From: Rhodospirillaceae bacterium
GTDB taxonomy: Bacteria > Pseudomonadota > Alphaproteobacteria > UBA6615
Assembly (NCBI GenBank): GCA_018667335.1
Contig: JABIVD010000057.1
Span: 1 to 34,419 of the forward strand
Length of the DNA: 34,419 nucleotides
Direction: 5' to 3'
Shown piece after piece: positions 1-34,419 of this stretch (the stretch's first letter is position 1; every line of letters begins with the position of its first letter). The position numbers and the translations under genes are program-made. A model generated the notes under the pieces. The model was given only the letters and a program-made list of their open reading frames with translations, did not search any database and had not been told where the DNA came from.

Positions 1-115
1 AGCGCCGGAGCTTCATCTCGCGAAATACGCCTTCGCGCTGCATCTTCTTCTTCAGCGCTTTCAGCGCCTGGTCGACATTATTGTCTCTAACTACGACCTG
101 GACGATAGGAATCAC
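1..115 (-). CDS. rpsU: 30S ribosomal protein S21, 5' part only
   Basis: The reading frame runs off the left edge, and 38 codons are visible. They read [20 protein letters not shown] followed by [14 protein letters not shown], the highly conserved start of ribosomal protein S21, a small-subunit protein involved in initiation. The family is about 65-75 residues, so roughly half is missing. The start is unusual. The only ordinary in-frame start is GTG at 115, but that GTG lies inside an almost complete anti-16S sequence (positions 121-111). An ATC codon at 106 sits 8 bases after the purine core and would give [10 protein letters not shown], which matches the family N-terminus better. The coordinate given uses the GTG. 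The gene diverges from the operon that starts near 346. Confidence 0.93.
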
Positions 116-121
116 CCCCTT
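111..121 (-). promoter_or_regulatory. extended Shine-Dalgarno of rpsU
   Basis: On the minus strand this reads AAGGGGGTGAT, which can pair with nearly the whole anti-Shine-Dalgarno tail of 16S rRNA if one G-U wobble is allowed. It contains the GTG at 115, so that GTG is unlikely to be both ribosome-binding site and start codon. Confidence 0.6.
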
Positions 122-345
122 CCGCACATCTCGGCCCGAAATCCGCATATTTGCGCGTTTTTCAGTGCCGTCCCCAACGGGGAGGCGCCTTCTAGCACGG
201 GATCGGCGGGAAAGCCAAGGTTGGAGGCGTGCATCTGCCGGAAAATCGCCTTATTTCGGCGTTTCCATGATATCCGGCAGCCCATGTTGGGCATGCCGGT
301 GCGATGGCGGTACCATCGCGCATATCACCGAAGGGGAACAGCAGC

Positions 346-1227
346 GTGACGACCCAGCCGGGAAACAGGAAACCGACGAAGCTGACGAACCTGACGTTTG
401 GGGCGAACCTCACGTTTGGGGTGACGCTCGGCGTTGGGGTGTTGCTGGTCGGCTTGGGCGTGAGCGCGGGTCCCGCCTGGTCGCAGACGCCGGTAGCGAC
501 GCCGGCAGCGACGCCGGCCAGTACGCCGGCAACACGCGACGCCGGAACGCTGTCCCATGACTGCACGGACGTGACCATCGACTATGCCGATGAACCCGGG
601 CTGACCCGCGAGGAGCGCATCGCACGCATGGACCGTGCCTTCCAGCGCTCGCTCGGCCGTTTCGAGGAATGCCAGTCCGAGCGCGCCGGGACGGGTGGTG
701 GTTCGGGTGGTGGTTCGGGGGGTGGAACAGGTGGTGACGCCGGCACGGGTGGCGGTGATGGTACTGGCGAATTGTCGGGCACCGAGGCTGCGGGAACGGA
801 TGCCGGGGGTTCGGAATCCTCCGGCGCCGAAACCTCCACGGCGGCCAGCGATATCTCCGGCCCGGATGCAGCCGAGAGCGCGCCCGCGCAGGAGGGCAGC
901 TCGACGGCTGCCAGCGATGTGACGGGCGACGCGCCCACCGTGAGCGCATCGACGACTGCCCCCAATCAGAACGGCAAGTGGACGCGGCCGGACGATATCG
1001 AGAGCCCCGAAGACAAGGCCGACAGCCCGGCGCGTGATGAACCGGTGCGCGAGGCGGCGCGAACGCAGGGCGGCGGGAAAGTCCCCGAAGATATTCCGCC
1101 AGCAGACAATGACAGCGCGCTGGAGGCGCAGATTCGCCAGGCCGCAATCGAGGAAACCGACCCGGAACTGAAAAAGCGGCTCTGGGACGAATATCGCAGG
1201 TATAAGGGCCTACCGGTGTCCCAGTAG
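346..1227 (+). CDS. exported low-complexity protein, first gene of the envelope operon
   Basis: I do not recognise the family. The GTG at 346 is preferred because AAGGGG lies 9 bases upstream; an in-frame ATG at 304 lacks a ribosome-binding site. The protein (293 residues) starts with a basic stretch and a hydrophobic segment, and a signal peptidase site is likely near AWS-Q around residue 46. An Ala/Thr/Pro repeat follows (TPVATPAATPASTPAT), then a short charged helical part with two Cys, one in SHDCTD and one in FEECQS. A long Gly/Ser/Thr/Ala-rich disordered stretch leads to a charged C-terminus (EETDPELKKRLWDEYRRYKG). It probably acts in the periplasm as a spacer or scaffold. It is 21 bases from the lipoprotein gene and co-directional with it. 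Confidence 0.75.
   Translation: MTTQPGNRKPTKLTNLTFGANLTFGVTLGVGVLLVGLGVSAGPAWSQTPVATPAATPASTPATRDAGTLSHDCTDVTIDYADEPGLTREERIARMDRAFQRSLGRFEECQSERAGTGGGSGGGSGGGTGGDAGTGGGDGTGELSGTEAAGTDAGGSESSGAETSTAASDISGPDAAESAPAQEGSSTAASDVTGDAPTVSASTTAPNQNGKWTRPDDIESPEDKADSPARDEPVREAARTQGGGKVPEDIPPADNDSALEAQIRQAAIEETDPELKKRLWDEYRRYKGLPVSQ
387..422 (+). repeat. two tandem 18-base units in the signal region
   Basis: Positions 387-404 and 405-422 differ at 2 of 18 bases and encode the repeated NLTFGA/NLTFGV at the start of the hydrophobic export segment. This looks like a small in-frame slippage duplication. Confidence 0.7.
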
Positions 1228-1248
1228 GGGCTCCGGACGGAGACTGAC

Positions 1249-2508
1249 ATGCAAAAGCTTTTTCGCAAGATGGGTGTTTATGCCGTGTGCGCGTGCTTCA
1301 CGCTCACGGCCTGCGTGACCAATGGGAATGTCGGCTCTGGCGGGGCCGGCGCCAGCGGCCCGAATGTGGGCCCGCAATTGTCGTCGTTGTTCGACCCCGA
1401 GGGGCCGGCGAAGGTCGATCCCGCGAAACCGCGCCTGGACGTGGTCGTGCCGGTGTTCGATCCCGGTCTATCGGACGCAGGGCGCAATTATGAAGAAGAG
1501 GGCGTGTGGCCGGAACTGCGCCGGGCGGAAGCGAATCGGTTCGCGGTGAAGCTGAAAGAGGCGCTCGAGAAAACAGGCGCGTTTGGTGCCGTGCGCGTGA
1601 CGCCGGACCGCAACGCCACGGGCGATCTCTATGTCCTGGGGAGCATCGTTGAATCCAATGGCGCGGATGTCGAAATCCAGGTCGAAGTGGTCGATGTCTC
1701 GGGCCGGTCCTGGTTCGTCCGCTCCTTCGACCACGAGGTGCCCTCGGGCTTCCACAAGAACATCCGCAATGAGGGGCTGGACCCCTATGACCCGGTGTTC
1801 GAGGAGGCGGCAAACCGGGTGGCCCATGAGCTGGATGATTATTCAATCGCCGAGCTCGATAATTTGGGCCGGTTGACCGAGCTCCGGTTCGGATCGAATT
1901 TCGCCGAGGACGCCTTTGCCGAGCACCTTGTAACCAAACGGGGCACCGTCGCCCTGCGCAGCTTCCCGAGCGATGCGGACCCGATGCTGGAGCGAACCCG
2001 GGCCGTGCGGGTGCGCGATCAGCTTTTCGTCGACGGATTGCAGGACCATTACCGCGCCTTCAGCGCCGAGATGCAGGAGAGCTACCTGATCTGGCAGGAG
2101 CAGAGCCTGTTCGAACAGGAAGCGCGGCGCGAGGCGAATGAGAAGGCGATCGGCGAGGCAGCACTGGGTGTGCTGGCGATCGGCCTGGGCGTGCTGGCTG
2201 TGATCGCCGGGTCGAATTCGGATTCGACGGCCGGACGGACCGCGGGTGTGACCGGCGGTGTCGTGGCGGGGACGCTCGGCGCTACCCTGCTGTCGAGCAG
2301 TTTCCAGACCAGCAAGGAGGCCGAGGTGCATCGCGACGCGCTGGCCGAGTTGGGCGAGTCCATCGACATCGACCTGGCCCCGCGGGTGGTGGCTTTCAAA
2401 GAGAAGACCATCGAGTTGACGGGTACGGCGAAGGAGCAATTCGCCCAGTGGCGGGCGTTCCTGCAGCGGGTCTTCGAGGAAGAGCGCACCCCCAACGTTC
2501 AGCTCTAG
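1249..2508 (+). CDS. lipoprotein of the envelope operon
   Basis: The 419-residue protein has a lipoprotein signal with lipobox LTAC, the lipidated Cys being residue 22. A GGAGA ribosome-binding site precedes ATG 1249. After a Gly-rich linker comes an alpha/beta region (about residues 55-170) with strands such as GDLYVLGSIVES and VEIQVEVVDVSGRSW. Its pattern resembles CsgG/LpoB or TolB N-terminal type domains, but I cannot assign it firmly. A long helical part follows (190-300). Then come two hydrophobic glycine-rich segments at about 303-325 and 333-355, like a glycine-zipper hairpin, and a helical tail. The acyl anchor plus the hydrophobic hairpin suggest an outer-membrane partner of the inner-membrane proteins encoded downstream. 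There are 15 bases to the next gene. Confidence 0.85.
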   Translation: MQKLFRKMGVYAVCACFTLTACVTNGNVGSGGAGASGPNVGPQLSSLFDPEGPAKVDPAKPRLDVVVPVFDPGLSDAGRNYEEEGVWPELRRAEANRFAVKLKEALEKTGAFGAVRVTPDRNATGDLYVLGSIVESNGADVEIQVEVVDVSGRSWFVRSFDHEVPSGFHKNIRNEGLDPYDPVFEEAANRVAHELDDYSIAELDNLGRLTELRFGSNFAEDAFAEHLVTKRGTVALRSFPSDADPMLERTRAVRVRDQLFVDGLQDHYRAFSAEMQESYLIWQEQSLFEQEARREANEKAIGEAALGVLAIGLGVLAVIAGSNSDSTAGRTAGVTGGVVAGTLGATLLSSSFQTSKEAEVHRDALAELGESIDIDLAPRVVAFKEKTIELTGTAKEQFAQWRAFLQRVFEEERTPNVQL

Positions 2509-2523
2509 GGCGTACCGCCGCTT

Positions 2524-4005
2524 ATGCTCCAGGAGAAACTCGAACAGGAAAGCCTGGCCGCCCAGCGCCGCCGGATACAGATCGTGGTTGGCATCGCCGC
2601 GAGCGTCGCGGTGATCGGACTGACCTATGCGGGGATCGTCCTGCTCCGCCCCTCGGATGTGGCGGACGCACCACTGGCGGCCCAGACGACACCCGAGGCC
2701 GTGCCGAAGACGCCGCAGGCCATGCCCGAGATTGTCCGCCCCGCGCCGGTTGTCGCGCCCGATGAGGCGGCAAACGAGGCGGCGCGTGATCAGTTCAAAA
2801 TCGACCTCGCCGCGTTCCAGACCGCCCTGGAGCCGGCGGTGACCCATGATGATTTCGCGCGTTGGGACGCCGCGGCGCAGCGCCGGATTCTGGACGGCAA
2901 GGCGGTGGCGATCTCCCTGTTCTCGGAAGGGTCCTACATGGCAGCCGTCACCGAGCTGGCGGCGGCGCGCACGACGGCCGAGCAGGCGCTGGCGGCACGC
3001 GAACAAGCCTTCAATGATGCGTTCGCGGCGGCGGAGGCCGCCTTTGGCGACGACAATTACGACGCGGCGGCGCTGGCGATCGATCGCGCCCTGACGATCC
3101 AGCCGATGTCTGACCCAGCGGCGGCTCTGAAGCAGCGGATCGACGCGTTGCCGGCGTTGCTGGCGAAGATCGAAGACGCGGCGGTGGCCCGGGTCGAGAA
3201 CAATCTGGATGCCGAGCGGGGCCATCTCGAAGCCGCGCTGGCGATCGATCCGGGGCGCAGCGAGCTGGCGCCCCGGCTGGCAGAAGTCCGGCGCCTTTTG
3301 CGCGAGGCACGGTTTGCCGGGCATATCGTGGCTGGGTTGAAGCATGTTGAGGCCCGGGCGCTCACATCGGCGCAGGGCGCTCTCGATGCGGCCCGCGGGA
3401 TCTATCCCGATCGCGCCGAGGTCGACGTGCTGGACGAGAAGATCGCCGGTCTGGAGATCGAACTGCTGATCGAGCGCCTGACCCGGACCGCAAGGGCCGC
3501 CGCGCTGGCCGATGACTGGGCCACGGCCGAGCAGACCTATATCCAGCTGCGTCGGCTGGCGCCGGCCGACCGCGACATCACCGGCGCGTTGGCGCGGGCG
3601 CAGACGATCAACCAGCTGCACGCGCGCGCGGCACGGCATCTCGCAGCACCCGGGCGGCTGGCCTCCGTGGCCGTGGCGGCGGAAGCCGCCTCGCTCGTGG
3701 ATGCCGTGGCGCCGATGCGCGACGAGAGCCCCCGCCTTGCAGCGCAGGCCGACGCGCTCGCCGGGCTTATCGCCGCCTATGGGGTGAAGGTGCCGGTGCG
3801 CATCGTCTCGGACGGCAAGACCAACATCACCGTGCGCGGGGTCGGGATTGTGGGAAAGATCACCGAGCGGACCATCGAGCTGCGGCCCGGCCAGTACACG
3901 ATCGAGGGTATCCGCGAGGGGTTCCAGGCCGTGCTGATGCGCGTCGACATCCCGCCGGGGCAGGCCGATCTGGTCCTGGAGATTGTGCCCGATGAACGCA
4001 TCTGA
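2524..4005 (+). CDS. single-pass membrane protein, helical repeats, PEGA-like C-terminus
   Basis: The protein has 493 residues. A short basic N-terminus (AAQRRRIQ) is followed by one membrane helix at about 20-42, so most of the protein should face the periplasm. Residues 80-400 are Ala/Leu/Glu-rich helices in TPR-like pairs. Residues 420-490 form a beta-rich module with the RPGQYTIEGIREGF pattern expected of PEGA-type surface domains. There is no catalytic motif, so a scaffolding role in the envelope is inferred. The ribosome-binding site in front of ATG 2524 is weak, which suggests translational coupling to the lipoprotein gene 15 bases upstream. The last 14 bases overlap the next gene. Confidence 0.85.
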   Translation: MLQEKLEQESLAAQRRRIQIVVGIAASVAVIGLTYAGIVLLRPSDVADAPLAAQTTPEAVPKTPQAMPEIVRPAPVVAPDEAANEAARDQFKIDLAAFQTALEPAVTHDDFARWDAAAQRRILDGKAVAISLFSEGSYMAAVTELAAARTTAEQALAAREQAFNDAFAAAEAAFGDDNYDAAALAIDRALTIQPMSDPAAALKQRIDALPALLAKIEDAAVARVENNLDAERGHLEAALAIDPGRSELAPRLAEVRRLLREARFAGHIVAGLKHVEARALTSAQGALDAARGIYPDRAEVDVLDEKIAGLEIELLIERLTRTARAAALADDWATAEQTYIQLRRLAPADRDITGALARAQTINQLHARAARHLAAPGRLASVAVAAEAASLVDAVAPMRDESPRLAAQADALAGLIAAYGVKVPVRIVSDGKTNITVRGVGIVGKITERTIELRPGQYTIEGIREGFQAVLMRVDIPPGQADLVLEIVPDERI

Positions 4006-6031
4006 ACCTGAATCGGAACCGGGGTTTGAACGGGGGCTGCGCGCCGCGCGCGCGCGCCAGGCCCGGCTCTACGTGCTCGGGCTGGTGGCGTTGGTGCTCG
4101 TGGTCGTTGCGGTTGCGGGGATTCTGATTTCCACCAATGCGACCCGGGTGACGATCCTGCCAGCCGAAGCCGAACCGGAAGGTTCAATCGAATTGACCGA
4201 GGGGTTCGGCCTCGCGGTGGGCGATGCGGTCTACACGGTCTCGCGGGCACCTGTGCTGCTGGTACGCGCACCGGGCTTCCGCGACGCCAGGCGCGCGATC
4301 CAGCCCGGAGAGAAGGGCCGCCGGATTGCGGTGACGCTTGTGCCGCTGCCCGGCCGGCTGGTGGTGACGACGGCGCCGGCCCTGGTAGACAGCCGCTGGT
4401 CGTTTGACGGGCGGCTGGTGAAAGTCGGCGAGCTGCTCGACACGGAGGGCGAGGACGGGGCCCATGAGGTGGCGGTGGATCATCCGTTCTTTGTGCCGGC
4501 GACGCGGGATGTCGAACTGAAGCGGGGCGAAGTCACCGAGACCGAGATCGCGCTGGAGCCCGTCGCGGGGCGCCTGACGATCATTTCCGATCCGGCGGGG
4601 GCCAAGGTGGAGATTGGCGGCACCGACGCTGGTGCCACGCCACTCGACCGGACGCTCGCGGGCGGGGAATACCGGATCACGGTCACCGCACCCGACCGGC
4701 AGCCCCTCGAGGACGTCATCCGGATCACCAACGCCCGGCCCGACGTCGCGCGGAACTACAAGCTGCTGCCGTTCGCAGCGACCCTGAATTTCGACGTGTC
4801 ACCGGCCGGCGGCGAGTTGCTGGTCGACGGCCGGCGGGTCGACCCGGAGAGGTCGGTGGAGATCACCGCGGCGCAGGACCACACGATCGTCTATCTGCGC
4901 GACGGGTATCGCGGCGAGACCCGGACGGTGCGGCTGGCGCCCAACGAGACGCGGACGCTCACCCTGGCGCTCCAGCCCGACCTGGGGCTGGTCGAGATCG
5001 AGACCGACCCGCCGGCGGAGATTTATGTCGACGGCAAGCTGCGCGGCGAGGGCAACGCGTCCCTGCGTCTGCTGGCCGTGCCCACCCGTATCGAGCTGCG
5101 CAAACCCGGTTATCGCAGCATCGCCCGGAACATTCTGCCGTCGGCGACGCGCCCGCTGGTGATCCGCGAGACGCTGATCCCCGAGGCGGTCGCACGGCTG
5201 GCCGAGGCGCCGCGGACCTACACCAACAGCGTCGGGATCGAGCTTGTGCTGTTCGAGCCCAACGACGAATTCGTCATGGGGGCGCCGCGCCACGAGATTG
5301 GCCAGCGGGCCAACGAGTTCGAGCGCCGCGTGCGCCTGACCCGGCCCTTCTATGCGGCCAAGCATGAGGTGACGAATGCCCAGATGGCGGCGTTCCGCGG
5401 CAGCCGGGGGCTGGCGCCGAATGCGCCCGTTTCCGATGTGCGCTGGCAGGACGCCGCCGGGTTCGCCAACTGGCTGAGCGCCGGGGAGGGGCTGGCACCC
5501 TTCTATCGCGTGGCGGGCGGCCGGGTGCGAGGAATCGACCCGAAGGCCGACGGATACCGGCTGCTGAGCGAGGCGGAGTGGGAGTGGCTCGCACGCAAGG
5601 CCGGGCGCCCGGACCGGAGCATTTTCGGCTGGGGCGACGGGGCGACCATCCCGCGGGGCGCGGGCAACATTGCAGACGAATCTGCCAACGGCGTGGCCCG
5701 AAACTTCGTACCCAACTACAATGACGGCCATGCGCGGATCGCGCCCGTCGGCAGCTTCGCGGCCGAGAAATCCGGGCTCTTCGACCTGACGGGCAATGTC
5801 AGCGAGTGGGTCCATGACTGGTATTCGCTCGAGCCGCCCGCCAAGGGGTCTGTCGCGGTCGACCCGCTCGGGCCGTCGTTCGGCGATGCCCATGTGATCA
5901 AGGGGTCGAGCTGGCGGTCGGGGACGCGCACCACGTTGCGCGCGGCCTATCGGGACGGCCTGTCCAGCGGGCGCGACGACGTCGGATTCAGAGTAGGGAG
6001 GTATCTCCATGGTGAAGACACGCCGAAGTAA
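3992..6031 (+). CDS. PEGA-repeat protein with SUMF1/FGE-like domain
   Basis: The ATG at 3992 has GGAG 10 bases upstream; an upstream TTG at 3983 is less likely. The 679-residue product has one membrane helix at about 25-47. It then has four beta repeats of PEGA type at about 121-168, 192-236, 262-308 and 331-377, for example PAEIYVDGKL followed by IELRKPGYRS. A formylglycine-generating-enzyme/SUMF1 fold spans about 408-672, with the family hallmarks FYAAKHEVTNAQ, YRLLSEAEWEWLAR, LTGNVSEWVHDWY, IKGSSW and DDVGFR. The whole protein has no cysteine, so it lacks the copper-binding Cys pair of true FGE. It is therefore probably a binding or structural domain in the periplasm rather than an FGE enzyme. 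Confidence 0.9.
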   Translation: MNASEPESEPGFERGLRAARARQARLYVLGLVALVLVVVAVAGILISTNATRVTILPAEAEPEGSIELTEGFGLAVGDAVYTVSRAPVLLVRAPGFRDARRAIQPGEKGRRIAVTLVPLPGRLVVTTAPALVDSRWSFDGRLVKVGELLDTEGEDGAHEVAVDHPFFVPATRDVELKRGEVTETEIALEPVAGRLTIISDPAGAKVEIGGTDAGATPLDRTLAGGEYRITVTAPDRQPLEDVIRITNARPDVARNYKLLPFAATLNFDVSPAGGELLVDGRRVDPERSVEITAAQDHTIVYLRDGYRGETRTVRLAPNETRTLTLALQPDLGLVEIETDPPAEIYVDGKLRGEGNASLRLLAVPTRIELRKPGYRSIARNILPSATRPLVIRETLIPEAVARLAEAPRTYTNSVGIELVLFEPNDEFVMGAPRHEIGQRANEFERRVRLTRPFYAAKHEVTNAQMAAFRGSRGLAPNAPVSDVRWQDAAGFANWLSAGEGLAPFYRVAGGRVRGIDPKADGYRLLSEAEWEWLARKAGRPDRSIFGWGDGATIPRGAGNIADESANGVARNFVPNYNDGHARIAPVGSFAAEKSGLFDLTGNVSEWVHDWYSLEPPAKGSVAVDPLGPSFGDAHVIKGSSWRSGTRTTLRAAYRDGLSSGRDDVGFRVGRYLHGEDTPK

Positions 6032-6200
6032 CCCATTCAACGCCGGGCAGCGCGGGGGCCGGGCGCGCGGGGGGCGGCGCCGCCTGCTGGCGCTGGTCAT
6101 TGCGCTGTCGGCCGGGGTCGGGCTGCTCGGCTTCGCCTACGCGCAATCCGCACCCTCGTTCAGCCTGAACTCGCCGGTCTCCTTCCCGGTCGACATCTAG
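6009..6200 (+). CDS. small exported peptide of the envelope operon
   Basis: This 63-residue ORF has a strong ribosome-binding site (GGGAGG at 5996-6001, 7 bases before the ATG). It overlaps the end of the previous gene by 23 bases and sits 22 bases before the channel gene, so it is very likely real. A basic N-terminus (about nine Arg/Lys in the first 25 residues) and a hydrophobic core (LLALVIALSAGVGLLG) end in AYA-Q, a classic signal peptidase I site. Cleavage would leave only 18 residues, ending SFSLNSPVSFPVDI. I do not recognise the peptide. It could be a ligand or a small subunit of the complex, or an uncleaved membrane-anchored miniprotein. Confidence 0.75.
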   Translation: MVKTRRSNPFNAGQRGGRARGGRRRLLALVIALSAGVGLLGFAYAQSAPSFSLNSPVSFPVDI

Positions 6201-6222
6201 ACGTATCCACAGGGACGAACCC

Positions 6223-7008
6223 ATGCCCGAAGTCGCCAAGAATATCCTCGCCCTGGTCCTCTCGATCATCGTCGTCCACCTGTTCTACGCCGGGTATGTC
6301 TGGCCGGAATCGGCACAGCTGCTCGACGCCGCGCGCGCCGCCGGCAAAAGCGCGCCGCGCAACATCGTGGTGATCCTCAAGGACTGGGAGCAGGAGATCG
6401 CCATCATCCTGATGTTCTGGGGTCTCTACCTGATCTTCGAAAAGAGCATCGCGATCCTGCGCGAACGCTACCTGTTCAATGTCGATCTGCTGGAGGGAAG
6501 TGACGGCGGCGACATGACCGCGACCCTGGCGACCCTGGAGGGGCTGCCGGAGAAGATCCGCCGCGCGCCGCTGGTCCGGACCCTGATGGCGAGCCTGCGG
6601 CGGTTCCTGATCACCGGCGACGTGCACAACACGTCGGAGACGATCGAGGCGAGCGTCGACGCCATGGCGCAGAAGCAGGAGGCCGAAAACTCCCTGATCC
6701 GCTACCTGATCTGGGCCATTCCCGCGATCGGCTTCATCGGCACGGTGCGCGGCATCGGCGAGGCCCTGTCCCAGGCCGACCAGGCCCTGGCCGGCGATAT
6801 CGCCGGGATGACCGAGAGCCTCGGCGTCGCATTCAACTCCACCTTCGTGGCGCTGCTGATCTCGATTGTCCTCATGTTCCTGCTGCACCAGCTCCAGCGC
6901 CTGCAGGACGGGATGCTCGTGGACACCCAGGAATATTGCGAATCCTTCCTGCTGAACCGGATCAGCGCTGTGGGCATGGCGGACGCGAACAAGGCAGGCG
7001 AAAGCTGA
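6223..7008 (+). CDS. MotA/TolQ/ExbB-type proton channel subunit
   Basis: The 261-residue protein has four predicted membrane helices at about 8-26, 58-76, 160-178 and 202-222, with a cytoplasmic stretch between helices 2 and 3. Helices 3 and 4 carry the family signatures IPAIGFIGTVRGIGEAL and LGVAFNSTFVALLISI, including the polar Thr/Ser that line the proton path in TolQ, ExbB and MotA. In those families, five such subunits surround a dimer of single-helix partners and convert proton flow into movement. The two single-helix vWA proteins encoded next are the obvious partners. No tonB, tolA or flagellar genes are nearby. AGGGA precedes ATG 6223. Confidence 0.92.
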   Translation: MPEVAKNILALVLSIIVVHLFYAGYVWPESAQLLDAARAAGKSAPRNIVVILKDWEQEIAIILMFWGLYLIFEKSIAILRERYLFNVDLLEGSDGGDMTATLATLEGLPEKIRRAPLVRTLMASLRRFLITGDVHNTSETIEASVDAMAQKQEAENSLIRYLIWAIPAIGFIGTVRGIGEALSQADQALAGDIAGMTESLGVAFNSTFVALLISIVLMFLLHQLQRLQDGMLVDTQEYCESFLLNRISAVGMADANKAGES

Positions 7009-8060
7009 GACGGCGCCGCTCACCCCCGGGGTTCAACCTCGCCTTCCTGGACATCATGTCCTGCGGGCTGGGCGCGATCATCCTTGTGTTGATGCTGGTG
7101 AAGCTCGACAGCGAGAATGTCTCGGCGGAGAGCAACCGGTTGCGCGAGGACCTCGTGCGCCTGGAGGCGACGGAGACCGACCTGAGCGCCCGGATCACCG
7201 CGCTGCTGCGCGACAAGGCGGTCAGCGCCGAGGAGGTCGAGGCGCGCGCGGCCGAACTGGCCCGGCTGCAGGCCGCACTCGCACGCGAGCGGCAGCAGAT
7301 CGCGGCGAGCCAGAGTGCGGCCCGCGCGCTGGAGGAGACGATCACATCCATCGAAATCCCGGAAAAACCCGACGTCGTCGAGACCCAGCCGACCGGCAGC
7401 GAGACCTACATCGTCGGGTTGCGGGTCGAGGGCGCACGGATCGGGGTGCTGGTCGATTCCAGCGCGTCGATGACCGATGAGGTGTTGATCGACATCATCC
7501 GCCGCAAGAACATGGCGGTCGCCGACAAGCAGGCCGGGCCGAAATGGCAGCGCACGCGCCGGGTCGTGGCCTGGTTCCTGGCGCGGGTGCCGGAACGCTC
7601 GGACGTGCGCGTGGTCGCGTTTAACGACCAGGCGCGGCCGCTGGGCGGCGTGGTCAGCGGCACGGACGCCGCGGGGCTGGGCCGGGTTCTCGGCGATCTC
7701 GACAGCGTGGTTCCGACCGGGCCGACCAACCTGGCGGCGGGCCTGTCCGCGCTGGCGGCATTCCGGCCGACAGATCTCTATGTGATCACCGACGGCCTGC
7801 CGACGGCGGGCAATGCCGGGTACCGCAGCCTCAACCCCTTCTCGGACTGCAGCGCGCTGTGGGGTGGTGCCACGTCGATCTCGGGGGCATGCCGGGTCCG
7901 ATTGCTGCAGCACACGATCAACAATGCGGGGATGGGGAACGCTCGGGTCAATGTCGTGCTGTTGCCGATCGAGGGCGATCCCCAGGCGCCCCATGAATTC
8001 TGGAAGTGGACGGCGGCGACGGATGGCATCCTGATCAGCCCGGCGTCCAGTTGGCCATGA
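7005..8060 (+). CDS. single-pass vWA protein 1, likely CTG start
   Basis: No ATG, GTG or TTG start lies at a sensible position: the first ATG in frame is already inside the membrane helix, and TTG 6936 lies deep in the channel gene. A CTG at 7005 overlaps the channel stop as CTGA and would give MRRRRSPPGFNLAFLDIM, which mirrors MRRKRAEFEIFNLSFLDV in the next gene. Numbered from CTG, the protein has 351 residues. It has a MotB/ExbD-like helix at about 10-34, a coiled coil at 35-115, and a von Willebrand A domain from about 145 to the end. The metal site is complete: DxSxS (D151, S153, S155), T241 in GPTNL, and D263 in VITDG. It probably links channel motion to periplasmic binding. Confidence 0.87.
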   Translation: MRRRRSPPGFNLAFLDIMSCGLGAIILVLMLVKLDSENVSAESNRLREDLVRLEATETDLSARITALLRDKAVSAEEVEARAAELARLQAALARERQQIAASQSAARALEETITSIEIPEKPDVVETQPTGSETYIVGLRVEGARIGVLVDSSASMTDEVLIDIIRRKNMAVADKQAGPKWQRTRRVVAWFLARVPERSDVRVVAFNDQARPLGGVVSGTDAAGLGRVLGDLDSVVPTGPTNLAAGLSALAAFRPTDLYVITDGLPTAGNAGYRSLNPFSDCSALWGGATSISGACRVRLLQHTINNAGMGNARVNVVLLPIEGDPQAPHEFWKWTAATDGILISPASSWP

Positions 8061-8070
8061 GGATCGGGCC

Positions 8071-9024
8071 ATGAGGCGGAAGCGCGCAGAGTTCGAAATC
8101 TTCAACCTGTCGTTCCTCGACGTGATCTCGTGCGGGTTCGGCGCGGTCGTGCTGCTGGTGCTGATCTCGCCCTTCGGGGTCTCGGATGAGGCCGGGGGCA
8201 CCGACGAGACGAGCACCCTGTTGCAGCGCCTGATCGGCACCGAGGCGCGCATCGAGCAACTGGAGGCGGCACTCGGGCGCGAGGCCGAGACCCTGGCCCA
8301 GACCCGCGCCCGGCTGGAGGCCGAGGGCACGGCGGTCAGCACGGCCGAACGCGATCTCAGATCGGCGAGTGACACGGCGGCGGAACTGGCCCGGAACGTC
8401 GAGGGGCTGCAGACGGTCGAGAGCGCATTGCGCAACCAGGCCCGCGCCGGGGTCTCTGCGCCCGAAAATGCACCGCGCGACGCCGAGGTCGGCGGCATTC
8501 CGGTCGACAGCGAGTTCGTGGTCTTCGTCGTCGATACGTCGGGGAGCATGCAGTCGATCTGGGAGCGGGTCACCCGCGAGGTCGAAAACATCATTCGCAT
8601 CCACCCGCAGATCAAGGGCTTCCAGGTTCTGAACGACAACGGAACCCATCTGATTGGTGGCTACCGCGGGCGCTGGATCCCCGACACGAAGGGCGCGCGT
8701 GACCGGGCGATCCGCCTGTTCCGCAGCTGGAAGAGCGCGTCGAATTCGAGCCCGGTCGAGGGGCTGGAGGTGGCGCTCAAGCGCTATGTGAAGCCCAACG
8801 AAAAGGTCTCGATCTATATCTTCGGGGACGACTACACCGGGTCTTCCTATGACCCGGTGATCGCGACCCTGTCGCGGCTCAACAAGAACCGGATCACCGG
8901 CGAGCCCAAGGCGCGGGTCCACGCGATCGGGTTCATATCGCTGCAGACCGAGGGGCGGTTCGAGACCCTGATGCGCGAGGTGACGCGGCAGAACAACGGC
9001 ACGTTTGTCGCCCTGCCGCGGTGA
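8071..9024 (+). CDS. single-pass vWA protein 2
   Basis: This 317-residue paralogue of the preceding gene has the same plan. A basic start is followed by a membrane helix (11-33) with the FLDVISCGFGAVVLL signature, a coiled coil (45-120), and a vWA domain from about 147. Its MIDAS begins DTSGS (D155, S157, S159). The Thr position appears to be Ser in NSSPVEGL, and the Asp is in FGDDYTG, so metal binding may be weaker than in paralogue 1. AGGA lies 8 bases before ATG 8071, and the start is 10 bases after the previous stop. Two different vWA partners for one channel subunit suggest a heterodimeric shaft. It is the last gene of the operon and converges on the cupredoxin gene. Confidence 0.9.
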   Translation: MRRKRAEFEIFNLSFLDVISCGFGAVVLLVLISPFGVSDEAGGTDETSTLLQRLIGTEARIEQLEAALGREAETLAQTRARLEAEGTAVSTAERDLRSASDTAAELARNVEGLQTVESALRNQARAGVSAPENAPRDAEVGGIPVDSEFVVFVVDTSGSMQSIWERVTREVENIIRIHPQIKGFQVLNDNGTHLIGGYRGRWIPDTKGARDRAIRLFRSWKSASNSSPVEGLEVALKRYVKPNEKVSIYIFGDDYTGSSYDPVIATLSRLNKNRITGEPKARVHAIGFISLQTEGRFETLMREVTRQNNGTFVALPR

Positions 9025-9077
9025 TGGCCCCTCCAGGTCGGGCGGCGCCGGCCAACCCGGCCAGGTTCGCCCAGTTC

Positions 9078-9416
9078 CTAGACGAGATTGATGCGCGCCT
9101 TCATGTGCGGATGGAAGGCACAATGATAGGTGCGTGAGAGCGCCTCGCTGACCTCGACGACCTGGCTCTGCCCCTTCTTGAGGGTGCCGGTGTCGAACCC
9201 GTCATCGTCGGCGGTGGCCGTGTGCGGCGCGAGGTCGAAGTTGGTCCAGCGGATCATGTCGCCGGTGCGGACATCGAGGCGGGCGGGCACAAACTTGAAC
9301 CGGCGTATCGCGATGTCGTGTGTGACACCCTTTTCCGCGAGTGCGCCCACCGGCCGGATGACCGCTGCGACGGCGCTTGCCATCGCAGCGGTGACGAAAT
9401 TTCGTCTGTTCAGCAT
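9078..9416 (-). CDS. small cupredoxin
   Basis: The 112-residue protein begins MLNRRNFVTAAMASAVAAVI, a Tat/Sec-like export signal. The rest is a plastocyanin-type beta barrel with GDMIRWTNFDLAPHTATADD and a C-terminal YHCAFHPHM. The His in APHTA and the Cys, His and Met in C-x2-H-x2-M are the expected type 1 copper ligands. It probably acts as a periplasmic copper electron carrier or copper-binding protein. It starts 5 bases after the stop of the DUF4142 gene and so should share its transcript. Confidence 0.88.
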   Translation of the reverse strand: MLNRRNFVTAAMASAVAAVIRPVGALAEKGVTHDIAIRRFKFVPARLDVRTGDMIRWTNFDLAPHTATADDDGFDTGTLKKGQSQVVEVSEALSRTYHCAFHPHMKARINLV

Positions 9417-9421
9417 CGGCT

Positions 9422-9946
9422 CTACTTCAGCGCCTTGACCATGTTGCCGGCATGGCCTTCGTGCACCTTGAAGATCTCCAGCCCCTGCTCGAAGAGCGCC
9501 TTCACCTCGGCGTTGTCGATGTTCGGGAGGAACGTGTTCTCGACCAGTCCGTTGACCGCCTGGTGGTAGGCCAGCTCGTTGGCCGCATATGCCCGATCGA
9601 ATTCGACACCGCGAAGGGCGGAGAGATCGTCGATGATCTTTTCGGCGTTGGCATTGAGCGTCCGGCTCAGGAAATTGTCCTGGGCCTGGGCATCCAGCTT
9701 CGCCAACAGGTCCAGCGCCGCCGTGTTCACAGCCGTATGGTCGCGGATCATGGTCTCGGCGAAGGTCCGGACCTCCGGTGAGCTGGTGAGCGCGAGAGCC
9801 AGGTGGGCGTAGCGGATATCGATATTGTCCGCCGTGTAGGCGACATGGGCGATTTCCAGATCGTTGAGTGTGGCGGCGTCCTGGGCGACGGCATGTGTGC
9901 CGGTCAGCATTGAGACAGCGAGGAACGCGATTGCGAGAGGTTTCAT
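9422..9946 (-). CDS. DUF4142 exported helical protein
   Basis: The ATG at 9946 has GGAGAA 6 bases upstream. The 174-residue product has a signal peptide (MKPLAIAFLAVSMLTGTHAVA, cut before QD), then an all-helical ferritin-like DUF4142 domain with FAETMIRDH, FDRAYAANELAYHQ and KALFEQGLEIFKVHEGHA. The function of DUF4142 is unknown; His and Glu in the helices could bind metal. It heads a two-gene unit with the cupredoxin and is divergent from the AraC gene, whose product may control it. Confidence 0.88.
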   Translation of the reverse strand: MKPLAIAFLAVSMLTGTHAVAQDAATLNDLEIAHVAYTADNIDIRYAHLALALTSSPEVRTFAETMIRDHTAVNTAALDLLAKLDAQAQDNFLSRTLNANAEKIIDDLSALRGVEFDRAYAANELAYHQAVNGLVENTFLPNIDNAEVKALFEQGLEIFKVHEGHAGNMVKALK

Positions 9947-10009
9947 ATTGGTTCTCCGGGTTGATTGGAGACCGTAATATGATCGCGCTAGTCCGAACAT
10001 ATAATGCCT

Positions 10010-10039
10010 GATAGTTCACAAAAGATGACAGATCGTTCA
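10010..10039. promoter_or_regulatory. direct repeat, possible AraC-family operator
   Basis: GATAGTTCA at 10010-10018 and GATCGTTCA at 10031-10039 match at 8 of 9 bases and are 21 bases apart, two helical turns. That is the usual layout of AraC-family half-sites. A possible minus-strand -10 box (TATTAC, 9979-9974) would place the repeats just upstream of the DUF4142 promoter. They also lie 42 bases before the regulator start. Confidence 0.45.
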
Positions 10040-10080
10040 GATAACTGGACGAATGCGTGTATTGTCTGGATACTGCGCGG

Positions 10081-11022
10081 ATGCTTGATGTTCTCAGTGA
10101 TGTGCTTTCGCGCCTGGCGATCCGGGGCACCCTCTATTTCCGAACCTCGTTCACGTCACCCTGGGGGGTGGAAGTGCCGCCGTTCGAGAATGTCGCGCGG
10201 TTTCACTATGCGGCCCGCGGTGAATGTCTCGTGCGGGTTGCGGGCGCACCGGACGTTGTGTCGCTGGCCCAGGGGGACCTCGTGATCATTCCCCATGGTG
10301 CGGGCCATAGCCTGTATTGCGCCGCGACCGAGGATGACGCGATCCTGCATCTCGATCGCGTCATAGAAGAGTCGGGCTATGACGGGGACGGCGTACTCGT
10401 TTATGGCGGCGATTCTTCGGACGACCGGCCGACCCAGCTCATCTGCGGCCACATCTCGTTTGCGTCCGATGCGCGGCACGCGATCTTCGAGCGGCTCCCG
10501 CCCTATATCCACATCCGAAACTACGGCGAATCCTCGGCCTCATGGATGGAGGCGACGCTGCGGGCCATCGGTGAAGAGGCGGGACAAGACCGGATGGGGG
10601 CCGACCTCATCGCCCTGAAGATGTCGGAGGTGATCTTCGCGCAGGCGCTCCGGACGTTTATCGAAAGCCAGGCGGCCGAGCGGGTCGGCCTCTCGGGTTT
10701 CGCCGATCCGCATATTGGCCGCGCGCTGACGGCCTTTCACAAACAGCCCGCCGTCGCCTGGACAGTGGAGAGCCTGGCGCGGGAGGCGGGCTTGTCCCGC
10801 ACCGGCTTTGCACAGCGCTTCGCGCAAAAGATGGGGGTCACGCCGATGCAGTATCTGACGAGCTGGCGGGTGCAACTGGCACGCGAGGCGTTGGCCGAAG
10901 GCCAGGTCAGCACGGTCGAAGCCGCCGAACTGGCAGGCTATGTGTCCGAGGCCGCCTTCGCCCGGGTTTTCAAGAAGGATGTGGGAGTAACACCGGCGGC
11001 CTACCGGGCCTCACGGGCTTGA
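10081..11022 (+). CDS. AraC-family regulator with cupin sensor
   Basis: The protein has 313 residues from ATG 10081; an upstream GTG (10057) would add 8 residues, but MLDVLSDVLSRLAIRGTLYF is the usual family start. The N-terminal half is a cupin ligand-binding domain with SPWGVEVPP, GDLVIIPHGAGHSLY and FERLPPYIHI. The C-terminal 100 residues hold two helix-turn-helix motifs, seen in WTVESLAREAGLSRTGFAQRF and VEAAELAGYVSEAAFARVF followed by GVTPAAYR. The ligand is unknown. It is divergent from the DUF4142/cupredoxin pair and converges on the ABC permease gene. Confidence 0.92.
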   Translation: MLDVLSDVLSRLAIRGTLYFRTSFTSPWGVEVPPFENVARFHYAARGECLVRVAGAPDVVSLAQGDLVIIPHGAGHSLYCAATEDDAILHLDRVIEESGYDGDGVLVYGGDSSDDRPTQLICGHISFASDARHAIFERLPPYIHIRNYGESSASWMEATLRAIGEEAGQDRMGADLIALKMSEVIFAQALRTFIESQAAERVGLSGFADPHIGRALTAFHKQPAVAWTVESLAREAGLSRTGFAQRFAQKMGVTPMQYLTSWRVQLAREALAEGQVSTVEAAELAGYVSEAAFARVFKKDVGVTPAAYRASRA

Positions 11023-11047
11023 CCTTAAGGCGCGGGTGAGACCCCGC

Positions 11048-11974
11048 CTATCGCCGCGTCGCCCGGGGGTCGAGGGCGTCCTGCAGCCCGTCGCCCAGGA
11101 AGTTGAACGCCATCACGGTGACGAAGATGACCACGCCCGGCCAGACGGCCAGCGCGGGCGCGCGGGTGGCCAGCTCCTGGGCGTTGGTCAGCATGTTGCC
11201 CCAGCTCGGGATGGGCGGCTGGATGCCGAGCCCCAGGAAACTCAGCACCGATTCCAGCAGAATCACCGTGCCGATCGAAAGCGTGGTCGCGACGATGATG
11301 GGCGAGACGATGTTCGGCAGGATGTGGCGCAGCATGATTGTGGCCGGCCGCGCGCCCATGGCCTCGGCCGCGCGGACAAACTCGCGCGTTCGAACAGACA
11401 AGGTGCCCGCCCGCACAAGGCGGGCGACCGTGGTCCAGCCGACCAGCGCGATGATGAAGATGATCCGGTAGAGGCTCGCCAATTCCGAATTGGCGATGTC
11501 CGGGGGCACGCCCACTTTGGCCAGATCTACCGCCGCCAGGATGATCAGCAGCGGCAGCAGGGGCAGGGCGATGAATCCATCGGTGCTGCGCATCAGGAGC
11601 GTGTCCAGGCGTCCGCCGTAGTAGCCGGCGAGCAGTCCGACCGCCGTGCCGATCGTGGCTGCGCCCAGCGCCGCCACCAGACCCACCAGCAAGGAGATGC
11701 GTCCGCCATAGAGCAGGCGCACCAGCACGTCGCGCCCGGCCTCGTCGGTGCCGAGCCAGTGGCTGCCATCAGGGGCGGCGTACTGGTTGAACAGATCGAC
11801 CCGGGTGGCATCGACGCCGAGGACCGCCTCGAAGGCCGGTGCGAGCAGGGCGGCCAGCGCGATCAGGACCAGCGCGGCGGCGCTCAGCATCGCCGGGCGA
11901 TTGCGCCGGAACCGCTGCCAGAACATTGAACGCCCGGCGGATGTCCCGCCCTGGGTGTCGGCGGCCATCGTCAT
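11048..11974 (-). CDS. oligopeptide-type ABC permease, DppC/OppC family
   Basis: The 308-residue inner-membrane protein has an N-terminal membrane helix (MLSAAALVLIALAALLAP), the conserved HWLGTDEAGRDVLVRLLYGG block, and several further helices. The EAA-type coupling loop reads EFVRAAEAMGARPATIMLRHILPN and contacts the ATPase. The C-terminus (GDGLQDALDPRATRR) is standard for this subunit. Together with the DppB-like and binding-protein genes it forms a nickel/peptide-type importer. Its start lies in a duplicated segment (see the repeat at 11957-12017). Confidence 0.93.
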   Translation of the reverse strand: MTMAADTQGGTSAGRSMFWQRFRRNRPAMLSAAALVLIALAALLAPAFEAVLGVDATRVDLFNQYAAPDGSHWLGTDEAGRDVLVRLLYGGRISLLVGLVAALGAATIGTAVGLLAGYYGGRLDTLLMRSTDGFIALPLLPLLIILAAVDLAKVGVPPDIANSELASLYRIIFIIALVGWTTVARLVRAGTLSVRTREFVRAAEAMGARPATIMLRHILPNIVSPIIVATTLSIGTVILLESVLSFLGLGIQPPIPSWGNMLTNAQELATRAPALAVWPGVVIFVTVMAFNFLGDGLQDALDPRATRR

Positions 11975-12017
11975 GCCGCCTCGTTTGTTAGGTCGGCGGC
12001 CATCGTCATGCCGCCTC
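11957..12017. repeat. 26-base direct repeat over the dppB/dppC junction
   Basis: Positions 11957-11982 and 11992-12017 are identical over 26 bases, 35 bases apart. Each copy carries a GAGGCGGCATGA segment on the minus strand, that is, a stop/start overlap. A tandem duplication has separated two genes that previously overlapped. Confidence 0.9.
11971..12009 (-). CDS. 12-codon mini-ORF bridging two permease genes
   Basis: The ORF MTMAADLTNEAA starts in an ATGA overlap with the stop of the DppB-like gene and ends in an ATGA overlap with the start of the DppC-like gene. It is a by-product of the 35-base duplication. It may let ribosomes re-initiate twice and keep translation of the two permeases coupled. 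The peptide itself is unlikely to have a function. Confidence 0.4.
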   Translation of the reverse strand: MTMAADLTNEAA

Positions 12018-12971
12018 CAGCGCCCGGAAGCTGATGCGGGGGTCGAGGGCGGCGTAGGCGATGTCGGCCAGGAAGTTGCCGATCAGCACAACGAGGGTCG
12101 CCAGCAGCAGCCCGACAAGCGCCAGGTTGAAGTCGTTGCCGAGAATGGAATCGTAGATCAGCTTTCCCATGCCGAGATAGCCGAACATTGTTTCGGTGAT
12201 CAGCGCGCCCGAGAAGAGCGTTCCGAAGTCGAGCGCGATGATCGTGGTCAGCGGCAGCATCGCGTTGCGCAGCCCGTGGCCGAACACGGTCCGCCGGGGC
12301 CCGAGGCCCTTGGCGCGCGCGGTGCGGATGTAATCCTGGCGCAGCACCTCGATCATGGCGGCGCGGGCGAACCGGGTGTAGCCGGCCAGGCTGGCGATGG
12401 TCAGGGTGACAACCGGCAGGACCAGAAACTCCAGCCGTGCGAAGAAGCCGGCGTCGGCCGCCCCCATGCCGCCGGCCGGCAGCCAGCCGAGTGCTACGGC
12501 GAAGATCATGATGAACAGAAGTGCCAGCCAGAAGGGCGGCACCGAGATGCCCGCGAAGCAGAACAGGTTGATCGCCCCGTCGAGCTTCGATTGGGGGCGG
12601 GTCGCGGCGATCACGCCCAGGGGGATGGCGACGAGGATGGCGACGATCGAGCTCAGCCCGAGCAGAATCACGGTGTTGCCCAGCCGGGGCAGCAGGATCT
12701 CCAGGACGGGGCGGTTGTAGGTGCGCGAGAAACCCAGATCGCCGGTGAACACGCCGCCCAGCCAGTTGGCGTAGCGTTCCCACAGGGGCAGATCGAGCCC
12801 GTGCAGGCGTTTGAGGCGCTCGCCGTCCGCCGGGGTGAGATCGGGGTTCGACGCGATCATGATGTCGATGGGGTCGCCGGGCATCAGCCCGATCAGCATG
12901 AAGACGACGAACGACATGACCGCCAGCACGACGGCCATGCCGAACAGACGCCGGATCAGGAAGGCTAACAA
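12006..12971 (-). CDS. oligopeptide-type ABC permease, DppB/OppB family
   Basis: The 321-residue protein begins MLAFLIRRLFGMAVVLAVMS, the typical start of this subunit, with TTG at 12971 as start codon. It has the FVVFMLIGLMPGDP motif, LGFSRTYNRPV, and the coupling loop YTRFARAAMIEVLRQDYIRT followed by ARAKGLG. The C-terminal region ends YAALDPRISFRALEAA. About six membrane helices are expected. No good ribosome-binding site is visible. An 82-base gap containing a palindromic repeat separates it from the binding-protein gene upstream. Confidence 0.92.
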   Translation of the reverse strand: MLAFLIRRLFGMAVVLAVMSFVVFMLIGLMPGDPIDIMIASNPDLTPADGERLKRLHGLDLPLWERYANWLGGVFTGDLGFSRTYNRPVLEILLPRLGNTVILLGLSSIVAILVAIPLGVIAATRPQSKLDGAINLFCFAGISVPPFWLALLFIMIFAVALGWLPAGGMGAADAGFFARLEFLVLPVVTLTIASLAGYTRFARAAMIEVLRQDYIRTARAKGLGPRRTVFGHGLRNAMLPLTTIIALDFGTLFSGALITETMFGYLGMGKLIYDSILGNDFNLALVGLLLATLVVLIGNFLADIAYAALDPRISFRALEAA

Positions 12972-13006
12972 GGACCCATCATGGGTTTGTGCGGGGTCGC
13001 GACATG

Positions 13007-13033
13007 GATGCCCGGATCAAGTCCGGGCATGAC
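13007..13033. repeat. REP-like palindrome
   Basis: ATGCCCGGA-TCAAG-TCCGGGCAT (arms 13008-13016 and 13022-13030) followed by GAC. It has the same 9-base arms as the copy at 33582-33604 and is nearly identical to that at 14827-14849. It lies between the binding-protein and permease genes, where it could stabilise the upstream mRNA. Confidence 0.88.
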
Positions 13034-13053
13034 GCATGGTGGTGATTGCCGGC

Positions 13054-14721
13054 TCACTGCGCCGTCCAGTTCTCGATCCAGAGCGTACTCGGATACTGAT
13101 GGCCGGTCGGTGTCACGCCGTTGAGCCATTGGGGCATGACGAACGCGTTGGCGCGGAAATACAGCGGCAGCACGGGCAGTTCGTCTGCATAGGTCTGCTG
13201 GATCGTCGTCCAGTGGCGTTTCTGTGCCTCGGCCCCGCATTCCACCTCGACCCGATCGATCGCCTCGTCCATCACGGGGTTGGCGAACCCGGGGTAGTTC
13301 TGGCCCGACCAGCCATTGTCGGCGGTCGGGATCATGGAGGAGTGCATGGTCGTGCGCGGGATGTTCTCAGGTGTCGAGAACCAGGCGAACATGGCCATCG
13401 CGGAGAATTCGCGCTGGCGGATGGTCTGGCCGAAGAGCACCCGGGCGGGCTGATTGCGGATGCGCAGGTCGACGCCGACCTCGCGCAGGTTCGACTGGAT
13501 GACCTGTTCGACCAGCTCGCGCACCCGGTTGCCGGCGGTGGTCATGATCTCGATGCGCAGCGGCTCACCGGCCGCGTTGTGGCGGATGCCCTTGCGGATA
13601 TCGGTCCAGCCCGCCGCGTCGAGCATGGTGCGGGCCGCGTCCGGGTCGAACGCATATTTGCGAACATCGTCAGTGTGCACGGCGTCGAGCGGGTGCACGA
13701 AGGTGTCGGCGACCGGTTGTTTGCCCTCGAACAGGCGCTCGCTGATCGCGCGGCGATCGATGGCGTGCAGGAGCGCGCGGCGGACCCGCCTGTCTTCGAG
13801 AAGGGGATTGTCGAGCCGCAGATCCACATGTTCGTAGAACAGGCCGGGCTTGAAGACCACGTTGAAGCGGTCGCCATGGCGCTTCTCGAACGCGATCGCC
13901 TGATCCAGAGAAATGCCGTCCTCGCCGGCGATGTAGTCGATCTCGCCCGACAGCAAATTCGCTTCCAGTGCCGCCGTGTTCTCGATCGTGCGCACGGTGA
14001 TGCGCTTGAACGCCGGTTTCTTGCCCCACCATGTGGGGTTGGGCTCGAGGGTGATTGTGGCGCCGGGCTCGACCCGGGCGATGCGGTAGGGCCCGAAATA
14101 GAGCCCGGCCCGGGTCGGGTCTGTGTCGTAGGCATTGCGGGTGCGGTAGGCGGCGGGATCGCGCGCCGCTGCGGCCTCCAGATGGGCCGGGACGAGCTCG
14201 AAATCGTTGATCGCCTCGGCGTTGCAGGTGCGCTTGTTCCAGAAGATGGTGAAGCGTTGCGCATCGTGCGCCACGATCTTCTCCATCCGCCGGTAGAGTT
14301 CCTGGTTGTTGATACCTGCGGTCTCGTCGCGCCCGATCGCCCAGGTGAACTTCACGTCTTCGGTGGAGACCGGCGTCCCGTCGCCCCAGGTCGCACCGGC
14401 GCGGATCGTGTAATCGACCTCCAGCCCGGGTTCGCCTTCGGGTGTGGTCCAGTCACGGATGGTGCCGGCCGCGCGCGAGGGCAGGGTCTCGCACAGCATG
14501 CAGATGAGTTTCCAGTCCGCGTCGTAGACGGTGAAGGGCCGCCGGGTCATGCCGTTGATCAGCGACAGGACCACATGGCTGGCGAGGTTCGGGTGGAAGC
14601 CCTGGGGGAACTGGCTGACGCCGATGACCAGCTCGTCGCGTTTGCTGTCCTGTGTCAGGGCGGGGGTCGAGGCGAGAGCAGTCGCGATGACGGCGGCGGC
14701 GAGGACGGTATGAAATTTCAA
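13054..14721 (-). CDS. extracellular solute-binding protein, family 5
   Basis: A TTG at 14721 gives MKFHTVLAAAVIATALASTPALTQ, a clean signal peptide, with GGAGTGG just upstream; a GTG at 14790 would bury this signal. The mature protein of about 530 residues is a DppA/OppA-type periplasmic receptor, with GVSQFPQGFHPNLASH, YTIRAGATWGDGTPVSTEDV, GPYRIARVEPG, DNPLLEDRRVRRALLHAIDR and YADELPVLPLYF. It delivers peptides or another solute to the permeases encoded downstream. The ligand cannot be read from the sequence. Confidence 0.92.
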   Translation of the reverse strand: MKFHTVLAAAVIATALASTPALTQDSKRDELVIGVSQFPQGFHPNLASHVVLSLINGMTRRPFTVYDADWKLICMLCETLPSRAAGTIRDWTTPEGEPGLEVDYTIRAGATWGDGTPVSTEDVKFTWAIGRDETAGINNQELYRRMEKIVAHDAQRFTIFWNKRTCNAEAINDFELVPAHLEAAAARDPAAYRTRNAYDTDPTRAGLYFGPYRIARVEPGATITLEPNPTWWGKKPAFKRITVRTIENTAALEANLLSGEIDYIAGEDGISLDQAIAFEKRHGDRFNVVFKPGLFYEHVDLRLDNPLLEDRRVRRALLHAIDRRAISERLFEGKQPVADTFVHPLDAVHTDDVRKYAFDPDAARTMLDAAGWTDIRKGIRHNAAGEPLRIEIMTTAGNRVRELVEQVIQSNLREVGVDLRIRNQPARVLFGQTIRQREFSAMAMFAWFSTPENIPRTTMHSSMIPTADNGWSGQNYPGFANPVMDEAIDRVEVECGAEAQKRHWTTIQQTYADELPVLPLYFRANAFVMPQWLNGVTPTGHQYPSTLWIENWTAQ

Positions 14722-14825
14722 GGGACCACTCCGCTCCGGCAAACCATAATCAGGTGCCCATTCTAGGCGATCTGGCCGGCGAACGGACAATCAACATTCC
14801 GCGTTGGCGCGGGGGGGGTGTTGGA

Positions 14826-14852
14826 GATGCCCGGGTCAAGCCCGGGCATGAC
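14826..14852. repeat. REP-like palindrome
   Basis: ATGCCCGGG-TCAAG-CCCGGGCAT, arms 14827-14835 and 14841-14849. Compared with the copies at 13007 and 33582, the innermost arm pair is changed from A/T to G/C on both sides, a compensatory change that supports selection for the hairpin. It lies between pyrE and the binding-protein gene. Confidence 0.88.
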
Positions 14853-14871
14853 GGTTTTGTGGTTGGCATGC

Positions 14872-14896
14872 GCGGGCGGGTCTGCGACCCGCCCGC
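14872..14896 (-). terminator. strong hairpin just after pyrE
   Basis: A perfect 11-base stem (14872-14882 with 14886-14896) and a 3-base loop begin 3 bases after the pyrE stop. No T-run follows on the minus strand, so it may be a 3'-end stabilising hairpin rather than a classical intrinsic terminator. Confidence 0.5.
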
Positions 14897-14899
14897 CGT

Positions 14900-15586
14900 T
14901 CACGCCATGGGTTTCCAGCCGTCGGGGTCGTGCAGATAGTCCTCGACGCTGTCGAGCTGTTCGCTCGAGAAGGAACCCTGTTCGCGCGCGGCATCGAGGA
15001 CATCCCACCAGGTCGCCAGCGCGTGGAGCCCGACGCCGAGCTCGTCCATCGTCGTCTGGCTCTCGGGGAAGATCCCGTAATGAAAGACCACGTAGGTGTG
15101 TTCCACCTTCGCGTCCGCGGCGCGTAGCGCCTCGATGAAACGGACCTTGCTGCCGCCATCCGTGGTTAAATCCTCGACCAGCAGCACGCGGGCGCCGTCA
15201 TCGAGTGCGCCCTCGATCTGCGCCATCCGGCCAAACCCCTTGGGTTCCTTGCGGACGTAGACCATGGGTTTGCCCAGTGCCACGGCGATGAAGGCGGCGT
15301 AGGGAATCCCTGCCGTCTCTCCGCCGGCGACGGCGTCAATATTGTCCCGGCCGATATCGCGGTCGATCAGCGCGACGGCATGGGCGGTCATCGCCTCACG
15401 CGCCTCGGGGAAGGCGATGACGCGGCGGCAATCGATGTAACTGGGGCTGACCCGCCCGGAGGTGAAGGTGTAGGGGTCTTCGGGCCTGAAATTCACCGCG
15501 CCGATATCGAGCAGGTAATGCGCCGTGTTGCGCGCGGCCGCGGCTGCGGCTTCGCTGCCATGCACCATATTGTCCGGTCGTGCCAT
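14900..15586 (-). CDS. pyrE: orotate phosphoribosyltransferase
   Basis: The 228-residue enzyme converts orotate and PRPP to OMP in pyrimidine synthesis. The N-terminal region has PEDPYTFTSGRVSPSYIDCR. The flexible-loop region has YVRKEPKGFGR. The PRPP-binding motif reads VLLVEDLTTDGGSK, the form seen in alphaproteobacterial PyrE. Length and motifs are complete. GGGG lies about 7 bases before ATG 15586. It appears to be monocistronic, with a hairpin close behind its stop. Confidence 0.95.
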   Translation of the reverse strand: MARPDNMVHGSEAAAAAARNTAHYLLDIGAVNFRPEDPYTFTSGRVSPSYIDCRRVIAFPEAREAMTAHAVALIDRDIGRDNIDAVAGGETAGIPYAAFIAVALGKPMVYVRKEPKGFGRMAQIEGALDDGARVLLVEDLTTDGGSKVRFIEALRAADAKVEHTYVVFHYGIFPESQTTMDELGVGLHALATWWDVLDAAREQGSFSSEQLDSVEDYLHDPDGWKPMA

Positions 15587-15663
15587 GGATTTTCCCCGTT
15601 CCGTGTCAGTCGTTGAAGTTTGTTCCCGCGCGAAAGAAATTAGCGGGTTGGACTGAGTCGCGC

Positions 15664-15699
15664 GCCGGTTTCACCCGGGGTTGCCTGTGGGAAACCGGC
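15664..15699. other. 9-base inverted repeat between two minus-strand genes
   Basis: GCCGGTTTC (15664-15672) and GAAACCGGC (15691-15699) can form a 9-base stem with an 18-base loop, 34 bases past the stop of the 15733-16386 gene and 78 bases upstream of pyrE. No T-run follows. It could be a terminator or a pyrE leader element. In the rest of 15587-15732 I see nothing. Confidence 0.4.
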
Positions 15700-15732
15700 A
15701 ACACATCTCGTGGCGATTCCCAGTGACGGTCA

Positions 15733-16386
15733 CTAGTGACGATATCGGGACGGGCTGTCGGCGGTGATGTCGATGGCGAAGGGGTCTGCCTCGGACGGTG
15801 CTGTTTCCGTCGCCGTTTCAGTCGCCGATTCAGTCTGCGCCTCGCCGAGCGGCTCATTCCAGTCGAGCGCCCATTCGGAGCGACCCAGGACCGTCAGGAT
15901 GCCTTGCGTGAACTGGATGATCTGATCCTTGTTGAGCGGCACGTTCAGGGTCGTGGCGGCGTCGGAAATTTGCAGCACATGGGTGCCCTTTGGTTTCTCG
16001 ACGATGCGCAGGCGAGTCACGAGATGGGTGTCGGGTTGCGGTGTCGGGTCCTGTGCGGATGCGCTGCCATCTGCCGCCGTTCCTGACGGCCTGTCGCCTG
16101 ACAGAGGGGCACCATTGGGCGTCGGTCCGCCGCTGGCTTGTGCCGTTCCATCGGGTGTACCGGCCTGATCCTGGCCCGGGGATGGTGCCGGGGGGTCGAA
16201 CGGCATTGTCGGCGTCAGGCCCGCGAATGTTTCGTCGCCCATGATGGCCCGCAGGCCCGGCACCAGGCGTTTAACGATCCGTCGGGTCAGCCCGAAAACC
16301 CGCTCATGCGCGTCCTCGCCCGTGACGATGATGAGCACGCGGTCCTGGACGGGCGAGTAGCGGATTTGAAACTTTTGAGGGTTCAT
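15733..16386 (-). CDS. hypothetical protein with Pro/Gly linker
   Basis: I do not recognise the family. From ATG 16386 it has 217 residues. The N-terminal block (about 1-60: FQIRYSPVQDRVLIIVTGED then RVFGLTRRIVKRLVPGL) looks like a small alpha/beta domain. A Pro/Gly/Ala/Thr linker spans about 62-115. A second conserved-looking block follows (HLVTRLRIVEKPKGTHVLQI, IIQFTQGILTVLGRSEWALD), then a Thr/Glu-rich tail. There is no signal or membrane segment, so it is probably cytoplasmic. The start lacks a good ribosome-binding site. It is divergent from the SH3 gene, with 136 bases between. Confidence 0.65.
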   Translation of the reverse strand: MNPQKFQIRYSPVQDRVLIIVTGEDAHERVFGLTRRIVKRLVPGLRAIMGDETFAGLTPTMPFDPPAPSPGQDQAGTPDGTAQASGGPTPNGAPLSGDRPSGTAADGSASAQDPTPQPDTHLVTRLRIVEKPKGTHVLQISDAATTLNVPLNKDQIIQFTQGILTVLGRSEWALDWNEPLGEAQTESATETATETAPSEADPFAIDITADSPSRYRH

Positions 16387-16522
16387 TATGTCGCGATCAT
16401 TCAGCGTGTCATAATCGCAGTACCGGATGCGCAAGTCGAGGCGTTGCCAATTTGGCGCCGTATTTTGAAGCCGTGCGGCGCGCGCTGAACATGCTGGTTG
16501 TCTGCGGGAGACGGGCCCGGAT

Positions 16523-17077
16523 ATGTGCCGAAACATAATGTCGATCATTCTTGGGGGTCTTTTGCTGCTGACAAGCAGCCTGGGGATCGCCGATGAATCC
16601 CGGCGCAGCTGGGACGCGACGATTTCCGCGCGCACCCTGAATGTGCGCTCCGGCCCGGGCGAGGGACATCCGATCGTGAGCAAACTAAAGCGTGGCGACG
16701 GGGTCCGCGCCTTCGATGAGGACGGCCGCTGGGTGCATATTCGCGAATTCGATGATACGGGTGCCGAGGGCTGGGTACACCGATCATTCGTGCGCCTGCC
16801 GAAGGAATTCATGGCGCCCGCCTTCGGGGAGGCGGAGAACGCCTTCCTCGAATGGGCGTCGGAACGCGGTGACCTGTCCGAAGTCTCGGTCGAGGCCGAT
16901 GACCGGATCTCGATTGTGCTCGGGGATGGCGTCGCGGCGGAACGGGCCGATGCGATTGCGCGCGAGGTCGCGTGTGCCTGGCGTGAGCTGCTCGACCCGA
17001 AGGTCGATGTGACCGCCACCGTTTGGCCAGAGAGCGGCCCCGACGCCGGCTGGCTGACACAGATGCGCTGTCCCTAG
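16523..17077 (+). CDS. exported bacterial SH3-domain protein
   Basis: The 184-residue protein has an N-terminal hydrophobic signal (IMSIILGGLLLLTSSLGIAD). A bacterial SH3 (SH3b) domain at about 32-93 follows, with the typical TLNVRSGPGEGHPIVSKLKR, DGRWVHIRE and EGWVHRSFV. Such domains usually bind cell-wall or other periplasmic ligands. The C-terminal 90 residues (EWASERGDLSEVSVEADDRI) are unrecognised. Its stop overlaps the stop of the convergent ATPase gene by two bases (17075-17076). Confidence 0.85.
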   Translation: MCRNIMSIILGGLLLLTSSLGIADESRRSWDATISARTLNVRSGPGEGHPIVSKLKRGDGVRAFDEDGRWVHIREFDDTGAEGWVHRSFVRLPKEFMAPAFGEAENAFLEWASERGDLSEVSVEADDRISIVLGDGVAAERADAIAREVACAWRELLDPKVDVTATVWPESGPDAGWLTQMRCP

Positions 17078-17757
17078 GTATCGATGCGGCCCGGGCGGTC
17101 GGGCATGATGCGCCCGGTCTGGATCGTCACGATCTCGTCGGCGACCCGTTCGGCGAAACCCGCATTCTGCTCGGCCACCAGGATCGCCGCACCCTCCTCT
17201 GCCAGCTGACGCAGGCTACCCGCGACGTCGTCGATAATCTGCGGTGCGAGCCCGAGGGTGGGCTCGTCCAGAAGATAGACATCGGGTTCGGCCATCAGGG
17301 CGCGGCCGATGGCCAGCATCTGCTGCTGGCCGCCCGACAATTGCCAGGCGCGATCCTGGATCCGCGGCCGTAGTTGCGGGAACAGGTCGAGTGCCCGGTC
17401 GAGGCGTTGCCGGCGCAGGCGGGCACCCGACGGGCCCGCCACCAGCAGATTCTCGCCGACCGTCAGGCCCGGAAAGACGCGCCGCCCCTCGGGCACATAG
17501 GCGATGCCGGCGTGGATGCGGGCCTCGATGGGAAGCCGGGAGAGGTTTCGCGTCCCCAGGCTGATGTCGCCTTCGGACGCCGCGAGCCCGACGATGGCGC
17601 GGAGCAGGCTCGACTTGCCGGCTCCGTTCATGCCGACCAGGCAGGTGATCGCGCCGGGTGCTGCGCGCAGCGCGGCATCCGCGACCGCGACCACGCCGCC
17701 ATGGCGGACCGTCAGACCCTCGATCTGCAGGGCGTTTATATGCTGGGAGGGGCTCAT
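17074..17757 (-). CDS. HAAT-type ABC ATPase, LivF-like
   Basis: The 227-residue ATPase has Walker A GMNGAGKS, signature LSGGQQQM, Walker B VYLLDEP, a D-loop and the H-switch region. AYVPEGRRVFPGLTVGENLL is typical of LivF. It starts in an ATGA overlap with the fused permease/ATPase gene and is the last gene of the riboswitch-controlled operon. The LivF label describes the family; the substrate is probably thiamine-related (see the riboswitch at 21637-21722). Confidence 0.93.
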   Translation of the reverse strand: MSPSQHINALQIEGLTVRHGGVVAVADAALRAAPGAITCLVGMNGAGKSSLLRAIVGLAASEGDISLGTRNLSRLPIEARIHAGIAYVPEGRRVFPGLTVGENLLVAGPSGARLRRQRLDRALDLFPQLRPRIQDRAWQLSGGQQQMLAIGRALMAEPDVYLLDEPTLGLAPQIIDDVAGSLRQLAEEGAAILVAEQNAGFAERVADEIVTIQTGRIMPDRPGRIDT

Positions 17758-19505
17758 GCGCTCACCCCTGATGTCGATGTGGGCATCACCAGCCCGAAGT
17801 AGGCGGCCTGGACGGCGTCATTGGCAAGAACGTCGTCGCGCGGGCCGTCGGCGATCAACCGGCCGGCATCGAGGCAGGCCAGGCGCGTGGCCAGCGGCTG
17901 CAGGAATTCCAGATTATGGTCGATTACCAGGATGGCGAGGCCGCTGCCGGCGAGGGTCCGGAGTATCTGCGCGATCTCGGCCTGTTCCTCCGGGGCGAGG
18001 CCAGCTGCCGGCTCGTCGAGCACCAGGAGATGGGGGCCGCCGGCCAGGGCCCGGGCGATCTCGACCCGCCGCCGTAACCCGTGGGGCAGGGTGCCGCAAC
18101 GCGTGTCGGCGATGTCCGAAAGATCGCAGGTGGCGATGGCTTCGGCGGCGGTGGCAGCGCCGCGCACATTGGCGGTGTCGCCGGCGTTCGCGGCGGCCGT
18201 CTCCACGGCCTCGCGGACCGTCAGTCCGTCGGGCAGCTGGGGGGTCTGGAAGGTGCGCGCGACCCCGTGGCGGGCGATGGCCGTCGGCGTGGCCCGCGCG
18301 AGATCGAGGCCGGCGGACCGGATGTTGCCCGTATCCGCCCGGGCGATGCCGGTGATGATGTTGGCCAGCGTGGTTTTGCCCGCACCGTTGGGGCCGATCA
18401 GCCCGACGATTTCGCCCGCGCCGAGCGCCAGGTCGACGCCGTCGAGTGCCTGGACCCCGCCATAGCGCCTGGACATGTTCGAGGCTTCCAGGACCGGGCG
18501 CCCTGACGCGACGGGCGGTGCGTACTCGGTGCTGCCCGGCTGGGCCGGTGTGCTAATGGGCGTATGCGTCGATCCGGAAAATTTGAAGAAGGACGCCAGC
18601 CCGTCGGGCGCGAACACCACCATGGCCAGCAGCAGGACGCCGACCGCGACGAGATAATACTCGTCGAGGCCGCGGAACCATTCGGGCAGATGGGTGAGCA
18701 GCAGTGCGCCGATGACGGCGCCGAGAATGCCGAAACGGCCGCCGACGACGGTCATGGTCAGGCAGGTGATCATGACCCCGAAACCCAGCGTCTCGGGCGA
18801 GACCACCCGGTTGGTGTGGACGAAGAGCGCACCCGCCGCGCCGCCGAACGCCGCGCTCAACAGGAAGGCCCGCAGGCGCAGCAGGCCGGGATCGATGCCG
18901 AAGGCCGGCACGGCGAGCGGCGTGTCGCGCATCACCGTGAAGGCCGCCACGCGTGCGGGGCGGAGTTGCCAGCGGGCGATCAGCATGGCCACGACGGCGA
19001 GCCCCCAGACGAACAGGAGGAGCGGCAATCCACGGGTGGCCTGCCAGTCGCCGATAGAGATGGGCGGGACGCCGGGCAGGCCGTTGGCGCCGCCGGTGAC
19101 TGCCTCCCAGTTCACCGCGATCAGCAGCAGGAGCTGGCTCAGGGCCAGGGTGGCGAGCGCGAAATAGTGCGACGCCAGACGCAGGACGGGCACCGCGACG
19201 ATCAGCGCCAGCATGCTCGCCCCGGCGACCGACAGCGGGAATGTCAGCACGAAGCCGGTGCCGAACTTGCTGGCAAGAATGCCCGTCACATAGGCGCCGA
19301 CCCCGAAGAACGCCCCCTGGGCGAGGCTCAGCGCGCCGGCATGCCCGAAGATGAACTGATAGCCGAGCACCATGATCACGTAGATGCCCGACAGGGTCAG
19401 GATGCGCTGGTCATAGGACGACGCGAAGAACAGGGCGTAGATAACCAACGCGCCGGCGCCGGCAACAAGCGGCCATCTGTGCCGGGTCAGGGTTGAAGGG
19501 TTCAT
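17754..19505 (-). CDS. fused HAAT permease and ATPase, LivM-LivG-like
   Basis: The 583-residue protein joins two subunits. Residues 1-310 are a LivM-type permease (YQFIFGHAGALSLAQGAFFG, GGRFGILGAVIGALLLTHLPEW region). A linker of about 30 residues rich in Pro/Ser/Thr follows. From about 335 there is a LivG-type ATPase with GPNGAGKTT, RTFQTPQLP, the signature-region LPHGLRRRVEIARAL, Walker B LLVLDEP and ILVIDHNLEFL. Subunit fusion of this kind is known in the HAAT family. It starts in an ATGA overlap with the LivH-like gene and ends in one with the LivF-like gene. Confidence 0.93.
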   Translation of the reverse strand: MNPSTLTRHRWPLVAGAGALVIYALFFASSYDQRILTLSGIYVIMVLGYQFIFGHAGALSLAQGAFFGVGAYVTGILASKFGTGFVLTFPLSVAGASMLALIVAVPVLRLASHYFALATLALSQLLLLIAVNWEAVTGGANGLPGVPPISIGDWQATRGLPLLLFVWGLAVVAMLIARWQLRPARVAAFTVMRDTPLAVPAFGIDPGLLRLRAFLLSAAFGGAAGALFVHTNRVVSPETLGFGVMITCLTMTVVGGRFGILGAVIGALLLTHLPEWFRGLDEYYLVAVGVLLLAMVVFAPDGLASFFKFSGSTHTPISTPAQPGSTEYAPPVASGRPVLEASNMSRRYGGVQALDGVDLALGAGEIVGLIGPNGAGKTTLANIITGIARADTGNIRSAGLDLARATPTAIARHGVARTFQTPQLPDGLTVREAVETAAANAGDTANVRGAATAAEAIATCDLSDIADTRCGTLPHGLRRRVEIARALAGGPHLLVLDEPAAGLAPEEQAEIAQILRTLAGSGLAILVIDHNLEFLQPLATRLACLDAGRLIADGPRDDVLANDAVQAAYFGLVMPTSTSGVSA

Positions 19506-20398
19506 GCGCGCAACCGCTGGGGTTCGCCGAAGATGCCGTCGGGCCGGACCAGCAGCACCAGCAGGACGGCCACGTAGAGCAGGCCCTCGGCCAGTGGCTG
19601 GGAGGAGATCGAGGCCACGCCGACCTCGAAGAAGGCGATGAGCATGGCCCCGATGGTGGCGCCGCGCAGGCTGCCCCAGCCGCCGATAACGACGGCGATA
19701 TAGGCCTTCAGGATCAGGCCCGCGCCGTCCGACGGGGTGACGAAGAACTGATGGGCGAGCAGGAGGCCGGCCGCACCCGCGAAGGCGGTGCCCAGCGCGA
19801 ACGCCAGCAGGGTGATCCGGGTCAGCCGGATGCCGAGCGCGCGGGCCATCTCCGGGTCCTGGGCGCAGGCGCGGAACTGGCGGCCGAGCTGGGTACGCTG
19901 CAGGACGAAGGCGAGCGCGCCGATCAGCACCACCGCCGTCGCGATGATCGCGAGGGACTGACGGCTGGCCGTGACGCCGAGGAACTCGATCGTGCCGGTG
20001 CCCAGGAGTGCGGGGGCGGCGCGCGGGGCGGCACCGAAGGCCGCGTTGAGGCCGTTGGTCACGATGATGCCGAACGCGATGGTGGTGACGAAGACAGAGA
20101 CCGGCGGGCGGTTTCGGATCGGCAGATAGGCGAGCGCGGCGATCGCCAGTCCGAGCAGGGCTGTGAGCAGCAGCACGCCGGGCAAGAGGACGATGCCGGG
20201 AATGGCGTTGCCCGCCGGCAGCAGCATGGCCAGCGCGCCCGTAAGCGCGACGGCGGCGAACCCGCCGGCGACGACGCTCTCGCCATGGGCGAAGTTCACG
20301 GCCGTCGTTGCGTTGAGGACGAGGACGAAGCCGATGGCGACGAGCGCATAGGCCGCGCCGAGCGCCACCGCGTTCAGGGCGAGCTGCGCGCCGAGCAT
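19502..20398 (-). CDS. HAAT-type ABC permease, LivH-like
   Basis: The 298-residue membrane protein has about eight helices and family motifs GAAYALVAIGFVLVLNATTA, VNFAHGES, ACAQDPEMARALGI, VVIGGWGSLRGATIGAML and a terminal LLVRPDGIFG. It forms the membrane pore together with the LivM half of the next gene. It starts 20 bases after the stop of the binding-protein gene. Confidence 0.93.
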   Translation of the reverse strand: MLGAQLALNAVALGAAYALVAIGFVLVLNATTAVNFAHGESVVAGGFAAVALTGALAMLLPAGNAIPGIVLLPGVLLLTALLGLAIAALAYLPIRNRPPVSVFVTTIAFGIIVTNGLNAAFGAAPRAAPALLGTGTIEFLGVTASRQSLAIIATAVVLIGALAFVLQRTQLGRQFRACAQDPEMARALGIRLTRITLLAFALGTAFAGAAGLLLAHQFFVTPSDGAGLILKAYIAVVIGGWGSLRGATIGAMLIAFFEVGVASISSQPLAEGLLYVAVLLVLLVRPDGIFGEPQRLRA

Positions 20399-20418
20399 CA
20401 GCGGGACGTGTTCATGAT

Positions 20419-21546
20419 CTAGAGGATGCCGGTGAGGTTTTCGTATCGCTTGACGATGACGGGCACCCGGCTATCACCGCTGTAGCAGAGGATCACCGCG
20501 GAATGGGCCATGTTGCCCTTGCCGTCCGAGGCGTAGGTCATGGCCAGCCCCCGATAGCGCCGGGACGCCAGATAGGCGCGGATGTCGGCGGCGGACTTCG
20601 CCCCGGCGCGCACGGCGGCGAGCAGCATCTGCACCCCGTCATACTGGCCGAGTGCGAAGGCATCCGGCTCCCGGTCGAAGGCGGTGCGGTAGGCGTCGGC
20701 GAAGGCGCGGGTGGCCGGGTCGGATTCCGATATGGGCGAGGCGCCGGACTCCGCGCACACGCCGGCCAGCTCCGACGGCGCAAGCAGCGCGGCCGTTTCG
20801 GGCTGGTGCATGGCTGACCCGGCGATGATCGGGATGTCGAGGCCCATGGCACGCGCCTGGCGCACGACCAGCGCCGTCGGGCCGGAATGGAGATGGAGCA
20901 GCAGCGCGTCGGCGCCCGACTCCCGGACCTTGCTGAGCACGGGCAGCATGTCCTTGACCGAGACATCGAGGCCTTCCGCGAAGACCGCCGGGCGGCCCAG
21001 CGCCGTCAGGTTGCGGTCCAGCTCCGCGCGTCCGCTCTGGCCGTAGGCGGTGGTCTGGAAGATCACGGCGGGGCGTTTGACGCCCAGTTCCTCGACGGCG
21101 TAGCGGGCGTGGGCGGCCTTGACGACCACGTCGCCGGGAAAGAAGCGAAACACGTTCGCGCTGCCCAGCTCGGTGATCCGGGCGGTGCCCGATACGGTGA
21201 CCATCGGGACGTTGAATTCATCGGCCAGGGGTATCAGGGCGAGCATCTGGGTGCCGAGCATCGGCGCCACGACGGCGATCACGTCGTCGCGTGCGCGCCC
21301 GGACGTGAGTGCGCGTTCGAATGCGTTGACCGCGATCTCGGGCGAGGTGGCGGTGTCGTTCACGTCGAAGTCGACCCCCGATCCGCGCAGGGCCAGTTCG
21401 GCACCGTTGCGCTGGCTCGTGCCCTCGAGCGCGAGGAAACCGGTGATCGGCACCAGGACCGGGATGCGGAGCGGTTCGGCCGCCGCCGCTGTCAGTGTGG
21501 CGAGAAGCGCGGTGGCGACGATGAAAACGCGCGGCAGAGCAGACAT
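20419..21546 (-). CDS. HAAT-type periplasmic binding protein
   Basis: The 375-residue protein has a signal peptide (VFIVATALLATLTAAAA, cut before EPL) and a LivJ-like periplasmic-binding fold: IPVLVPITGFLALEGTSQRN, VIAVVAPMLGTQMLALIPLA, PMVTVSGTA and FGQYDG-like ALGQYDGVQMLLAA. In LivJ-type receptors the ligand's amino-acid end is held by a conserved Ser/Thr set, which cannot be verified here. The gene lies 90 bases after a TPP riboswitch, so the ligand is more likely thiamine or a breakdown product or precursor of it. First gene of the four-gene operon. Confidence 0.92.
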   Translation of the reverse strand: MSALPRVFIVATALLATLTAAAAEPLRIPVLVPITGFLALEGTSQRNGAELALRGSGVDFDVNDTATSPEIAVNAFERALTSGRARDDVIAVVAPMLGTQMLALIPLADEFNVPMVTVSGTARITELGSANVFRFFPGDVVVKAAHARYAVEELGVKRPAVIFQTTAYGQSGRAELDRNLTALGRPAVFAEGLDVSVKDMLPVLSKVRESGADALLLHLHSGPTALVVRQARAMGLDIPIIAGSAMHQPETAALLAPSELAGVCAESGASPISESDPATRAFADAYRTAFDREPDAFALGQYDGVQMLLAAVRAGAKSAADIRAYLASRRYRGLAMTYASDGKGNMAHSAVILCYSGDSRVPVIVKRYENLTGIL

Positions 21547-21594
21547 GTCTCGTCTCCGAAACTGTGGTCCGGGATCGGCGGCGGGTGAGTAGGT

Positions 21595-21641
21595 GTGACG
21601 GTGTCGCTGTGACAGACGACCTGTGACAGACGACCCGTGAC
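21595..21641. repeat. four GTGAC copies at exact 14-base spacing
   Basis: GTGAC occurs at 21595, 21609, 21623 and 21637. Around the last three, the sequence GTGACAGACGACC is nearly repeated in tandem. On the transcribed strand these are GTCAC copies; the one at 21637-21641 closes riboswitch helix P1, and the other three follow in the leader. Confidence 0.85.
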
Positions 21642-21722
21642 AACTCCCTCCGCCGGCATAATCCGGATCAGGTTTGTGGGTGTTCTCTCAGCCCCGGTTT
21701 TGGCGGGGCACCCCAGCGTCAC
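21637..21722 (-). promoter_or_regulatory. TPP (thiamine pyrophosphate) riboswitch
   Basis: Read on the minus strand, this contains the THI-box core: GGGGTGCC near the 5' end, GGCTGAGA, ACCTGATCCGGATTATGCC, then GCGGAGGGA. All invariant parts of the aptamer are present, and P1 is closed by GTGAC (21722-21718) pairing with GTCAC (21641-21637). The aptamer ends 90 bases before the binding-protein start. In this family TPP binding lowers expression, so the Liv-type importer downstream should be made when thiamine is scarce. Leader 21547-21636 shows no clear intrinsic terminator; translation control is likely. Confidence 0.95.
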
Positions 21723-21785
21723 GAACTGCCCGAACGATGGGTTGCGCGCCGGGCTGAGTCAAGGAGACATGTCCGGGATGGCCGC

Positions 21786-22103
21786 TCAGTTGGCGTGGCC
21801 GCCCATCAGGTAGCGGGTGCCGTCATACAGGTTGAAGTAGTCACCGAGCATCGGATGGTCGATCTGCGCGGGCTCGGGATCGGCGATCAGGTTCCGCTCG
21901 GCCACATAGGTCGTCTCGGCGGAATCGTGGACGAGCACGTGATACCAGGGCGCGTCCTTGGGCGGGCGCGACTTGGCCACCTCGTCATACCATTCCTCGC
22001 TGCCTGCAAAGGTCGCGTCCACATCGTACACCGCGCCGCGATAGCCGAAGAGCTGATGCTGGATGATCTGGCCGACGTGGAAGCGGGCGGAGGATTCGCT
22101 CAC
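21786..22103 (-). CDS. hspQ: heat shock protein HspQ
   Basis: The 105-residue protein equals the usual HspQ/YccV length and has FHVGQIIQHQLFGYRGAVYD, PWYHVLVHDSAETTYVAERN, and HPMLGDYFNLYDGTRY. In Escherichia coli HspQ is a Lon specificity factor and promotes degradation of certain proteins, including a mutant DnaA. It overlaps the end of the thioesterase gene by 4 bases, so the two are translated from one message. Confidence 0.95.
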   Translation of the reverse strand: MSESSARFHVGQIIQHQLFGYRGAVYDVDATFAGSEEWYDEVAKSRPPKDAPWYHVLVHDSAETTYVAERNLIADPEPAQIDHPMLGDYFNLYDGTRYLMGGHAN

Positions 22104-22558
22104 GCGCTTTTCCCTTCGGTGGTGGGCTCGGCAGGCGGGGCGGGGCGGCGCTGGGCGTCCCGGTCCACATAGGCATAGACCGCCTCGGCACTGGCGACCA
22201 GGTTGTCATGCTCGTCGCGCACTTCACCGGATGCGAAGTAGATGCGCCGGCCTGCGCGGATGATCTTTGCCGAGCAGATCAATGTGTTGCCCTTCGCGCG
22301 GCCGACAAAGTTGACGTTCAGCGACACCGTGACATTGCCCCGGCGTTTCTCCGGATCGGGCTCGAAGACCCCGCAGAACCCGGTCGCCGCATCGATCAGC
22401 GACGCGGTGACGCCGCCATGGACGCCGCCCTGGCGATTTTTGTGACGATCCTCGATATCGACGGCGATCTGCGCGAACCCCTCGCGCCAGTCGATCAGCC
22501 GAAAACCGAGGAACCCGTTCAGGCCTTCGGTCAGGTCGTGTGCTTCAAAGTCTGCCAT
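22100..22558 (-). CDS. PaaI-type hotdog thioesterase
   Basis: The 152-residue single hotdog-fold protein has the PaaI/YbgC-like active-site stretch GGVHGGVTASLIDAATGF, followed by NVTVSLNVNFVGRAKG and a second strand set. It probably hydrolyses acyl-CoA thioesters in the cytoplasm; the acyl group is not predictable. The Ala/Pro-rich tail (RRPAPPAEPTTEG) is an extension. It is the first gene of a two-gene unit with hspQ and is divergent from the class I aminotransferase gene. Confidence 0.88.
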   Translation of the reverse strand: MADFEAHDLTEGLNGFLGFRLIDWREGFAQIAVDIEDRHKNRQGGVHGGVTASLIDAATGFCGVFEPDPEKRRGNVTVSLNVNFVGRAKGNTLICSAKIIRAGRRIYFASGEVRDEHDNLVASAEAVYAYVDRDAQRRPAPPAEPTTEGKSA

Positions 22559-22695
22559 GTCTGAAAATCTCTGGATGGAACGCGGCGGGGTGTCGCCGTC
22601 AAGTCAGGATGCTGATATGCCCGATCGGCGCAGGCGGGGCAATTCCCGTACGCGTGCGACCCGGTTACACTGGATGCCAGATTGTGGAGAGACAT

Positions 22696-23880
22696 ATGAA
22701 CGAGACCGTGAATATCGCCAACGGCGGGCGCCGGCTGCGGCCCGCGATCGACGACCTCGAAGGCTCGCTGATCCGCCAGGTCGCCGAGACGAATATCGGC
22801 CGCGATGATGTGATCCCGCTCTGGTTCGGCGAGCCCGACCTGCCGACGCCCGATTATATCAAGCAGGCGCTGGTGCAGGCGCTCGCCGATGATCATGTCT
22901 TCTATGCCCAGAATCGCGGCATCCCGCCCCTGCGCGAGACGATCGCGGCCTATTCCAGCAACCTGATCGGGCGTGAGATCGGCGTCGACCGGATCACCGC
23001 GTCGGTGTCCGGGATGGCGGCGATCATGCTGACGTCGGAGGTGCTGGTCGACAATGGCGACAATGTCGTGGTGGTGGGGCCGGTCTGGCCGAACTGCAAG
23101 GGCACCGTGTTCATCATGGGCGGCGAGGCGCGCACCGCACCCCTGCGCGCCGATGAGACAGGGCAATGGCATCTCGACCTCGATGACATCCGCTCGCGGT
23201 GCGACGAACGCACCCGCGCGGTGTTCGTCAACTCGCCGGGCAACCCGACCGGCTGGATCATGGAGCAGGACCAGCAGCGTGAGCTGCTCGAATTCACCCG
23301 GGAACGCGGCATCTATCTGATCTCCGACGAGGTCTATATCCGGCTGATCTACGATCGGCCGCGCGCGCCGTCCTTCCTGGATATCGCCGAGCCCGAAGAC
23401 CGGGTGATCGTGATCAACAGCTTCTCGAAGACCTGGTCGATGACCGGCTGGCGGCTCGGATGGCTGACTCACCCGGCCGATCTTGGCCCGGATTTCTCCA
23501 AGCTCAACGAGTTCAACATCGCCTCGCCGACGACCTTCGTGCAGCACGCCGGTGTCGTGGCCATGCGCGACGGCGAGCCGTTCGTGACCGAGATGGTCGA
23601 GCGATATCGCCGCAACCGGGACCTGGTGTTCCAGCGGCTGGGCGCCATGCCGCGCGTGACCCTGTCCCGTCCGGAAGGCGCGTTCTATGCCTTCCTCGCC
23701 GTCGACGGGATGACGGACAGCGTCGAATACGCGCGCCAGCTGATCGCCGAGACCGGTGTCGGCCTGGCACCGGGCCGCGCCTTCGGCGAAGAGGGCGAGG
23801 GCTGGCTGCGCCTGTGCTTCGCAGCCGAGGGCGACACATTGTCGGCGGCGATGGACCGGCTGGAGCCGGCCTTTTCCTGA
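22696..23880 (+). CDS. class I/II PLP-dependent aminotransferase
   Basis: ATG 22696 follows a GGAGAG site. The 394-residue enzyme has the AAT-I fold: PLWFGEPDLPTPDYI, YAQNRGIPPLRETIAAY, VNSPGNPTGWIM, the PLP-facing YLISDEVY, and the Schiff-base lysine in SFSKTWSMTGWRLGW. The C-terminal Arg is in GWLRLCFA. It resembles aspartate or aromatic-type aminotransferases, and the substrate is uncertain. It is 23 bases from the dehydrogenase gene, so the two may serve one catabolic route. Confidence 0.92.
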   Translation: MNETVNIANGGRRLRPAIDDLEGSLIRQVAETNIGRDDVIPLWFGEPDLPTPDYIKQALVQALADDHVFYAQNRGIPPLRETIAAYSSNLIGREIGVDRITASVSGMAAIMLTSEVLVDNGDNVVVVGPVWPNCKGTVFIMGGEARTAPLRADETGQWHLDLDDIRSRCDERTRAVFVNSPGNPTGWIMEQDQQRELLEFTRERGIYLISDEVYIRLIYDRPRAPSFLDIAEPEDRVIVINSFSKTWSMTGWRLGWLTHPADLGPDFSKLNEFNIASPTTFVQHAGVVAMRDGEPFVTEMVERYRRNRDLVFQRLGAMPRVTLSRPEGAFYAFLAVDGMTDSVEYARQLIAETGVGLAPGRAFGEEGEGWLRLCFAAEGDTLSAAMDRLEPAFS

Positions 23881-23903
23881 GACAGCTTGCGGGAGCGACG
23901 GAC

Positions 23904-24890
23904 ATGAAGGTGGTCATTACAGGCGGGACGGGGATGCTCGGCCGCCGGCTGGCGTTGCGAATTCTGGCCCAGCCGGAACTGACCGGCCCGGACGGCACGC
24001 CCGAGACGGTCGACAAGCTGGTGCTGTTCGACGCCTTCGAGCCGGTGGAGCCACCGCCCGACGATCCGCGGGTCGAGATCGTCACCGGGGATATTTGTGA
24101 TCCCGCGACGGTCGATGCGCTGATCGATGGCGCGACGGATTCGGTGTTTCATTTTGCGGCCGTCGTCAGCGGCGGGGCCGAGGCGGATTTCGATCTGGGC
24201 TACGCGGTCAATCTCGACGGCGGGCGCAACGTGCTCGAGGCGAGCCGCCGCACCGGGCGTTGCCCGAAGATTATTTTCACCAGCTCGCTCGCGGTCTATG
24301 GCGGTGAGCGTTCGGTCGACGACACCACCGCGCTGACTCCGCAGACCTCTTATGGCACCCAAAAGGCGATTGGCGAGCTGCTGGTCAACGACTACACCCG
24401 CAAGGGCTTCGTCGACGGCCGCACGCTTCGCTTGCCGACGATCGTGGTCCGGCCGGGGAAACCCAACAAGGCGGCCTCGGGCTTCGCCAGCTCGATCATT
24501 CGCGAGCCCCTGCAGGGCGACGATGTCGAGAACCCGGTCAGCCGGGACACGCGGATGCTGATCCTGTCACCGCCGCGCGCGGTGCAGGCCTTCATCGACA
24601 TTCACAACGCGGATGGTGCTGTGCTGGGTCCCAACCGGGCGTTGATGATGAACGGGCTGTCACCGACTATCGAGGAGATGCTCGATGCGTTGCGCGCGAT
24701 CGCCGGAGACGCGGTCGCCGACCGGGTTCGCGATGCGCCCGACACGCTGGTTCAGACGATCGTCGATGGCTGGGCCTGGTACGCCGACGGGGAACGCGCC
24801 CGCGCGCTCGACATGACAGCGGACGCATCGGTCACCGAAATCATAGAAAGTTTCATCGCCGGCGAACTGGGCGGCAAGATCGCTGAGTGA
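23904..24890 (+). CDS. DenD-like NAD-dependent sugar-acid dehydrogenase
   Basis: The 328-residue short-chain (extended SDR) protein has the NAD motif TGGTGMLG at the N-terminus, DICD, VFHFAAVVSGGAEADFDLGY and the catalytic YxxxK in SYGTQKAIGE. The overall pattern (LPTIVVRPGKPNKAAS, FASSIIREPLQG) matches the D-erythronate dehydrogenase DenD group, which oxidises D-erythronate to the 2-keto acid. None of the other known erythronate pathway genes (DenK kinase and OtnI/OtnC-type partners) is nearby, so the substrate is a guess. It converges on apt, with 13 bases between. Confidence 0.85.
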   Translation: MKVVITGGTGMLGRRLALRILAQPELTGPDGTPETVDKLVLFDAFEPVEPPPDDPRVEIVTGDICDPATVDALIDGATDSVFHFAAVVSGGAEADFDLGYAVNLDGGRNVLEASRRTGRCPKIIFTSSLAVYGGERSVDDTTALTPQTSYGTQKAIGELLVNDYTRKGFVDGRTLRLPTIVVRPGKPNKAASGFASSIIREPLQGDDVENPVSRDTRMLILSPPRAVQAFIDIHNADGAVLGPNRALMMNGLSPTIEEMLDALRAIAGDAVADRVRDAPDTLVQTIVDGWAWYADGERARALDMTADASVTEIIESFIAGELGGKIAE

Positions 24891-24903
24891 ATTCGTTCCC
24901 TGA

Positions 24904-25419
24904 TCAGGCGTCGAATTCGAGCAACGCCGTGATCGGCACATCCAGGTGCTCGCGCCCACCGAGGCCGTTGAGCTCGATAATGAACGCTGCGGCGCGGACG
25001 TCCGCCTCCGCCTCTCGCAGCAGGTGCAAGGCGCCACCCGCGGTGCCGCCCGTCGCCAGCAAATCGTCGATGATCACGACCTTCTGGCCGGGCGCAATGG
25101 CGTCGACCTGCATTTCGATCGTGTCGGAGCCATATTCGAGTTCGTAGGTATATGAGGTCGTCTCGCCGGGCAGCTTTCCCTGTTTGCGGAGCATGGTGAA
25201 GCCGCATCCCAGTTGCAGGGCCAACGGCGCGCCGACCAGGAACCCCCGGCTCTCGACGCCGGCGATGATATCGGGCTCATGCTGGCGGATGGCGACCGCG
25301 AGCAGATCGAGCGTATGGCGCCAGGCCTGCGGATGCGCCAGCAGGGTCGAGATGTCGTAGAACAGAATTCCGGGCTTCGGGAAATCCGGGATCGTTCGGA
25401 TGTGGTCGGCAATGTCCAT
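24904..25419 (-). CDS. apt: adenine phosphoribosyltransferase
   Basis: From ATG 25419 (AGGA 9 bases upstream) the protein has 171 residues, the normal length. It converts adenine and PRPP to AMP. Markers are [37 protein letters not shown], and the PRPP site [16 protein letters not shown] longer ORF start at 25518 adds an unrelated N-terminus and is rejected. It is divergent from the RpiR gene. Confidence 0.95.
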
Positions 25420-25469
25420 ATAACTTCGTCCTGCGGGTGGAAAATCGGGCCGGATGCTAGCCCTCGCGG

Positions 25470-25481
25470 TGTTTCGAAACA
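25470..25481. promoter_or_regulatory. perfect palindrome TGTTTCGAAACA, candidate RpiR site
   Basis: A 12-base perfect inverted repeat lies in the apt-rpiR divergent region, 50 bases upstream of the apt start. It consists of two GAAACA half-sites, a shape compatible with a dimeric regulator such as the RpiR protein encoded next to it. Confidence 0.45.
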
Positions 25482-25544
25482 ATCGGCAGGCATGAAAATA
25501 CACAGGGAAGGCCTGCATTTGCCCTTGTCGAATGATTGAATCAG

Positions 25545-25589
25545 TTGTTTCATAGGGCTCGTGCAGCGAACCAACTGTTGCAGAAACAA
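25545..25589. promoter_or_regulatory. spaced TTGTTTC / GAAACAA half-sites before rpiR
   Basis: TTGTTTC (25545-25551) and GAAACAA (25583-25589) are exact inverse copies 38 bases apart, upstream of the RpiR start at 25620. They repeat the GAAACA half-site of the palindrome at 25470, suggesting autoregulation. Confidence 0.4.
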
Positions 25590-25619
25590 TAAGAACGATT
25601 CCAGCGGGAACCCGACGCC

Positions 25620-26633
25620 ATGGATGCAGAGCGCGATCAAACGCCCAGGAGCGAGAAGATTCTGACGGATCTTCAGGACGTGTATCCGAGGCTCAGCCCG
25701 CAATTGCGCCGCGCCGCGCATTATCTGATCGACCGGCCCGACGAGATTGCATTCACATCGATGCGCCAGCTTGCCGAACGCGCAAATGTGCAGCCCGCGA
25801 CCATGGTGAGGCTGGCTCAGGCGCTCGGCTTTGACGGGTATGAGTCCCTGCGCGAGCCCTTTCGCGATGCCTTGCGGCGACAGCCGGCGGGGTTCGGGCA
25901 GCGCGCGCGCAAACTTCTGGCGCGGACCAGTCGCCGCCGGAAGGGCCGGGCGCTGGCCCAGCTGGCGAACGAGATGGTCGCGTCCGATCGCGACAACCTG
26001 TCCCTGAGCCTCGAGGCGATCGGGTCGGACGAACTGGCGGAAGCCGCCGGCGTCCTCGCCGGGGCGCGGCGTATCTACGTGGTCGGCCAGCGCAGCCTGT
26101 TCCCGGCCGCCTTCTATGTGCATTACGCCTGTTCGATGTTCCGTGAGGAGATGATCCTGATGGACGGCAACGGTGGCACCTTCGCCGATCGTCTGCGCGG
26201 CATGACGGATGCGGACGCGATGCTGGTGTTCTCGTTCGAGCCCTATTCGCGCGGCGCCGTTGAAGCTACTGAATTCGCTGCCACCCGCGGCGCGGCGATC
26301 GTCGCCGTGACCGACAGCCTGGTATCACCGCTTTCGTCACTGACCAAGCACATGCTGCTTGTCGGAACCGATACGCCGGCGCTGTTCAAATCCGTGGTGC
26401 CGGTACTCAGCATTGCCCAGGTGCTGGTGGCGCAGATCCTGGCCCAGGGCGGACAGGCGGCCTTGAGTAGTGTCGCCGAAAGCGAACAACAGCTCGAGAC
26501 CTTCGGCGCTTATTGGACCGAGGCCGACAGGGTGCGTGTGCCGGACGATGCTGGCGACGCTGGTGACGATTCGCCAGGTGTCCGCGAAGATGCGGCGTCA
26601 TTCGACCACAAGACGGAACAGCGCGGCTCGTGA
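25620..26633 (+). CDS. RpiR/MurR-family regulator
   Basis: The 337-residue protein has an N-terminal helix-turn-helix (about 20-95: [52 protein letters not shown]). A SIS domain follows at about 130-275 ([58 protein letters not shown]). SIS domains of this family sense phosphosugars or related small molecules. The acidic tail ([12 protein letters not shown]) is unusual. The class III aminotransferase starts 1 base after its stop, so the regulator is probably co-transcribed with that enzyme. Confidence 0.92.
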
Positions 26634-26634
26634 C

Positions 26635-28017
26635 ATGAGTGAGCCCGCGACAAAGATGCGCGCCCAGTCTGTGCGGCCGGCAGCGCACACGCGCGTGCTG
26701 CACCGCCATTCCCACAGCGATCTACCCGTCGCCGCGGCCGGTGACGGCCCCTACGTCATCGACACGACGGGCAAGCGCTATCTGGATGCGTCGGGCGGCG
26801 CGGCTGTGTCCTGCCTCGGGCACAGTGATCAGGACGTGATCGCTGCTGTGCAGGCGCAGATCGGGCGGATGCCCTTCGCGCATAGCGCCTTTTTTACCAA
26901 TGAACCGATGGAGCAGCTTGCGGACCTGATGATTGCGGGCGCGCCTGAGGGGCTGGAGCGCGTCTATTTTACGTCCGGCGGGTCCGAGGCCGTGGAGGCG
27001 GCGCTGAAGATGGCGCGGCAGTATTTTATCGAGATCGGACAGCCTGAACGCACGGTCTTCATTGCGCGGCGCCAGTCCTATCATGGCAACACGCTGGGTG
27101 CGCTGTCGGTCGGCGGCAACGAATGGCGTCGTGCGCCTTTCCGCGAAATCATGGCCGAGACCCGGCATGTCGACCCTTGTTATGCCTATCGCGGGCAAAA
27201 GGACGGCGAGTACGATGACGCGTATGCGACGCGTCTCGCAGTCGAACTCGAAGCGGAGATCAACGCCGCGGGCCCGGAGCGGGTGATCGCCTTCGTCGCC
27301 GAGACCGTGGTCGGTGCGACGAGCGGCGGCGTGGAACCGGTGCCGGGCTACTTCCGGAAAATCCGCGAGGTCTGTGATCGCCACGGCGTGTTGTTGATCC
27401 TCGACGAGATCATGTGCGGTCTTGGCCGCACGGGATCGCTCTACGCTTTCGAGCAGGACGGAATTGTGCCCGACATGGTGACCGTGGCGAAGGGGCTGGC
27501 TGCGGGCTATCAGCCGATCGGCGCGGTGCTGCTTTCGGAGGAAATTTTCGATGCCTTCTATGACGGCTCGGGTTTCTTCCAGCACGGCCACACCTTCATG
27601 GGGCATGCGACGGCCTGTGCCGCGGCATATGTGGTGCAGGAAAAATTGCAGGATCCCGAGATGATGACCCGCGTCCGGGCGCTCGGTGGCATGCTGGACA
27701 CGCGGTTGAACGAACGGTTCGGCAACCACCCGCATGTCGGGGATATCCGTGGTCGGGTGATGTTCAGGGGGCTCGAATTGGTGGCCGACCGGTCCACGAA
27801 GGTGCCGTTCGATCCGGCGCTGAAGCTCCACGCGCGGGTCAAGGCGGAAGCCATGAGCCGTGGCCTGATGTGCTACCCGGCGGGCGGCACGATCGACGGC
27901 ACCCGGGGCGATCATGTGCTTCTGGCGCCACCATTCGTGGTTGGCGCGGCCGAAATCGATTTGATTGTTGAACGTTTGGGAGAGGCGATCGATGCCGCAG
28001 TCTCAGGCGCAGGCTAG
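26635..28017 (+). CDS. class III PLP-dependent aminotransferase
   Basis: ATG 26635 follows the RpiR stop by 1 base. The 460-residue enzyme has class III features: YLDASGGAAVSCLGHSDQDV, YFTSGGSEAVEAALKMARQY, QSYHGNTLGALSVGG, VVGATSGGVEPVPGYFRKIR, LLILDEIMCGLGRTG and the Schiff-base lysine in VTVAKGLAAGYQPIGA. Relatives use omega-amino acids such as beta-alanine, GABA or taurine with pyruvate or 2-oxoglutarate. Tight coupling to an RpiR gene and position upstream of a TRAP transporter suggest an imported amino compound. Confidence 0.92.
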   Translation: MSEPATKMRAQSVRPAAHTRVLHRHSHSDLPVAAAGDGPYVIDTTGKRYLDASGGAAVSCLGHSDQDVIAAVQAQIGRMPFAHSAFFTNEPMEQLADLMIAGAPEGLERVYFTSGGSEAVEAALKMARQYFIEIGQPERTVFIARRQSYHGNTLGALSVGGNEWRRAPFREIMAETRHVDPCYAYRGQKDGEYDDAYATRLAVELEAEINAAGPERVIAFVAETVVGATSGGVEPVPGYFRKIREVCDRHGVLLILDEIMCGLGRTGSLYAFEQDGIVPDMVTVAKGLAAGYQPIGAVLLSEEIFDAFYDGSGFFQHGHTFMGHATACAAAYVVQEKLQDPEMMTRVRALGGMLDTRLNERFGNHPHVGDIRGRVMFRGLELVADRSTKVPFDPALKLHARVKAEAMSRGLMCYPAGGTIDGTRGDHVLLAPPFVVGAAEIDLIVERLGEAIDAAVSGAG

Positions 28018-28155
28018 GAAATCCGGCCTATGTGTCGTCCAAAAGTATGAGTTTTCGCGAATCCGAAGCTTGGAATTGTGACAGCCTGAGCATGTGACGA
28101 TAGAGTCACCGCAAGAAAACATAAGCTGGCGACATGCTCGGAGCCGGTGAAATAA

Positions 28156-28165
28156 GAAACGTTTC
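28156..28165. promoter_or_regulatory. palindrome GAAACGTTTC before the TAXI gene
   Basis: A perfect 10-base palindrome lies 26 bases upstream of the binding-protein start, inside the likely leader or promoter. It contains the GAAAC half-site seen near rpiR, but here the half-sites face inwards instead of outwards. Region 28018-28191 also has GTGAC-N6-GTCAC at 28094-28109. Confidence 0.4.
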
Positions 28166-28191
28166 AAGATAACGGGAAGAGGAGAGAAACC

Positions 28192-29169
28192 GTGATTAAC
28201 TATCGTAAATCCATTTTGCCGGTCGCTGCTGCGGCCGTCGTCGCCATGGGCGGCATGTCGCTACACGCGACCGAGGCCAGTGCTCAGCAGCGCGACATCC
28301 TGATCGGCGGCGGTTCCGTCACCGGCGTTTACTATCAGGTGGCGTTGCAGACCTGCCAGATCATGAACAAGCATTCCGGCGGCAAGTACAACTGCGTCGG
28401 GCGCCCGGCGCTCGGTTCGGTGTTCAACGTCAATGCCGTGAACCGTGGTCTCCTCGACTTCGGCGTGGCCCAGTCCGATCGTAACTGGCAGGCCGCGAAC
28501 GGCAAGGCCGACTGGGACGGCAAGCCCGTTGGCAAGCTGCGCAGTGTCTTCTCGGCACATCCGGAAGCCGTTCTTCTGGTGACCCGCACGGACACCGGCA
28601 TCAAGTCGGTTGGTGACCTCAAGGGCAAGACCGTGAACATCGGCAATCCGGGTTCGGGCCAGCGCGGCAACTCGATGGATCTGCTGCCGCTCTACGGCAT
28701 CGATCCGGCGAAGGACATCAAGGCCGAAGGCCTGCAGCAGGGTGAGGCGTCCCGCGCCCTGGTCGATCGGAAGATCGACGCGTTCGTCTACACGGTCGGC
28801 ATGCCGAGCGCGGCAATCGAAGAGCCCGCGAACTCGACCAGTATCGACATCCTCGATATCAATTCGGATGCGATCAAGAAGTTCATCTCCGACAAGCCCT
28901 ATTACGTCCTGGCCAAGTATCCGGCCGGTATCGTGAAGGGTGTGGACGCGTTCGAGACCTACGCCGTGAAGGCGACGGTCGTGACGAGCTCCGATGTCGA
29001 AGATCAGGTGGTCTACGACTACGTAAAGACCGTGTTCGAGAATCTCGAAGAGCTTAAGGGTACTCATGCGGCCTTCCGGATTCTGAAGCCGGAAGACATG
29101 CTCGGTGGCCTGTCGGCCCCGCTGCACCCGGGTGCGATCAAGTACTACAAGGAAAAGGGCCTGATGTAG
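28192..29169 (+). CDS. TAXI-family TRAP transporter binding protein
   Basis: GTG 28192 follows a strong GAGGAGAG site. The 325-residue protein has a signal peptide (ILPVAAAAVVAMGGMSLHAT, cut after ASA before QQ). The TAXI-type receptor fold shows ILIGGGSVTGVYYQVALQ, LDFGVAQSDRNWQA, SVFSAHPEAVLLV, TVNIGNPGSGQRGNSM and ALVDRKIDAFVYTVGMPSAA. It binds a periplasmic organic acid or amino acid for sodium- or proton-coupled uptake. A hairpin separates it from the permease gene. The ligand is unknown. Confidence 0.93.
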   Translation: MINYRKSILPVAAAAVVAMGGMSLHATEASAQQRDILIGGGSVTGVYYQVALQTCQIMNKHSGGKYNCVGRPALGSVFNVNAVNRGLLDFGVAQSDRNWQAANGKADWDGKPVGKLRSVFSAHPEAVLLVTRTDTGIKSVGDLKGKTVNIGNPGSGQRGNSMDLLPLYGIDPAKDIKAEGLQQGEASRALVDRKIDAFVYTVGMPSAAIEEPANSTSIDILDINSDAIKKFISDKPYYVLAKYPAGIVKGVDAFETYAVKATVVTSSDVEDQVVYDYVKTVFENLEELKGTHAAFRILKPEDMLGGLSAPLHPGAIKYYKEKGLM

Positions 29170-29180
29170 GTCAGTCCTGT

Positions 29181-29218
29181 AGCGGGCGGCATCTCCGGGT
29201 GCCGCCCGCTATTTCTTT
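29181..29218 (+). terminator. hairpin between TAXI receptor and permease genes
   Basis: AGCGGGCGGCATC and GGTGCCGCCCGCT form a 13-pair stem (one G-T pair) with a 4-base loop, followed by ATTTCTTTGTTTT. This is a good intrinsic terminator or partial attenuator. Because the permease follows 32 bases later without an obvious promoter, read-through probably sets a high receptor to permease ratio. Confidence 0.85.
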
Positions 29219-29249
29219 GTTTTAGTTCGAGTTTCTGGGGGAAATTGGG

Positions 29250-31448
29250 ATGAGTTCGCAGGACAATACCGCCGACGGAGCCGCTGAGGCCGAAGAGCGG
29301 GATTTCATCGCGGAGGTCGAGAGTGGACCGCGCAGCCCGACGAGCAAAATCGCCGTCGGCGTCATCACTTTACTCTGTGTGATCTGGTCGCTGTTCCAGC
29401 TCTGGATCGCCGAGAACCCCATCAACTCGCAGCTCGCCCGATCCTGGCATCTGGGTTTCGCGCTGGCCCTCGTATTCCTGGCGTTCCCCGCCTACGACTA
29501 TCGCAACCCGCCGCTCTGGGCGCGGACCGTGCACCGTATCCTGCCGTTCATGCGACCGAAGCGTTCGAACCGGGAGTTCATTCCCGTCCTCGACATCGTG
29601 CTGGCGCTCATCGCCGCCGGATCGTCGCTGTTCATCGTGGTCTTCCAGAAGGAAATCCAGCTGCTCGGCGGTATCGGCAATACCCGCGAAGTGATTATGG
29701 GCTCGATCCTGATCATCATGCTGCTGGAGGCGGCGCGCCGGTCGCTCGGCGTGGCGCTCAGCACCATCTGTATCGTCTTCATCGTCTACGCGTTCGTGGG
29801 CAGCGAGCCGTGGGTTCCCGACCTGCTGCGCTATCGCGGCACGACCTTCGAATTCTTCGTCTCCGAGATGTATCTGACCGACACCAGCATCTTCGGTGTG
29901 CCGCTCGGCGTCTCGACCAGCTTCGTCTTCCTGTTCGTGCTGTTCGGTGCGTTGCTCGACCGGGCCGGCGCGGGAAAATACTTCATCGATGTCGCCTTTT
30001 CGGGCCTCGGCCACAAGATCGGCGGACCGGCGAAGGCCGCCGTCGTCGCATCCGGCCTGTCGGGCCTGGTCTCGGGCTCGTCGATCGCCAACGTGGTGAC
30101 CACCGGTACCTTCACCATTCCCCTGATGAAGAAGGTCGGCCTGCCGGCCTACAAGGCGGGCGCCGTCGAGGTTGCGGCGTCGACCAACGGGCAGCTGATG
30201 CCGCCGATCATGGGTGCGGCCGCCTTCATCATGGCCGACATCATCGGCATTCCGTATCTCGATGTCGTGCGCGCGGCGCTGTTTCCGGCGATCATCTCCT
30301 ATCTCGCGCTGTTCTATGTGGTGCATCTGGAGGCTTTGAAGCTCGGCCTTAAGCCGCTCTCGAAGAGCGAATTGCCGCCGATGCTCAAGACCCTCGTCAA
30401 CGGCAGCCATTACCTGATCCCGCTCGGGGTATTGATCTATTTCCTGGTGATTCAGAAACGCTCACCGATCTTCTCGGCCCTCACGGCCATCGAGGCGCTG
30501 GCCGTTCTGATGGTCATCCAGCGTCCGATCATCGCCTACCTGGCGCTCGGTGCGCACAAGAAGGCCGGTAGCCTGGATCCCGCCACAAAGATCGGGGCGA
30601 TCCTTGGTGCCGCGTTCCTCGACGGCCTGAGAGATATCTGGGAAGGCCTCGTGGGCGGCGCACGCTCCATGATGAGCGTCGGTGTCGCCACGGCGGCGGC
30701 CGGCATCATCGTCGGCGTGGTCAGCACGACGGGCCTGACCGGCCGGTTCGTGAACCTGATCGGCACCATTTCGGGCGGCAATGTCTCCGTGATGCTCGTC
30801 CTGACGGCGATCACCAGCATGATCCTGGGTATGGGGTTGCCGACCACGGCGAACTACATCCTGATGGCGACCCTGACCGCGCCGGTCATCGTTGAGCTTG
30901 GTGGTGACGCCGGGCTGATCTTCCCGTTGATCGCGGCCCATCTGTTCGTGTTCTACTTCGGCATCCTGGCCGACGACACGCCGCCGGTCGGGCTGGCGGC
31001 CTATGCTGCAGCTGCCATCGCCAAGTCGGACCCGATCAAGACGGGCATCCAGGGCTTCACCTACGATATGCGGACGGCCATCCTGCCTTTCGTCTTCCTG
31101 TTCAACACCGAGTTGCTGATGATCTCGGGCCTCGCGCCGAATGGCGACATCATCTGGATCGACAACATCTTCAGCCTTGTCTGGGTGTTCGGGGTCGCGT
31201 TGGTCGCGATGTTTGCCTTCGCAGGGTTCATGCAGGGCTATTTCGCCGACAAATGTAACTGGGTCGAACGCATAATCCTGCTGGCACTCGCGATCGGGAT
31301 GTTCCGCCCGGCGCTCATCACCGACGAGATCGGCGTGCAACGCGAGATCGTCCAGGGCATCGGCGTGGCAGTTTGGATCCTGATGTATCTCTATCAGAAA
31401 CGCCGTTTGAAGGGCCGGGGCGAAGGCGCCGCGACCGCTGCGGCATAA
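29250..31448 (+). CDS. TRAP transporter permease, 4TM/12TM fusion (TAXI type)
   Basis: ATG 29250 has GGGGG about 9 bases upstream. The 732-residue membrane protein joins the small (DctQ-like) and large (DctM-like) subunits, as is normal for TAXI systems. The N-terminal part has LCVIWSLFQLWIAENPINSQ. The DctM part has VASGLSGLVSGSSIANVVTT, EVAASTNGQLMPPIMGAAAF, GMGLPTTANYILMA and DDTPPVGLAAYAAAAIAKSD. It carries the receptor's substrate across the inner membrane by ion symport. Confidence 0.95.
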   Translation: MSSQDNTADGAAEAEERDFIAEVESGPRSPTSKIAVGVITLLCVIWSLFQLWIAENPINSQLARSWHLGFALALVFLAFPAYDYRNPPLWARTVHRILPFMRPKRSNREFIPVLDIVLALIAAGSSLFIVVFQKEIQLLGGIGNTREVIMGSILIIMLLEAARRSLGVALSTICIVFIVYAFVGSEPWVPDLLRYRGTTFEFFVSEMYLTDTSIFGVPLGVSTSFVFLFVLFGALLDRAGAGKYFIDVAFSGLGHKIGGPAKAAVVASGLSGLVSGSSIANVVTTGTFTIPLMKKVGLPAYKAGAVEVAASTNGQLMPPIMGAAAFIMADIIGIPYLDVVRAALFPAIISYLALFYVVHLEALKLGLKPLSKSELPPMLKTLVNGSHYLIPLGVLIYFLVIQKRSPIFSALTAIEALAVLMVIQRPIIAYLALGAHKKAGSLDPATKIGAILGAAFLDGLRDIWEGLVGGARSMMSVGVATAAAGIIVGVVSTTGLTGRFVNLIGTISGGNVSVMLVLTAITSMILGMGLPTTANYILMATLTAPVIVELGGDAGLIFPLIAAHLFVFYFGILADDTPPVGLAAYAAAAIAKSDPIKTGIQGFTYDMRTAILPFVFLFNTELLMISGLAPNGDIIWIDNIFSLVWVFGVALVAMFAFAGFMQGYFADKCNWVERIILLALAIGMFRPALITDEIGVQREIVQGIGVAVWILMYLYQKRRLKGRGEGAATAAA

Positions 31449-31457
31449 GGGGGCAGC

Positions 31458-31883
31458 ATGTATAAGCATATCCTACTGCCGGTCGATCTCGAGGCCGCTG
31501 CCTCTTCGGCGCAGGCCATCGAGGCCGCTGTGGCCCAGGCCCAGACGTCGGGTGCGACCCTGCACGTGATGACGGTGGTGCCGGATTACGGCATGAGCGT
31601 TGTCGGCTCGTTCTTCCCCGACGATTTCGCGGAGAAGGCGCTCACCGAAACCGCGAAGCAGCTGGCTGCCTATGTGGCTGCCAATGTGCCGGCCGGCGTC
31701 ACGGTGCAGCAGATCGTCGCCCATGGCCGGATTTATGACGAAATCATCAAGGCGGCGGACAGCACCGGTGCCGATCTGATCGTGATTTCGGCCCATCGGC
31801 CGGACGTCAGCGATTACCTCCTCGGCTCCAACGCCGCGCGGGTCGCCCGCCACGCGAAGAAGTCGGTGTTGATCATCCGCTAG
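31458..31883 (+). CDS. UspA-family protein, TeaD-like
   Basis: The 141-residue universal stress domain (MYKHILLPVDLEAAASSAQA, ISAHRPDVSDYLLGSNAARV, ending SVLIIR) sits 9 bases after the permease gene. The HRPDxxDYLLGSNA stretch is the ATP-site type seen in TeaD, the UspA protein that modulates the TeaABC ectoine TRAP transporter in Halomonas. A similar regulatory role on this transporter is inferred. Confidence 0.92.
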   Translation: MYKHILLPVDLEAAASSAQAIEAAVAQAQTSGATLHVMTVVPDYGMSVVGSFFPDDFAEKALTETAKQLAAYVAANVPAGVTVQQIVAHGRIYDEIIKAADSTGADLIVISAHRPDVSDYLLGSNAARVARHAKKSVLIIR

Positions 31884-31890
31884 CGCGGCG

Positions 31891-33513
31891 ATGCCGGAAA
31901 ACGGTTCCTTCGACTATGTGATTGTCGGCGCGGGCAGTGCGGGCTGCGTGCTGGCCAACCGCCTGACCGAGGACGGGCGCCACCGCGTCCTGCTGCTGGA
32001 GGCGGGCGGGCGCGACACCAATCCGTGGCTTCACATCCCGCTCGGCTACGGCAAGGTCTTCGACGATCCCAAGGTGAACTGGTGTTACGCGACGGAGCCG
32101 GACCCGACCTGCGGCAACCGGCGGATCGTGCAGCCGCGCGGCAAGGTGCTGGGCGGCTCCAGCTCGATCAACGGGATGGTCTATATCCGCGGGAACGCCG
32201 CCGACTATGATCACTGGCGCCAGCTCGGCAACACGGGCTGGAGCTATGACGACGTGCTGCCGTATTTCCGGAAACTGGAGGATAACCCGCGTGGCGCGGA
32301 CGAATTCCACGGCACGGGTGGGCCTCAGGTGGTGTCCGAGCAGCGCGACTTCCATCCCCTGGGGCGTGCGCATCTCGAGGCGGCGGTCCAGGCGGGCTAT
32401 CCGCTCAATCCCGACTTCAACGGCGCGCAGCAGGAAGGCTTCGGACGCTATCAGGTGACCCAGCGGACCGGGCGGCGCTGGTCGACCGCGCGCGGCTATC
32501 TGCGCCCGGCGCGCAAGCGCGCGAACCTGACGGTCGAGACGGGTGCGTTTGCCAACCGGGTGCTGTTCGAGGGGCGGCGTGCCGTGGGGGTCGAGTATCA
32601 GGTCGGCGACGAGACACGAATTGTCCGGCCGAATGCGGAAGTCATCCTGGCACTCGGGGCGTTCAACTCGCCGCAGCTGCTGCAGCTCTCCGGGGTCGGC
32701 CCCGCCGCATTGCTGCGCGAACACGGCATCGATGTGGTGGCCGACATGCCCGGGGTCGGCGCGGGCATGCAGGACCATTACCTCATCCGCATGGTCTACC
32801 GGTGCAAGCAGCCGGTCACACTCAACGATGTGATGCAGAGCCGGGTGCGCTCGGTCGGGACCCTGCTGCGTTACGCCCTGTTTCGCCGCGGCATGATGGC
32901 GATGGCCGCGGTGCCGACCGGCGGGTTCTTTCGCAGTGATCCGAGCCGCGACACGCCGGATCTGCAGCATCACATCGTGCTGTACTCAAACGGCGGCGCC
33001 ACGGGCAAACATGGTTCGACACTGCACGAATTCTCCGGGCTGTCGGCGACGATCATCATGCTGCGCCCCGAGAGCCGCGGGGCCGTCGAGATCGGGTCGG
33101 CCGATCCGCGGGATGCACCGCTGATCAAGAGCCGGTATCTCTCGGCCGAGAATGACAGCCGCGCCCTGATGCGCGGCGTGCGCGCGGTGCAGGAGATCAT
33201 GCGACAGCCGGCCCTGGAGCCCTTCGTCGGCGAGGCGATCGAGCCCGGCGCCGACGTGGTGACCGACGACGACGTGATCGCCTATCTGCGCAACTTCGGG
33301 AACACGGGCTTTCACCCGACGAGCACGTGTCGCATGGGGGTGGACGAGACCGCCGTGGTCGACCCGCGTCTGCGCGTGCATGGCATCGACGGGCTGCGGG
33401 TGGTGGATGCCTCGATCATGCCGGCGGTGCCCAGCGGCAACACGAACGCGCCGACGATCATGCTCGCGGAGAAGGCGTCCGACATGATCCTGGAGGATGC
33501 GCGGGGCGCCTAA
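31891..33513 (+). CDS. GMC-family FAD oxidoreductase, choline-dehydrogenase-like
   Basis: The 540-residue flavoprotein has the FAD motif [17 protein letters not shown], the GMC signature [36 protein letters not shown], and the C-terminal catalytic region with His in [10 protein letters not shown] and His/Asn in [20 protein letters not shown]. It probably oxidises an alcohol to an aldehyde or further. It starts 7 bases after the UspA gene and should be the last gene of the transporter operon, acting on the imported compound. Confidence 0.93.
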
Positions 33514-33524
33514 TCTCTTAGGCG

Positions 33525-33607
33525 TCATGGCCGGGCTCGACCCGGTTGTCTCTTGTGTGCAATTGGGGTTTGGCGACGGAGATGCCCGGATCAAGTCCGG
33601 GCATGAC
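33525..33607. repeat. REPIN-like inverted pair of palindromes
   Basis: A variant copy (33525-33549, arms CCGGG/CCCGG with GTCATGG in front) faces a standard copy (33582-33604, ATGCCCGGA-TCAAG-TCCGGGCAT, then GACGGT) in opposite orientation, about 33 bases apart. Two other single copies lie at 13007 and 14826. In REPIN families such pairs are moved by a RAYT transposase; none is seen in this window. Confidence 0.75.
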
Positions 33608-33682
33608 GGTGCTGCGGGATTGTAGGTGGTGCCGCGGTCCAGGCTTGTGGCGGGTGTTGCCGCGAAACCTCGTTTCCAGTGT

Positions 33683-33711
33683 TTGCAAAGCCGCACCGGG
33701 CGTTGTATGAA
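33683..33711 (+). promoter_or_regulatory. promoter of tRNA-Pro
   Basis: TTGCAA (33683-33688) and TATGAA (33706-33711) are separated by exactly 17 bases and stand 9 bases before the tRNA 5' end, a near-consensus housekeeping promoter. Confidence 0.75.
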
Positions 33712-33720
33712 ATCCGCCGT

Positions 33721-33797
33721 CGGGAAGTAGCTCAGCCTGGTAGAGCACTACGTTCGGGACGTAGGGGCCGGAGGTTCGAATCCTCTCTTCCCGACCA
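33721..33797 (+). tRNA. tRNA-Pro (CGG)
   Basis: 77 bases with encoded CCA. The acceptor CGGGAAG pairs perfectly with CTTCCCG. The D-arm is AGCTC..GAGC, the anticodon stem CTACG/CGTAG encloses TTCGGGA (anticodon CGG), and the T-arm carries GGTTCGAAT. It reads proline codon CCG, common in this GC-rich genome. The sequence beyond it changes to an AT-rich composition. Confidence 0.97.
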
Positions 33798-34419
33798 ATT
33801 TTCTACAATTCCAACTCCACAGATTGTCAGTCCCGCCATTCCGGCGCGGCGACGGGCGTCCAGCAGCTTTTCGCAGGTTAACGCGCTGTCTACGGCGGCG
33901 TCAGGAAGCCGTACTACGATAAAAAGTTAAGCTATGCAGACACTCTGTCCTGCTTGTTCCACATCCTTGGTTGATATTGATCCCAAGATTCTACACCCAC
34001 CTGAATTCAATGTGAATCGGTCATTCAGTGGCACAAATTTGGTACAAGGATTGTCGGCTCTGTGGGTGTTGTCGTTGGATGCCCAGCCATCTCTGGATGG
34101 GACGACAAACCGCTGAGGTGGGGGGACAAAATTGACTGTCATTAACCGATTTATAAATAGGGCCGGTCATTTTTAAGTCAGTGTAACAATTATCATTCTG
34201 CGAAAAAGGTATCCGCCACCAAAAGCACCTTCTCCACTGATCAAAAATCGGCGACCCCGCCAAAAAATCACAGCCCACACCAAAATATATAGATATATGC
34301 CAGCTGGCTTACTCAGCCAGATTTGAGGGCGTGTTCATCATTGCCCATTAGTTGGCATTCTTAACGACAATTGAAACCCGAAGCATCTGCCTTGGCGACG
34401 CAGCTAATCGGAGGCTTTG
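33798..34419. other. AT-rich stretch after tRNA-Pro, no convincing gene
   Basis: About 620 bases without a supportable gene. Its first 120 bases still look GC-rich; after about 33910 the composition drops sharply (34141-34200 has 19 G or C of 60 by my count). Two short ORFs (33934-34116 plus, 33927-34142 minus) lack ribosome-binding sites and known motifs. A small hairpin CTGGCT/AGCCAG lies at 34304-34320. The last bases hold GGAGG (34410-34414), a possible ribosome-binding site for a plus-strand gene just outside the window. Confidence 0.6.

Follow-up and report, generated by a model that had tools for sequence, protein, structure and literature searches.

A conserved eight-gene cassette joins a TolQ/MotA-type channel and two helix-vWA proteins to a set of envelope partners: a candidate proton-driven force transducer

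The window analyzed here is a stretch of 34,419 nucleotides from a Rhodospirillaceae bacterium (contig JABIVD010000057.1 of NCBI GenBank assembly GCA_018667335.1). It contains eight co-directional open reading frames, designated A to H (Table 1), which are separated by gaps of 10-22 bases or overlap by 4-23 bases; a first-pass annotation had described eight neighboring genes on one strand, and all eight were recovered as such. Their products are an exported low-complexity protein, a lipoprotein, a TPR protein, a protein combining PEGA and FGE domains, a mini-peptide, a channel subunit of MotA/TolQ/ExbB type and two proteins in which an N-terminal helix is joined to a vWA domain. No credible Pfam family was found for A, B, C or E. 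For A, an in-frame ATG lies further upstream at 304, and D may start at the ATG at 3992 rather than at the TTG at 3983. The CTG at 7005, which overlaps the stop codon of F, may be the start of G, because nine relatives carry CTG at the matching position (-4) and no ATG, GTG or TTG nearby; the alternative is the TTG at 6936.

Table 1. Coordinates and main features of the cassette in the window.
Feature	Position	Strand	Description
Cassette A-H	346-9024	+	eight co-directional ORFs
A	346..1227	+	exported low-complexity protein; one hydrophobic segment near N-terminus
B	1249..2508	+	lipoprotein; lipobox Cys; PelC/FlgT/CsgG/TolB-N-like domain, then long helical hairpin
C	2524..4005	+	single-pass TPR protein; TPR array; hydrophobic segment 17-43; PEGA-like C-terminus by eye
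D	3992..6031	+	single-pass protein; PEGA repeats and C-terminal FGE/SUMF1-fold domain (Pfam)
E	6009..6200	+	63-aa mini-peptide; signal-like N-terminus (by eye); end ...SLNSPVSFPVDI
F	6223..7008	+	MotA/TolQ/ExbB-type channel subunit (Pfam MotA_ExbB)
G	7005..8060	+	first axle protein; FLDIMSCG helix at the N-terminus, a coiled coil and a vWA bearing MIDAS-type residues
H	8071..9024	+	second axle protein; FLDVISCG helix at the N-terminus, a coiled coil and a vWA

F is assigned to its family by Pfam (PF01618, 6e-14, 52.3 bits versus a cut-off of 22.9), and its residues T174 and T207, which align with the threonines of the TolQ GTVWG and ATA motifs in the last two helices, are invariant (79/79). 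Matches of F to solved motor structures were weak (MotA at 0.16 and TolQ at 0.57), and a capsid protein ranked above both at 0.11. The helix motif of G with its Asp is present in 77 of 77 loci, and Asp17 of H in 90 of 90; in the vWA part of G, residues D174, S176, S178 and D286 (numbered from the TTG at 6936) are kept in 80/80. Pfam detected VWA_2 in G below its cut-off (5e-5) and gave H only a weak VWA match (0.01). The AF2 model of H (pLDDT 82, pTM 0.55), with a helix at residues 13-32 and a coil at 45-125, is a clear vWA at 149-315, and its structural matches are also vWA domains; profiles of G and H compared with PDB sequences gave mostly coiled-coil matches. No ExbD/TolR domain was found in A-H of the window at a credible Pfam E-value, the 0.19 match in H falling in its vWA part. 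In the loci examined, one channel gene adjoins two different genes for helix-vWA proteins, which occupy the position of ExbD/MotB; a lipoprotein and single-pass partners complete the fixed set, as the first-pass annotation had proposed. By analogy with ExbD/TolR, the Asp of the G and H helices may bind protons. The alignment of the channel threonines with those of TolQ, together with the ExbD-like Asp retained in G and H alike, makes it likely that the complex is a 5:2 proton motor whose axle mixes the two vWA proteins.

D contains both an FGE-sulfatase domain (Pfam, 4e-32) and PEGA repeats (1e-23). Among solved structures, FGE enzymes are the closest matches to the D profile (6e-31) and PorK chains also match (3e-24), while the best NCBIfam match is GldK/PorK (5e-15). 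That match reaches 55.8 bits against an equivalog cut-off of 350, which rules out D as a GldK/PorK member. The catalytic cysteine pair of FGE lies near the C-terminus, in a stretch that can be seen in the alignments of D to solved chains. Since no Cys occurs in the window-aligned columns 636-661 of any of 73 sequences (columns gapped in the window protein being uncounted), an FGE enzyme was ruled out as well. Two PEGA-type proteins had been announced at this locus; the description suits D, whereas C is mainly a TPR protein, its family profile matching an engineered TPR protein at 5e-39 and, as the top natural TPR chain, one at 4e-10. The PEGA-like end of C was assigned by eye, as Pfam finds PEGA nowhere in this protein. 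The C-terminus of A appears conserved by eye (...LWDEYRRYKG).

The lipobox Cys of B, C22, is kept in 60 of 60 aligned sequences. In the AF2 model of B (pLDDT 81), residues of about 50-200 are predicted to share the domain fold of the PelC/CsgG/FlgT/TolB-N lipoproteins, with VIA Z scores of 11.5 for PelC (2.6 Å, 113 residues), 11.1 for FlgT, up to 10.5 for the curli CsgG complex and 8.9 for TolB (values within 1 of each other counting as tied). PelC, CsgG and FlgT have the fold of this N-terminal domain, to which B adds the long hairpin. LptE and PqiC were also among the structural matches. The B profile found nothing convincing among PDB sequences (best 0.19). Of the glycine-zipper hairpin claimed at first pass, the helical hairpin on a lipoprotein stands, and the Gly-rich tip is modeled at low confidence. 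As the fold is common in lipoproteins (LptE, PqiC), an outer-membrane ring of B would be a guess.

The tail of E, FP[VI]DI, was found in 63 of 77 loci that have D and F, with close variants in five more; it was not seen in the other nine (L037, L074, L079, L080, L082, L083, L088, L110 and L119). Such a tail occurs in 70 of 9639 ORFs, and 69 of these sit at the place of E. Among the ten loci from the phylum sample (below) that reach this place, L161 and L163 showed none.

The fixed eight-gene set is common to many Gram-negative bacteria, and A-H is a real unit. In profile searches of the 48 named loci whose upstream sequence is long enough, C, D and F were present in all, B and G each in 47 and A in 45; the named set takes in the top 80 of 298 confirmed relatives, which skews these co-occurrence counts to close relatives. 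G was missed in L096 only through overlapping ORF calls and was detected in a separate search, and at L070, where A and B are missing, the sequence stops shortly behind H. Three second contig copies (L044, L045 and L053) were excluded from the residue, E-tail, D-cysteine and G-helix and start counts and from the identity correlation given below; the 48 loci take in L044 and L053, with their twin copies uncounted. A fairer sample is given by 397 genomes of the phylum filtered at 90% completeness, in which, the window's own genome aside, A-D and F-H were complete in 9/9 genomes with long enough contigs; these nine represent five genera, and five of them belong to a single genus (g173). This sample yielded 17 matches, of which five weak ones were set aside as likely coiled-coil matches. 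The one of these five that was inspected, L164, has a 29-bit match to the H profile only and lacks A-G. By eye, the neighbors at L164 resemble chemotaxis-type genes.

The order of the genes is A-B-C-D-G-H-F in L163, and in L064 and L120 the A-B-C block is inverted and placed behind H. Chance juxtaposition is excluded because gene order and content recur across classes. The genes of the cassette stay together in the examined loci. Independent scattering of the homologs, named beforehand as the outcome that would speak against the unit, was not seen there, although more distant channel and vWA relatives (L039, L040) keep other company. Protein identities for six of the genes (B, C, D, F, G, H) correlate at 0.78-0.90 over 58 loci, which, there being no species-tree control, shows co-inheritance and not binding. 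Among eight loci listed, those of Desulfobacteraceae (L069), Methylophaga (L057) and Thiotrichaceae (L051) are nearer the window than the gammaproteobacterial L101 in all six proteins. In one genome of the same genus the search found a broken H fragment and nothing else, so the cassette seems dispensable.

The first-pass annotation knew of no named system with this content, a view that needs amending, as the core of a channel with paired helix-vWA proteins was published in 2025 as a predicted 5:2 motor family, itself unnamed (Mol Biol Evol, msaf138; PMC12204202). That work describes, mainly in Proteobacteria and Verrucomicrobia and including Idiomarina proteins, a tolQ-like gene beside a heterologous vWA pair with an ExbD/TolR-like helix and Asp and without tolR or exbD; in AF3 models of such a pair the Asp lies within the Thr ring, and the account gives the TolQ plus transpore-helix (TPH) vWA family no name or function. 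From the shared features we infer that F-G-H belong to it. In the portion of its text available, counterparts of A-E are not named for this family, a TPR gene is mentioned beside the paper's other vWA family, and FGE and PEGA are unmentioned. In the main text of open-licence papers, we found no publication that names these partners together.

With TolQRA-TolB-Pal and ExbBD-TonB, A-H share the channel family with its pore threonines, the axle helix with its Asp and a lipoprotein domain of TolB-N type, whereas the axle of the cassette ends in vWA heads; a TolR-type axle, the TolB propeller, TonB/TolA and the OmpA domain of Pal are lacking in A-H at a credible Pfam E-value. The AglRQS-Glt gliding system of Myxococcus likewise has one channel protein and two different axle proteins, but AglQ and AglS are described as bearing TolR-like peptidoglycan-binding domains where G and H bear vWA (PMC9389320). 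In the type 9 system GldKLMN, a motor is combined with an FGE-fold partner, GldK, as in the cassette. The same source calls the sequence homology of GldL to other motors inconclusive (PMC9389320), and A-H gave no NCBIfam match to GldL, GldM or GldN at E-values up to 1.

We consider it probable that A-H form a proton-driven force transducer across the envelope, working like Tol-Pal, Ton and Agl-Glt. Five F subunits would make up the pore, and one G and one H helix a mixed axle within it (5:1:1), with the proton-binding Asp of each facing the pore threonines. Proton flow would turn or tilt the axle, and the coiled coils would transmit this movement to a pair of unlike vWA heads in the periplasm, which may grip and release, through their metal sites, a periplasmic scaffold of the inner membrane-anchored C (TPR) and D (PEGA repeats and an inactive FGE-fold binding domain). 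B would take up the force at the outer membrane with its PelC/FlgT/CsgG/TolB-type domain, perhaps as a ring, and E, a short exported peptide, may dock with its fixed C-terminal tail on one of the domains as a ligand or latch. The role suggested at first pass, moving or loading adhesive vWA domains by proton flow, is putative. A more specific version, to which we give little credence, is a rotary motor with an obligate hetero-axle of one G and one H, in which proton-driven rotation would let the two metal-dependent vWA heads act as alternating hands. These would bind and release secreted E (...FPVDI), which in turn would sit on D, C or B as a latch, strand or ligand that can be removed. If true, the cassette would encode a trans-envelope ratchet together with the peptide clip it uses, and we know of no such principle in the Tol, Ton, Mot, Agl or Gld machines.

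A rather unlikely alternative is that the cassette is an envelope sensor, in which the vWA heads and the FGE-fold protein would be a receptor, as with TagR acting on the vWA-kinase PpkA, the channel would set or read the membrane state, and the signal would go to cytoplasmic FHA/kinase proteins. TagR is FGE-like. In Pseudomonas, where TagR and PpkA give input to the H1 type 6 system, the sensor domain of PpkA is an extracellular vWA, and TagR probably serves as a co-receptor that works on the C-terminal domain of PpkA (PMC3224232; see also PMC10482370, PMC6082577). Here too a periplasmic vWA has a periplasmic partner protein; PpkA, however, is a kinase, a channel subunit is not described in the parts of these accounts on that system, and the short cassette is without a kinase. 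Signaling genes do occur near relatives: the long gammaproteobacterial version has n0, with a C-terminal FHA-like domain (profile 0.001-0.003), before G in 27 loci, in the more distant L040 set a Ser/Thr kinase and two FHA proteins accompany a channel and a pair of vWA proteins, and the vWA relative at L039 neighbors PP2C-type phosphatases. Kinase, FHA and phosphatase domains are nevertheless all absent from A-H of the window by Pfam, and a pure sensor would not obviously need intact channel threonines and an axle Asp.

We hold an export machine very unlikely. On this reading the motor would power the secretion of a polymer, or its assembly, across the outer membrane, as GldLM drives type 9 secretion; D would stand in for GldK, and B would form an outer-membrane ring of the PelC or CsgG kind. 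The GldK/PorK and PorK matches of D, the good match of the B domain to PelC and CsgG, and the M48 peptidase that the long version carries with n1 and n2 behind H are in keeping with export, but the closest solved relatives of D are FGE enzymes, its score is far under that required of GldK, and, among the recurrent neighbor clusters, no outer-membrane channel or cargo gene was seen in the fixed set. An anti-phage defense of Zorya type, in which the MotA-like channel would sense attack, is exceedingly improbable: F has a weak PADLOC match to ZorA2 (0.0015, 15.6 bits), yet no other Zorya model matches A-H at E-values up to 1, and the only other PADLOC matches, those of G and H to JetC and LmuB, are weak (0.03-0.19) and fall in coiled-coil stretches. 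With the NCBIfam ZorA score at 13.7 bits versus 500 and no other Zor protein present, Zorya membership was rejected.

Flagella, nutrient uptake, constriction of the outer membrane and gliding all run on proton-driven 5:2 motors. The motor core of the cassette had already been predicted in print in 2025 (PMC12204202), and the partner set A-E, which we did not find described in the literature available, is the addition made here. With A, B, C, D and a peptide with a near-constant tail, the parts list is fuller and what was an orphan motor becomes a machine open to testing, suggesting an outer-membrane receiver, a scaffold and a bait peptide that can be synthesized. The set also connects motors of this class with FGE-fold and vWA partners that otherwise appear in the type 9 and type 6 secretion systems, and its more distant versions bring in kinase and FHA genes.

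The window, 34,419 bases long, is contig C20 of a 62-contig assembly and carries at 346-9024 eight genes, all on the plus strand, which are separated by intergenic gaps of 10 to 22 bases or overlap by 4 to 23. A tRNA-Pro gene (cgg) at 33721-33797 is the sole tRNA gene found in the window.

Genes of the cassette in the window (plus strand)
Gene	Position	Product
A	346-1227	exported low-complexity protein
B	1249-2508	lipoprotein, 419 aa
C	2524-4005	TPR protein, single-pass
D	3992-6031	PEGA + FGE-fold protein, single-pass
E	6009-6200	mini-peptide, 63 aa
F	6223-7008	channel subunit
G	7005-8060	vWA protein, single-pass
H	8071-9024	vWA protein, single-pass

F matches MotA_ExbB (Pfam, 6e-14), and its T174 and T207 are kept in 79/79 aligned sequences; a profile alignment with a weak E-value (0.57) places them on the TolQ threonines of 'GTVWGI' and 'ATAIGL'. 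PMC12204202 describes a Thr ring as essential in such motors. G and H share one layout, an N-terminal helix followed by a coiled coil and a vWA domain. The helix motif of G, including its Asp, is present in 77/77 loci; in H, the helix residue D17 occurs in 90/90 aligned sequences and the full motif in 87 of 92, the exceptions being one fragment, two distant relatives and two variants. The AF2 model of H (pLDDT 82, pTM 0.55) matches vWA domains (Foldseek 2.4e-8; VIA with Z 18.4 and 2.2 rmsd over 157 residues). MIDAS-type residues are retained in G (D174, S176, S178 and D286 in 80/80, T264 in 78/80; numbering from the TTG at 6936) and in H (D155, S159 and D253 in 90/90, S157 in 89), and presumably form a metal site, as in the vWA family. 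A Pfam search of A-H in the window gave no credible match to an ExbD/TolR domain. At 13 of 77 loci no ATG, GTG or TTG lies within 120 bases upstream of the G helix motif, and in nine of these (L030-L036, L042 and L043) a CTG overlaps the F stop codon (CTGA at -4), suggesting from sequence that G starts at a conserved CTG coupled to F. The window shares this CTG (within 7005-7020), and the TTG at 6936 is present too.

The F-G-H core fits a family described in PMC12204202, in which vWA proteins occur mostly as heterologous pairs adjoining tolQ homologues, without tolR or exbD, and bear an ExbD-like helix and Asp that AF3 places inside the pentamer. These pairs are reported there predominantly from Proteobacteria and Verrucomicrobia, with no function assigned. 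The first-pass annotation, which had proposed a new envelope machine with a TolQ-like channel and two vWA shafts, guessed the core rightly, but this core is not new, having been printed in 2025 (PMC12204202). By term search, 'vWA' is absent from a broad stator phylogeny (PMC12505986) and from a review of 5:2 motors (PMC9389320).

Among the partners, B has its lipobox Cys in 60/60 aligned sequences and an AF2 model of pLDDT 81, with a tip below 50. Residues of about 50-200 adopt the fold of PelC (Z 11.5) and FlgT (11.1) and also match curli CsgG complexes (Z up to 10.5) and the TolB N-terminal domain (8.9); the Foldseek list includes FlgT (7e-4), LptE (0.003) and TolB (0.015). As this modeled fold is widespread in lipoproteins, it suggests, short of proof, a role at the outer membrane. 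C is a TPR protein (engineered TPR protein, 5e-39; best natural chain, 4e-10). D has the FGE fold (human SUMF1, 6e-31; PorK, 3e-24), and because Cys is absent throughout the catalytic stretch in 73/73 sequences, this domain is probably a binding domain. The mini-peptide E ends in ...SLNSPVSFPVDI in the window, and its tail was found in 68 of the 77 loci having D and F, 59 by pattern (58 FP[VI]DI, one YPVDI) and nine by eye (five FP[VI]DI, three LPSDI, one FPTDI). Across all loci, [FL]P[VITS]DI ends 70 of 9,639 ORFs, 66 of them counted at the E place; three of the other four are placed by position just ahead of F (L098, L116 and L121), and the last is read from the other strand where L121 ends. 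At one end of the L121 contig (1-414) the tail can be read from either strand; the assembly may be inverted at this end. In many gammaproteobacteria E contains a long polar linker, with the tail unchanged. The constant tail and its free end suggest that E could be a peptide ligand. By eye, the N-terminus of E is signal-like (AYA-QS).

The eight-gene set is real and widespread, as its order and content recur across relatives. A search of relatives gave an H match in 14 of 95 genomes, the window's own genome counted. Within contig limits, the fetched stretches show the same gene order for the window's genus, for one more genus of its family (L033-L036, L042 and L043) and for a different family (L038), and a divergent second copy (L037, in genome G017) retains A-D and F-H. 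Among named genomes, 298 relatives were confirmed by a scan that used the H alignment. The best 80 of these 298 include Alphaproteobacteria (Denitrobaculum, Magnetovibrio, Sneathiella, Aestuariispira), Gammaproteobacteria (Methylophaga, Glaciecola, Agaribacter, Exilibacterium, Halieaceae), Desulfobacteraceae/Desulfobulbaceae, and one metagenome assembly each labelled Acidobacteria and Verrucomicrobia. The named relatives nearest by H are Alphaproteobacteria (66% to an uncultured one), which makes the window's host a probable alphaproteobacterium as well. With the eight family profiles, most loci of sufficient length show A-B-C-D-(E)-F-G-H order; in the 48 loci from these best 80 whose sequence extends 9 kb or more upstream of H, the counts are 48 for each of C, D and F, 47 for B and for G, and 45 for A. 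In a phylum sample, 17 of 397 genomes had a match. Twelve of these were strong, one being the window's own genome; with two of the 11 others (G215 and G209) set aside for short contigs, A-D and F-H are all present in the nine that remain, from five genera with five genomes in one, F being relocated behind H in one genome. Recurrence of flanking genes is restricted to close relatives. Pairwise identities for B-D and F-H correlate at 0.78-0.90 (Spearman, 58 loci; shared ancestry uncorrected). L064 and L120 have A-B-C in reverse orientation after D-F-G-H, a layout suggestive of two sub-modules.

The window's assembly has a second cassette copy (L030, G000:C21:1-14000) with H 93% identical, and another genome of the genus (G005:C72) encodes an H with 100% identity to the window's; two related populations may therefore be combined in this assembly. 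By eye, the genes downstream of both copies are alike. G017 has two divergent cassettes (L036 and L037), and the H of the second shares 39% identity with that of the window. The two may be paralogous machines within a single cell, or the assembly may be mixed. In G001, of the same genus as the window, H was seen only as a broken piece containing two internal stops (L041 2429-2848, G001:C53), located between neighbor-gene clusters n7/n9 and n16/n17, which also flank the cassette in relatives; from this remnant and its borders, the cassette seems to have been lost.

A longer version has a further gene, n0, before G in 27 loci (C-terminal FHA-like match, 0.001-0.003; weak Hsp70-like match, 0.026), and n1, n2 and n3 downstream of H in 21, 21 and 20 loci. 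The lipobox-like Cys of n1 is invariant (14/14 aligned), n3 is an M48 peptidase (2e-34, one member), and n2 appears lipoprotein-like by eye. There are also sister sets: in L040 (4247-9783) a channel and two vWA proteins adjoin a kinase (9e-30), fused to a beta-helix, and two FHA proteins, and in L039 (995-5688) a vWA protein adjoins PP2C-type phosphatases and an FHA-trypsin protein; judged by these neighbors, some distant relatives are located among phosphorylation genes. The association of vWA with phosphorylation genes resembles that in PpkA, where TagR acts on the outer part containing the vWA domain (PMC3224232, PMC10482370 and PMC6082577).

Our literature searches found no paper with the whole A-H set. 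The text of PMC12204202 does not mention 'formylglycine', 'SUMF1', 'sulfatase' or 'PEGA', and notes a TPR gene beside another, SHLS-type vWA family. As far as these searches go, the fixed partner set, the fold of B, the inactive FGE domain, the constant-tail peptide E, the sub-modules and the sister sets are new.
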